Below are positions 1-64,000 of a stretch of 64,000 nt of DNA, one piece after another. The stretch comes from Beroe forskalii (Eukaryota > Ctenophora > Nuda > Beroida > Beroidae). The position numbers and the translations under genes were made by a program. The notes below the pieces were generated by a model. That model searched no databases, was not told the origin of the DNA, and was given only the letters and a program-made list of their open reading frames with translations. How positions within the stretch are numbered: the first letter of the stretch is position 1; the number at the start of each line of letters is the position of its first letter. The DNA is taken from positions 141,480-205,479 of the forward strand of contig WFMF01000323.1 of assembly GCA_011033025.1 (NCBI GenBank), given 5' to 3'.

Positions 1-1040
1 CCATTTAACCCTAATGAGCTACCTATGATGAGGTGCTGATGATTCCGATTACTAATTAGGATGCAGTTATGCACATAATCGCTAATAATCCCGCCCTGAA
101 AGAGTGACTATTTTGTGCCAAATGACCCACATAATATTCCTTTAGGGTAATTAGAACGGAGTAGTGATGAGCTAGGTAATTATAATAACGCACAATTATA
201 CGGGTATAATTTCATTCATAAGATCTATATAATTGAGGAGGTTGCCTGACATGACCCTGTCCATGTAGATGTACAAGCTATTGTAGGCAGCACTGCTCCT
301 GTATAGTATCATCTGCAAGCAATATTCCAAGTATTTGACCCTTATTATCCGTCGTGCTAACCGTAGTGCCCCTTTACCATTGCTATGATTTAAGTGCTTA
401 TATTTTTGCAGCTAAAACTGTCCGTGCAGTCATCTGAAGCTAGGTACTGGTAGTGAAGGGTGGGAACAAAGCCCTGGATGTATTTTCAGCGCGTATTTTT
501 CTGGATATTTTATTCTATATTTCACTTGATACTATACGGTTCAGGGTTAAATTATGAAATCCCACTTCCCTCTTTTGTTGCGATCAGTTTCATGGTTAAA
601 TTGGCCGGGCTTTTGTCCGCAGCAGACCCCAAATAGTTCAGGGAACATATATAAATATTTGACCTCACGACATTTGCTCTCACGACACTTTGTCTCGTAA
701 TGTTTCAACTGCGAGCATCAGCAAAGGTATAGGTTCATCAGGAATTAAGGGAAATGAAATGTCGTGAGATGAAATGTCGTACACCCCTCCCACAAAATTA
801 TCACCTAGTGATGGTCAAAAAAGTAAAAACGTTGATTTTCCGAGGTGATAAAATTAAAAAGAATAAAATACAGTAATACATTTACATGATTAAACAATTT
901 ACAAACCAAAACAATCACAATTAAATTATCTGAATGTGTCAAGCAATCAACAAAATGCTAGTGGTTATCATGCCAAATATACACAAATAATTACAATAAT
1001 ATTGGGACATTTTTGTATACGATGTCAGTGGCAAATATCA
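1..1040. other. no gene recognised, AT-rich DNA
   Basis: I see no convincing reading frame or splice structure here. Around 660-780 short words such as ctcacgacattt and gaaatgtcgtgagatg recur on both strands. The same word family returns in the satellite near 59,150, so this may be an isolated fragment of it. Confidence 0.4.
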
Positions 1041-1044
1041 ATGG

Positions 1045-1720
1045 CTTCTATCACCAAGGTAACCATGATCATGGTATTATGGTAACTATCACCATGGCAA
1101 CTGTCACTATGACAACGATCACCATGGTATTATGGTAAGATTGGTAACCACCACGATGATAACTGTCACCAGGGAAACGATCACCATGGTAACCATAACC
1201 AAGGTAACTATCACTATGGCACAAACTATCCCATGGTTAACATCACCATGCTAACCATCATCATGACATCATGGTAACGATTGCCATGGTAACCAGAAAT
1301 TGTCACCATGGTAACCATCACCATGGTAACCATCATCGTGGTAGTCTTTTCTATGGTAACCATCACCATGTAACCTATCACCATGGCAACGATCACCATG
1401 GCAACTATCACCATGTAACTATCACCATGTAACTATCACCATGGCAACGATCACCATGGCAACTATCACCATGGCAACGATCACCAAGGAAATGGTCACC
1501 ATGGTAACTATGACCACATTGTAATTGTCACCTGGCAACTATCACTATGGTAACCACTAATCATCTCATGCCCTCATGGTTAACATCACATTGCTAACCA
1601 TCAGCATGGCAACCATCACCATGGAAATTGTTACCATGGTAACTATCACCATTCACCATGTTAATTATCACAATGGTAATCAGTTAACTATCATCATGTT
1701 ATCATTTAAAATGGTAACAA
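1045..1720. repeat. ATCACCATGGTAAC minisatellite
   Basis: About 0.68 kb of degenerate 14-18-bp tandem units built on atcaccatggtaac, with many CCATGG palindromes. Units vary by substitution and small indels, so the array is old or not well homogenised. The Met/Val/Thr/Ile-rich reading frame on the reverse strand (1226-1414) is a by-product of the repeat. Confidence 0.9.
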
Positions 1721-2186
1721 TTTGAAGTACCATGCGCGCATTGGTACTCGTCCCACAATGTGTAACTATGTAATAACTTGAATGTCATTGTCAATCTCCT
1801 CATTTTAATACGAAACACATTATATCGCGACACATCTTGGTATATACTACCTATTTTCGTGATAATGTGTCTAATAAGGCACCGGTGCTTACGATACACG
1901 TATCCAATAAACGAGCTCGTAATAAGCCCGGGTATATATATATATAAAATATATATCACTCATTGCTTCACATTGTTACGTATTGCCGTATTGTTATTGC
2001 CGAGCTACTCAACCCAAGATATAACGTGAGCTGCGAGTGTCCGTGTTTCACACCAAGGCATTTCCTCCTTTCACTGCATTTCCTGGTGGTGTTCCCGTGA
2101 TATCGTCCGCCAATTCTCCTCGTGTTTTTGCCTCGTGCAATTTCCTCGTTTTTCCCTCGTTTTCCCTCGTGTCAACTCTCCAACTC

Positions 2187-3455
2187 ATGGCATTCCGAAG
2201 GTTCAGCTACTCCTCGGTGAACCCCAAGCACTTCCTTGTGACAGGACTCTCAGAGACCCGGACCCGTTCCTCGTCCTCCTCGGGCAACCTGAGTGAGGAG
2301 GAGAGTCTTAGTTTCCAGGTTTACAGGAGAAACGTACCGGTGTTGAAATATATGAAAGTTTAGGATGGGTGTGAATTAGGCCATTGAATTTAGTTCAATG
2401 TGGACTTAGTTCTATGGTCAGCTTCACAGATTTTGTAATTAGCGTTCGGTTAGGCATCAGCAATTACTCATTACCTCGTGGTGCGGGGTATTGCAGTTTA
2501 CAGATAATTATCCCACTAGAGATAACAATGTTTACCTGGTAATAGGACGACGAGTGCCCCTTCTCAGCCCCACCGATCAGTGATAGTGAGAGAGCCAAGT
2601 CCTTCAGCAAGCACTTCGCACCTGACACAGCCGCTGTGGAGGTTCGTTGTGAGGAGACGATAATCAGGGAATCAACTAATCAGGGAATCATCAGGTTAAC
2701 TAATCAGGGAATGAGGAATCACCTGATTGACTTACTAGGGAATCACCAGATTAACTTACTAGGGAATCACCAGATTATCTAATCAGGATATCACCAGATT
2801 ATCTAATCAGGATATCACCAGATTAATTAACAGATGAACCGATCAGGGAACCACCGGATTATCTAATCAGGGAATGGTCACCTTACTAACTAATTAAGAA
2901 ATTATCTCATTGAATTATCAGGAAATCAATTGATTAACCATTCAGGGGATCACCGATCAGTGAATCGGGTGATCAGGTGATTAACTTATATCAATCATAA
3001 GTAATAAGGGGATAAATCCTCATGCCTCATGGCATAGCGATGAATGCTTCATGATTCAAAGCCCACTTTCTCTTGATTACAAAATTCATCGCATGATCTC
3101 CTATAAATTTAAGATCCAAGCAATTACATATGGCTAGGTGAATATTTTATGAGGATGTTACGAGATATCATCTTTGGTAATGAATATTACCTCTCAGTAC
3201 AGAACCCTGGAGAGCAATTAACAATAATTCATATTAAGCTGGATACTTTAGACTCTCAATCTGAGACCATAAGGTCCCCGAAACACGAAAACCGCTCCTA
3301 CTTTTGAGACAATCCGGAGAGAGATCTGTGCAGCAGAAGCTACCCACGTATATAGCTGTAGTGATGAACTGGCTGCATTTACTGTCGCATTGACCAGATC
3401 AATGGCACGCCGCTCCTTCCTCTCTCTCAACTCACCACTCGATAGCATTTTCTAA
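2187..3455 (+). CDS. three-exon gene, unknown function (about 124 aa)
   Basis: Model: exon 1 2187-2318, exon 2 2546-2641, exon 3 3309-3455, all joined in phase 0. The start is the first ATG of its frame. Exon 1 ends CAG|GT and encodes a basic N-terminus followed by a Ser-rich, then acidic stretch (SSSSSGNLSEEESLSFQ). Exon 2 follows an AATAG acceptor, ends GAG|GTTCGT and reads DDECPFSAPPISDSERAK and onward. Exon 3 follows a pyrimidine-rich CTACTTTTGAG acceptor and encodes an amphipathic, helix-like Cys/Ala-rich segment (CAAEATHVYSCSDELAAF) with a basic patch, ending in TAA. The protein has no signal peptide or membrane segment. A minisatellite lies in intron 2. I do not recognise the family. 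Exon 3 is the least certain: its acceptor was chosen by frame and content, and extra exons could lie in the 667-bp intron. Confidence 0.5.
2655..2990. repeat. GGAATCACCAGATTAACTAATCA minisatellite
   Basis: Roughly a dozen diverged 22-26-bp units (core ggaatcaccagatta-ctaatca) lie in the intron between the second and third exons of the upstream gene. Several units carry the variant gatatcaccagattatctaatca. Confidence 0.8.
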
Positions 3456-3825
3456 TTTCCATGCGCAGAAAACGGGCTGGCTGTTCGGAGGGAGTGATCA
3501 TCCCTTAGGTGGGTTGTGATAATGAGCCATTAAATAGCTCGCGTAGGAGGAGTAAGCGGCATGCCACGTCAGCAACGCTCCATTCTGCAGCCGGATAATG
3601 CCACCACTAGCGGGCGTGTGGTGGGGGTGAGCGACGCTTAGTAGCCGTGTAATATAGCAACAGCCATACACTGAATAGGAGGAAATGTGATAAAGCTAAT
3701 GATAATCGCTCCACAGATATATAAACATACATCAGGGAGGGCTGCGCTGCGAGGTCTAATTCTAATCGCCCGTATATAATTTACTACACTTCGTCTCTTG
3801 CTCGTAATGAAGTCGTCTCTACAAA
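3456..3825. other. intergenic, nothing recognised
   Basis: GC is somewhat higher near 3540-3640. No reading frame or repeat could be supported. It may include the 3' untranslated part of the gene ending at 3455, but no clear AATAAA is present. Confidence 0.35.
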
Positions 3826-3829
3826 AGGT

Positions 3830-4085
3830 GAGGAGGTGTGGGTGTATTTTACCTTGTGGGTGTATTTTACCTTGGTGTATTTTACCTTGAGGGTGTATTT
3901 ACCTTGCGGGTTTATTTCACCTTGTGAGCGTATTTTAAATCTTTTGGGTGCATTTTACCTTGCGGGTGTATTTCACCTTGAAGGCGTATTCTACCTTGTG
4001 GGCGTACTTAACGTGGTGGGCGTATTCTACCCTGCGGGCGTATTTCACTTTGTGGGCGTATTTTACATTGCGGGTGTATTTTGTA
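3830..4085. repeat. GGGTGTATTTTACCTTG minisatellite
   Basis: About 13 tandem units of 17-19 bp with core gcgggtgtattttaccttg. Variant units carry gcgtatt in place of tgtattt. Open frames across it on both strands are repeat artefacts. Confidence 0.88.
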
Positions 4086-4089
4086 CCAA

Positions 4090-4885
4090 GTATCCCCGGT
4101 CTGCATTATGCTTTTATATTGTGAAATGTACTCTTTGTAAGTGCAGTTAACATCGTGCGCAGTAATTGTAGTATTTTTAATGGTGAGCTGTAGGTATTTC
4201 ACCATCAGCAAATCAATAAATTTATTGATGCCGTGAGGCTGCTGTAAAAGGATTTCAGTTGCTTTCAGGACCTGAGCTTAGGTTCTGGTTGTCGGAATTA
4301 GGATTTTACCTGGAGTTCTTCACTTCTTTACTTGGGTTTTGGTCTATCTAATTAATCCCCATCTTTCTTTCTTTCTCAGAGAGAATTTGAAGGAAAAAGG
4401 ATTGGGGCTGGGGCCAGATGGACACATCAAAACCCAATTAAAGCCAAAATAAGACATAATTGCTGTAGCTTTTTCATTATTCTAATGCTAACAAGCCTAG
4501 TAGTCACTCCTTTTCTACATGAATACGTCGTGTGGCATCAATAATAGAGCTTGCCTTGAGAGTTCAGCCATACTCGAATTAGGGAGTGCTTGAATTAGGG
4601 AGTACTTGCAGTTCTGAAGTTCCGTTAATCCGTTCGATGGACTACAAGACTTTTCTCAGTTTTAATCAGTTGGGCTCAAAACAATCTCTTGCTGCGTTGA
4701 ACATCATCCACATCCGAAGGATCGGTAGGAATATTGCATCTTTGCAGATTGCAATTTGCATCAGAGACTTTTCATCTACCTACTCAGTTTCATGCAGAGC
4801 ATCTACTCAACTTAAACTCCTAACTTAGTGAGCCATTATGAATGTATATTGGAACTTGGATCATACACGGATTCCTTTAATAAAA
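4090..4885. other. intergenic, nothing recognised
   Basis: AT-rich DNA without a supported exon. An 80-codon frame at 4586-4828 has no splice context or recognisable sequence. Confidence 0.35.
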
Positions 4886-4889
4886 TTTA

Positions 4890-5131
4890 CACAGCCCTGT
4901 ACTCTAGAGTGATAATACCCTGTACTCAGTTTATAATAGAGACGCTAGCTCTCCGAGTACTTGAGTACAGCCCTGTACTCTAGAGTTATAATAGAGACGC
5001 TAGCTCTCCGAGTACTTGAGTACAGCCCTGTACTCTAGAGTTATAATAGAGACGCTAGCTCTCCGAGTACTTGAGTACAGCCCTGTACTCAGTTTATAAT
5101 AGAGACGCTAGCTCTCCGAGTACTTGAGTCC
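4890..5131. repeat. 55-bp tandem repeat, four copies
   Basis: Four nearly identical 55-bp units contain ataatagagacgctagctct and ccgagtacttgagtacag. The first unit carries a 20-bp internal variation (ctctagagtgataataccct) and the last starts from ctcagtttataat. The low divergence suggests recent amplification. The array lies about 180 bp beyond the 3' end of the reverse-strand gene at 5307. Confidence 0.9.
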
Positions 5132-5306
5132 AATATAAAGACTGCCTCGCATGCCCTAGTGTCTTTGTTAAGGGGGAGAGGGCTGCGATTAATTGCATGG
5201 GGGGATAATAACGAGGCTTATATTGGTTATATATAAGGTATATTGTAGAGGTAACAAAGGCCTCAGGCAGGTGTACATATTATAGCACAACCTCACAACA
5301 ACATCA

Positions 5307-5821
5307 TCACATTTTGTTTGTATATGGCTTGATGTGTCTAGGTACATGGGATTTGAAGTTGAAGTTTTTCAAATCGAAGGGCTGTGAAAAGGAGCGCCTT
5401 ATTGCCAGGTCGCTGGCACATGTTGCGTATGGCAGCACCCTTCCAGCCTCGACCATGGTCAGGACCTCATCCCTCACAGAACACTGTAAATCATGCACCA
5501 ACAAGGTTCGACAACTATAAACGTAAGACCAATAAACATTCTTAATATAGTCATTAGTCCCGCATACTTACCAATAAAGTAATGATTTGCCCATTTCTCA
5601 TATTGTACACCGCGAGCTCTCCGCTTTTGGACATGCTAATTGCTAACCTTGCCCTTCCGTTTAAAATCCACGTCACCAACTTTGATCTGCACAATATACT
5701 GTATCCCTGAAAAATTGACTGCGGAGTGAACATTGAGCTTTGTGTTTACAGTACCATAGAAACTGAGAACCGCGACAAACCGGCGTAGCAATTCGTTATA
5801 TTCATATTGCCCCTCCCCCAT
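5307..5821 (-). CDS. two-exon gene, unknown; possible degenerate dsRNA-binding fold
   Basis: Exon 1 5821-5648 starts at ATG (MGEGQYEYNELL) and ends GGCAAG|GTTAGC in phase 0. Exon 2 5483-5307 follows a good acceptor (gatttacag) in phase 0 and ends with TGA, giving about 116 aa. The 164-bp intron matches the 154-162-bp introns of the neighbouring EF-hand gene. The middle of the protein reads YIVQIKVGDVDF, then KRKGK|CSVRDEVLTMVEAG. An order of beta strand, basic loop and helix like this resembles the second half of a double-stranded-RNA-binding domain, but key residues are weak and this is only a suggestion; a cystatin-like strand pattern was also considered. The gene is divergent from the EF-hand gene with 71 bp between the ATGs. 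An open frame on the + strand (5314-5520) is taken to be a shadow because only the reverse strand has matching splice sites. Confidence 0.5.
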
Positions 5822-5892
5822 ACCTTCGGATGCTAAAGTTCTATTTTCGAATTCTAGTTCTTGTTAACTCACCTCAGCTAGAGCTATTCAAG
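5822..5892. promoter_or_regulatory. 71-bp divergent intergenic region
   Basis: This is all the DNA between the reverse-strand ATG at 5821 and the EF-hand ATG at 5893. It holds no TATA box. A possible acceptor (ttaactcacctcag, ending 5876) suggests that the EF-hand gene may have a non-coding 5' exon upstream. If not, both genes share a compact bidirectional promoter. Confidence 0.35.
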
Positions 5893-7876
5893 ATGGCAGA
5901 TAAGGGGCTTCTGTTGACGAAGATCCTTGAACTGTATCCAGTGAAAGCAGAGCACGTGAGGAGCATTCTTGACAGTCACAAGATAGATGATGACGGGAGC
6001 ATTCAGGCCGTGAGTGAAGGAGAGGGGGTGAAGGAGAGGGGAGTGAAGGAAAGGGGCAGTGAAGGGGAGGAGGAGGGGAGGAGAGGGGAAGGGAAGGAGA
6101 GGGTAAGGGAAGGAGAGGGTAAGGGAAGGAGAGGGGAAGTGAAGGAGAGGGGAAGGGGAGGAGAGGGGAAGGGGAGGAGAGGGGAAGGGAAGGAGAGGGG
6201 AGTGAAGGGGAGGGGAAGGGAAGGAGAGGGGAGTGAAGGAGAGGGGAAGGGAAGGAGAGGGGAAGGGAAGGGAGAGGGAAGGAGAGGGGAGGGAGGAGAG
6301 GGGAGGAAGGAGAGGGAAGGGAAGGAGAGGGGAAGGGAAGGAGAGGGGAGTGAAGGAGAGGGGAGGAAGGAGAGGGGGAAGGGGAAAGGGGAGGGGGAAG
6401 GAGAGGGGGAGGGAAGGAGAGGGGAGGAGGAAGGAAGGGAAGGAGAGGGGAGTGAAGGAGAGGGGGAGGGAAGGAGAGGGGAAGGGAAGGAGAGGGGAGT
6501 GAAGGGGAGGGGAAGGGAATGAGCAATGAGCAGGGGAAACAGGGAAAGATGGGGCACATTGTAAAAGGGGGTTGGGGATTGGGGAAGGGGTGAAATGAAC
6601 TTTGTATGGGGAGGGAAGGGAAATATGGGGATTGGGAAGGGAATACTGATCTAGAAAATGAGGATATGATTTCACGTTAATGATCGGATGGAGGGACAGG
6701 GTTTTATGTAGTTAACCAGGGGAATAAGGGCGAGGCCATTGAGGAGTGACAGAGAGTTAGGGGTAGGAATTTGTAGCATAAGGGTGGGGGATGAGGGACC
6801 TGAAAATAACAATGTTGTAATTATTCCAGACAGAACTGCTGGAATTCTTCAAGACTCTCTACGTGGATGACGCCTCAGGAACGATGACATGATTAACATG
6901 AACAAACTGAGTTCAGAGGTTTGACCTAATGCCAGATGATATGGGCAATAAACGTGCCATCACTCCAAAATGCATTTTGGCCCAATGAATTTGTGGTTTG
7001 GGCCAGATAGAAAACAATTTGCGTCGTGCAACATGGGTTCAATCTTCAATGTAGGTTTCATTGCCCACTTCCCTGCAGGTAGAAGCATTTGAGTTACAAG
7101 TCCGGAATAATGACAACAGGATCAAGATCTCAGACCTGGCTTTGCTGCTACCTCAGAAGGAAAGGTTGTTCCTCAAGTTCATCAGCCATTGCAGGAAACA
7201 GATTACCAGCGCAGAATTCTTTGAACTCGTCTTGAAGTTAGTAGACATCCTCTTGGATACGTACGTTTTCCACAAGCACGATGTAAATTGTTTTGCCAAT
7301 TGCCCGGTATGCGTCCATGTAATTGCTGCACAAATTCTCATCTTTCGCTGCAAAAATTGCCTCATGTTTCATGAAAAGTGGACGGGTAATTGACACTTTT
7401 TGACAACTTCCTCAGGTACACAACGGACAAGTCAGGCAGGATATCCCATGAGCAGCTCCGTAAGATGGTCAGTGACTTTGCGGAGGAAATGGGCACCATC
7501 TCAGTGGATCACTCGACTGATTGCGTGCGGTACATCCTAGCTCTCTTCGATGCAACTGAGGACCAGACTCTTGACATCTTTGTGAGTTTTTAATTTGAAA
7601 TGAACAATTCTTTTGAAGTTTCGACCAATGTCTATTATGGGCGTAGCTCCGGGAGGCCATTCATCAAATCTGATTAAAATAGAAATTTCGGGTCGAGACC
7701 ACTAGGGAAAAGTCCCCAGAAACCATAAACTTTATACTTTCAGGATTTCCCGAGACTGTTCAACATCGAAGGCAACTATCTGAAGAGGCTGAAACCACAC
7801 GGAAGGTTTTCTGCGGTTGACTTTGACAACATCATCACACACTACGACAGAGATGGCAATGGTACTATTGATGCAG
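5893..7876 (+). CDS. calbindin/secretagogin-like hexa-EF-hand protein, exons 1-5
   Basis: The product is an intracellular calcium-binding protein of the calbindin-D28k/calretinin/secretagogin family. Exons: 5893-6009, 6830-6918, 7079-7260, 7416-7581, 7744-7876; junction phases 0, 0, 2, 0, 1, all GT..AG. EF1 spans the first junction (KIDDDGSIQA|TELLEFF). EF2 is degenerate (RNNDNRIKISDLALLLPQKE). EF3 is DTYTTDKSGRISHEQL, EF4 is DATEDQTLDIFDF, and EF5 begins YDRDGNGTIDAG and ends in the far exon. The motif after EF2, LALLLPQKERLFLKF, matches the family's LAHVLPxEENFLLxF pattern, which fixes the assignment. Only EF5 has a full set of acidic ligands; EF1 has Lys at loop position 1. Exon 2 is one base out of frame (a TGA at 6890-6892), yet reading +1 base short restores MINMNKLSSE and the correct phase at its donor. 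This could be a sequencing indel or a mutation. The exon 2 donor, GTTTGA, is weak. Confidence 0.85.
6010..6529 (+). repeat. GGGGAAGGGAAGGAGA polypurine tract in EF-hand intron 1
   Basis: About 520 bp of almost pure G/A on the + strand, built from gagggg, aaggga and gtgaagga units, begins directly at the intron 1 donor (GTGAGT). Several overlapping Glu/Gly/Arg-rich and Pro/Ser-rich open frames (up to 263 codons) arise from it on both strands. They are not genes. Such a mirror-symmetric purine strand can adopt triplex or G-rich structures and could impede transcription of the host gene. Confidence 0.93.
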
Positions 7877-8199
7877 GTTAGTTACTGTGTCATATGCCAT
7901 AGTCTGAAGGAATACCCCCGGAATCAGGAATACCGACTCAGCTGAGGTGGACCTAAGGCAGACATGCTTATGAAGCGGACCTCATCAGGGAATGCAGACC
8001 TTCGGCAGATCTATAGCTCTACTGGGAAAATAAGTCATCAAGCAATCAGGAGTTAGTTAGGAAACGGGTCTATGCCCAGCTTAGGTCTGCTCTCCCTGAT
8101 TAGGTCCGCCTCAGGTCCGCTCAAGCTGAGTGGGACTTAGTAATTATAAGCACTAATTAAATTTGGTTAGGTCAATACTAAGTCCATGCTTTAGTGTAT

Positions 8200-9110
8200 A
8201 AATCTTAGTTGTAGTGAACGCTGAATTTGGTCGTAGTGAACGCACGTTCCAATCATTTTTTAGTGAACGTTTGTGAACGTTAGTGAACGTTCATAATTGA
8301 GGAACAATTTTCTGCTGAAGTATGTTATAAAGTAACGCCCAGGAAACAAACTTCATGTTCCAAACGGCTAACTATAGGAATGATTTCAGTTTCATAATCT
8401 CAGTTTGATCCAACTAAGAAAATGCTGCTTTCAGAATATTGAATTTCGGCCATTTTCACGATTTACAGCCTCTTGAAAAATGGGCTTTTTCGTCAACAAT
8501 TGGCCACAAGGACCCAAAATAAGGCTGAAAACTGCTTTTCCCATGTCACTGATTTCAGAGAGTGCACTAGAACCAAATAATGATGCATTTTTTACGCAGA
8601 GTTATCCCCAAGTCCAAGTATGCCAGAGAATTTTCTGAATTTTTGATCAGTGTCTGGCCGGGGGGGTCCTCCTACTAAACTTACTAGTTAACTCATGAAA
8701 TTTTGCAGGTCAGTACAGTTTGATCCAACTAAGAAAATTCTGCTTTCAGAAATTGAATTTCGAACATTTTCACGATTTACAGCCTCTCGAAAACCCCCAT
8801 TTTTGGGCTAAAAATGGACTTTTTCGTCTATAATGAATACAAGGACCAAAAATAAAGCTGAAAACTGCTTTTTCCCATGTGACTGATTTCCAGAGAGTAC
8901 AGTGTACACTAGAACCACTTTGAATGAATTTTGTTCGCACATTTTGGAGCATTTTATATTTCAAGGCGTGTGCGTCACGTGTTTCGAATGTGGCTCTCGG
9001 AACTTCGGTTTTTTAGAAAAACGTTCTGAACGTGAAACTGTTTTAATGAACGCGTTCACAAAATTTTTAGTGAACGTTCCGTACGTTCACAATTTAATGC
9101 ACATGAAATT
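8200..9110. mobile_element. possible decayed element with GTGAACGTT ends and duplicated core
   Basis: Both ends carry clusters of tagtgaacgtt / gaacgttcac words in partly inverted order (8215-8300 and 9010-9100). Between them a segment of about 175-220 bp is present twice in direct order (8403-8575 and 8708-8922), sharing cagtttgatccaactaag, cacgatttacagcctct and gctgaaaactgctttt. No transposase frame is left. I infer a non-autonomous DNA transposon remnant. A target duplication was not identified. Confidence 0.45.
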
Positions 9111-9277
9111 CACAAGCATTCACATCAGTTTGAACCGTTTGCATACTCTATTGGCCCTGGCCTCGTGGCCACAACGAAGATGCGCTGCCAGTCCTAGCCC
9201 TCGTGGCTGCTGTCCTCCGGATACCACAGCCTTGTGCCAATGTGCCGTCCCACCTCCATCAGTCCGCCACACCATTC

Positions 9278-9340
9278 ACCAAGTCCAACCACCATCCACC
9301 AAGTCCAACCACCATCCACCAAGTCCAATTGCCAACCAGT
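9278..9340 (+). repeat. 20-bp repeat accaagtccaaccaccatcc, three copies
   Basis: Three perfect or near-perfect head-to-tail copies of accaagtccaaccaccatcc lie upstream of the nested gene. The Pro/Ser/His-rich frames over it are repeat artefacts. Confidence 0.75.
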
Positions 9341-9591
9341 AGACACACGTCGGTCTACTGCCCAACCATTCTGCGTCTGTGTGCCTGAAGTTACATCCCC
9401 GGAGTATGGTGTAGGAATTGTCTCGATGAAGACAGGGTCTGCTTGGCTGTGATGAACCGGTCGTTCATACTAACCCCGATATCCTATCCAAGGCGCATGA
9501 GCCATCCTGTAGATCCTAAGAAGACAGGGATCGAATGGCTCCTTCCTGTCGATGAGTGATGACAGGGGGAAAGGGTTATAGTTATACAACC

Positions 9592-9604
9592 CTTTTTATA
9601 TAGG
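9592..9604 (+). promoter_or_regulatory. TATA-box-like motif of the nested gene
   Basis: The sequence tttttatataggg lies about 145 bp before the ATG at 9745, in otherwise mixed-composition DNA. It would suit a promoter internal to the EF-hand intron. Confidence 0.4.
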
Positions 9605-9744
9605 GTCCGGCGTTACTGATTTAATTTTACTTTTCATAATTCTAATTCCTATTCTAATTCTAATACGATCTTGGATGAATTGATCGTATAGATCCGGTAT
9701 AAAGATTTGGAAGAAGTTGCAGGGAGTAGCAGTTGACTCTCACC

Positions 9745-10366
9745 ATGAACTCCGACGAACTAGTTCTGACCTTTGACAGGAGCGAGCTCACCCCAGAAAG
9801 TAGCATGACTTCTCGTCCGAATTCTTCGTCCCCACCGCCCCCCTCCCCTTCATCCGCCATCCTGACTTATGCACGCTGCTACACCACCCACAGCCTCCGT
9901 CCGAGTCTTACACGTTCCTCGGGTATCCTGACCTGTGACCGTTTACTGACGGTGGTTTCCCAGTATTACCTGGAAGACGAAGTTATATCTCTGAATTCTC
10001 TGCTGGCGAAGAGGTCTGCTGCTATCGCCTCGCTAGCAGCCTTCCGGGGGCTGATAGAAGAACACCTGGCTGGCGGTGATAGGAAAACACCTGACTGGCG
10101 TGTCGCTGATAACTGCAGGAGTGAGACGCAGGGTGACGGAGACATGCCAGACTCTGCAATTCTCCAAGTTCGTGTCTACCAAGTTACGACTTACGCTACA
10201 ATACTGTGAAGCGAGTGTTGGTCTGGAAAGATGCCTTGGAAGGGTTGAAGGCGGCAGCAGGTTCCAGAACTTGGGATTGGGGGACAGATCAGAGCAGTCT
10301 GTGGAAGACTGCAAATTGAATGACGTGGAACTACCTGACATTCAGGGACACCTTCAGGCCGAGTGA
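9745..10366 (+). CDS. nested two-exon gene, unknown function (192 aa)
   Basis: Exon 1 9745-10075 and exon 2 10119-10366 are separated by a 43-bp intron (GTGATA..CTGCAG). Joining in phase 1 moves the reading frame by +1 and gives one 192-residue protein ending TGA. Residues about 1-45 are acidic then Ser/Pro-rich (SSSPPPPSPSS). Residues about 65-110 are helix-like (YYLEDEVISLNSLLAKRSAA, then FRGLIEEHLAGG). The C-terminal half is basic with several Cys, then acidic at the end. There is no signal peptide or membrane segment. GC content is clearly higher than the surrounding intron. A TATA-like box lies upstream and AATAAA 57 bp after the stop, so this looks like an independent gene inside the EF-hand intron on the same strand. 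I do not recognise the family. If the 43-bp segment is not spliced, exon 1 would instead run on to a stop near 10209. Confidence 0.55.
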
Positions 10367-10422
10367 AGTTGCTAATTTAATTAGATTGATAAATTTTGTA
10401 AGCGCAAGATTAGAAATGGATA

Positions 10423-10428
10423 AATAAA
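10423..10428 (+). terminator. AATAAA polyadenylation signal of the nested gene
   Basis: Canonical AATAAA lies 57 bp after the stop at 10364-10366 and supports a transcript end inside the EF-hand intron. Confidence 0.5.
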
Positions 10429-10429
10429 T

Positions 10430-11310
10430 TCTAATTTAATCCAGTACGTAAAATTGTAAATTAATGTTAGTTGTCACTGATCTAACTGCCTGAATCACAA
10501 CTGCACATCATTTATTATGAAAACAATGAAAAATGATATCATTACGATCTTAGCAGCCCTAATTAAACTAAAAAACCATAACGATTCATCAAGTTCATCA
10601 AGTTTGGAGAATCAAAAATCAAGAAGCCCTGGGCATCCTCAGTTTATTTTACAAAAGGGTACGATAGAAACGCACAGAAAGATTTATAGGAAAACTCGAT
10701 TCTAGTGTCAGTATACCAATCAACCAATATTGATTTTTAAAACGGGGTTGATTTTCAGAAACTCAAAATTGATTTCACCATTTTGAGCAACACTAAAGAT
10801 ATCAAGAACAAACCAACTTTATCTTCTCTCCCTACTCTACCTGATGCTACAGAAATGGCTACAGACCGACACAAGCTAGACACGACAATACAGTATCAAA
10901 TTAATAATTGAATAATCAAATAATTTGATAATTGAACAACATGATGAATTCAATATTTATTGTAGATTTACTTCATGAATTTGCACGATACTGCAATTAT
11001 TAACCTGTTGAATCTAAAGCCTAAGGAATGGAAGTAGTAGGTAACTGGTAAGTAGGTAATAAAGTAATGGCGTACTCTATAATCAGCAGAGTAGACCCAG
11101 TTACATGGATTGCGGGATGTCAAATATGGCTCAACTTGCAACCTGACAACTATATGACCATATTCTAATCCATGTAACATGAAGGAAATACTACAACATT
11201 TTCTTTCAGCTACACTGAATCTTTCGGGTCCGAAAATTTCAAGATGATTTTGATAAAGAAACTATTATAAGCTTATAAGTGTAAATCTGTTTATAGATAA
11301 CGCTGAATCA
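10430..11310. other. AT-rich intron DNA, nothing firm
   Basis: A 62-codon frame at 10517-10705 (Met-rich start, Ser run SSSSSS) has no splice support. Nothing else was recognised. Confidence 0.3.
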
Positions 11311-11313
11311 TAA

Positions 11314-11612
11314 TACCGTTTACCGGAACGATTCACTGAACTAATAGATGTCCCTAGACTGTGGCTATCCAGAGAGAATGGTTCAAAAGAAAATAAAAAA
11401 AGTGAAGAGCTTCTCAAGAAGTATAATTCCAGGAAGTCCTATTTGCTAAAGACTCTCGTGGCACTGAACCAATCGGAATTGTTTTTGTACCTACCAAGTC
11501 TTCCCGACCACGCGATACAGTTAATTTCAAATTAGCTTACTGTGAACAGGAAAGCCCAGCAATGCAGATTTTCCAAGCGTTCATTAAATATAAAGTTTAT
11601 TATCACAGCTAA
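11314..11612 (+). pseudogene. coding-like fragment, two overlapping frames
   Basis: Frame A is open 11314-11535 (74 codons, no ATG) and contains ERFTELIDVPRLWLSRENGS and EELLKKYNSRKSYLLKTL. Frame B is open from about 11427 to 11612. It can start at an acceptor ttccag (ending 11432) and reads EVLFAKDSRGTEPIGIVFVP and FKLAYCEQESPAMQIFQAF. Both have protein-like composition. The simplest view is one exon with a frameshift near 11430, or a spliced exon in frame B with frame A as a chance overlap. I do not recognise a family. Confidence 0.3.
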
Positions 11613-11899
11613 AATAGAAGAAGCTAAGAAGGAAAAAAGACAAATATTTCCAGAATAGAGAAGTAGAGATGTTAATCAATAATTATAATGATAAGTTGAT
11701 ATAGGAACTAGTATACACTCAAGTACTCAAGATATTCCATCAGATAAAGTAAGAAGAGGTGAAGAGGCTGCTAAAGGATTAGCGACTTTGGGTTTTAATA
11801 AGACTTAATTTTAGACCCAAAGTTAACTGTGCAGCTTAGATTATTTAAGCTATCTTCATCAATGACAGTATGGTGTGATCTCGTTCACTGGATTTAGAG

Positions 11900-12340
11900 A
11901 AACGTTTCAGGATTAACGTGATAGGATGAGCCAACATCGTGGGACTACTAAGTCAGGTAAGAAGTCGGGAAACTTATTAAGATTGCGGCAACATTCATGG
12001 GATCTGAACATTGCTGCGCTCCTCCACATTTCAAGTGATGCAGAATTCATCAGAAAGTGGTAGGACTTCGGACATTAGGAAAAAATGAACATTTATAAAG
12101 CTTGTGATAGATTCCCAAATTACATGAATTGTGAAAATGCATGAGGACAACTGGATTAGGAGGGTGGGAACACAGTTTCCATACGGTAGGAATGATAGGA
12201 TAGATAGCCATAAAAGCAGAAAAATTGGAATCATATAGAATTCAGAGCATAGTAAGCTCCGAAAACAGTTGAGAGAAAATAGAGATGAGTCGATGAGTAT
12301 TTGCAATCTTCAGAATATGATCAATTATGATAATAAATCA
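11900..12340 (+). repeat. family-A repeat, copy 1 (degraded, partly coding)
   Basis: Shares long blocks with 18,020-18,350 and 20,230-20,520, including atgagccaacatcgtggga, aaaatgcatgaggacaac and ggattaggagggtgggaaca. Near 11926 a frame opens MSQHRGTTKSG, and near 12,137 MHEDNWIRRVGTQFPYG. Frameshifts break it afterwards. It is the most isolated of four copies. Confidence 0.65.
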
Positions 12341-12344
12341 TAAA

Positions 12345-13050
12345 GTTATCAGATAAAATATCTTTAACCTAATAAATATCACATTATAGATTGAAAAAGT
12401 CTTCCAGAACATAATATCTTGCTTAGAGGGCTCACAGAAGTTTGAATTTTAAATTTAATACTTTGATACAGAGATACAGGTAAGGAGATATTTTCACGAA
12501 TCTTGTTATGCTGAGGGAAGACTCACTATGCTTGCTACAGCTGCTGCCCCCATCCTCGTCCCAATTTCCATAACCTTCCTACCTGGTTCCCACACATAAT
12601 ACGAGTTTAGACGGTTTAGTTGACTACAAGACTACAGAACATAATATAATAGTCTCACGCACATTTAACATAGCTCCTCTGCGAATTACATACCTTGATA
12701 TCTAGCGTCTCTCACATACACTTTATAAGGATGCTAAATGAAAAACCCATCTATTACATGAGCTCTATTTGATAAATCCGACACCGCATCAATGTTATAT
12801 CTTCTCTACATCAACATCATATAAAATAGATCTTTGCTAATTCACATGCCAAGATATCATGCGTCTTCTTTGTATCCTCATGTAATTTATAGCCCCAAGA
12901 TGAATATTATTCAGTCATCCCCAAACCACAGCTACATAACCTACGTGTTACAAATATGCGAAACACGTTCGACTATTATATTACTTTAGCGAAAGCCATT
13001 CATAACATATCTAAATTTATCACAGCTCCACTCTTCGAGTGTCGCGTGAT
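12345..13050. other. AT-rich intron DNA, weak internal duplication
   Basis: Imperfect direct repeats occur at about 12,680-12,770 and 12,835-12,900 (attacataccttgatatc / attcacatgccaagatatc). An imperfect inverted pair with core actttagcgaaag (about 12,980 and 13,845) brackets the next element. No gene was supported. Confidence 0.35.
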
Positions 13051-13054
13051 AAAT

Positions 13055-13745
13055 TACCTTATTGTAGGAAATTAAGCACTCAAAAAATTAAGCCTACACG
13101 TCATTAAGCACCATGAAATTAGGCCCTTTTAACACATATGGTGCTTAATAACATGTAGGATTGATTTCAGGTAGGTCTAATTACTTGTAGGCTTAGTTTA
13201 ATTTTTCACAATTTATTCAAATGACGTGCTAATTTCAATGTGCGTCTGTTATCTAAAACAGATTTAAGTCCTGACTGAAGAACAGTTCCGGTCACCAATC
13301 ACACAAGAAGGGCTGTAGATCAAGAGTCAGGTCAGATTTGAATGGCCAGTTGAAGAAAAGATTAAGTTTTTGCCTTTTTGGTGTTCTGTGCGTTCATCAA
13401 GGAGAGCTACAGCTTTGAAAGATCTGACAAGAATGATTCAAAGGGATGTAGAACCAAGAATTTGTGGAAGCTGAAGACGAGGAGATGGAGGCTTATGACG
13501 AGGATATTTGATAATTCCATAATTTTCAATTCATCATTAAATTATTATTTAGATTGTTCTAAATTACCACTGCACATAATATAGCAAAATATGGAACATT
13601 TTTTGAAATTTCAAGATCCCAAAATTATTTGAAAATTAAGGTATACAAGAATTAAGCCAGCATGTCATTAAGCACCATGAAATTAAGCCCTTTTTGAGGC
13701 ATTGGTGCTTAATTTTCTGAGTGCTTAATTTCCTACAATAAGGTA
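13055..13745. mobile_element. 691-bp TIR element with hairpin ends
   Basis: Left terminus 13055 onward (taccttattgtaggaaatta then agcactca-aaaattaag) matches the reverse complement of the right terminus ending 13745 over about 38 bp. Directly inside each end is a further self-complementary block: cattaagcacca near 13,100 and 13,665 faces tggtgcttaat, so each end can fold alone. The central 0.4 kb has no transposase; a 68-codon frame at 13378-13584 looks unimportant. I infer a MITE-like non-autonomous DNA transposon. Confidence 0.65.
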
Positions 13746-13896
13746 GATATAAATATTTCGTAGCAAGCTACTCAATATTTATATCCTATTACATACTCAT
13801 TTCATTCGTATGTAATAGAGATATGTTAATTCCTGGTCTTTCGCTAAAGTACATATATCAGTTATGGGGGCGGGTCCATGGGCTCCAAGAAAGGTA

Positions 13897-16786
13897 CAGT
13901 CAAATCTGGCCGAAAATGACTCAAAATCGGAACAAATTCTACACCAAGCGATTTTGACTGTTTTCTGTAGTTTTTTGCCCAAAAGGTCGATCTAGCAACT
14001 TTCCGAGACTTTCCGGGGTGGGGAAAGTGCCGAAAAATCGATTTTTAGTTGAGGCACAGCCGACTGACCAGTGAAAATTCGTAATTTGGCCCAGGAAGGT
14101 CGTAGAGACTTCGTTTTAGGCTTAAAAGAAGCGCAATGGCCATGTTTATATACGACTTGTTAATAAATATATGCCCTAAAATGCTCAGGAACAGAGTTAT
14201 GGGCGAAAAACGGTTTTTTGGGCACCCGTGAGACATTGTGGAAGCGATTTTTGTATTTCGGCCCAGGAAGGTCGTAGAGACTTCGTTATAGGCTTAAAAG
14301 AAGCGCAATGGCCATGTTTATATACGACTTGTTAATAAACATGTGCCCCTAAATGCTCAGTAACCGAGTTATGGGCGAAAAACTGATTTTTTAGGCACCC
14401 GCGAGACATTGTGGAAGCGATTTTGTATTTCGGCCCAGGAAGGTCGTAGAGACTTCGTTTTAGGCTTGAAAGAAGTGCAATGGCCATGTTTATATACGAC
14501 TTGTTAATAAAAACATGCCCTAAAATGCTCAGGAACAGAGTTATGGGCGAATAACTGTTTTTGGGCACCCGCGAGACATTGTGAAAGCGATTTTTGTATC
14601 TCGGCCCAGGAAGTCCCAGGAAGTATAAGCAACCATATTTTATTATTATTATTATTATTATTTAAGGTCGTAGAGACTTCGTTTTAGCCTTGAAAGAAGC
14701 GCAATGGCCTTGTTAATATACGACTTGTTAATAAACATATGCCCCAAAATGGTGAGGAACCGAGTTTTGGGCGAAAAACTGATTTTTTGGGCACCCGCGA
14801 GACATTGTGGAAGCGATTTTGTATCTCGGCCCAGGAAGGTCGTAGAGACTTCGTTAAATTAGGCTTAAAAGAAGCGCAATGGCCATGTTTATTTAGGACT
14901 TTTTAATAAACATGTGCCCTAAAATGCTCAGGAACAGAGTTATGGGCGAAAAACTATTTTTTGGGCACTCGCAAGACATTGTGGAAGCGATTTTTGTATC
15001 TTGGCCTATGAAGGTCGTAGAGACTTCGTTTTGGACTTAAAAGAAGTGAAATGGTCTTTGTTTATATACGGCTTGCTAATAATTATATGCCCTAAAATGC
15101 TGAGGAACCGAGTTATGGGCGAAAAACTGTTTTTAGGCACCTGTTTTCGGCCCAGGAAGGTCATAGAAGCTTGATTTTGGACTTGTACGACTTGTGAATA
15201 AACATATGTCCTCAAATGCTCCAGAACAAAGTTGTGGGCGAAACACTGATTTTTTGGTGTTTTGGGCATTTTAAGACAAGGCCAATGCTATTTCTGCATC
15301 TCTGCCCAAGAGGCTTGTAGATTGTAGACCTCAGGTTATTGACAAAAACCCGATGTTTGGTCAATCATGGGGCATGACTCATTAAACATGGCTGAAGCAA
15401 TTTTATATAATCCTAGCTCAGCAAAGCACTATGGACTAAGTTTTAGGTATTGCTACACATACAGGTCGTAGAGCTAGGTGTCATCAATGATTCATTGATG
15501 ATGATTGATGATTCATTGATTCAATGAATCATCATCAATCATCATCTTTACATTAGCCCCTAATAGTCTACACAGTTGCGGTTCTTTTTAAGTTTTAAGC
15601 CCTTCTTGGGGCAAAGCTGTGATACAAAAATTGTGTTTGCCTTAGTAGGGAGCCCCATATCAGTTTCATCAAATCCATACAAGTATGTATATAAACATGG
15701 CCATTGCATTATTTTAATAAGTTTCAATGACCTTCCTAGGCTGAGATACAGCCCAGGAAAATTGCCTCTACTCAGAAGAAAACTAAAATTACATAACTTT
15801 GTTCTAAAGCATTTTAGGACATATCTTTGATAACAAGTAGTATATAATACACACGCCCATTGCGCGTATTTTAAGCACACAATGAAATCTCTACTCAAGA
15901 CTCTTGGGCGAGATACAAAAAATCGCTTCCACAATGTCTCGTGGGTGCCCGAAACATCAGTTTTTTCGCCCATAACACGGTTCCTGAGCATTTAAGGGCA
16001 TATGTTTATTAACAAGTCGTATATAAACATGGCCATTGCGCTTCTTTTAAGCCTAAAACGAAGTCTCTACGACCTTCCTGGGCCGAGATACAAAAATCGC
16101 TTCCACAATGTCTTGCAGGTGCCCAAAAAACAGTTTTTTGCCCATAACTCTGTTCCTGAGCATTTTAGGGCATATGTTTATTAACAAGTCGTATATAAAC
16201 ATGGCCATTGCGCTTCTTTTAAGCTCAAAACGAAGTCTCTACGACCTTCCTGGGCCGAGATACAAAATCGCTTCCACAATCTCACAATGTCTCGCGGGTG
16301 CCCAAAAAATCAGTTTTTCGCCCAAAACTCGGTTCCTCACCATTTTGGGGCATATGTTTATTAACAAGTCGTATATTAACAAGGCCATTGCGCTTCTTTT
16401 AAGGCTAAAACGAAGTCTCTACGACCTTCCTGGACCGAAATACAAAAATCGCTTCCACAATGTCTCGCGGTGCCCAAAAAACATTTTTTCGCTCATAACT
16501 CTGTTCCTGAGCATTTTAGGGCATATGTTTATTAACAAGTCGTATATAAACATGGCCATTGCGCTTCTTTTAAGCCTAAAACGAAGTCTCTATGACCTTC
16601 CTGGGCCAAATTACGAATTTTCACTGGTCAGTCGGTTGCGCCTCAACTAAAATCGATTTTCGGCACTTTCCCCACACCGGAAAGTCCCGGAAAGTTGCTA
16701 GATCGATTTTTTGGGCGAAAAACTATAGAAAACAGTCAAAATCGCTTGGTGTAGAATTTGTTCCTGAAAAAATTAGGATTTGACTG
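13897..16786. mobile_element. 2.9-kb foldback DNA element, TA duplication
   Basis: The left end TA|CAGTCAAATC (13895-13906) is mirrored by GATTTGACTG|TA at 16777-16788. CAGT-type ends flanked by TA are typical of the Tc1/mariner/pogo superfamily. Each arm continues for well over 1 kb. The outer part is unique (caagcgattttgactgtttt). The inner part is a tandem array of about 170-175-bp monomers (aaggtcgtagagacttcg, cgcaatggccatgtttata, ccctaaaatgctcaggaac), running in opposite directions in the two arms. The middle (about 15,250-15,900) has diverged monomers and a short palindrome around 15,480-15,545. No transposase frame is visible; the 180-codon frame at 16108-16650 is produced by the monomers. 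It must be non-autonomous. Confidence 0.85.
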
Positions 16787-16799
16787 TACTAGAAAGATA

Positions 16800-17870
16800 T
16801 TTGTGATTTTAGTGTAATTTATCATAACTGAGTACTTGAACTCACAGAGCACCTCTGTATCAATCAATACTTCACCTCAGCAATACACACTGAATTATCT
16901 AGAGCAGTAGTGTTTGATTTTACTCCATATTCCAGTATTCTCAATTATTAATACTGTAGTAGGCTGTTTCATAATTTTATGTTATAGTTTTTGAATTAAA
17001 ACTAAATAGGTGCCAGTCGCCCAATAAATGCCATTTCTTTTAATTGTTTATTGAAATTGAAACATATTATCTAAAAGGGATGGGCGAAAACAATTGGTAG
17101 TTTTTAATTCCAGCAAGGGAGACTCCCCCTACAATATGGTCCAAGAAGAGACCGTGAGCCTAAGGACTCCCTCAACTCCTCCTTGTTACCTACTCAGAGC
17201 CAGCAGATCTGCAAGTGGATACCGGTTACAATGTCACATTAAACCTGAACGACAGAGGTAGTTACAGCATATGCAACCATAGTAGAAAACCACACTCACC
17301 TCCGTGCAAATACAACTGCAGTACTTTACAGGTTACAACAAGGCATCAGCAACCCGTACCAATACAGCTACTCAGAATGTAACCTTTCGGATCATTTGGT
17401 TCATGGGAACCTTTCAGTAAGAGAAAGAATGATGGTTTGGCTGCAGAAATTTAATAAGCCTGCAAGAATTGCACAGGAAATTATTGTATCAGTATCTGCA
17501 TCTCCCTCTTTCAATGCGAGATAGCACATTGAATATGGAAGGTTTAATTACAATAAGATCAAAGAATTTTAATTGTGACGTAGCACCGGGTACCACAGCA
17601 GCTAACATGGCTAACGCCCGTCACCCACTTCCAGAGGACCCGCAGCATGGCTGCAGAAAGTGCAATCCCGCATTCCCGCCCCTCGGGACGGATCTGATAC
17701 CCGTGGAACAACCCAGATTCCTATTCAGCAAAGGTAGCATAGAGTTTGGACTGGAAGTATTTGTCAAACATCTCAATCACATCAAACAAAGTCATTTGTA
17801 CCTGCATATAAAACATAAATCATTTACTAAGTCGGAATACAAGTAATATAATGTACAATGCCAAGGCATA
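16800..17870 (+). repeat. family-A repeat, copy 2
   Basis: Aligns with 18,380-19,590 and with 20,500-22,200. Shared blocks are agcaagggagactcccc, ctcagagccagcagatctg and, only in this copy and the next, a conserved 3' reading frame. The 5' part seen in the other copies (MHEDNW region) is missing, and the copy begins 14 bp after the foldback element. Confidence 0.65.
17585..17846 (+). CDS. conserved 3' frame of family A, unknown
   Basis: The frame reads HGCRKCNPAFPPLGTDLIP, then VEQPRFLFSKGSIEFGLEVF and KHLNHIKQSHLYLH, ending TAA. The same frame is kept in the copy at about 19,305-19,550 with few changes, which argues that it once coded for protein. One Cys pair (CRKC) is present. The frame extends upstream to 17469 without a clear start. 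It is probably a gene fragment. The reverse strand is also open in the second copy, so the strand is not certain. Confidence 0.3.
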
Positions 17871-18019
17871 AAGAAGTAGAGGCCTCTCAGCCTTCAATCT
17901 TCGTATTCCCATCCTCGACCTTCATCAAATCAGATAAGAGATAAAATAAATAAATCAGATGAAGCATTCATTGAATTTGAACTTTGTCGCTCTCGTCTAG
18001 ATTTCAAGTAGGTAATTAA

Positions 18020-19590
18020 CTTGGTTAGTCAAATGATAACGATGCCCACCAAAGCAAGGGAAGAAGGGAGCAACATCTTGGACCTTGTTCTCATGTTCTC
18101 TGTGATACAGGAATCATCCGATTTCCGAACGTCAAACGTGGTAGGACTCCGGAACTTAGGGAGTTAGGGAAAGCTTATTTGGTGATAGATTTTCGAATTA
18201 CTGAAATAAGGAAGATGCATGAGGACAACTGGATTAGGAGGGTGGGAACACAGTTTCCATATGATCATATGGTAAGAATGAAAGGATGGATAGCCATAAA
18301 AACAGACAAATTAGAAGCATATAGATTTCAGCTAGTTATATTAAAGTAGTACCTATACTCTAAAAACAGTACAGAACGTACTTGGACTCAGAGAACTTTT
18401 TCTTCATCATTACTTCAACTCAGCAATTCATACTGAGTGGTGTTGTTGATTTTTATTCCATAAATCCATAAGTATTCCAGTATTTTTCATTTATTGATAC
18501 TGTAGTAGGCAGTTTTAAACTTTTATATATTATTGTGAGTTAAAACTAAACAGATGCCAGTCACCCATTAAATGTCATTTCGTTTAATTCAAAATAATAT
18601 TGAAATTGAAACATATAATATCTAATAGAATAATAGGGATGTGTAAAAACAATTGGTATATTTCAATTTCAGCAAGAGAGGCTTCCCCTACGATTTGGAA
18701 GAACCTCTCCAACCAAGAAAAGGACATAACCCTTACCCAAGCCATGGAAGGCCTCGTTAAAACTTTAAAAGTCTGATCTGAGGGGTTTCTCCAAGGAGAA
18801 GAGACCTTGAGCCTAAGGACTCTCTCAAACCCTCCCTGCTACCTAATCAGAGCCCGCAGATCTGGAAGTGGATAGCAGTCAAATGTCACAACAAAAACGG
18901 AAAGGCAGAGGTAGTTACAGCATATGTAACAACGGTAGAAAATAATGACACCCATCCCCGTTCAAATACAGCTACAGTATTTACAACAAGGGATTAGTAA
19001 CCTCGTACCAATACAGCTATTCAGAATGTAACCTGAACATTAGTTTAATTAATTGGTTGATCATTTCGGATCATTAGGCTCATGGGAACCAATCTGTAAG
19101 GAAAACATGATGGTTTAGCAGCTAAAACTTAAGCCAGCAAGAACTACCAAGGAAAATGGTGTCCGTGTGCCATCTCCCTCTTTCAATGCGAGATAGCACA
19201 TTGAATATGGGAGGTTTAATTACAATAAGATAAAAGAATAATTGTGACTTGGCACCAGGTACCACAGCAGTTAACACGTCAACACGGCTTACACCCGTCA
19301 CCCACTTCCAAAGGTCCAGCAGCATGGCTGCAGAAAGTGCAATCCCGCATTTCCACCCCTCGGGACGGATCTGATACCCGTGGAACAACCCAGATTCCTA
19401 TTCAGCAAAGGTAGCATAGAATTCGGACTGGAAGTATTTGTCCAACATCTAAATCACATCAAACAAGGCCATTTATACCTGCATGTGACAGATAAGCATG
19501 TGACAAACACATCTCATATAAAACATAAATCATTTACTGAGTCAGAATACTAGTAATATAATGTACAATGCCAAGGCACACTGTCACTTA
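18020..19590 (+). repeat. family-A repeat, copy 3 (longest)
   Basis: The most complete copy: a 5' coding-like block (18,029-18,349), an AT-rich spacer that includes gtagtaggcagtttt, a middle block after a tttcaatttcag acceptor (18,661-18,790; AREASPTIWKNLSNQEKD), and the RKCNPAFPPLG block (about 19,300-19,550). Stops interrupt the middle block. Order and spacing suggest a multi-exon source gene that was duplicated. Confidence 0.65.
18029..18349 (+). CDS. 107-codon open frame in family A, unknown exon
   Basis: Open from 18029 to a TAG at 18347-18349 without an initiator ATG at its start, as expected of an internal exon. It contains RGRTPELRELGKAYLVIDFR, then KMHEDNWIRRVGTQF and GWIAIKTDKLEAYRFQ. 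The HEDNWIRRVGTQF and IAIKTDKLxAYRFQ parts are preserved at 20,395-20,500, and HEDNWIRRVGTQF also near 12,140. No known domain was recognised. It is either a live exon or a recently dead one. Confidence 0.35.
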   Translation, partial: SNDNDAHQSKGRREQHLGPCSHVLCDTGIIRFPNVKRGRTPELRELGKAYLVIDFRITEIRKMHEDNWIRRVGTQFPYDHMVRMKGWIAIKTDKLEAYRFQLVILK

Positions 19591-19594
19591 CAAC

Positions 19595-20155
19595 CTATCG
19601 CAGTTGTCACTAACAGCTTACACTGTTACCAGTAATTGTCTGGGCAAAAATTAATCGATAAAAAGACTGAGGCGCATCAATTGGATGTTACCTTTTCTTT
19701 TTCAATCCCAATGGAGAAGGCTTCCGTATAGATGTGTCTGCTGAGGATAATAGTTTGGGTAGGCTAATCAACTAATCAATCACCCAAAAAATATTTCTAT
19801 AAATAATGTTCCATGTATTTACTTGATTGCATGCAGATTGATTTTGAAAGGCAAAGAAATATTCTTTAACTACGGAGAACGAAAGGATGTTTTATAACCA
19901 TTTCCTTGCCTTGATGCAAAATACTTGATATCCCTAGAGATTCGTCAAAACAGAGGTTACCTTGGCTTAATGTCCGAAAATATAACCGTGGGTAAGTCGT
20001 ATAGCTGTACTGCTCATGTGTCATTCACATTATATGCCACAGGGTAGACTATAACTCAATGATATGGTGAAGCAAAGTCAGTGATAAAAGTGCTTAATTA
20101 ATCTATGCAAACAGACATCACGTAGAATAAACAAATAAAAAGACAAACATTCCAA
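19595..20155. other. intron DNA between family-A copies
   Basis: AT-rich sequence without a supported frame or repeat. The left part continues the end of the previous copy. Confidence 0.3.
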
Positions 20156-20697
20156 AAACAGAAATGTTATTATAATCTTTAATTTCAACTACATACTAAA
20201 GTTCTCAAGATATTCTATCAGATAAAGTGAGAGGTACGGTAGAATGAGCCAACATCGTGGGATTACGAAGTCGGAGAAGGGATCGGGAAGTCGGGACACT
20301 GAGAAGATTGCGACAGCATTCATGGAATGTGCTCCTCTAGATTTCAAGCAATACAGAAATCATCGGAACGTGGTAGTACTCCGGAACTTCCTATGAAAAT
20401 GCATGAGGACAACTGGATTAGGAGGGTGGGAACACAGTTTATAGCCATAAAAACAGACAAATTGAAAGCGTATAGATTTCAGATAATTATTGTAAACTAG
20501 AAAGCTCCGAAAACAGTACAGAACGTACTTGAGCTCAGAGCACCTTTTCCTTCATAATTAATTACTTAAAATTAGCAATTCACACTGAACTATCAAGAGC
20601 AGTATTATTTAATTTTATTTCATATTCCAGTATTCTAAATCTATTAATACTGTAGTAGGCAGTTTCATACTTTTATCTAATATTTCAAATTAAAACT

Positions 20698-21805
20698 GGG
20701 GGGCCAACCTCGAAAAACCCCCTTAAACCCCGAAAAATTAAACCCCTATTTGGCTTTTTTCATATCCACTTTGGGGTTTTTGGGGGTTTAAATTAGAAGA
20801 TACTGGGTACCATTTCAAAATAGGGCCAAAATCCTCAACAAAAGGGTACCATTTCAGAAAAGTGTCAAAATTGCTCACCAAAAGTGGTACCATTTTAGAA
20901 AAGGGCAAAAAATCCTGTATAAAATGGTACCATTTCAGAAAAGGCCAAATATCATCATCAAATATGGTACCAAAAATCCTCAACAAACATAGTACCATTT
21001 CAGATGAGGGTCAAAAATCGTCAACAAAAATGGTACCATTTCAGAAAAGGGCCAAAATTCCTCAACAAAAATGGTACCATTTCAGATAAGGGCCAAAAAT
21101 CGTCAACAGATATAATGGTACCATTTCAGATGAGGGTCGAAAATCGTCAACAAAAATGGTACTATTTCAGAAAAGGGCAAAAAATCGTCAACAGATATGG
21201 TACCATTTCAGAAAAGGGCCAAAAATCCTCAACAAATATGGTACCATTTCAGAAAAGGGTTGAAATTCCTCAACAAATATGGTACCATTTCAGAAAAGGC
21301 CCAAAATTCCTCAACAAAAATGGTACCATTTCAGAAAAGGGCCAAAAATCGTCAACAAATATGGTACCATTTCAGATGAGGGCCAAAAATCGTCAACGAA
21401 TATGGTACCATTTCAGAAAAGGGTTGAAATTCCTCAACAAATATGGTACCATTTCAGAAAAGGGCCAAAATTCCTCAACAAAAATGGTACCATTTCAGAA
21501 AAGGGCCAAAAATCGTCAACAAATATGGTACCATTTCAGATGAGGGCCTAAAATCGTCAACAAAAATGGTACTATTTCAGAAAAGGGCAGAAAATCGTCA
21601 ACAGATATGGTACCATTTGAGAGAAAAGCCGAAAAAACACAACTTAAGTAGTACCATTTTGTAAGAAAATCGATATTTTCCAACCGAAAAACGGCTATTT
21701 TCATCAGTTTAGCCTCCTTTTACCCCCATAAACCCCGAAAAATTAAACCCCCATTTGCCAATTTTTATATCCACCCGGGGTTTTTCGAGGTTGGCCCCCC
21801 CCCCC
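20698..21805. mobile_element. 1.1-kb TIR element carrying a minisatellite, 7-bp target duplication
   Basis: TAAAACT occurs at 20691-20697 and again at 21806-21812, directly flanking the element. The ends are inverted: ggggggccaacctcgaaaaa on the left, and tttttcgaggttggccccc plus extra C on the right. Inside each end a second block (taaaccccgaaaaattaaac) occurs in the same direction. The middle is an array of 41-bp units. No transposase is present. The 7-8-bp duplication would fit hAT- or Merlin-like integrases, but this is an inference. Confidence 0.8.
20806..21650 (+). repeat. 41-bp GGTACC minisatellite inside the TIR element
   Basis: About 20 units of tggtaccatttcagaaaagg plus gccaaaaatcgtcaacaaata. 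Variants alternate aaaaggg/tgaggg and cctcaac/cgtcaac, and the order of variants suggests duplication of two- to four-unit blocks. A 41-bp period shifts frame each unit, so open frames up to 179 codons occur in several phases; they are artefacts. Confidence 0.92.
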
Positions 21806-22319
21806 TAAAACTAAATGTGTGTCAGTCGCTCATTAAATGTTATTTCTTTTATTTCGGAATATATTGAAATTAAACAATATTATCTGATAGAGTAATAGTA
21901 ATAGGGATGTGCAGAAAGAATGGATGGATTTCAATTTCAGCAAGGGAGACTCCCACAACAATATGGAAGAACCTCTTTTACCAAGCAAAGAACATATCCC
22001 TCACCCAAGCAAAGGAAGGCTCCATTAAAGTCCATGAGGACTTCTCCAAGGAGAAGAGACCTTGAACCTAAGGACTCCCTCAACTCCTCCCTGTTACCTG
22101 CTCAGAGCCAGCAGATCTGCAAGTGGATTCCGGTAACAATGTCACATTGAAAGATCAGAAACATGTAGGTAGTTACAGCATATGTAACCACGGTAGAAAA
22201 TCATACTAACTTTACTTACAACAAAGGATCAGCAATTCCGAGGATTACAATATTGCTTTCAGCTGGGAAATTAAACAGGCACGGGGATCAGGTATATGTC
22301 GCCATGACGAATATCTTAA

Positions 22320-22481
22320 CTAGAAAGGGAATTTCTTGAGGGTGATCGTGAGCAGTCTACGTTGCGTTCGGAAAAGAGGATAAAAGTTCAGAATGAGTTC
22401 AGAGACGAGTTCACAACATTTTTCGAACTGTTTGACGCTGTAAGGAATGACTTTGTCAAAAGATATCCCTGGGAGTTTTGA
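22320..22481 (+). CDS. 54-codon exon-like frame, unknown
   Basis: Open 22320-22481 and ending TGA, without ATG. It reads LEREFLEGDREQSTLRSEKR, then NEFRDEFTTFFELFDAVRND and FVKRYPWEF. The charged, Phe-rich, helix-like composition is strongly protein-like. A possible acceptor is cttaactag (ending 22323). It could be a terminal exon of a family-A related gene or a transposon gene fragment. Confidence 0.35.
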   Translation, partial: LEREFLEGDREQSTLRSEKRIKVQNEFRDEFTTFFELFDAVRNDFVKRYPWEF

Positions 22482-22499
22482 TAACTTGTATAAACGGTT

Positions 22500-22965
22500 T
22501 TAACACTCACTAACCAGTTGTTAACTTTGTATTGCTGTATTGATTATAGCAAGAACCCTTTGCACAAAACCGGATAATAGTATTAAAGTATTAAAGATTA
22601 AACAGATACAATAACTGATGACAATTAATCTGCAAACGAAGCAAGTGACCTCAGTTTCATATAGTGTATCGCCAAGGAATAAACGATCCACTGACTGTGA
22701 GCTCAACAGTGACAGACCCTGAGAGGAAAACCCCTGCACCGGAACTAGTGAACCTCATGGATGCAGGCATTATTCAGTGTATATGCTCAAAGATGAATTA
22801 GCTTTTACACAGTTTCTCCAGCACTATTTACAAAAGTTGTCACGAGACCGTTACACTTTAATAAACAGTCCCATATCAAGAGATTTTATTCAAAGTTCAA
22901 ACATATAATATTTGCTTTTGCCGAAAAAAAGAACCCCGTCAAATAATCATACCACCTGCTCTTAC
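22500..22965. other. intron DNA, nothing recognised
   Basis: No supported frame, repeat or signal. A 72-codon reverse frame (22521-22739) lacks support. Confidence 0.3.
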
Positions 22966-22971
22966 CAGGGT

Positions 22972-23178
22972 ATGAAGCAAAGAATCGAGAAATCAGACAA
23001 TTTATTTAAGGATCAGGAGTTGGCATTGAAGATTGAAGAAGTGAGAGAGGAAATGCTCATAGCAGGGTGGTGAGCCCTGAGCATCAGGTTAAAAATAGAC
23101 GTGCCGTGTCACATCAATCAAGAGAAAAAGGTTCTGCATCATAACTTCGCAGCCATCCACTTCTGGTTTGATAGCTGA
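22972..23178 (+). pseudogene. coding-like fragment with one in-frame stop
   Basis: ATG at 22972 opens MKQRIEKSDNLFKDQELALK and continues IEEVREEMLIAGW, then a TGA (23071-23073). The same frame goes on as LKIDVPCHINQEKKVLHHNF to a TGA at 23176. The charged, coiled-coil-like composition on both sides of the stop suggests a single inactivating change. Confidence 0.3.
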
Positions 23179-23559
23179 GCAAGCTAAATCAGTTAAATCA
23201 GTAATCTGTTCGCTAGTAATTTTATAATTTAATAGTTTATTCGTCATAGAAAGATTTTAAGGTTTATTGGCATATTTGAGGGATATCACAGGGGACTAGG
23301 GACGGACTAGTTGAGCAGCTGTCTGGATGCTGCCACAAACAATTGGTCAGCTGGGGCGAAAGATAAAATTGACAACACAAGACAGAAATTATATGATGAT
23401 ATTATAATAAGAAAGTAAATGAGGACAAGGGTTGTGGAAGTCAACTTTCGATGACTGGTGTGAGGGCACACCGCACAAGTAAAGAGAAGATTAACAGATA
23501 CCAATTGCGAAGTCGTTAATTAATTAAATACTCGCTTACTGTATTATTCTATTGAACAT

Positions 23560-24250
23560 GTTATCACAAAACACTATAAAAACATTTGAAGCTGAAGTCC
23601 AGAAGAATCCTGGACTTAATCTTTGAAAATAAGCTATCGTACACGCCCAGTTACACCATTTCATCTTCCGATGTAGTACTGGAAGCACAGGTCAATATAA
23701 GCCAGGTGAAGAGTCACACGTGGAACGTAACGTTGGCCTGCAATAGGCAGCATACCGATGATGAAACATCGCTGCATATAATAATATATGTTCAAGGGAC
23801 TGGTTGCGGAATTGGTATCCAGAGAAATCGTGGTAGAAAATAGCAATATAATATTCAGACCCCAGATTCAAAGACAGCTTGTCCTTGAGGATTAATTTGA
23901 TGGAGAAAAAGCTTGGAAATTGAAACACGGGGGATAGAATAATAGATATGTCAACCAATTGTGACTCGGGGTGGTAAAGAAAAAACGTTTGTTTATTCAT
24001 ACGCATTGTGAATACAGAAGAAATACCAACTTTAAAAGCTCGATGCAAATTGCTTGAAATTCCTGGTCACTCATCAAAACAAGGATTCCCTTATGGCATC
24101 TGGTCCTGGTGTAGGGGACCTCAAAGGAAAAGGCGGAGCAGTTGTATGGCCAACTACTGAATGCAGTAATCCAAATCAGGCTGCGCAAAAAATTTCATTA
24201 AACTGCTCACTGTTCAGCACTGTAACCAGCACCGAGGGAGGCATATAATA
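23560..24250. repeat. family-B repeat, copy 1
   Basis: Shares gggatagaataatagat-type, ttcatacgcattgtgaa and atggccaactactgaa blocks with 26,080-26,690. The + strand frame keeps GKGGAVVWPTTE in both copies. A reverse-strand frame (AFSSWPYNC / AFSSWPYYC) is also kept, so the coding strand is uncertain. Confidence 0.6.
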
Positions 24251-24269
24251 ATTTACCTTTCTTTTTAAA

Positions 24270-24414
24270 CACCACCAAAACCGTTGGACGGTTGGTCTGG
24301 TAACCCCCCGCTGGTTTGGATGTGATCAGCCCAATTTGTCTCTTTTCAAGTTCCGTTGTCACATCCAAACCCGCGGGGGGTTACTAGACCAACCGTCCAA
24401 CGGTTTTGGTGGTG
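24270..24414. repeat. 145-bp hairpin, 56-bp arms
   Basis: The left arm (caccaccaaaaccgttggac, ggttggtctggtaacccccc) is the almost exact reverse complement of the right arm, with two mismatches and a loop of about 33 bp. It is GC-rich in an AT-rich setting. It resembles a small MITE or a structured-RNA precursor. Parts of the arm (ggggggttac) recur near 25,893-25,905. Confidence 0.85.
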
Positions 24415-24429
24415 ATATCTTGACAGATT

Positions 24430-24930
24430 TATGAAGTTTGAACCCATGTAACTTGCCCTATACTAAGGCAGTTTGGACCCACGTTACTTGCCCTCACGTA
24501 GTCTGAACCCACGTAACTAGCTCACACGCAAGCCGAACCCACGTAACTCACCCTTACGAAGTCCAAAACTACGTTATTCTAACTTGGAATTACTAGAATT
24601 GATATATTTCTTAATTTCTACAAATCGTCCACGCGAACTCACGTGCTTAAATATAGCAACCAGATCTAATTTCACGTTCATAAGTCGTATCTGAACTCAT
24701 TTCAACGTAACCAAGTCGAAAATCCCGTGTAAATATCAATTTCTTCAAATCCCCTAATTTCTACAAAACGTCCGTGTGTACTCACGTGCTAAAATATGGC
24801 AACCAGATCTAATTTCATGTGCATTAGTCGTATTTAAACTCATTTCAACATTATCAAGTCGAAAATCCTGCGTAAATATCAATTTCTTCAAATCCCCTAA
24901 TTTCTACAAAACGTCCGCGTGAACTCACGT
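24430..24930 (+). repeat. ACCCACGTAACT repeats and a 150-bp tandem duplication
   Basis: 24,440-24,560 contains about four 36-bp units with gaacccacgtaact. 24,600-24,920 is a tandem duplication of about 150 bp (atttctacaaaacgtccg, gaactcacgtgctt, ggcaaccagatctaatttc). Confidence 0.75.
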
Positions 24931-24951
24931 GCTTCACTAGTCCATCGTATA

Positions 24952-25197
24952 TTTCCCCGTTATTCGGACCCCCGTTATTCGGACCCCCGTTATTCGGACC
25001 CCCGTTATTCGGACCCCCGTTACTCGGACCCCCGATATTCGGACCCCCGTTATTCGGACCCCTGTTAATCGGACCCCCGTTACTCGGACCCCCGTTATTC
25101 GGACCCCCGTTATTTGGACCCCCGATATTTGGACCCCCGTTATTCGGACCCCCATTATTCGGACCCCCGTTATTCGGACCCCCGTTATTCTGACCCA
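24952..25197 (+). repeat. 15-bp minisatellite CCCCGTTATTCGGAC
   Basis: Sixteen tandem 15-bp units with few substitutions (gttatt/gatatt/gttact). Because 15 is a multiple of 3 it yields a long reverse-strand (GGPNN)n frame (24854-25306); this is taken as an artefact since it has no start or splice context. Confidence 0.93.
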
Positions 25198-25199
25198 CA

Positions 25200-25800
25200 T
25201 AAGCTATGAGTTGGAGATGTAAAAGTAGCGCAAAATAGCGTTCTATCACAAAATACGCTATTTTAGTGGTTTTACACGATTTTGATGACGTCATCACAGC
25301 ACCCAAATAGGCTCAAACCAACTTCCCATATAGCCTATAAGACAATTCCGCCTTAGTACAACATACTTTGACCGGTCTCATCTCAAGATAAGCTGCAGTT
25401 CTTGACATATCACTCGTTTAAGTTTTTCTCCTAAAATTTTGAAATTGATTTTTCACCGTACCTTAGAAAATCGCGTATATCTCGATGAAAAATCGAGATA
25501 GCCCAATGATCCGTATGATTTTCTGAAAGCTCTTTAAATTTCCAACTAACGATTTTTCAACATTTTTGAGCTATCTCCATTCCTTCTTGGTGAAAAATGC
25601 GCATAAAGATGGCCTATTCTCGCTAAAAAAGCAATAAAATTTCGCTAAGTTGATGACGTCATAGTGACGTGAAAATGACGTCACCAGAACTTCTCTTATA
25701 GCCTATAACATTTTCCCATCTTAGATCAACAAAACCTGACCTCGATCATGGCTCTACCATATCCCGTTCTTGAGATCTCGGCTTTATAACTTTGCTCCTA
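25200..25800 (+). promoter_or_regulatory. diverged duplication with three TGACGTCA sites
   Basis: TGACGTCA, the consensus cAMP-response element bound by CREB/ATF factors, occurs at 25286-25293, 25654-25661 and 25676-25683. The sites sit in a diverged direct duplication (about 370 bp apart; atagcctataagacaatt / atagcctataacattttc). An octamer is not expected three times in 400 bp by chance. Whether it regulates the host gene is unknown. Confidence 0.4.
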
Positions 25801-25879
25801 ATTATCATGCTATATATTATATATTATTATTATATCACCCTGTGACACTCAATTCTCTAACTTATACCCCTGGCCAGTT

Positions 25880-26075
25880 TTCTTTTTACCGCGGGGGGTT
25901 ACCGCCCTGGCCAGGGCGGGAATCTACATGAAATACCTCAGTACAATTATTGTGATGAACCAATGTCAGAAATGCAAGTATTGTATTGTAAAAAGTAAAA
26001 AGTAAGTACAGTAATTCAATCGCATTTGATATAGTTAATTCACTCCAAGATGATGAACGCCTCTATTTCCCTCAA
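25880..26075. other. intron DNA, nothing firm
   Basis: A short GC palindromic stretch (ccgccctggccagggcgg, 25,901-25,918) is the only notable sequence. Confidence 0.3.
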
Positions 26076-26079
26076 TAGA

Positions 26080-26690
26080 AAAGGTAAACCCTTTATTACC
26101 TGAACCAAAGGATTCAGAAGAGCTCACACAGAGGTCAGAGCTACCTGGTCTCAAAATTGGTATATAAATAGAGACACTGGTTCTTGAGACCCAAGTAAGG
26201 AACTATTTCACCCATTGATACTGAGGAAATTAACTGAAGAATTGATTGAGAGACATGGGATAGATCAATAATAGGTAGGATAACCAGTCGCGAGTTGGTT
26301 TAGAAAAAATGCTTGAATACAGATTCTGAGCTTGTGTTTTCATACGCATTGTTAACACTTTACACAGAAGAAAAACCAATTAACCAGTTAACCGGTTAAA
26401 AGGTTGAAGCAAATTGCTGGAAATTCCCAGTCAAAGCAAAGATTCCCTTGTATGGGTCCCAAAAGGGTAAAGGTGGCGCAGTAGTATGGCCAACTACTGA
26501 AGGCCCTATGAAAAGGACGAGAAGGAAAATTTTCACTGTTCAGCACTATAACAGCGCTGGAGTGAAACATAATATACTTTTTATCTACATTAATATAGGT
26601 ATACCACAATACAGTTAACAGTACTATGTGGTGAACCATTGTCAGGAATGTTATTATTATTTCGTGAGGAACCTTCAATTATTCAATCGC
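26080..26690. repeat. family-B repeat, copy 2
   Basis: Second copy of the repeat at 23,560-24,250. The + frame reads KIPLYGSQKGKGGAVVWPTT. Differences include loss of about 20 bp and many substitutions. Confidence 0.6.
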
Positions 26691-26699
26691 ATTTGAAAT

Positions 26700-27890
26700 T
26701 GATTCAACATGATATATACTTCTACTTGCTATAAGCATACGAGGGGAGCCGGGAGGCAATACTTAAGTGCAGAATACGAGATTCTAACGACCTGTAGTGG
26801 GAAAAGTCTGGGAGAAAACCGGAGGTAGATACTCAGGAATTTAAGACAGATAACAAACGGCAAACGAAGCAAATTAAGAAATTATACATCGTCACATTTT
26901 TCAGTATATATTGTGATCTAATGATTCGATGATAGTTCGATGTTGACACTATTTAATTCGCTCCTGTCCGATGTTCAGATAGCAGAGGGAGCTCTGGCGA
27001 GAAACCAATCGACTAAAAAACAAAAAAAGCGAACAATTTCGTGAAATTAATGAACTACCTTGTAATTTTAATGAGCCAGTACTGTACTTGAAATATTCAA
27101 ATATTTTAGTATTTCAGCAGGTTTTCAATCACAACTAAAGTGTATCTATCAGCAACGTTACATGCTGAAAAATAAAGTACAGCTATGATGCTTCCACACC
27201 AGCCGGACATAAGCCTTCAATCAAGCTACAGCAACAGAGGGAGAGGATGGACTTAGTTATAACGTTGAGGAAGACATAGACAGTGCACATGGCAACAACT
27301 GGTCACACCTAAAACATCCCTATATTCAGAGAAGACCTGGTTGAAATCAGTTATTCAAGAACCAAGGAGGAGATATCGAATATCTTTTTCCAGATTAAAT
27401 TGTTATTCCAAATATATTATACTATATTTATAAGCGCTTTGTGGTTCCCTCGCAAGGGCTTTCAATCAACAATAAAAAGAAAATCAAGATAAGATAATAT
27501 CGAAGAAAATTTAACAAGTATCGTCGGGATCCTTTTATATGTATAGCATTTCCTTTCTAACGTTCTAAGAGCTTCTTTTTATTGAAGGGCAGGGGGTCTT
27601 TGGGATGCCACAGTCCAAAATGGAGAGTGACCAGTAATGTAAGCTACCAGAAAAACGTTACCGAACGGAAAGATATTTTTCTTAGTATGAGTTCTGCAAT
27701 TTTGAAAATTCGTATTTTGCCAGTAAAATTACACTTACAGTGCATGCACAAACTGAAAACTCCTAGTCCTAAATTTTTGGAGAACCATACTGAAACTTTT
27801 CAGATATTAAGAGATTTTTCGGAAATATATATTTTATTACATTTTGAATTTTATTTTGAATGCTTTTATAGGCCTTAGAACCGAAAATAT
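26700..27890. other. intron DNA with minor coding-like traces
   Basis: A short frame near 27,240-27,345 reads DGLSYNVEEDIDSAHGNNW and stops. A frame at 27582-27878 lacks support. No repeats were identified. Confidence 0.3.
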
Positions 27891-27904
27891 GCGCAGTGGC
27901 AAAA

Positions 27905-28165
27905 TTTTGAATTACCTCCACACTCACGCATTAATCCCCAGGGTAACACAAGAGTTTGAGGGTTAAGTGTGAATGTTGGAGTAATGCTTGAGTTTGGGTG
28001 TAACGCAAAAGGGAAAAAATGGCGCACCCTACTACTCCCACATTCGCGCGTTACCCCACACTCCCACGTCACAGACTCTGGCGTTACCCCCCACGGCCCA
28101 CTCCCACCTCACAAACTCACACGTTACCCCCTCACTCCCTCGTCACAGACTCACGCGTTACCCCC
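27905..28165 (+). repeat. CACACTCxCGCGTTACCCC repeats next to the last EF-hand exon
   Basis: Degenerate units of about 33 bp (gtcacagactc, gcgttacccc) run up to the acceptor at 28169 and supply its pyrimidine-rich tract. The frames at 27,969-28,197 on either strand are repeat artefacts until the exon begins. Confidence 0.6.
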
Positions 28166-28169
28166 TCAG

Positions 28170-28354
28170 GTGCGGAGTTGATGGCGCTGATAGCTGACGT
28201 GTTGGAGTACGCGGATATCCGGGTTACGGGCGAGCTCCTGTTCGAGATGGTGGACGCTGCGCTGGAGCTGTGCGATAAGACCAGCCTCATGAAGCTGCAC
28301 CGGGAGGACCTCACCGTCATCCTCACGCAGCTTCCCAAGCAGAGAATGGTCTAG
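28170..28354 (+). CDS. calbindin/secretagogin-like hexa-EF-hand protein, terminal exon 6
   Basis: It starts after cccctcag. Joined in phase 1 to the exon ending 7876 it continues DGNGTIDAG|AELMALIADV, which completes the fifth EF-hand and its exit helix. Then comes linker TGELLFEMVDAALELC and the degenerate sixth EF-hand (KTSLMKLHREDLTVILTQ), ending QRMV and TAG. Family members end in the same way, with a non-binding sixth hand (compare LYRTDLALIL in calbindin). In the fifth hand Glu falls one position late (loop residue 13) because of an extra residue at the junction. GC content is well above the flanking DNA. No other partner exon fits this phase and motif within the window. Confidence 0.75.
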
Positions 28355-28477
28355 GGGGCAGAACGTGTGTGTGTGTGTTGGTCGCAGGAGACTGTAGGTT
28401 GCGGGATGAGTTGTGAGGATGTCATGTGCTGGGGTGCGAATTGATCATGGTGTCCTTTCTAAACCCGATTCTTCGTT

Positions 28478-28483
28478 AATAAA
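28478..28483 (+). terminator. AATAAA polyadenylation signal of the EF-hand gene
   Basis: AATAAA lies 124 bp after the stop codon, in an AT-rich 3' region that also includes a (GT)n stretch at 28,365-28,378. Confidence 0.6.
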
Positions 28484-28499
28484 ATATTATGTCAACTCA

Positions 28500-29430
28500 G
28501 TATCATGCTGTTCAGAAAGGGACTCAGTTGGCAGTTGTGAAAAAAGCTCTAGAAATAAACAGACTTAAAATCAAAAAGTGGTACTTAGTCAGTTTAAATA
28601 ATTCGACTCCAGTCTGGATATTGTGAGACTGCTATGTTACATGGCGGAGTGATATTAGTGGCTCAGGGTGCAGTAGAACCTTAACAAGGTCATTATCATT
28701 GTGAGCTTTACTGCTAAGTACCAATCTCATCAATGAAGTTATGATACTGCCATGGACTCATGGAAACTAAGTCTGTAGAACTTTCTTCACATTTAAAATG
28801 ATTATGTACAGAGTACTCCAATCTCCTTGATTGTATATTTCTGGAGTATCTGGGCGTGGGTGGTATCAGGGCTTATTAACCATTAATCAATAATCATGAG
28901 CGTTGATATGTGTGCATATTGCGTGGATTTATTAATGAAGTTTGAAGATGGCGCAACCATGCTAACGCGATATTTGATGATTTTCAAATAAAAATTGTTT
29001 GTTATTAAAGTTCTAATTAGAAACATAATTTTGACCCATTTATTAACACAGTATATTGATGTATACAACTGTGTGTCTAAAAAATTTAACGATAATTTTG
29101 TATGTGAAATTTATTTTGCTTTATTATTTATATTTGATCTCACAATTTGATGAAAATATACTAACAAGGTATTTGATGAATTCCAAATTTTTGACCTAAA
29201 TAAAGTTTCTTTTCCTTAGTTCCTTTGCAGAAACTCAGAAAGTTATTTTCCCTTTATAACGATTTTCATGTATAATGTGTACAGCAATATTGAGTTCAGC
29301 AACATAGAATGTTACAATGACGGGAGAGGGGGTCAACTAGATTATCAGTGTTAGGGAATCATGAACTGTAGTAAGATAAAAATCAGGTTTAACTCCCAGT
29401 TTTGAACACTCTGATCGTCCATCCGCCCAA
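28500..29430. other. intergenic, nothing recognised
   Basis: AT-rich DNA with no supported frame or repeat. Confidence 0.35.
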
Positions 29431-29859
29431 GTCACTACTTAATTCCTGTTACGACCCATCCCCCCTTTCCCAGGTGGCCCCAAAAATGCAACAAAAGCAA
29501 CATATAAATTTTTCTGTGTTTGGAGTTTTGGTATGTCATAGTTTTGGACCATATGTTTTTTAAACAAAAATTGGAGTATATAACTCAGAAATTTCCGATT
29601 CATTAACGAAAACCAGTTTTTCGACCATATTTCTGCATCTGGGGCCATAGCTATACAGTAAATGAATTTCAACTTTTGTCCCCTTTGACAGTTCCATGAT
29701 GCTCTGAAAATGCCCCGAATTGTGAAATTGTCATTAAAATTACACACAATAATGCAAACCAAACCCAATCTGTCACACGGGACCAACCAGGGTCCAAGGC
29801 CTAGGAACCTGGACCCTGGACTTACACACATATACTCAGCTTTATAACAACTATTATCA

Positions 29860-30735
29860 GAGAAATTAACTTATCAATTCTTTTGATAGTTTTTAACAGT
29901 AGATAAATTGATTTGATCGAAAAATAGAGACAAAATAGCAACGCAATGTTCTGTCACGTGAATATAGCCGTAGTGAGCAGTTACCATACCACACTGATTA
30001 CGATAAATTGAGGAAGGAATGGTCCTCATATCTGAGGTTTCTGGCAAGTCTTTCCAGGGAATGGAAGATTAGGCGTGGGATAGTGACATTCTCCCGTGCA
30101 ATGCCGCAATGGCCCTCCAGTGGGCTCACTTAACAATAACAATGCTTGTTTGACAGAATGGACTTGTCAAAGCCAAGCTTCTTATTGCTTCATTGTGGAT
30201 AAGATTATCTCTTTGATTCACAAGGAACTTTGCTTTTATGCTATGGAACAATTTAAAGTAGTTTCTGGTACAATACTGTCAGATCCCTCCCACCGGGATT
30301 TACATACGTATAATATTAGAGATATCATGATAGGTTTTAATTGATTATTTTCAATAACAAACTGTTCTTTCCACCACGTTGCATGACATATACAGAGCAT
30401 TGTCCTTTGCTAATTCTGCTTTCAAACTTTCTGCTTCGCTGAACTAGTCTCTTTCCACGGATGTTGTATTTATTACCAAAATTCAGTATTATAAAAAGGA
30501 AGAAATATTTAATTGAATTATTTTTATCGGTTAATTCATAGCAGATTAATTAATTTGATTGAGAAGGAGATAAATAGAGATAACATAGAGAGTAGATGAT
30601 AATTTGGTGATGCAATGCAATGTCAGTGTTACGTGAATATAGCTGGTGTGATCCGTTAGAGCACCTATAACCTATGGAACCAAGCCGATTACGATTGGAC
30701 AAGGGTACAGATCCAGTTGAAATGGCATTGAGCAC
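29860..30735. repeat. direct duplication of about 150 bp, 650 bp apart
   Basis: 29,870-30,010 and 30,535-30,715 share aaattgatttgat, tagagacaaaatag / tagagataacatag, aacgcaatgttctgtcacgt / tgcaatgtcagtgttacgt, gaatatagc and ctgattacgat / ccgattacgat. The copies are diverged. Confidence 0.5.
30084..30344 (+). CDS. exon-like frame, Cys-containing, unknown
   Basis: Open from 30084 to TGA at 30342-30344 with no ATG near its start. It contains VQCRNGPPVGSLNNNNACL, then TEWTCQSQASYCF and a hydrophobic helix IVDKIISLIHKELCFYAM. It lies between the two copies of the duplicated segment. The composition is protein-like, but no splice sites were confirmed and no family is recognised. Confidence 0.25.
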
Positions 30736-31111
30736 ATCAAAATGGTTAAATAATTATCACATTATATCGAAGAAAGGATTTTGATCATACACTTCACTAC
30801 TCCAGCTTTAGTGACACACGCCTGAAACAGAAGATATCAACCTGGGATTATAAGAAGAATGCTTGACATAAGCATTGCCGATTCATCATGACAAGTTGCC
30901 AAAAATATACATAACTGAAGGCATACCATTTATCGTGGTGGGAAGAATATTAATAATTGCCAATTTTCTTATTCAATAAATTTTGGGAGGTCTTCAAAAT
31001 ATTTACAACCCACATCCCGTATCACTACCGTATGACTACTGTAGAGAATCCAATCATTCCGCCAAATATCCTGTATTCTTTACATCTATAGGAAAGAAAG
31101 AAGATACTAGA

Positions 31112-33973
31112 GTAGCAGAGAGGTGTTGAGTATGCACTTCGTTGTCCACGGAATTTCTCGATGGAGGGTCTTTTGTTATTCAATTCTGAGCAAGAATCAT
31201 CTAGGTACGCAATTTAAAAACGTATTATGAACCCTGTGGGGCCTATTTTCTAATCGCCTCAGGCGCATAGGCTGAAAATTCATATCTCGGTCCAGGAAGG
31301 TCGTAGAGACTTCATCTTGGGCTTAAACGAATCACAATTGCCATGTTTTTATACAATTCTTCATGAAGATATGCCCTAAAATGCACAGGAAAAAAAGTTT
31401 TGGGCCAAAACTGTTTTTCACCATAAGCTTGTCATTTATCAGCAAAATTTTCATATCTTGTCCACGAAAGTCGTAGAGACTTTTATCTTGTGCTCAAACG
31501 AATCGCAATGGCCACATTTCTACCCATCTTTTCATGAAGATATGTTCTAAAATGCTCATGAAAAAATTTTTAGGCCAAAAACTGATTTTTCCATCATACG
31601 CAAGCTATTTTTGATCAAGGGAAGCTTCATATCTCGGTCCAGGAAAGTCGCAGAGACTTCGTCTGGGGTTCAAACGAATCTAAATGGCCACATTTTTATG
31701 CAATTTTTAATGTTCACCTTTGTCCTTAAATGCACAGGAAAAAGTTTTTGGGCCGAAAACTGTTTTTTTCGCCATATATGAGCCATTTATTACCAGTGGA
31801 AGTTTCATATCTCGGTACAGGAAAGCCTTAGAGACTAGGGCTTGAGCGAATTGCAATGTTCATTTCTAAATATGTAATACGACTTATTGATAAATTGCTC
31901 TCATCAATTTATACATCTGTTTCCCTGTAAAAGTTATATTTTGCTTCAATGACTGAACAAAGGTCTTGGTAAGGTATGATAAATACCAAGGTGCTCCGAA
32001 TTTATGGTCACTGGAGTGGCTTGAATAAATTGAACCAATTATCAATTTTGTAACAATAGTACATAAATGTGGATTGTGGTGATATTAAGATGATATGGAG
32101 ATGTGGCATTCTGAATGCTAAAGAGAGATTCTGTATCATTACTGTTAGTGTTATGAACTTATGATCCTATTGAAGATCCTTCCTACTAAAGCAGTGAAAT
32201 TCTCATAAAATAGATAAATGACTCAATGCATCCAGGACAATATTTTCTCTTTTAAATGGGTCCAATTTAAGTATTGAATACCCTGAATCTTGAGCTCATT
32301 AACAAGCTACACCCTATGAAATGCGCTGTTGTCAGTAGTATTAGAATCGGAAAAGGTGAACTGCCAAGATTAGCTTGGCTCGTTTACCGCTTTCATGAGT
32401 TAGGATTTGTCCGATCAGACTCGAACCCTGGACGTCATGAATGACAGGCACGATTCTTATCCACTCAACGTAGCGCAGGATGAGGTATTTTTGCAATAAG
32501 GTTCATTTATTGACTGCCACTCCTGTGTGGGAGTGACCTTAAATTGAAGCACTTTTGGCATCAATCATACCATACCAATGTATGTAGTTAAATTGGAGCA
32601 CGTTTGGCATTAATCATACCATACCAATGTATGTACATATGTTCAGTCATTTTAGGCTTCAAATATTATAGTCTTTTAGGGGCCAGATATGTAAAAATTG
32701 CCCTTTCTACAACTTGTGTGAGGTGAAAACAACAGATTTTGGCCCATGTGTTCAGCGTTTAGGGCATAGGCTTATCAAAAATTAGTAAATATGATATAAA
32801 AAATGGCCATTGCAAGTCACGTGAGTTCAAAATTAAGTCTTTACGACTATTCTTTTTAGGGCATATGTTAAGTTATGAACAATTGGCCATTACCTCATCA
32901 CAAATCGTTTGAGCCCAAGACGAAGTCCATGCGACTTTCCTGGACCAATATATCAAACTTCAGCTTCTGATCAAATCAGCTCGTGTATGGTGAAAAACTG
33001 TTTCTGGCCCAAAAAGTTTTTCCTGAGCCTTTAAGGGCATATGCCTACGAAGAATTGTATAAAAATATAAAAATATGACCATTGCAATTTGTTTGAGCCC
33101 AAGATAAGGTCTGTAGGTACTACCCTAAATTTGGAGCACCTTGTTATTTATCATACCATACCCACATACCCTGAACTTTGTACAGTCATTGAAGCCAAAT
33201 ATAGATTCAAATATTGCCTTTACAGGGATTCATTGATGAAAGCAATTTATCAATAAGTCGTATACATTTAAAAATGAACATTGCAATTCGCTCAAGCCCC
33301 AGATGAAGTCTCTAAGGTGAAAAAACAGTTTTTGGCCCATCTTTTTTCCTGTGCAATTTAGGACAAAGGTTCATGGAAAATTGCATGAAAATGTGGCCAT
33401 TTAGATTCGTTTGAACCCCAGACGAAGTCTCTGCGACTTTCCTGGACCGAGATATGAAGCTTCCCTCGATCAAAAATAGCTTGCGTATGATGGAAAAATC
33501 AGTTTTTGGCCTAAAAATTTTTTCATGAGCATTTTAGAACATATCTTCATGAAAAGATGGGTAGAAATGTGGCCATTGCGATTCGTTTGAGCACAAGATA
33601 AAGTCTCTACGACTTTCGTGGACCAAGATATGAAAATTTTGCTGATAAATGGCTCGCTTATGGTGAAAAACAGTTTTTGGCCCAAAACTTTTTTCCTGTG
33701 CATTTTAGGGCATATCTTCATGAAGGATTGTATAAAAACATGGCAATTGCGATTCGTTTAAGCCCAAGATGAAGTCTCTACGACCTTCCTGGACCGAGAT
33801 ATGAATTTTCAGCCTATGTGCCTGAGGGCGATTAGAAAATAGGCCCCACAGGGTTCATAATACGTTTTTAAATTGCGTACCTAGATGATTCTTGCTCAGA
33901 ATTGAATAACAAAAGACCCTCCATCGAGAAATTTCGTGGACAACAAAGTGCATACTCAACACCTCTCTGCTAC
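31112..33973. mobile_element. 2.86-kb foldback element, TAGA duplication
   Basis: The left end TAGA|GTAGCAGAGAGGTG (31108 onward) is mirrored by CCTCTCTGCTAC|TAGA (to 33977). Arms of over 1 kb are near-exact inverted repeats: an outer unique part (cgtattatgaaccctgtggg, gattagaaaataggcccc) and an inner part of about 170-190-bp monomers (aggtcgtagagacttcatct, tatgccctaaaatgcacagg). The monomer is clearly related to that of the foldback element at 13.9-16.8 kb, although the termini differ. The centre (about 31,900-33,200) is less symmetric and contains a tRNA-like sequence. No transposase is visible. Confidence 0.85.
32386..32478 (-). repeat. tRNA-Asp-like sequence (SINE head or tRNA pseudogene)
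   Basis: On the reverse strand an A-box-like gcgctacgttgagtggat is followed by an anticodon-arm-like stretch with loop CTGTCAT (anticodon GTC, Asp) and a B box ggttcgagtctg. The T stem and acceptor stem do not pair properly, so it is not a working tRNA. Spacing of the two boxes fits an RNA polymerase III internal promoter, as in tRNA-derived SINEs. It lies in the central loop of the foldback element. Confidence 0.45.
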
Positions 33974-34377
33974 TAGAGTAAGAGTGTAAACAAAGAAGTA
34001 AAGGGACTCAATTAGTCTAATATACCCTCAACTGGCGAAGAAAGTAGCGCTACAGTGCTCAATTCTAAACGAAACCAGTTCGTACAGAGGTGCAGAGAAA
34101 CCTGAAAGGAATAAGAGTGCTGACATGGACAGTGGACACAGATCCAGCCATGACAAGGAATGGTATTTTCCACAAGTAGCGAACATTCCACGGTGGAACC
34201 TGTCCACTCCTCAAGTTGGAGTGCATCATCTGTAAGGCTGTAAATAAACAATGGGAAAAATGGTTACGAACAGTAACATAGAGACCAACATCTTCTTGGA
34301 ATAAAATGCCCAATATCTATAATTATCTATGCTCTTGGTTACGGAACCAGTTTTTACATTTAGATATAAATTTCATT

Positions 34378-34625
34378 AATGATTATGTCGACTTATTTCT
34401 ATTCTTTGATATTTGAAGAAATTAAAGATTATACTGTCACGTGAAGCACGTAGACATCAATATAATAAATAGCTAGTTAGGTACATACACATAGCCTTCA
34501 CAGCTTCAAAAAGGAGTGGGAACCCTCGATCAGACTGAATGGCCGACGTGAGACATTCTTCACAACGTGGGATCTCTGTAGAAATACGCAAACATGGAAA
34601 CTTTGATCGTTGTAGATTTCCATAG
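34378..34625 (+). CDS. duplicated promoter plus start codon, copy 1 (28 codons)
   Basis: ATG at 34539 opens MADVRHSSQRGISVEIRKHG and stops at 34625. About 160 bp upstream is almost identical to the region before 35606, including cacgtgaagcacgtagacat and ggtacatacacatagcctt. Conservation of both upstream DNA and frame implies that a gene start was duplicated and that this copy was truncated shortly after. Confidence 0.4.
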
Positions 34626-35212
34626 GTTTACCTCGTCATAATGGTTGGGCTCAACGATATCAGGCGACAAAAGAAAGCGTCTGAATGGAGAAACTTTGGG
34701 TATCATTAGCTCTATAATTTATTTTGTTTGAATTTTAAGCTAAGTTTTACAAAACAAATAGTGTCTTATTTAATACATGTGATCTTAAATAGTTGTGCAT
34801 TAATAATGGAATCCATTATTACCAATCGTCTCTTTATTTCATGAGAAGGCCCCAACAACACTGACTAGACAGCTTTATAATCCTCGTGAAACACACAAAC
34901 ATAACAAGGTCAGAACTCAGAATGGAAGAGTGTTGTAATAGTAGTATTACTGTATTACTGAGTTGAGAGTTCCAACTCCAACAGGAAGAGTGTTGTGGAT
35001 ATGAGTAATATAAGAAAGAAGGGTACACACGGGTACACAGTACCTCAGTACCTTGAAGACATTAAAAAAGGGCAATATGATCGAGAAGGTAATCTCATAA
35101 ATATGTAGGCCGATATAGCCTACTATATCGTGAGAGATTCCCAGATTTTGATACTTTAATAAAAATAAGCCTAAAGAGCAAAACCATTGCAGCTCTCAGT
35201 ATCATCGTCTTT

Positions 35213-35435
35213 TACAAGATCTAAGGATCTATTATCTAGCTAATAATGATCATGTGACGATCCTTAGCGCGGAGGACAGAAAGTCAATTGAACTTTGGTA
35301 ATGATACAAGCACAACATAGAGGACTTTTACAAGATCTAAGGATCTATTTAGCGAATGATCATTGATCATGTAACGATCCTTAGCACGGAAGACAGAAAA
35401 CTATAATGTTGAAGATACACGTACAACATAGAGAA
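35213..35435 (+). repeat. tandem duplication of about 115 bp
   Basis: Two units share tttacaagatctaaggatct, gatcatgt-acgatccttagc and acaacatagag-actt. Confidence 0.8.
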
Positions 35436-35439
35436 CTTA

Positions 35440-35878
35440 TTTCATCAATGTTGATAGACTTATTTTTTATTATTTGATAGTTGAATGAGGAAGAAAGCTA
35501 CTATCACGTGAAGCACGTAGACATCAATATAACAAGTAGCTAGTTAGGTACATACACATAGCCTTCACAGCTTCCCAGAGGAGTGGGAACCCTCGATCAG
35601 ACTGAATGACCGACGTGAGACATTCTACACAACGTGGGATATCTTCAGAAATACGTACGCAAGTACGCTATCGGCTCTTCAATCCGATCCACTTGGCAAC
35701 TTTTCTCTTTGGACGTTGCATCTCCCTAAAAGCACCGAGTGGACATTTTATGGTGGGGACTGTATTTGAAGGATACGTAGATTACCCATTTGCCAAGAGT
35801 TTGGTTGTTGGCACAAACATAATTGTAGATTGTTGGATTGAGAATAAATTTTCTGTAACCACCGAAGATGGGTTTTGA
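35440..35878 (+). CDS. duplicated promoter plus gene start, copy 2 (90 codons)
   Basis: ATG at 35606 opens MTDVRHSTQRGISSEIRTQV and runs to TGA at 35878. The second half (VVGTNIIVDCWIENKFSVTT, then EDGF) resembles a frame at 55,048-55,125 (VLVGEHVMLDSWLDKPFSST, then NEDGF), so it belongs to a dispersed protein family unknown to me. The 5' flank carries a CACGTG E-box 120 bp before the ATG and matches that of copy 1. There is no membrane segment or signal peptide that I can defend. Confidence 0.45.
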
Positions 35879-36009
35879 AAAATCATGATGTTGAAAATAA
35901 TCGTGGAGTAACAATATTATTTTAATATAAAAATTCTGTTTTATTTTATTTTTTCCCTTTTAGTGAATGATAATGACGTAAAATCGTACAATGTCAATCA
36001 TCAATTACG

Positions 36010-36340
36010 CTCATCATCGATAACATGATTATGATGTTGGCCCGGGACCAACCCACCTGCGAAGAAGGGGGGTTGGGTGCGGGGTACAATTCTGATATAA
36101 GAGGTACGGCTAGGGTTACTCTCATGATTATTTTTCCAAAGCAGATAATCATATGATTAGGGGCGGTCATGTGATTAACCTTGGAAAGGGGTGGTGAGTA
36201 GGGTTACACTCACGTGGTAATATTTCCCAAGCAAATAATCACGTGATTATGATGGCGGAACTGCACACGGTCACATGATTAGGACAAGTCGTTCAGAGGT
36301 CTGGGATGGGCAATGAATGTCACGTGATTGAGATACATAC
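36010..36340. promoter_or_regulatory. cluster of TCACGTGATTA-type sites
   Basis: At least six close variants of tcacgtgatta (catgattatg, tcatatgatta, tcatgtgatta, tcacgtgatta, tcacatgatta, tcacgtgattg) occur within about 330 bp. They lie partly in a diverged tandem duplication (agggttactctcatg / agggttacactcacg). CACGTG is the E-box bound by bHLH proteins. The nearest downstream frame starts at 36474. Confidence 0.4.
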
Positions 36341-36473
36341 TGCTCGAACTGCAGAGACCCTTTACTGACATAGTAATATGGGTTGGAATAAACGATGTCA
36401 TATGACAAGAGAAGATATTAAAATGGAGGTAATACTAGTAGAATCATAATCATCTGGTTTAGATATAGACTGC

Positions 36474-36782
36474 ATGGATGACATTTTACATGTGCCTTTA
36501 CTTCCCATCAATTTCTCATCCGAAATTATCCTTCAACACTTCAGGACTAACGCATACAACAGATTCTACGATATTGAAGACTGTGTTTTATTTAGTTGCG
36601 TCCATAAGCAACTGATACTAAGCCACGCTGGCCGAGGAGCGCCGAGTCTACTTACAATTAACTCGAGAGTTGACCAAAGATGTCACACGTATCGCGGAGA
36701 CACCGCACTGGAGACACCGCTCTGGACACACCCCACTGGACACTTGAAGAAGATATATTCAAGTTTTTCTGTGGACTGTTAG
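36474..36782 (+). CDS. hypothetical 102-aa frame
   Basis: ATG at 36474 opens MDDILHVPLLPINFSSEIIL; the middle reads DIEDCVLFSCVHKQLILS; the end is over a short repeat (gagacaccgc-ctgga) giving GDTALETPLWTHPTGHLKK. It ends TAG-free with TGT TAG at 36780. No family is recognised. Its position just after the E-box cluster makes it a candidate gene, but it could be a chance frame. Confidence 0.3.
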   Translation: MDDILHVPLLPINFSSEIILQHFRTNAYNRFYDIEDCVLFSCVHKQLILSHAGRGAPSLLTINSRVDQRCHTYRGDTALETPLWTHPTGHLKKIYSSFSVDC

Positions 36783-37009
36783 AAAATAAATAATTTATTT
36801 TCTGACGAAGAGAGGAAGAGTTAGAATAATTATTCTTTTCATCTCAGGTAGCAACGGCAACTAGAGTAACTCAGTTTTTAAGTAACTACTGGAATGAACT
36901 AGAAGAAAGAAAGGGAAAGAGGACCAACATGCGATCTCTTGAAGAGAACCTAAAATTGTAACTAGTCTCATCCAATCCAACAGGGGGTCGTTTAGATTAA
37001 TTAATCATT

Positions 37010-37150
37010 TTATATTTATTTTCTTTCTCTTCTTTTGTCTGCTTTTGTCTTTTTTTCTTTTTTCTTTTGTCCCTTTTTCTTTTCTTTTTTCTTTTTTCTT
37101 TTGTTTTGCGTTTTTAAAGCTTTTACTCTCTTTTATTTTCTTAATTTTCT
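37010..37150. repeat. T/C-rich low-complexity tract
   Basis: About 140 bp of tttttcttttttctttt-type sequence. It precedes the tandem units that begin at 37.29 kb. Confidence 0.8.
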
Positions 37151-38638
37151 TAATCTAATCGAATTTCGAGCATGCCAATCCTTTTTATAACTGATGTTGA
37201 TAAAAGGAAAAAATATATATAATCTGTTAACTTTCAATCTGAGAGCGGAGCAATTGTATATTCAATGTTAGACTTGGTAGATAATTTGAAGGAATGAAGG
37301 AAATGAAGAAGTGTTAGCAGCAAAGCAAGCTCAGTGATTGGAGAGACAGGGGACGTCAATGAAGAGAGAAAAAGAAGACATTATAAAAGTGAGGAGGTTA
37401 AGAGAGGGCAAATTTCAAATTCATGACATGCACTCGAAGATTAAAACAACGCACACAATATAATAGACAAGAAAGCAATTACGTACCCTCCTTTTCCTGA
37501 AACCTCTGCAAGGAAACGCCCCCTGAAATTTCTTCCTGGGCCATTCAGAGGAAAGAAGGCACTGAAGAATTTGAAAGCAGAACCCTGTCACACCTGCAGT
37601 GGGGATTGGGAGGCAACTGGTCTGTCTGCAGAGGAGATCAAGAGGGCGATACAGAGATCCAGCAGGCATAGGAGCCATCCTGGACGCAGTGCCACCCTTC
37701 CTGGAATATGGGACTTGGAGATAGTATGGGAGTGCCCTGAGGAAGAGTGGCCACCCCTCCAAGGCGTCCGTACAAATACTACACAGAGGATATGTTCGAA
37801 GGTGATCAGCCATGATGTCCTTCACGAGACCAGTTATAAATACTTAAATGAAACAGTTTTTAATCAGATGTGTAATGCTATAAAATTATTATCATTATAA
37901 CATTATACTATTATAGAATTTAAAATAACAATATTTGGACGTTTTAATCATCTAGGTATCATTTTAACGATATGAAAAAGATGTGAGAATGGCAAAATCC
38001 ACCTTTACTTGGATCGGACCTCATCCGTCTGAGTCAGTTGTCACCTAATATTATTTTACTGTAAGCCATTCTTTCGTGAGAGGTGAATGATGTCTTGTTT
38101 TACGAATTATTGTCGTATCTTATCCACAGATTGGACTCCCGATAACAAAAATGGTTTGTCTTGTTTTGAAAAAATGTGTCTATTTCTTCGTACAGTGTCT
38201 GATCCTGGCTTTTGTGTAGAAATAACAAAATTAAAACCATGATCTTTAATAAAATTGATTATACGAATATAGAATTTAATGAAAAGTCTAGAAGTTGTAA
38301 AAGGTTTTTTTTCATTCTTTGTAAGGCTTACATGAGATTGGAAAAGGTTCAGTTTTGTTCCTAGTCAAAGCTGTGGCAGCTTATTCACCAGACATGGATC
38401 AATCAACGCAACATTTTCGATTAATTCAAAAATTGTGGCGAATAGTATTGTCCAGAAACAGGATGAACGAGAGTCGAAAACAAGCTTGGTCAGATTGAAA
38501 ATTGAAGCTTAAAGATAAATTCTCCCAGAGGACACAAAAGTAAGGAAAGTGGTAAAAGGGAAGATACTGTACGATAATTGATTTCTTCTTCTTAGGGTGG
38601 AACGATAAGCATAATGATGTAATAGTAAAAAGAATCAG

Positions 38639-38866
38639 CTTCTGGAAGACATTGAATGTAAGCTCGATGATCTGAGGCCCCTTCCCAAAACCAGGAAGGG
38701 GTTCCACATAGAATCCCTGGTGGACTTTGATCCCGCAATATTGCCGGACAAAGTGCAGTCGAGTCTCGCCACTTTGACGTCTTGTCTTTCCCAAACCACG
38801 CATCCGAGTGCAGGAAAACATCTGAGACCTAAAAAAGAAGAACGAAAATGGCTAGTAGACGAATGA
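38639..38866 (+). CDS. LLEDIE exon-like frame, unknown
   Basis: A 76-codon frame without ATG reads LLEDIECKLDDLRPLPKTRK and HIESLVDFDPAILPDKVQSS, then a Thr/Ser-rich tail to TGA. The same frame occurs at 42,042-42,163 (NELLEDIEGKLDDLRPLPKT, then FDPAILPYK) and, broken, at 39,850-39,930 and 41,405-41,470. Preservation of the frame across copies suggests an exon of a duplicated gene. Upstream modules end in a conserved GTAAGG donor-like site, which supports splicing on this strand. Confidence 0.4.
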   Translation, partial: LLEDIECKLDDLRPLPKTRKGFHIESLVDFDPAILPDKVQSSLATLTSCLSQTTHPSAGKHLRPKKEERKWLVDE

Positions 38867-38989
38867 AATCGCACAAAATTTCACAAAATGGAAAACGCAT
38901 CATTATCTTAAAATTCATTATCCTAAAATGTATTCACATATAGCTACAGTACCACATATAGCTCAGACCTTCCGAAAGCATTCACCCAT

Positions 38990-39141
38990 TTGACTCCGGG
39001 GTGCCTGATGAGAAGTATCAGTAAATCGCACACCAGTAGTGCACCGAGAAGTCGATCTGGTGGCGGAATATTCAACGAAGACAGACTTTATCAGAAGATA
39101 CTGTGCCCACGAGACAACGAAAAATTCTTCCAAGAGGAAAC
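38990..39141 (+). CDS. exon-like frame ending in a conserved GTAAGG donor
   Basis: The frame reads HTSSAPRSRSGGGIFNEDRL, then CPRDNEKFFQEET, before accaag|gtaagg. Diverged versions of the same segment with the donor preserved occur near 38,560, 39,770, 41,970, 43,695 and 44,295. An ATG in frame at 38990 may or may not be used. It probably represents the exon before the LLEDIE exon. Confidence 0.35.
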
Positions 39142-39954
39142 CAAGGTAAGGAAAGTGGTCATTGGGAAGATACTGTACGACAATTAATTTCTTTAACAAT
39201 GAATAATGCTATTATTTGCTTACTGTACTGTATTTTGGTGAAAAGAAGGATGGGGAAGAAGAACTGAATTCTCGTGAACCCCTAGAATACAGAGCATTAA
39301 AAATGGATACCTATAACAATCTTATGAAATATATTTTTCAATTATCAACAGTGTGAATTTCTAAAGCAAGCGTACTTCCACGCAATGAAACTGTTCACCG
39401 AGTATGAGCTGCTTTGATGATTCTCCTGTTAATAAGTAATAACAGCTGGTTAAAATCATTGTTACAAACTATTGAAAAAGAAGGAAGGGGATGCAATTCA
39501 TGAGCTGGCAACGCTGTGAATGAACTATATTTGTGTTTGAAAAATAGTTGGTGAATCAATCAGAAACTAAAACCACCCATAGTACATTTTCCACTTTCGG
39601 GAATGTGGTATTTCACACTTCACCGACACCAGAGGTAGATCAAATCACCTTGACTGTTTGACGCGAAGTATGCGAGTAAATTGCAAACCGGTGAACCGAG
39701 AAGTCGATCTGATGGAGGAGTATTTTCAGAAGACAAGCGTGATCAGAACATTTTGTTCCTTTCCAGAGGACACCAAAGTAACGAAAATAGTAAATGGGAA
39801 GATACTGTGCGATAATTAATTTCATAATAATGATGTAACAGTAAAAAGAATGAGCTCCTGGAAGACATCTTATGGAAGCTCGACGATCTGAGGCCCCTTC
39901 CCAAAACCAGAAAGTCCACATTGTGTTAGCGTGGGCGCATAATTTACTCGTTAA

Positions 39955-42440
39955 GATAAAGGAAATGGAGGAGTGTTAGCAACAAAGCAAGCTCAGTGAT
40001 TCGAGGGACAGGGGATGTTAATAGAGAGAGAAAAAAGAGATTATAAAGGCGAGGAGTGGGCATATTTCAAGTTCACGACATGCACGCGAAGATCATCACA
40101 ACGCAAAAAATGTAATAGACAAGAAAGCTAACCCTCCTATCCCTGAAACTTCTACCAGGAAACGTTCCCTGAAATTTCTTCCTGTGCCATTCAGAGGAAA
40201 AAAGGCACGGGTGATTTTGAAACCAGAAACCAGTAAAACCTGCAGGCTGCAGTGGCTACTGGGAGGCAACTGGTCTGAGTGAAGAGGAGATCCAGAGGGA
40301 AGTTCAGAGATCCAACAGACATAGGAGCCATCCGGGACGCAGTGCAACCCCTCCTGGAATATGGGATATGGAGATTGTTGGAAAATTCCCTGAGAAAGAG
40401 TGGCAAACCCACCTGGAATATGGGACTTGGAGATAGTATGGGAGTGCCCTGAGGAAGAGTGGGCCAACCCCTCCAAGGCGACCTAACAAGTAATACACAG
40501 AGGATATGTTCGAAGGTGATAAGCCATGATGTCCTTCACGAGATGAGTTATAAATCAATAAGTTTGGTTTGAGTCAGATTACATTGTAATGCTATAAAAT
40601 TATTATCATTATAACATTATACTATTATAGAATTTAAAATAACAATATTTGGACGTTTCAATCATCTAGAGATCATTTCAACGATATGAGAAAGATATGA
40701 GAATAGCAAAACCCACCTTTACTAGGATCGGACATCATCCGTCATTTGTCACCTAATATTATTTTACTGTAAGCCATTCTTTCGTGAGAGGTGAATAATG
40801 TCTTGTTTTACGAATTATTGTCGTATCTTATCCACAGATTGGACTCCTGATAACAACAATGGTTGGTCGCGTTTTGAAAGGATGTGTTTATTCCTTTGCA
40901 CAGTGTCTGATCCTGGCTATCCAATAGGTCGTGGAGAAGAAATAGGTATGCAGACACGTAGCTGGTAGCATGATCAAATTATCTAAGTTTGTTTAAAGAA
41001 ATCTTAAAAGCATGCTCTTTGAAATTGATAATGGGAATATAGAAATTAATAAAAAAGTCTTGAGGCTGTAATTTTTTTCATTCTAAAATGGATTGGATCT
41101 AGGGTTTATTTTTCCTTAATTACGGCCATGACAGCTTATTTACCAGATGTGGATCCATCATTATCAACGTAACAGTTTCAAGAAATTTAAAAATCGTGGC
41201 CAATAGCAATGTCCAGAAAAAAGAGGGATGGATCCACTTCCCTCGAACTTGATGCGAAGTATCGAAGGCAAGCTTGGTCAGAAAAGATCGTTCCTTGAAG
41301 ATTAATTCTCTCTCCACAGTGGACACCAAAGGAAGAAAAGTGGTTAATGGGAAGGTACTGAACGTTACAATTGATTCCATCATAATGATGTAACAGTAAA
41401 AAGAATGAGCTCCAGCCTCCTGGAGGCACGATGATCTGAGGCCCCTTCCCAAAACCGGGAAGGGGAAACACATTCCACTCAAGAACCCCTAGAATATAGA
41501 GTATTCTTATGGAAAATAGATTTAAGAATCTAATTGAATATTATAATGTTTAGTTACCAACAGTGTGATTTCATAAACAAACGTACTTCCACGCAATGAA
41601 GTTGTTCACTGAGTATGAGCTGTCTTGATGATTCTCCCTTGATAAATGAAGTCAAGTCATAACAGCTGGTTAAAATCATTGATTCAAACGATTGGTAAGG
41701 AAGGGGATGCAATTCATGAGCTGGCAACACTAAGACTGAACAATATTATTTTGGTTTAAAAATACTCAATGAATCAATCAGAATTCAAAACACACCCATA
41801 GTTCATTTTCCACTTTCTGGATTGTGATATTTCGAATCACTTCGAAAGTTTGACGCGAAGTATTGCGAGTAAATTGCAAAACCAGAGAACCGAGAAGTCG
41901 ATCTGATGAGGGAGTTTTCTCAGAAGATGAGCGTGGTCAGAACATTTTGTAGCTTTCCAATGGACACCAAAGTAAGTAAAATGGTAAATAAGTAAGAAAC
42001 TGTGCGATAATTAATTCCATAATAATGATGTAACAATAAAAAGAATGAGCTCCTAGAAGACATTGAAGGGAAGCTCGATGATCTGAGGCCCCTTCCCAAA
42101 ACCAGGAGGATCCACATCGAGTCCCTGGTGGACTTTGATCCCGCAATTCTTCCGTACAAAGCGTCATTGGAATCTATGAGAACTTACGTCTCACACGGGA
42201 TGGGCAGACAAGTCTCACCACTTCGATGCCTTGTCTTTTCCGAACCACACAACCCTCCAAGCTGGGAGACATCCAAGAGCAGGAAGTCATCTGAGGACTC
42301 ATGATAGAAGAACTGGACAACAATGTCAACAGATCTGGGATGAGTATCAATTGCGCCTTCACTGACTTGCCCTCAGAAGGGAGTCAGCAGGGTGAAGGCA
42401 TCTGTGTAAATTCATTTTTAGTGTGAGATGTATAATTTAC
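39955..42440. repeat. tandem unit 2 of three (about 2.5 kb)
   Basis: Repeats the order of unit 1. In the EEIQREVQRS block (40,270-40,480) a segment of about 60 bp (cctggaatatgggacttgg) is duplicated in tandem and disrupts the frame. The LLEDIE block at 42,042-42,420 has about 40 bp not present in unit 1 and continues as IEELDNNVNRSGMSINCAF after a stop. Confidence 0.7.
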
Positions 42441-42449
42441 TCGTTAAGT

Positions 42450-44410
42450 TAGACGAAATGGAGGAGTGTTGGCAACAAAGCAAGCTCAGTGATTGGAGGG
42501 ACTGGGGATTTCGATAGAGAGAAAGAAGAGATTACAAAGATGAGGAGCTGAGAAGAGGAAACATTTCAATTTCATAAATACTTGTTGTAAACCAAATAAT
42601 GAGATCGGGGAACCAACAAGTGTTCACCGAACAGGGACTGGCAGCCAAGATCAAGCATTCTGCCACGAAAAGACGGGGGGCGGTGAGTGGCAGCAGTGAA
42701 CGCCCTCATAATCAACAGCAAAGATACTTGCCAACAAGGACAAGCTGCTGTAGATCAAGAAAATCAAAGCTTCCTCCAACAAGGGATAAGGGGAGAACCT
42801 CTTGGAATGGGCAGCATGGACCAGAGAGGATCTGCAAGAGAAGGACCTCCCCCTCAAACCGACAAGCATGGGGAAGATGTCCACATGGGGACAGGAGAAC
42901 ATGTTCTTTGACCCAGCTACGTTACCGACAAGGGACGCAGTCTGGGTGGAAGACCGGATAGAAGCTGCCGTGACAGAGGAGCTGGACGGCAACGTCCACT
43001 CATTTGGAGACATATGCACCGCAATGGAAAGGTTGGCACTTCAGGTGGACACAATCCACCTGGAGCTAATAGAAGAGTGGAAGACTGGCGACAAGCAAGG
43101 GAGTATCGTCTACAAGGAGGGACGATCGCGCATGAAAGATTTCAGAAAAGTCAAAAGGACCTCCGTAATCTTCCATGTGAAGAACCGGGCGGCGGAGTTA
43201 ACCCGCTCCGTGGAGTCGTGGTGTGAGAAGATGAAAAACATCATTGCCAACGACGATGACTTTGCCACGGAGATCACGGTCATTGGCGATGCAGTCGCAG
43301 GGTTATTTCACCTTGACTGAGGTCGATATAACTATATTGAGGATTTTCAATGTAAGAATGTAATTCGATGGACAATAAGCTCCCACTATCAGAGACCCAT
43401 AATGATTAAATTGTTTTGTTAATTTCGTTGATAACTGCAAGGAGATGACAACACGCAAAATATCACAAAAGGAAAACGCATCAAAAGTCAGAACTGTAAC
43501 AAATTCATTATCTACAAATGTATTTGAATATAAATAACTAGACATTCCAATTTCAAACTTCAACAGTACCACTAAAAGATAAATGACTAGGTAACCCTGA
43601 TCTTGAAGGCAAGTATCAGTAAATTGCATCGAGTAGTCGATAGGATGGCAGAGTATTTTCGCCGAGGGAAGAATTCTTCCAAGAGGAAACAAAAGTAAGG
43701 AAAGTGGTTATGGGAATATACTGTACGATAATTAATTTCTTCATTTCTCTAACAATGAAGAATGCTATTATTTGCTTATTTGGGAGAAAAGAAAGACAGG
43801 GAAAAGAATTGAACTCTCATGAACACGTCTAGAATACAGAGTTTCTTTGAATGGAAAATGGATATAGCAACCTTATGAAATATAATTTTCAAATTTTCAA
43901 TAATTAACTGTGTGATCTTATAGAGCAAGCGTAATTCCACGCAATGGAACTGATCACCGAGAATGAGCTGCTTTCAGTTGATTAAACATCATTCATTCAA
44001 ACGATTGATAAGGAAGGGGATGCAATTCATGAGCTGTCAACACAATTTCGGTTTAAAGAAATACTCAATGAATCAATTCAAAAATCACCCATAGTTCATT
44101 TTCCATATTTAACTGACACAGGTTGTCGAATCACCTCGAACATTCGATGCAAACGGCAAAGTATTTCGAGTAAATTGCAATTTGCAACGAAGAACACCGA
44201 GAAGTCGATCAGACGGAGGCGTTTTCAATGAAGACAGGTTAGGACAGAACAGAAAATATTCCTTAACTGTCATAATTCTTCTCAGGGAACACCAAAGTAA
44301 GGAAGGTGGTCAATGAGAAGATACTGTAATTAATTTCTTTAATAATGAAGATCGCTACTATAACATTGAAAAGAGGAAGAAACGCCACCAATTATCTTTA
44401 GTACGGGAAG
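42450..44410. repeat. tandem unit 3 of three (about 2 kb)
   Basis: The leader (gcaacaaagcaagctcagtg) and the 3' modules (43,560-43,990 and 44,130-44,340) match units 1 and 2. The middle holds a longer gene (42599-43320) where units 1 and 2 have the EEI(K/Q)R block. Confidence 0.65.
42599..43320 (+). CDS. two-exon gene in unit 3, unknown (about 202 aa)
   Basis: Proposed exon 1 42599-42682 (MRSGNQQVFTEQGLAAKIKH, then SATKRRGA) ends in a perfect GTGAGT donor. Exon 2 42796-43320 follows gataaggggag and continues NLLEWAAWTREDLQEKDLPL, then WVEDRIEAAVTEELDG, a long helical segment and VIGDAVAGLFHLD, ending TGA. The 113-bp intron keeps phase 0. GC content and codon variety are clearly higher than nearby DNA. 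The protein is hydrophilic and predicted helical with no signal peptide or membrane span. The other two frames are also open across 42,690-42,960, so the exon 1 join is less sure than the 3' frame from 42868 (first ATG). I do not recognise the family. Confidence 0.5.
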
Positions 44411-44414
44411 AGTC

Positions 44415-45360
44415 TCCTTATGGAAGATGGACAATCTTCCATAAAATAAGAATCTTAAATAACATAGTTATATTATAATGAAAGATACCAAGATTTCTTT
44501 ATTTTTCAAGGAAATCAGAGTCAGGCCCACTTTTGTTGTTTGCCACAACTGACATCATGTCTACTTTCATCGGAGTTGAGGGATACACCTCAACATGTGA
44601 ATGTGATGAAGGAACTTTGCATTCTGTTCCCAAACGAGGAGTACAATCACTAGATATTCCAGAAGGAGACTTCTCAGAGGTGTCTAAGAAAAACAATCTG
44701 GTACACAACAAAACATCTCAACAATCCGCCTTACGAAGATGGGGATATCCCATATAGAAATGTACATTCATCTGTGAATTTGGTAATCAAAATGACTTAC
44801 TGGCTGCAGAGAGAGCATCAACAGTGAACTTGAGAGAGCTGCAATGCCGTGAAAATATGAATTAGGATGAATTCGGCAGCATTAAACCCAGCCAAGAACC
44901 GCAGCTCTGAGTTAAACTTTAATTTGATCCATATTATGAGAATTCATTTACACTAGGACTAAGACCATCAACATACATGGTTGACATAGATGACTTAATA
45001 GGAAATGTCCGCAAACACCTAACTTATAAGCTGAAGATGCCATTTTAAAGGTAGAAGAGTTAGAAAAATATTTAGTTATTTAAGAATGTAATTCATGTGG
45101 CGCAAGATTAGCCACAAAGCTTCTGAAAGCCTTCTGAAACGGTGAGGATGATTCACCACTTCAACAATAATAGAAAGATATTGGATTGTTGCTACCTATT
45201 CTACATTTTGTAAAGTTTCAATACATTATTTCATACATTGATTGAATAATTAAACTGATAGTCTCGCTAAATTATCTTTGATTCATAATGTTTGCAATAT
45301 TTACATGTTTAGGTTACATTTGGAAGCTCACAACTTATGATTCATTATAAGTGACTTCCC
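44415..45360. other. AT-rich, one ambiguous frame
   Basis: 44,499-44,757 is open on both strands. The reverse frame ends GPDSDFLEK-stop overlapping an AATAAA, and the forward one ends RRWGYPI-stop. I cannot choose a strand. Nothing else was recognised. Confidence 0.3.
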
Positions 45361-45394
45361 GAATCTGGATTTAAATGCTGACTGAGCAATAGGA

Positions 45395-45790
45395 GGCGAA
45401 GTGGGTAACCAAAACCACAGCAAGGACTTTCCAACACATGGTTGATGATGAGGAGTTCATGACCTTGGCAGAAGATCTCGCAGAGTATTTCAGTTCCGAC
45501 TCTATGTCGATTACATAATATGTGACAAAGACGAAAGTCATCACCAGAGGCGCTTCCTCATTACGCTGCATCTTCTGGACTTGGACACGGATACTTATTT
45601 CAAAGACTTCCCGAATATCTGAATAGTGAATATGGTGCATTCTGCCCAAGCTGTAGGGTGAAGCCAATGATCTGAACCACAGCAAGACCTTCCCGCTTCA
45701 CATGGTTGATGGCAGAAGATCTCACTAAGTATTTCAGTTTAACTGACCACTTCCATTTCAATCGTGTGCGATAGAATTGGTTTGTTGTCG
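45395..45790 (+). repeat. diverged pair of coding-like segments (TLAEDLAEYF)
   Basis: 45,400-45,517 reads EAKWVTKTTARTFQHMVDDE, then EFMTLAEDLAEYFSSDS, to TAA. 45,672-45,772 repeats it as TTARPSRFTWLMAEDLTKYF. The two are about 260 bp apart. They look like duplicated exons or gene fragments, unknown family. Confidence 0.35.
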
Positions 45791-46087
45791 CTATTCTACA
45801 TCTGATTATTAACAATCAGATCATTAACATCTGATTATTAGGTTTTTTAAAGCTTATAATTTCATCCTTAGGCCCACTATGTAAGTATGTAATACCGGTG
45901 GGGGCAGAGGAATTCAAATGGTAGAGAAGCAGAGAAGATAAACTTTAAGTAATAGATGAAGATAAAACAGAGGTGAAAGGAAGATAAATAGACTCCTCGC
46001 CACCTTCGACACTTGCCTTATGACCTTATCTCAACATCTCGACAATCACACGAATCTAAACATCCGAGAGGAACTATATCATAATAT

Positions 46088-46342
46088 ATGCATATTGCAC
46101 ATGGAGGGGAGGCGAGAGATTTAATTTCTGGGAGAGATTATAGAGCACAGTGTTCTAAGGAAGAATCTTTAAAACTGATCATTCTTTATGAAAAAGATGA
46201 TCCGTATCAAGCGATACGCTCCCTTGGCGTTGCTGGGAATATGAGCTATTACATTATCGTACATGAAATTTTAATTCCCGAACAGTTAAACCAAATCAAT
46301 GGAGTATTATTGCAATTACATAATGTTGATAAGAAGTATTAA
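46088..46342 (+). CDS. hypothetical 84-aa frame with partial second copy
   Basis: ATG at 46088; reads SKEESLKLIILYEKDDPYQA, then LGVAGNMSYYIIVHEILIPE, ending TAA. Part of it (agctattacat..catgaaatt..aattcccgaacag) recurs at 46,438-46,485. There the following frame (46,523-46,650) reads SYIPTAGGSCRSKLVAPVCC, also protein-like. Family unknown. Confidence 0.3.
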   Translation: MHIAHGGEARDLISGRDYRAQCSKEESLKLIILYEKDDPYQAIRSLGVAGNMSYYIIVHEILIPEQLNQINGVLLQLHNVDKKY

Positions 46343-46659
46343 AGTAATATAATGTTGATAATATCAAAGTAGTGTAAACTGGGCTTTTATCGGCTAATTC
46401 CTGATGGTTTATATCATCCATCAGCTATGCTGCGAATGTGAGCTATTACATGATACATCACCTTCCATGAAATTCGAATTCCCGAACAGGGTTCGATTGG
46501 ATTTTTATTTGGTAAAAATCGCTAAAATGGAAACCTGCATCTGGTTCCTCCTATATTCCAACTGCAGGGGGCAGCTGCCGCTCAAAACTTGTGGCTCCTG
46601 TATGCTGCGGAGGCCAAATCAAGACAGAAAACTTTGTGCTGAATACTGAGTAAGAAATT

Positions 46660-47480
46660 TATTAGTATATTATTCAGTATAATATTATTGTTTAGTTTGC
46701 AGGAATCGGCATCGCTTTTTTATTCGAGTTTTTCTACTCTTCGATTCAATTCAAAGAATACTCCTTTCTTCTGCAATCTTAACAATCATTGATTTTCTAC
46801 TTATAATTCAAGTCTAACCATTACCTAATTAAATCTGAATTGAAATTATTAAATTAACTCATAAGTCATAGTAACCATAGAACAAGCAAGGCAGCCCAGC
46901 TGTGGTTTCAGCTGGAATTATAGAATTTTATTTATGTTTTATGTAATAAAGTTTTAAAGCCCTTAGTGCTTTAGTGGTGCTCCTCCGGGGTTTTTAATCA
47001 ATGAAGAAGCAAGGTAGATGTGTAGACTGTAGAGGTAGATATGCTGGCAAAGGAGATTGCCAAACTCCGGGGTCAGTGTAGTGAGATGGAGAGTAAGATG
47101 GAACAGAGTGGTGGTAAGGCAGCAGCCTTAAGGCGGTGGGTACACTGTACACCACTGACGGCGCTAAGGTGGACGAGGAAAAGGATTGCTGTCGTTGACG
47201 ACGGATAGCAAAATGACAGGATGTGGACTCCACATGGTGGATATCGTCTTCATTTGAAAGGAAGCAAAGGTTACATGTCGGACACCTGATTTAGTTGATT
47301 GAGAAGAGGTAAGAGCGTAATGGAGCCTTATTGTCAAGAAAAGATACTAGAATTCTAGAATGTTCAAGTGGGTGAAGAAGCCAGTTTAAGAAGGCGAGGC
47401 AAAGCTACACAAGAGATCGTGTAATGGATTTGAAGTGATGAAAGAGGCTTCACTAAGATTAAAAACACGATATGTTCTTC
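46660..47480. other. intergenic, nothing firm
   Basis: AT-rich on the left, more mixed from 46,990 to 47,240. A reverse 79-codon frame there has no support. Confidence 0.3.
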
Positions 47481-47489
47481 TTTCAACTC

Positions 47490-48047
47490 AGGAGAAAGAA
47501 ATTGGGAGGCTCAAATGCACAATATGCCCGGGCATGGTAGGGTGGGCAATGCCGTTCCTAGGTGCAGATAGGAAGAAGGCGCCGAAATGTTTCAAGCTGG
47601 TCTGACGAAAAGTCAGACCGCCACATTGGACAGATGAGGGAAGAATGGTATTAGGTAGCGTATACATATCAATTATATTTAGCTTGTTGGGAGCAAATGA
47701 AACACTTTTTGACTTTTGAGTGAAATATACCCTCATATCAAAACGAGAAAAAGAAGGGTGAGATCATAATATAAGCGTACTAAAAAGAGAATAAACGCAA
47801 CCATAATTTGAAAAGTCGTCAGATAAGACTTCCATTTTCAACTCAAGTTGAAGAAACATGGAGGTTTAACTGCACTATATGCGCGGGCATGCCCCTGCAC
47901 CTTTATGCGGATATGAAGAACGCATCGAAATGGTTAAAGATGATCGGCACTAGATTTCTGGAAGACCGCCACTTTGGACGGATGAGGGTAGCAGAACTAA
48001 CTACAAGTTCAGCAGGCAAAGACTGTGGCCGGGGAGGCCAACTTTAA
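47490..48047 (+). repeat. CTIC-motif coding-like repeat, two copies
   Basis: Copy 1 (47,490-47,605) reads GRLKCTICPGMVGWAMPFLG, then ADRKKAPKCFKLV, to TGA. Copy 2 (47,832-48,047) reads EETWRFNCTICAGMPLHLYA, then DMKNASKWLKMIGTRF and a tail to TAA. A third copy is at 54,640. The shared core is R-x-(K/N)-C-T-I-C-x-G-M. A CxxC pair could be half of a metal site, but no second half is conserved. Confidence 0.45.
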
Positions 48048-48059
48048 CTCGCTGAGTTC

Positions 48060-48495
48060 TCCAGACACCGGGTTAGACTTCTGAAGGACATCTGTCTGAA
48101 GTAATATTCCTGGCACAGTGGAGGATCTTCACAGAGTCTTGGAATTGGAATACCGTCGGTTGCTGCGAGGGCATTCAGGATTTACCTGAGCTCTAATAAG
48201 ACGAGTGGCAGATAAAATAAGGATAACTCCAACAACTCCCCTGTCATGGAACAGATCCGTCAGATCAAAGAGCTATGAAACTTATCGTCAAAGTTTTCTA
48301 AGATAAATTCATAATCTATGATGAAACCTGGGGCGTGAGCACGACCCAAAATAGATATCTCTGGATACCTATTTCTTAAATGCATGGACTTGTCATATAG
48401 CCCTGGAACTTACCGCATTTGACTATTTGAGCGATATTTCCAGTTAAGTATTATCATTATTATATTCATGGTGTGTAGAATAGGGATTTCTTCGT
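48060..48495. other. intergenic, nothing recognised
   Basis: No supported frame or repeat before the palindrome arm begins at about 48,498. Confidence 0.3.
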
Positions 48496-49059
48496 CAATT
48501 TAATCAGAAATAGGACGAGTAGAGTGGTTACGAACATCTTCAATTGTAACAATTAAAACGTCGTGTTCTTGTGATATTTCAATGAATATATCATTCATCA
48601 TAGTCATACATTCTGAGAAGTTAATTGGTTAGAACATACAACTGACACGCAACATATTCATATCACTAAGCTCTTATCTTAGCTAAATCTATAAATAATT
48701 GAATTAAATTAATTTATTGGAAAATGCAATGCACCGAATATATTATACGATAATCTACTGTCTGCTATAATGTGAAATACAATATACATTATACAATATA
48801 CACAGCAATTGGCAATGTTAAGGCACGAGCACTGTACTCAGTACACGGTGACGTAATGACGTATGTGAGCTAGTAGAGAGAGAGAGTTCCCGCTCAAACC
48901 CTATGCTTGTCAATACGTCACTGCATACCAAAACTCTGTTGCTCAGTGACTCTGTGTCTTGACCTTGTCAATAGCTGGGGAAAATTCTGCCCTTCAGTTG
49001 GTCTTGATACGTTGGTAAATTGAATAAGAATAACGGTACTGATTTCAGTTTATCATTAA

Positions 49060-50113
49060 TTAATGTTCCATCATCGTATTCCTGTATATATATAAGCTTT
49101 CTTTAATTTTGCGTTTAAACATTTTACTTTCAAACGTTAGTATATCACAATCCTCAAACGTAATTTGGCAGTTTGGATTTGCCGCCAAGTGTTTTCCAAC
49201 TTCGGTCATACCAGTTCCACTTGTCTTCATGTGTTCTTCAAACCGTGTTCGAAGAGCACGACAAGTCTCACCAATATACCGTCGCCCACAACTACAAGTG
49301 ATCCTGTATACCAAATCATGTTTGAGGTGTTTTGGCTGTCTGTCTTTAAAACTGAACTTATGACATAATTTAGAATAACTGTTCAAATAAATTAACTGAC
49401 ATTTCCCCGGTAAATCCTTGCTAATACATTGTTTGGCTTTCGATGAAATGTCGCCAATGTATGGTAACTTAAAATACACCTTAAACTTCTCTGGCCCTTC
49501 GTGTACCAGCTTTTCTGTCGTGTTAACTTTATTAGTTATTTCCTTGTTGATAATACTATACGTAAAATTCTTACTGTATCCATTATTACTTAACATTTCT
49601 ACAATTTTCTCAACTTCGTCATGAAATAGTGTCCACGAGCTACAAATTTTGTACGCTCGATCGACTGAGGTCCTAATTAAACCTAACTTAAACTTAAACG
49701 GTGAAAAACTGAGAAAGTGAGTGAACACACCTGAGTGTGTCGGTTTACGGTATACTGTAATAGATATGTCCTCTGTACTAGAATTACTGTCTTTAATGAT
49801 AAGTAGATCTAAAATCGGCAATTTATCTGACACTTCTTTATCACATGTAAACTTAATACTGGGATGTAAACTGTTTAAATAAGCTAAAAATCTGTCTGCA
49901 TCATCTTCATTATCAAATACGGCTAAAGTATCATCTACATATCTACAAAATACTGTTAAAAAGAATGATTCGTAATTGTTTTGACTAATAAAAGTTATAT
50001 TCAAATAATCGTGTTCCTCACGCCTAATCTTATCTTCTAACAAATGGTTCATAAAAATATCTGCTAAAATAGGTGCAAGTGGTGAGCCCATGGCACAACC
50101 ATCTATCTGTTTA
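49060..50113 (-). CDS. Penelope-like RT (C-terminal) and GIY-YIG endonuclease, left copy
   Basis: Reading from 50113 down: palm motif [17 protein letters not shown], catalytic [20 protein letters not shown] (YVDD), thumb region, and a GIY-YIG domain ([20 protein letters not shown], then RTRFEEHM). In Penelope-like elements the reverse transcriptase copies the RNA template and the endonuclease nicks the target. The frame ends at 49060 about 30 codons early compared with the right copy, because of two extra bases in a tatata run (LYIYRN instead of LYIQEYDD). The 5' side is cut by the insertion at 50,120. Two Cys precede the YIG motif. Confidence 0.85.
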
Positions 50114-50125
50114 TAATATAGGATA

Positions 50126-50291
50126 ATCAAACACCCTTAGGATACGTTTATATGAATTATCACACGAGCGAAGCGAGTGTGATAATTCGAATTATTGCTC
50201 GAGCCGAAGGCGAGTGCAATAATTCCAATTATCACTCGAGCCGAAGGCGAGTGTGATAATTGATATAAACGTATCCTTAGGGTGTTTGATT
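50126..50291. repeat. DNA cloverleaf: 41-bp stem enclosing three hairpins
   Basis: The outer stem aatcaaacacccttaggata..tatcctaagg-type pairs with its complement ending at 50291. Inside are three palindromes in series: aattatcacac..gtgtgataatt, aattattgc..gcaataatt and aattatcac..gtgataatt. Each has a gagc-gaag-cgag type loop. On a single strand this folds into a four-armed cross with nearly complete pairing. Confidence 0.85.
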
Positions 50292-51183
50292 AATCTATTA
50301 TATAACGTGAGAAACGGGCAGATATTTACACTGGTTTTCCAATAAGAAAGCAAATTTAGAAGCCTTTATGGATATAAAAATCCTTTAAACTAGAGCGCCT
50401 GAAATTGAATCTTGAAAATATCAAGCTTCGAAGTGGCCGAGAATTTTAGATTTAGATGGTGAAGAGTGGCTATGTATATTTGAATTTGCCCAAGAAAGTA
50501 TGAATAAAAACGCAAGTCCGGAATATTCATCAACTTTGATCGTATCTTTTTATTCAACAAGGTACTATAAAGTGATTGTCGATTGAAATGTACAACAAAA
50601 TAGAAAGGACACTTCCGTGTAAGTGTGTAACGCCGTAACGGACGCAAATGTTTCGGCAAATTGCGGGCGGTGGCATTTGTTTAAAATGTAAAGATGTAAG
50701 AAGGGAAACATGATTCAAACAAGCGAAATTTCACCAACGACCAACGTGTACAACAAGTATACAAAACACCAAAACAAGAAACCTTAACGCCAAAGCAAGA
50801 GAATAAATTTGTATATGCTCGTGTATCGTTATTTATACAAGTAGTGAGGGTAAGTGGTCCTTGTACTCCTTGTGGCACGTGCGTGCGCGGCTCATATAAC
50901 GACTACTGAGTATACATAAACTCATTAAATCAAAACAAGATAACATGATAATGTATACACTGATGTATTGTAATGGAGTGAGAGCAAGTGGTCTTCAGGT
51001 TTTACTGGCACGTGCGTGCGCGGCTAATATATCGACTAAAGTGGACACACGAAACGAAAACAAGATAACGTAATATGTATACACCGGTGTATCGCAAGGG
51101 AGTGAGAGCATTAACTAAAACTCTAAAAAGTCAGATTTAAATGATTTTACATAGTAGATAAATACTAATCACAAAATTCAAAA

Positions 51184-51301
51184 GTTTCGATTTTTGGGGT
51201 GTGATAATTTTTCAAAGGTGTGATAACTGTTCTTTGAGGGGTGTGATAACTGTACAGTTATCACACACCTGGAAAAAATTATCACACCCCAAAATTTCGA
51301 A
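51184..51301. repeat. GTGTGATAA hairpin
   Basis: The arms tttcgatttttggggtgtga and its complement tcacaccccaaaatttcga enclose a second pair, ggtgtgataactgt / acagttatcacacacc. The gtgtgataa word is shared with the cloverleaf at the other end of the insertion. Confidence 0.8.
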
Positions 51302-51411
51302 AATTTTAAAATCTTATGAAAATTATTAATTGACCCCTAAACCCCATTTTTGAAGCCGTTATATAACAAAAATTATCGGAGCAAGAATTATATAACGATC
51401 GTTATATAATA

Positions 51412-52083
51412 CTTGTTATTAAATATGAAAACGTTATCCTTAAGGCAATGATTCAAGGCTTTTCGAAAAATAGTCCTTGTCATTCCATTCACTACTTGAT
51501 CCTTAACTGCTACTCCCTTAATCCTAGGGTATAACGCATCAATAATAATGTTTATAGTTTCTTCTAGTGGTATGTTAGTGAATAAAGATACTACATCGTA
51601 CGATACAAAATACTTATTGTTCAACTTGGCATCTCTAAGAAACTCAAGACTGAACGAATCCTTACACATATGTTTGGACTGTCTAAGTTCACTAAGCTGA
51701 CGTCCTATCCACTGAGCGAAGGCATGATTGTAACATCCGACCATCGACAGTATCGGTCTCAATGGGAGCCAGTTTTGTGAATCTTAGGCAGACCATACAT
51801 AACAGGAATACTACTTGCACAAAATTTCTTTGTACTCACTTTCTGATAAAATAGATTTAAAATTGCGGTATATAAATGATTGAAATCGGCTTAAATAAGT
51901 AAGTGTTTCTTCCTTTTCTACTTCTACAAACTTGGATCTATCGTTCAAAATAACGTGCATCTTTTCAACATATACAGTTTTATACATAATAACTACGGTC
52001 TGACCTTTATCTGCTTTAACTATAACTAAATTATGTAACTTCATTTTATCTTGAATACTCTTAATAACTGTGTGTACTTCGTC
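51412..52083 (-). pseudogene. Penelope-like RT (N-terminal part), left copy, frameshifted
   Basis: The reverse frame from the palindrome centre reads SDEVHTVIKSIQDK, then LHNLVIVKADKGQTVVIMYK, to 51811. After a frameshift it resumes RPILSMVGCYNHAFAQWIG, then KYFVSYDVVSLFTNIPLEET (RT motif A region) and [19 protein letters not shown], up to the insertion. The ADKG and SYDVVSLFTNIP motifs are typical of Penelope-like RTs. The 5' end of the element is missing. Confidence 0.8.
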
Positions 52084-52084
52084 G

Positions 52085-52790
52085 GAGAAAATGAAGTTAC
52101 ATAATTTAGTTATAGTTAAAGCAGATAAAGGTCAGACCGTAGTTATTATGTATAAAACTGTATATATGAAAAGATACATTTTGAACGATAGATCCAAGTT
52201 TGTAGAAGTAGAAAAGGAAGAAACACTACTATTTGCCGATTTCAATCATTTATATACCGCAATTTTAAATCTATTTTATCAGAAAGTGAGTACAAAGAAA
52301 TTTACCCTAGTGCAAGTAGTATCTCATATAAGTCTGCCTAAGATTCACAAAACTGGCTCCCATTGAGACCGATACTGTCGATGGTCGGATGTTACAATCA
52401 TGCCTTCGCTCAGTAGATAGCTTAGTGAACTTAGACAGTCCAAACATATGTGTAAGGATCTGTTCAGTCTTGAGTTTCTTAGAGATGCCAAGTTGAACAA
52501 TAAGTATTTTGTATCGTACGATGTAGCATCGTTCACTAATGACTAGAAGAAACTATAAACATCATTACATGGTTATACCCTAGATTAAGGATAGCAGTTA
52601 AGGATCAGAATGAATGACAAGGACTATTTTCGAAAGCCTTGAATCATTGCCTTAAGGATAACGTTTATATTTAATAACAAATATTATAAACAGATAGATG
52701 GTTGTGCCATGGGCTCACCACTTGCACCTATTTTAGCAGATATTTTTATGAACCATTTGTTAGAAGATAAGATTAGGCGTGAGAACACGA
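52085..52790 (+). pseudogene. Penelope-like RT (N-terminal part), right copy, several breaks
   Basis: ATG at 52088 opens MKLHNLVIVKADKGQTVVIM and runs to 52366, with small deletions relative to the left copy (for example VYMKRYILND). Stops and shifts follow within the motif A region (about 52,540-52,560). Motif [17 protein letters not shown] is intact at 52,698-52,750, but one missing G near 52,780 (gtgagaacac versus gtgaggaacac) breaks the join to the downstream frame. Confidence 0.78.
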
Positions 52791-52794
52791 TTAT

Positions 52795-53805
52795 TTGAAT
52801 ATAACTTTTATTAGTCAAAACAATTACGAATCATTCTTTTTAACAGTATTTTGTAGATATGTAGATGATACTTTAGCCGTATTTGATAATGAAGATGATG
52901 CAGACAGATTTTTAGCTTATTTAAACAGTTTACATCCCAGTATTAAGTTTACATGTGATAAAGAAGTGTCAGATAAATTGCCGATTTTAGATCTACTTAT
53001 CATTAAAGACAGTAATTCCAGTACAGAGGACATATCTATTACAGTATACCGTAAACCGACACACTCAGGTGTGTTCACTCACTTTCTCAGTTTTTCACCG
53101 TTTAAGTTTAAGTTAGGTTTAATTAGGACCTTAGTCGATCGAGCGTACAAAATTTGTAGCTCGTGGACACTATTTCATGACGAAGTTGAGAAAATTGTAG
53201 AAATGTTAAGTAATAATGGATACAGTAAGAATTTTACGTATAGTATTATCAACAAGGAAATAACTAATAAAGTTAACACGACAGAAAAGCTGGTACACGA
53301 AGGGCCAGAGAAGTTTGAGGTGTATTTTGAGTTGCCATACATTGGCGACGTTTCATCGAGGGTCGGGCAATGTATTAGCAAGGATTTACCGGGGAAATGT
53401 CAGTTAATTTATTTGAACAGTTATTCTAAATTATGTCATAAGTTCAGTTTTAAAGACAGACAGCCAAAACACCTCAAACATGATTTGGTATACAGGATCA
53501 CTTGTAGTTGTGGGCGACGGTATATTGGTGAGACTTGTCGTGCTCTTCGAACACGGTTTGAAGAACACATGAAGACAAGTGGAACTGGTATGACCGAAGT
53601 TGGAAAACACTTGGCGGCAAATCCAAACTGCCAAATTACGTTTGAGGATTGTGATATACTAACGTTTGAAAGTAAAATGTTTAAACGCAAAATTAAAGAA
53701 AGCTTATATATACAGGAATACGATGATGGAACATTAATTAATGATAAACTGAAATCAGTACCGTTATTCTTATTCAATTTACCAACGTATCAAGACCAAC
53801 TGTAG
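52795..53805 (+). CDS. Penelope-like RT (C-terminal) and GIY-YIG endonuclease, right copy
   Basis: A 336-codon frame contains [25 protein letters not shown], and a complete GIY-YIG domain ([31 protein letters not shown], then [18 protein letters not shown]). It ends [17 protein letters not shown] and TAG, probably the true C-terminus of the family here. The start used is only the first ATG after the upstream frameshift; the original protein began further 5'. It is roughly 97 percent identical to the left copy by eye (for example [13 protein letters not shown] versus VYFKLPYIGDISS). Confidence 0.85.
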
Positions 53806-54365
53806 GGCAGAATTTTCCCCAGCTATTGACAAGGTCAAGACACAGAGTCACTGAGCAACAGAGTTTTGGTATGCAGTGACGTATTGACAAGCATAGGGTT
53901 TGAGCGGGAACTCTCTCTCTCTACTAGCTCACATACGTCATTACGTCACCGTGTACTGAGTACAGTGCTCGTGCCTTGACATTGCCAATTGCTGTGTATA
54001 TTGTATAATGTATATTGTATTTCACATGGTAGCGGACAGTGGATTGTCGTATAATATATTCAGTGCATTGCATTTTCCAATGAATTGATTTAATTCAATT
54101 ATTTACAGATTTAGCTAAGATAAGAGCTTAGTGATATGAATATGTTGCGTGTCAGTTGTATGTTCTAACCAATAAACTTCTCAGAATGTATGACTATGAT
54201 GAATGATATATTCATTGAAATATCACAAGAACACGACGTTTTAATTGTTCGTAACCACTCTACTCGTCCTATTTCTGATTAAATTTATTATATTCAGTTT
54301 CGTAAAATTCACCGTAGCCAAAGAACTAACTACAAAAACTTTCAACAAAATTTCATTATCTGGTT

Positions 54366-54554
54366 ATGATAGAAGAGATCGAGTTAGAACTACTGGCTCC
54401 AGTACAAAAGAAGGAACGATGCTACGAAGCGTATTTCCATTGCGGACGTCCTTTATGGACGGCCCCTAAAGCTACAGGTAAGAAATTAATGAATTACCCA
54501 AATTTTATTATGCACATTGCACAATTTCATAACCCGTCATATAATAGTTACTAG
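54366..54554 (+). CDS. short exon-like frame beyond the palindrome, unknown
   Basis: Reads IELELLAPVQKKERCYEAYF, then HCGRPLWTAPKATGKKLMNY and a His-containing tail, ending TAG. The composition is protein-like. It begins just outside the right palindrome arm. No splice sites were confirmed. Confidence 0.25.
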   Translation: MIEEIELELLAPVQKKERCYEAYFHCGRPLWTAPKATGKKLMNYPNFIMHIAQFHNPSYNSY

Positions 54555-54639
54555 AAGCACAGGAACATTACAAAACGTTGCCTTGAAGCAACTTTTCTTG
54601 GTACAGTTATCATTAATGGGTGAGAAGCAGATTTCAACC

Positions 54640-54918
54640 GAAGAAACTGGAGGATCAAGTGCACAATATGCACGGGGATGGTAGGATGGGCAGTTTTTTC
54701 GTGTCTAAATGGTCAAAGATGATGGGGAACATTTCGGGCGAAAATTCAGACCGCCACATTGGACAGATGAGGGAAGATTGGTACTAGGTAGCGTATACGG
54801 TATACACTATACATATTACATATCATTTATCGTTAGCTTATTTGGGGCAAATGAGACACTTTTTAGTGAAATATACCCCCATATCAAAAAGAGTACAATA
54901 GACTTAAAGAGAGAATGA
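54640..54918 (+). repeat. CTIC-motif coding-like repeat, third copy
   Basis: Frame 1 reads NRRNWRIKCTICTGMVGWAV, then FSCLNGQR, to TGA. A second frame from 54709 reads FRPPHWTDEGRLVLGSVYGI and LFGANETLFSEIYPHIKK. DNA for both parts matches 47,500-47,740 (gaccgccacattggacagat, gtagcgtatac), with a frameshift between them. Confidence 0.45.
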
Positions 54919-54993
54919 ACGCAATCGTAGTTTTAAAAGTCGTCAGAAAAGACTTCACTCAGAGTAATACCACATGTTCCCCTTTCAAATCAG

Positions 54994-55269
54994 GCGGAAG
55001 AGGTAGGCACACTTTCCGAGAATCTTGAGTACTATTGCAAAGCGCAATCAGTGCTTGTTGGAGAGCACGTAATGCTTGATAGCTGGCTTGATAAGCCCTT
55101 CTCATCTACAAATGAGGACGGTTTCTGCAAAATAATTGTCTTGAATAAACAACAGGACAAACATATAGAAAAAAAGTATTATTTTCATAAAATTCTATTT
55201 CATTTTTTTGTTAAGATTAATTATGAGGAGGGGTGGGTAGGAATGGTGTGTGGGGTAATGATTAAATGA
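54994..55269 (+). CDS. exon-like 91-aa frame after a good acceptor, unknown
   Basis: Follows cccctttcaaatcag and reads AEEVGTLSENLEYYCKAQSV, then LVGEHVMLDSWLDKPFSSTN and EDGFCKIIVLNKQQDKHIEK, to TGA. It is related to the 3' part of the frame at 35606-35878 (VVGTNIIVDCWIENKFSVTT). It lies 80 bp after the third CTIC repeat, which suggests that the CTIC and GEHVMLDSW parts are neighbouring exons of one gene type. Confidence 0.4.
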   Translation, partial: AEEVGTLSENLEYYCKAQSVLVGEHVMLDSWLDKPFSSTNEDGFCKIIVLNKQQDKHIEKKYYFHKILFHFFVKINYEEGWVGMVCGVMIK

Positions 55270-55274
55270 TGAAA

Positions 55275-56630
55275 CGGTGTAAATGTAGGTTGTTGTCATC
55301 ACAATTGCAGTTATACGTGCTAAACCACACTGTTCGGCTGTTGTTTTGCACTGATTCATTAAATCTATTGTGTACTTCATGATGAGGACGAGAGCATAGT
55401 GATTGGTGTATTAATCATAAATTACCCTCTCTGATACATGGTTATGACGTTGGCCCGGGACCCACCCCCATCTGGTGAGATGCAGAGAGGAGATAAACAG
55501 GTGAAAAGCAGAGGAAGTTAAACGAACTGCTCAGCATCTTCGACACTTGCTTTACACGTATCTCCATATAGTGGGATTACAGTATGGAGGCATGAGATAG
55601 AATAAAACAAGGGGAAATTGTTAATTACCATAAGCAAGGTTAGATATCGGACAATACTTCACCTACACTCACAAGTATATAATCAGCAGAGCAGCTGATT
55701 CTGCTAATCTAGGGTCTATGTACTGGTATTTGACAATCGAGACACATTCCGTTCGCTGAAGAAGTGTTGAAGTCAGGAACTCGGGGAGCCTGGTTTCATA
55801 TAAAAAGTGGATTGAGGGAACTATTGAAGAATTCATCTAACACCAACAAAACACCATGTCGAATCATGTATATTCCTATCACTATTCACCCGGCCATGCA
55901 GGCCATTTTAATTCGCGCCAAAATGTGAAACCGTAAAATCCGAAATCGATAAATAAAATCGCGCGTGCACGATCAAAATTATGGTCGCGTTCTCCAAACG
56001 CGACAAAATATTTGGCAACAACAATGTGCAATGTGCCACATTGTGGCACGTTCCATCGCGCAAGAACCCTGAGGGCAGAGTGTGTATGTAAGACGAGAGA
56101 GGATATTATAGCAGGGTTTGGAAGACGTAATTGAAGATTGGTAGCAGGTTTTGGGCAGTCTTTCTAATGCCTGCGTTTGCAACTTTAATTGATGTGCGCA
56201 CAACATTGACTGCCAAGATTTCATCTCATTCTTCAGCTGAGACCGAAAAAACGTTTCCACTGTCAATGATCCACACAAAAACAGGATGTGAATCGGTATT
56301 TAAATGTTTAATAAAACTGTAAGATAGAACTATAGTGACAATAAATTAAAATTGCTTTGTTCCCAACTCCCCAACACGAAGAAGTAGTTACTTGAAGAAA
56401 TAGAAGAGTAGAAGTAGAAGAAGTAGACTGTAGAGAAGCAGAAGAAGTAGTTTCTACTTAGGCATCCGAAAGGGTGGAAGGAGTGACAACTGGCAGGAAG
56501 CATATAAAAAACATTAACCTTCCCCTTGCACCTCTGGGTATGAGGAGCTCCAGTTCATAGTGTCAAGAAAATGCATAATTCGTCTACCATTCCCAGACAT
56601 CTCTGATGGAATCAAACTGGAGGTAGATAA
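55275..56630. other. intergenic, minor dispersed repeats
   Basis: 55,441-55,570 shares gttggcccgggacc, gcagagga and cttcgacacttgc with 36,030-36,060 and 45,910-46,020. A (gaagaagtaga)n stretch lies at about 56,380-56,455. Other frames lack support. Confidence 0.35.
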
Positions 56631-56639
56631 CTCGTATCC

Positions 56640-57595
56640 ACAGAATTAAGACATTTAGGTGTCAACTACGGCCAGAGAGTTAACATTCCGAAGTCAGATG
56701 TTGGATAAAGTGGTCTACTTCAACTTCTCAATATTTTGAGCGCAGTCATGTTTGCATGGGAGACTTCAACAGACCAGCTTAAATGAAACCCATTATACAT
56801 GGGCTCTGATTGCCCGCGTCACAAACCACTTAGGAACAAGGTGAAAAACTTGATATCAAAAGCCTAACAATGACACTTTGCTCATTTTACTTTTACATTA
56901 TTGAAATATGCAATCATGCTTGTCATTCTTCAGCCGTTTCAAATTGCGTAATATTGATTTTCACCTGATAACTGACGAAATCAAAAAGAAGGCTCTCATC
57001 GCAAAGTACCTTCATACAAATGATGATTATTTGCTCTATTTATATTTTGTGCTGCTTATAAATTAGAATTCTTGCACTTTTTGAAAAATTTTAGAGATAA
57101 TTACAATCAATTTCATGAACTCGTTTCCACAGAATTAAGACATTGAGGTGTCAACTACGGCCAGAGTTACAAGCTCTCAAACATTCCGACATGTGGAGGA
57201 ATCAAAGTCACATGTTGGATAAAGTGGCCTACTTCAACTGGGAATTAAAATATTTTCAGAGCAGTCATGTTTGCAGGGGTGACTTCAACAGACCAGCTTG
57301 TGGAGAAGCCGAAACCACTGGCTTGATAGAGTGAACTTTCTCGACAGAGAGAATTAAAGAGGATGAGGATGTAAAGTACTGTAAGACTACGATTAGCGTT
57401 TTACAATTTAATTCCACACAACTGCAGTAATCCGCAAATTGGATCTGCTTGTGGAGAAACCGAAACCACATGTTAGATAAAGTGGCTTTCCTCGACAGGG
57501 AAAATACCACCCCCATATTGGAGCGTTATCTAAACAACAAACTCTCAAACCTGGTTCGGTGCCTACCAAAGGGAGAGCGTGACCGACCCTGACAC
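56640..57595 (+). repeat. HMLDKVAFLDREN exon family, copies 1-3
   Basis: Copy 1 (56,640-56,780, degraded) and copy 2 (57143-57334: WRNQSHMLDKVAYFNWELKY) share the flank agacatt-aggtgtcaactac. Copy 3 (57452-57592) reads WRNRNHMLDKVAFLDRENTT, then PILERYLNNKLSNLVRCLPK and GERDRP, to TGA. Further copies lie at 59,990-60,640. The shared frame and differing DNA suggest duplicated coding exons. The family is unknown to me. Confidence 0.5.
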
Positions 57596-57766
57596 TAGTA
57601 CTGTGAGGATCAACATCACAAGGCAAGCCCGCCTTTAAGTGATGCCTGATGTTAAGTTTGAATGATAAATGGGTTTTGGCATTCAACCAAATAACAGCAT
57701 TTATATATGATCATACGAGTATTCTTTCGGGCATTGTAACTATCTACTAGAAACTCACTTTATACA

Positions 57767-58352
57767 TGACTAGCAGGCCCGTCGGGCCTGCAAATACACA
57801 GCTCACTCGGTGCTGCTACGCAGCACCTCGTTCGCAAATTTCAAATCCACAAAGTACTTTTTACCGCATCAAAAAATTCCAATCAGACCAAAAGTTATTA
57901 CGGTTCAACGTATTCAAAACAGCATTGAACAGAAATGAACGCGCGCGCTCAATATGTAACCATAGCAACGCGCGCGCCTATACCAAAACTGCACGTGCAC
58001 GCTTCAAAATGTGTCTACAAAAGGACAAAAAACGTGACGGAGTACATAATAATAATACAGAGGTTGCGAAATTATATTAGAGACTAGCAGGCCCGTTGGG
58101 CCTGCAAATACACAGCTCACTCGGCGCTGCTACGCAGCACCTCGTTCGCAAATTTCAAATCAGCTAAATACTTTTTACCGCATCAAAAAATTCCGACCAC
58201 ATCAAAAGTTATGAAGCTTCGAAATCAAAACAGCATTAAACAGAAATGAACTCGCGCGCAATTAATCTGCACGTGCAATTTCCCCCATTGCGCGCGCGTT
58301 GCCATGGGGCGTGACGTAAAAAAAACACGATTTGCGACTTTATAAGTAAGAC
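57767..58352 (+). mobile_element. ACTAGCAGGCCCGT dispersed element, two copies in tandem
   Basis: Copies at 57,767-58,080 and 58,082-58,352 both begin ACTAGCAGGCCCGT, contain a 5' hairpin (gcaggcccgttgggcctgc), gctgctacgcagcacctcgt and ttttaccgcatcaaaaaatt. The second ends gcgactttataagtaaga. A third copy is at 59,681. Short, non-coding and 5'-structured, they look like non-autonomous elements. The class (SINE, MITE or Helitron-like) is not settled. Confidence 0.7.
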
Positions 58353-58354
58353 TA

Positions 58355-59470
58355 GATCATAGCGCACTGGATTGTAGCTGATCAATAGATCGTGGAACAA
58401 AGCATATGTTGATCGTACTAGCTCAATAGATCGCAGCTCACTAGATCATGGCTCACTAGATCGTAGCATCATGATCACTAAATCGTGGAGGATAGATCAT
58501 TACACCGTGGGTCAATAGATCGTTGATCAGTAGATCGTACTAATTCGTAGCTCACTAAATCGTGGAACATAGAGCCTGGAATCACTTTCTATACTCAGAT
58601 ATCAAATGTAGTACCCCGAGATCAAATGTCGTACCCTGAGATCAAACGTCGTACCCTGGGATCAAACGTCGCAGCCTGGAATCAATTTCTCTACTTATAG
58701 ATCAAATGTCGTACCCTGAGATCAAACGTCGTACCAAGAGATCAAACGTCGTACCTTGGGATCAAACGTCGCAGCCTAGAATCAATTTCTCTACTTAGAG
58801 ATCAAATGTTGTACCCTGAGATCAAATGTCGTACCAAGAGATCAAACGTCGTACCTTGGGATCAAACGTCGCAGCCTGGAATCAATTTCTCCTATACTTA
58901 AAGATCAAATGTCGTACCCAGAGATCAAATTTCGTACATTGGGATCAAACGTCGCAGCCTGGAATCACTTTCTATAGGTACTTAGACTCTTAGAGATCAA
59001 ATGTCGTACCTTGGGATCATATCTCGTACCCTTTGTGATCAAAGGTCGTACTCGATTAGAGCCCACTATCAATTTACAGTAGCCTAAAATTAGAGATGAA
59101 ATGTCGTATGTGGAGATGAAGTGTCGCAGATGGACTGTCTGGAGATCAAATGTCGTGAGATCAAATGTCCGGCTCCCGTAGATCGTAGCTCATTGGATCG
59201 TAGCCCGTTAGATTGTAGCTCAATCTATCGTAATTCAATAAATCGTAGCTCAGTAGATCGTATAGCTCAGAAAATCGTAGCTCAATAGATCGTAGCTCCT
59301 TAGATCGCAGCTCACTAGATCGTGGAACATAGATAGATAGATCTTGGGTCAATACTTCAGTAGATTGTTGCTTAATAGATCGTGGAACATATAATATTAT
59401 TCATTTATAGATCGAGTTCATTAGATCTTAGCTCACTATAATCGTGGGATTCATCATCGAAACGTACAAC
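58355..59470. repeat. GATCGTAGCTCA / AGATCAAACGTCGTACC satellite
   Basis: Outer parts (58,355-58,590 and 59,165-59,470) are 12-15-bp units around tagatcgtagctcac. The inner part (58,600-59,060) is 20-bp units agatcaaacgtcgtaccctg grouped into higher-order blocks, each starting with gcctggaatcaatttctcta. Confidence 0.88.
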
Positions 59471-59680
59471 AGCTGATGGCGTAACATAAGTAAACGCAAA
59501 ACGACAGAAATGAATTTAATTCCACAGAGCTACAACGAAGGGAGAGAAGAACATACGTGGCAGGTGCGGTGGCTACTGCACTGGCCTGGTTCGTAACGTC
59601 GCAAAGTTATGTGCGCGCGTTTGAGCCTTGAATTGATGATTTTAGCGGCGCTTACGTATTTTGCCAGATTTTATTGAAAT

Positions 59681-59963
59681 ACTAGCAGGCCCGTTGGGCC
59701 TGCAAATTCACAGCTCACTCGGCGCTGCTACGCAGCACCTCGTTCGCAAATACCATCATTCAATCTGATTGAATATTTTTTACCGCATCGAAAAATTCCA
59801 ATCAGAACAAAAGTTATTTGAGCAACAAAATCAAAACATCATTAAACAGAAATGAACGCGCGCGCAATTAATCTGCACGTGCACTTTTCCCTTTTTTCTC
59901 GCGCGTTGCCATGGGGCGTGACGTACAAAGAAAAAACACAATCTGCGACTTTATAAGTAAGAT
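59681..59963 (+). mobile_element. ACTAGCAGGCCCGT dispersed element, third copy
   Basis: Full copy with the same start, middle (gctgctacgcagcacctcgt, attaatctgcacgtgca) and end (gcgactttataagtaaga) as the copy at 58,082. It has the cgcgcgcaatt and ttgccatggggcgtgacgta words in common. Confidence 0.7.
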
Positions 59964-59984
59964 ACGTAACTTTAATCTTACTCA

Positions 59985-60645
59985 ACATGGAGAAATCTAA
60001 ACCACTTGCACGATAAAGTGGCCTTCCTCGACAGGGAAAATATCACTGCCAAAATGCAGCTTTACCTAGACTATAAGTCTAAAACCTGCTCGGTGTAAAA
60101 CCTGGTTCGGTGCCTACCAAAGTGAGAGCGTGACCGACCCTGACAAGGTACTGTGAATATGACACACACGACAAGACCCATTATAAGTGATACCTGGTTT
60201 TGTCATTGAATCAAATATAATTATAAGCATGTATAATTACACTTGTGTTCTTTCGGGTATTGTAACTATCTAAGAAACTTTATACATTTAATCTTATACA
60301 TGTAACATAAATCTTATTCAATGCTTAGTAAGTAAATCAGTTCAAATTACAATAATTTTGGCTTCTTGGTTCGGAAATTGGGTCTGCTTGTGGAGAGAAA
60401 CGCCGTAAACGAATCCTACATGAGAAGGAATCGAAACCACATGTTGGATGAAGTGGCCTTCCTCGACAGGGAAAATACCACCCCCAAAATGCAGAGATAT
60501 TTGGAAGTTATAAATGCTGGTCCAGTGCCAACAAAAGGGAGATAAATCAGCTGGATATTTGGAAGTTACAAGGTTCAGTGCATACAAGAAAAAAATATGC
60601 TGGATAAAGTCGCCGTGAATTCATCTCTCCTTCAGTCCCCGTGCT
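59985..60645 (+). repeat. HMLDKVAFLDREN exon family, copies 4-6
   Basis: Copy 4 (about 59,990-60,115) reads NLNHLHDKVAFLDRENIT. Copy 5 (60,409-60,547) reads MRRNRNHMLDEVAFLDRENT, then TPKMQRYLEVINAGPVPTKG, to TAA. Copy 6 (about 60,590) is a fragment, KKNMLDKVAVNS. Copies 3 and 4 also share the next 150 bp (cctggttcggtgcctaccaaa, gtgaccgaccctgac). Confidence 0.5.
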
Positions 60646-60649
60646 GTAT

Positions 60650-61385
60650 CTATTTCATTAACCCCCTGCCCCTCGAGACCCAAAACCCCACCCTAACTAC
60701 GCCCCTGTAAACCATCTATTCAGGATGAGTAAGCGTGGAAGTAAGAGGAAAGCAGAACACTGGACACCCATTGAGAGAGCGATAAAGAAACAGTGAAGCA
60801 GTGGCAGTGAACAACCGTTCACTCTCCTCTTATACCCTTCTTCCTTGTTGACCCTTCAAAGGAAAGGTCACGACAATCTTTGGGAGAAATGTTTGTGTCA
60901 GATCACCCTCTGACGTCCCGAGCATACTTCAAAGAAGGGGCTTAAAAGGGTGGAATTGAAAAGAAAAATACATTATAGTGAATTAGTGATTTACGAGGAA
61001 AGACTCGACAGTATCGTGAATGGAGAATATAGCAATAACCTTATATTTGCTAAGAACTAATTTATTATCGATAACACTGAGCTCTTAAAAAAAGAAGCTC
61101 ACTTTTGTCAATACTTGGTCTGAAAGCTGTCCAATTAGCACCAGATCGAACAAATCATACAGTAGCAGAGAAATTCGACCATTTCAAAAAAGAGTACGCT
61201 GCTTTTAATAAAAAGCAGATTGATAATGCGCTACAAGCTTGATATTTACACCTTAGCGCTCACGGTTTACCATGTTATCCAATATCCATTTCCCTGCGAC
61301 AACAGCACACAAAGCAGTTAAGTATGTAACTATGTATATATGTTGCCCTTTACTATCCCTGAGATATGCACGGTCCAAACTACAG
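60650..61385. other. intergenic with two short coding-like frames
   Basis: 60725-60796 encodes MSKRGSKRKAEHWTPIERAI and stops. 60,914-61,060 reads KRVELKRKIHYSELVIYEER, then LDSIVNGEYSNNLIFAK, to TAA. A diverged echo of the second (caaagactccgcagtatcat) is at about 62,755. Neither can be placed in a gene. Confidence 0.25.
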
Positions 61386-61387
61386 CA

Positions 61388-62150
61388 CTACTGTACTGTA
61401 GTTTGTAGAGTAAAATAAACCTTGATATGGGGCAGTTCAGAACAATAACTTGAGGAAAAAAGTGACAATTTTCCTCCTCTAGGAAGACTCCCCACTTCAA
61501 CAATGGCTGTTGTGAACCGAGACGTTGGCTCTGCAACCCCAGCAAGGTCAGTAGCAAGCACAATCACACTCAAACAAACCCTCACTTCACCCCCAACACC
61601 AACATACGTAGAATTTGACGAAGTAAAGCGGCCGGGATTGTTAAAAACTGATATCGAACCAAGCCAAGGCGAGTGAATTCTCCGGATTTTCCTAGAATCG
61701 AAAGACATTCAAGAACGACGACGGAATTGAAACTTTATGAAACCTTGATTAGCTTGCTGTTTTGTTATGATGAAGAGAACAACAGATTGAAATTTTTTCA
61801 GGTGTGACTGGGACGAAGCGAAAAAAATCATCGGTATTCCAGATGAATTCGAGCACAACTCTGTGAGGATCATCTGCTCACTAGTAATTATGACATTCAT
61901 AGCTGCGTTAGGTGCCTCACACTTCACAAATTGGAAGATGTTAGAGTTCCTAGCTGACCAAGTGTGACCTTTAAACTCCAATGCATCTACACTTATTTGA
62001 GGCGCACCATCCCCACTTAACTCCAAAGATGGAATATCTGGGTCCCGAGCCCAGGTGCCAAGTCCACTTTTTGGAATACTTTGAGCACTAATATTCGGAT
62101 ACATAGACATAATCGAGATGGAAGAACTCAACTTCTCCTCATCGCTTTAG
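61388..62150 (-). CDS. two-exon reverse-strand gene, unknown; 5' end open
   Basis: Proposed exon A 62150-61809 follows ttgctaaag and reads SDEEKLSSSISIMSMYPNIS, then LGTWARDPDIPSLELSGDGA, and FVKCEAPNAAMNVIITSEQM. Exon B 61691-61388 follows a good acceptor (ctttcgattctag) and reads NNPGRFTSSNSTYVGVGGEV, then RVCLSVIVLATDLAGVAEPT, ending TAG-type stop after LQTTVQ. The 117-bp intron (GTCACA..TTCTAG) joins in phase 2 and removes the only in-frame stop (TGA, 61709-61711); without splicing the frame is otherwise open across both. The donor is weak. The beta-strand-rich, Ser/Gly/Val-rich composition is unlike the surrounding DNA. First internal ATG is at 62110. An upstream exon is likely. I do not recognise the family. 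Confidence 0.5.
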
Positions 62151-62159
62151 CAAATAGTA

Positions 62160-63585
62160 AATAAGATTACCTAAGTTACAGAGTATTTAGGACAGGGACA
62201 GGTTGAAAATTAGCTTGGAGAGATGGAATTTAATATCCGAGAAATCCACACAATTTATATCTTGTTGTTGATATACGTATACCTATAGCACGAGGGTAAC
62301 AGTAACTTTATTCAATGGAACAAGCTGGACAGGGTCATGGTTATTTCTTTATTTATTTCCTTATTCGAGAAGTACTCGATTACAAATAACTTCATTTACC
62401 CACCTGTCAATAGCAACAATAAGAAATGTTACTTTGTAAGAAATAAGCTGAACCAACAGGAGGGATTACTTATAGAAAATTTCATTTTTCGTTTCCCTGA
62501 AGTATGATATTACATATCTGGAGAGATAAATCAAGCTGCTTACTGCTACTGGACCGTCATCTCATAAGTATCAAAGAACTGATGAATCTTATTCACCTTA
62601 ACACATTTGTGCCTGGTGGATAAATACATGAAAGATAGTCTTACTAAAATAACAGATACTTGCACTAAGTAAGCTTACCATACCAAAAAATAAATAAAAA
62701 TTTTTAGGATAAAAATATAAAAGAAAAATATTTGTTACAGTATTGATTGTAAGCAAAGACTCCGCAGTATCATCAATGGAGTACCTATTAAGCTATTATA
62801 TGCTTTCGTTTTTCCCAGGTTCAGTTCAGTTCAGTTCAGATTCGGTTTCTGTTATCCTGTGAAGATTACAGTTTGTACGATCCCATCCTATAGTAACGTG
62901 GGAATAAGGAATACTTCAATTCATCAACATCTTCCAAGAATCATCAGAAGTCATCAGTGCAAATTTCATCATTTGTGAATTTAAGAGTGAGTGAATAGAA
63001 GTGTGAAGTGAGCGCAATTCGTGTGCCAAATTGAATTGTTATTAAATAATAATAATAATAATAATAATAAAGGGTGAATTGAATTGAACTATTCAGATTG
63101 ATATTATAGATTCACAGTTGAGTTCACTGAGATCACTGAGACACAATCACACACTCAGATCACAGTGGAAGTTCAGTGATTCGGTAATACTATAAGAATA
63201 GACTTGTTAAATACTGTACTCCATATCTCTTTCAGAAGTTATAAAAGTGTTTTGCTTTGTTGTAATTCTTGAAAGTTGATACAAATTTATACCATCAAAT
63301 TTGAGCTTTTTTAGGTCCATGCGCACGCTTACAACAATTATTACTAAGACTCAATTAAATTAAAACCTAATGATTGACTAAGTGAACCATTCTGAACCTA
63401 ATGAAGTAACTTTGATATATATCAAACACAGAGACATGTTATCAAAAAGAGATAGAACTGCTTAGTTGTTTTTTAGGACTTATACCTAGATTTATTCAAG
63501 ATATAACTATCAACTATCAAAACTTTAAAAGGGAAATAGTTCTGGAAGTCGGAAGATATAAGGATTGAGTAAGGCTTCAGCAGTT
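62160..63585. other. intergenic, possible promoter region of the right-edge gene
   Basis: AT-rich. Features are (cagtt)n at 62,820-62,840, an (aat)n microsatellite at 63,046-63,070, and ccgcagtatcatcaatgga, an echo of 60,990-61,030. No gene was supported. Confidence 0.35.
63046..63070. repeat. (AAT)n microsatellite
   Basis: About eight aat triplets. Confidence 0.9.
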
Positions 63586-63593
63586 ACTGGTTG

Positions 63594-63735
63594 ATGGAGG
63601 GAAATAGAGGGGAAAGCAAAGTTCAACCACCACGTTCTTACAAACAAATTGTTGATGAGGAGCAAAGAATTTTGGACAACAGAGCCCAAAACATCTATGA
63701 TACATCGATGCTACATCTATGTATGAAATATCCAA
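63594..63735 (+). CDS. first coding exon of a gene leaving the window, unknown
   Basis: ATG at 63594 opens MEGNRGESKVQPPRSYKQIV, then DEEQRILDNRAQNIYDTSML and HLCMKYP, and meets a consensus donor (CCAA|GTAAGG) at 63736 in phase 1. The acidic/basic helix-like composition fits a cytosolic or nuclear protein. The overlapping reverse frame (63577-63762) has no start or splice context that fits better. The next exon is outside the window or in the last 260 bp. Confidence 0.45.
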
Positions 63736-64000
63736 GTAAGGAAGGCTCAAAATACGAAACAAGTACGGTTTTCATATAAGTTTTTAATCAGTAATTTTGT
63801 TTATTAATAGTTTGGTCATTAAGTGAATATCATGTTATTTTTGTTCAACAATTGCAGTGGCACACTTGCACCTATGTCATGCTTACAAAGTAAAACAAAA
63901 CAGTTAACTTTGAAACCATGTATAACAATATCAGTTCAGAGAACAGTTCAATTACTATTTTAGAAACTGTGCACTAGTGCAGTTGCATTTTGCAGTGAAA

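Follow-up and report, generated by a model that had tools for sequence, protein, structure and literature searches.

A three-armed DNA cloverleaf at one end of non-autonomous transposons in the ctenophore Beroe forskalii, possibly recognised as folded single-stranded DNA

In a 64-kb stretch of the Beroe forskalii genome, which as a whole is called the window here, an insertion of about 1.3 kb had been noticed in a preliminary description; it is real, measures 1,293 bp (50117-51409, plus strand), is non-coding with a longest internal ORF of 89 aa, and is missing from a neighbouring copy of its host ORF. The insertion is a non-autonomous transposon, as follows from its repeated identical termini, the existence of empty sites, the lack of a target duplication, and a cloverleaf that is conserved far above the interior. 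We see about an even chance that a Helitron2-like transposase, a rolling-circle protein of the HUH Rep type, moves such elements in trans, and the structure of the end suggests the recognition of folded single-stranded DNA. The features of the element and its surroundings are collected in the table.

Table. Features of the element and its host locus (window coordinates).
Feature	Position	Strand	Evidence or remark
Three-armed cloverleaf: stem with T-T mismatch and three hairpin arms	50126..50291	+	fold z -13.6
Arm 1: AATTATCACACGAGCGAAGCGAGTGTGATAATT, tip GCGAAGC	50155..50187	+	sequence, fold
Arm 2: word GCAATAATT, tip GCC-GAA-GGC	50190..50224	+	sequence, fold
Arm 3: word GTGATAATT, tip GCC-GAA-GGC	50227..50261	+	sequence, fold
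Second branched hairpin near right end, five GTGTGATAA half-sites	51187..51300	+	fold z -9.8
Non-coding element TATAGG...TATATAA	50117..51409	+	splits host ORF; absent from neighbouring ORF copy
Left terminus TATAGGATA, outside the cloverleaf stem	50117..50125	+	identical in 26/26 copies (chosen by cloverleaf)
Right-terminal 22-bp palindrome TTATATAACGATCGTTATATAA	51388..51409	+	fold z -2.7; 4/200 shuffles equally good
TTATATAACG, just inside the cloverleaf	50298..50307	+	inverted copy of right-end word
Central imperfect tandem repeat, two units of ~134 bp, 75% alike	50843..51110	+	unit number varies among copies
Host ORF, 3' part: reverse transcriptase	49060..50116	-	interrupted by element; RVT_1 match below cut-off
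Host ORF, 5' part	51410..51762	-	beyond insertion; no Pfam match of its own
Uninterrupted target-site equivalent in neighbouring inverted ORF copy	52681..52688	+	runs through without insert

The cloverleaf is real and lies far beyond chance. For 50100-50310, the plus strand has a DNA minimum free energy of -61.5 kcal/mol compared with -18.1 +/- 3.2 for shuffled sequences (z -13.6, with none of 200 shuffles as good), and the fold thus bears out the stem enclosing three serial palindromes that had been read from the letters. A stem does exist, but its proposed length of about 41 bp requires weaker outer pairs that lie partly in flanking DNA, while about 27 bp are uninterrupted, with a single T-T mismatch (ATCAAACACCCT-T-AGGATACGTTTATAT). 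The word GTGTGATAA had been said to recur in a separate hairpin at the opposite end, and this is correct: all eight of its occurrences in the window lie within the element, three in the cloverleaf and five in the hairpin at 51187-51300. Folding both strands, as had been advised, gave a strong fold on each (minus strand -59.7, z -13.8, same region) but no strand preference in the computed energy, and with the two energies nearly equal it is the arm tips that carry the argument about the strand. All three arms of the window copy end in C-GAA-G, and below each tip CGAG faces CGAG, which sets G-A opposite A-G. Such tandem G-A/A-G pairs are stable in this context. The GNA triloop can form on the plus strand only, as the complement would give TTC loops and C-T mismatches, and this one-sidedness suggests that it is folded single-stranded DNA that is recognised. 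Of the two possibilities that the preliminary description had left side by side, folded single-stranded DNA is thus the one that we infer, and a structured RNA is less likely. GCGAAGC and GNA loops have been described as extraordinarily stable DNA mini-hairpins (PMC4686876, as cited here in part).

The termini of the element have only TATA in common, and there are no terminal inverted repeats beyond it; on the minus strand the element reads TTATATAA...CCTATA at its termini, and polyA was found at neither the left nor the right end. The inverted repeat that both ends share comprises only 10 bp and lies 181 nt from the left end. As TTATATAACG/CGTTATATAA occurs four times in the window, always at the two ends of the element, TTATATAACG is a possible subterminal inverted repeat. 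Tandem Repeats Finder did not report the central tandem repeat. The two minus-strand ORFs that flank the insertion (50130-49060 and 51762-51388) can be read together as a single, split reverse-transcriptase gene, of which the 3' part matches RVT_1 with an E-value of 2.6e-6 and 27.7 bits, under the Pfam cut-off of 29.6; judging by its motifs, we take the host ORF to be Penelope-like. The window carries two inverted, head-to-head copies of this ORF between 48497 and 54285, 97% alike over 1.6 kb. At the centre of the pair (51982-52153), Rfam gives a MIR2619-type match of 54.8 bits, weak against the cut-off of 113 and probably just the foldback. Several large clusters of tandem or inverted repeats lie elsewhere in the window, at 13929-16764 and 20806-21659.

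A 7-bp target duplication had been assumed for the insertion, and this is ruled out by unequal junction variants among the copies, by three empty sites in the genome that join exactly, and by the neighbouring host-ORF copy, which is itself an exactly joined empty site. That TATAATA stands on either side of the window copy is a coincidence, due to the resemblance of the element ends (TATA... and ...TATATAA) to the target. The element starts with TATAGG in 26/26 copies and ends with TAA in all 22 copies that have both ends, and it is the flanks that vary: the left flank is not TAA, but TAT or AAA, in 5/22 (one minus copy of the L009 cluster, L011, L020, L023 and L024), and the right flank is not TA in 4/22 (L010, L011, L016 and L022). 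An A|T junction was found in 17/21 pairs, with A|C, T|G, T|T and T|T in the remainder, and L020 also has T|T. Joined flanks were made for 14 sites, of which eight were submitted to the genome search, and clean empty sites were obtained for three of the eight: L012 (empty in L029), L014 (L030) and L020 (L032-L035 aligned, L036 not aligned). Four further submitted sites gave no empty site among the 40 of 468 candidates that were scored, most of which match one repeat, and for the L019 site the relative L031 has 8 extra nt at the junction, which may represent a deletion on insertion, a footprint or an unrelated indel. At L020, the left flank is TAT, the right end is TAA, and the related empty sites read TAT|TATAC, which excludes a TWA duplication of the PIF/Harbinger type. 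The variant junctions together with the empty sites define the element as TATAGG...TATATAA, inserted through a single exchange point at TAA|TA-like sites, and there is no target duplication at these sites. Head-to-tail junctions were found at eight places in the genome, in 8/8 with a gap of 0 nt where 0-30 nt were permitted; they are not decisive, since circles with joined ends and insertion at an existing end, which restores TAA|TA, would both give them.

The genome-wide search for the cloverleaf that had been suggested, performed on the 216-Mb assembly with its 1,134 contigs, revealed many copies. A 182-bp cloverleaf query was found at 100% over its full length in at least 37 places, window included, among the 40 of 464 candidates that were scored. 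The left-end 19-mer TATAGGATAATCAAACACC has 164 genome matches with at most one mismatch and none for the reversed control. The right-end 25-mer gave 187 strand matches at the same tolerance, an over-count, because this pattern is almost identical to its own complement and some ends were therefore counted twice, once per strand (98 are distinct among the 100 exact places listed). We examined 20 fetched regions (L009-L028) together with the window, which yielded 26 left ends, and 22 of these copies have both ends, with no complete right end in L013, L017, L025 and L028. The same two ends in 22/26 copies uphold the notion of structured ends without terminal inverted repeats, and the window copy is therefore not a truncated relative of an element with ordinary ones. 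The first 180 nt are also identical in 22/26 copies, and the four that differ all belong to the nested L009 cluster; L020 holds a further, degenerate copy.

Sequence conservation is concentrated in the structured parts. Substitution rates were determined for 15 of the 22 two-ended copies, excluding five from the L009 cluster and two over-long ones. The first 184 nt have 0.000 substitutions per site, as compared with 0.087 and 0.100 for the two blocks that follow; the right-hairpin core (-185 to -125, counted from the right end) has 0.029, with 0.12-0.13 on either side of it, and the last 30 nt have 0.004. As the cloverleaf had served to select these 15 copies, we counted 122-nt blocks genome-wide, which is free of this selection bias: the cloverleaf core is present exactly in 75 places and within three mismatches in 110, whereas an interior block of the window copy has eight matches within three mismatches, of which the only exact one is itself, with the reservation that this is a single block and misses copies with small insertions or deletions. 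It thus seems that the interiors of source copies diverged and the fold was kept, which would be expected if an enzyme reads the fold.

The arm tips are not confined to this element. The tip pattern CGAG(G/C)CGNAG(G/C)CGAGTG occurs 1,068 times in the genome and not once in the reversed control, and among the 100 places listed, tips that are at most 120 bp apart lie on the same strand in 28/29 cases and six triplets are spaced by 35-39 bp. A second family, about 239 bp long at L028:7896-8134 and with 40 of its 694 candidate places scored, has the same type of arm, and in L009, L017 and L021 elements of the window type are found within pieces of it or abutting them. A third structure (L015, ~3738-3925) has three serial arms with the same type of tip. 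Both begin with TATACGC after TAT, with boundaries inferred from match ends and single copies, and both fold strongly (z -7.2 for family 2, -7.0 for the L015 structure, -4.3 for the L009 part of family 2), yet neither gives a clean three-armed form. Two arm-tip triplets 1,560 bp apart and in the same order (C156:379750-381402) are perhaps another tandem family, and long GNA-tipped hairpins with another stem sequence (CATATTACACACGAGGGCC...) were seen at L009:819 and, on the minus strand, at L018:8331. We aligned nine hand-picked arms, three from family 1 and six from family 2; the first arm of L028, which is degenerate, and those of L015 were not included. The opposed GA/AG is kept in 8/9 arms, 91.9% of the stem cells are paired, cells changed on both sides number 10 as compared with 3.6 in shuffled alignments (0/500 as high), and covariation is 0.254 compared with 0.136 (0/500), a test that is weakened by the relatedness of the arms. 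Two of the five covariation measures fell within the shuffles, namely pairs changed on both sides (91/500) and further pair types (493/500). The alignment indicates that the stems change partly with compensation. The other hairpin families share the arm grammar and perhaps the machinery.

The same-strand tip, the partly compensated stem, the absence of a duplication and the end-like target agree with a HUH-type nuclease that acts on single strands. In the mechanism that we propose, a trans-acting Rep-type HUH nuclease from a Helitron2/Helentron-like rolling-circle element would recognise the fold of one strand through GNA-tipped arms bearing GTGTGATAA/GTGCAATAA and would nick at TAA^TA at both ends of the element; nicking would be followed by a joined-end circle or strand, and this joined-end form would enter a target TAA^TA without duplicating it. 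Read on the minus strand, the cloverleaf is 9 nt away from a 3' end (50117), and the strand that forms the GNA tips is the plus strand. A point against such a mechanism is that the C-GNA-G tip is present in only 5/9 of the compared arms. A candidate enzyme type is encoded in the genome, as Helitron_like_N has 20 matches there, several in long ORFs, with 0/14 control genomes positive, whereas Y1_Tnp (PF01797) gave no candidate in the genome and was positive in 5/14 control genomes.

An autonomous element with the same ends, for which the preliminary description had recommended looking, was not found among the end pairs examined and the Rep loci compared. Of the 20 Helitron_like_N places, the 12 that lie on contigs up to C603 were compared with the 100 exact places listed per end, and none was close to any of these; 12 Rep loci contained no arm tip and no element end within +/-1.5 kb. 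The genome has 18 pairs of ends that are 1.85-12.4 kb apart, and the search for an autonomous copy covered six of them, whole or in part, with the other 12, including C201:330146 and C200:201725, set aside; no partner enzyme is encoded in the six. L049 (C525) holds a minisatellite with low-complexity ORFs, L050 (C270) has one 104-aa ORF for which no identity was found, L051 (C282) has no ORF above 69 aa in its unmatched stretch, L019 (C419) and L020 (C399) are either double copies or copies expanded by repeats, and the inner 3 kb of the C288 pair (L052) encode endonuclease-like and reverse-transcriptase-like ORFs that by eye look like a nested LINE. Palindromes joined tail to tail, with L051 and C393 as the two candidate cases, were rejected on a reading of L051, whose overlap is a chance TTC in the flank. 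For two inverted Helitron copies on C802 it was not possible to locate the ends, as the two fetched stretches showed no similarity. Another insert of about 1.95 kb is nested in an element at L028:4915-6864 and is hAT-like, judged by the size of the 8-nt repeat at its edges.

We compared the element with known systems as far as they are described in the cited parts of the respective papers. Folded single-strand ends and insertion without duplication are known from IS200/IS605 and REP-type Y1 elements, which differ in their dependence on a Y1 transposase, as no Y1_Tnp was found in the genome. Helitrons insert without duplication into AT or TT targets and form circles with precisely joined ends (PMC4067079, PMC4778049). 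The element agrees with them in lacking a duplication, but its ends TATAGG...TATATAA are not the canonical 5'-TC and 3'-CTRR termini, A-T insertion is a preference (17/21 A|T) and not a rule, and the Helitron-type hairpin about 11 nt from the 3' end fits only if the minus strand moves. Helraiser resembles it by A-T insertion without duplication, a hairpin 11 nt from the 3' end and precise head-to-tail circles, whereas its 5'-TC/CTAG-3' ends are absent here and the fold is far larger here (PMC4778049). Its hairpin is not strictly required; an exchanged stem kept about 90% of the activity, and a changed loop was about as bad as deletion of the hairpin (PMC4778049). The 5' hairpin of the Fusarium Helitron2, TCAGCC GAA GGCTG, has the C-GAA-G tip of the window arms (PMC5148889). 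FoHeli elements are further similar in having terminal hairpins at both ends (FoHeli1, 2), duplication-free pre-insertion sites, evidence for joined ends and an AT-rich preferred site (TNAT|), but each of their ends has a single short hairpin, their terminal inverted repeat is asymmetric, and their autonomous members encode RepHel (PMC5148889). HINE/DINE-1 elements, including Cg_HINE, are likewise non-coding and duplication-free, with palindromes near both ends, central tandem repeats and a short inverted word near both ends (PMC4067079, PMC7492417). HINEs are non-autonomous Helentrons, and the TT or T-rich target of Helentrons and HINEs differs from the TAA|TA preference here (PMC4067079); their terminal palindrome has 5-10 bp as compared with a three-armed fold of 166 nt (PMC4067079, PMC7492417), and the inverted repeat of Helentron/HINE and Helitron2 has about 11-16 bp as compared with the 10 bp of TTATATAACG, 181 nt from the left end. 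No paper on a transposon that ends in a three-armed cloverleaf was found in the literature by title or abstract opening. The earlier judgement that no standard class matches therefore holds in that the element lacks canonical end motifs and the search gave no partner enzyme, but the anatomy is closest to Helitron2/HINE. As no partner with matching ends was found and the canonical Helitron termini are absent, we do not claim Helitron membership; the closest analogy is that the element would work like a Helitron2-type transposon, as one of which we do not file it. We extend modest credence to the idea that it represents a distinct eukaryotic single-strand DNA transposon system that is not a Helitron, with several families in a single genome that share same-strand, GNA-tipped serial arms as recognition signal, of which the best-defined family has three, and that some enzyme would insert at TAA|TA without duplication.

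Other mechanisms could account for some of these observations. Integration of a circle by a tyrosine or serine recombinase (Crypton- or IS607-like), in which the joined TATAA-TATA recombines with a short matching target, would agree with an element junction that resembles the TAA|TA target and with the perfect tandem junctions, but we consider it unlikely, since, if the exchange were staggered, some variant sites should show letters of the element on the left or letters of the target on the right, and the eight variant copies (five left, four right, L011 both) all fit a single exchange point. Cut-and-paste transposition by a DDE enzyme without duplication would suit the repeated subterminal words at both ends, to which a transposase could bind, and has a precedent in Spy (PHIS superfamily), which inserts duplication-free into AT-rich sites (PMC4482050, cited in part). 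In this source, Spy ends in terminal inverted repeats and its target is AAATTT; the present element has no terminal inverted repeats beyond TATA and a TAA|TA target in place of AAA|TTT, and the same-strand arm tips would be left unexplained, which makes this mechanism quite unlikely. We also give a low probability to the idea that hairpin-templated repair or gene conversion, and not selection on recognition, maintains the palindromes of the arms, a process that may act alongside rolling-circle mobilisation. Self-templated correction can create compensated changes in palindromes, and the compensated changes would thus be obtainable. However, such correction does not fit the unpairable opposed GA/AG kept in 8/9 arms, the tips that keep one strand (28/29, among the 100 places listed) or the exact cloverleaf common to copies with diverged interiors.

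The inverted terminal repeats of adeno-associated virus form a branched terminal hairpin with GAGC-type words, and the cloverleaf recalls them. It is nevertheless very doubtful that the element is a relic of a parvovirus-like or other single-stranded DNA replicon with the cloverleaf as terminal-hairpin replication origin, as there are many copies with a defined duplication-free insertion at a preferred site, no coding capacity, and no matches for two arm patterns in viral contigs. Least probable of all, and by our estimate very improbable, is a structured RNA or retroposon whose cloverleaf works as RNA: the hairpins are strong, and weak miRNA-type and sRNA-type Rfam matches lie near 51174-51300, but all four Rfam matches are far below their gathering scores and were taken as chance, there is no polyA, no duplication and no insert ORF above 89 aa, both ends are precise, and the tip corresponds to a DNA triloop that has been described as stable (PMC4686876, in the part cited).

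In summary, single-strand mobilisation by a trans-acting Rep protein is the best explanation that we can offer for the element, which also demonstrates how a chance match of end and target can mimic a 7-bp duplication. The hairpin-mutant test that we found in the literature concerns Helraiser only (PMC4778049, in the part cited). If the folded strand is the recognition signal, a single ctenophore genome would supply natural variants of a DNA structure by the hundreds, in which the tips are conserved and the stems compensated in part, and if this is true, structure-based recognition in rolling-circle transposition would become directly testable.
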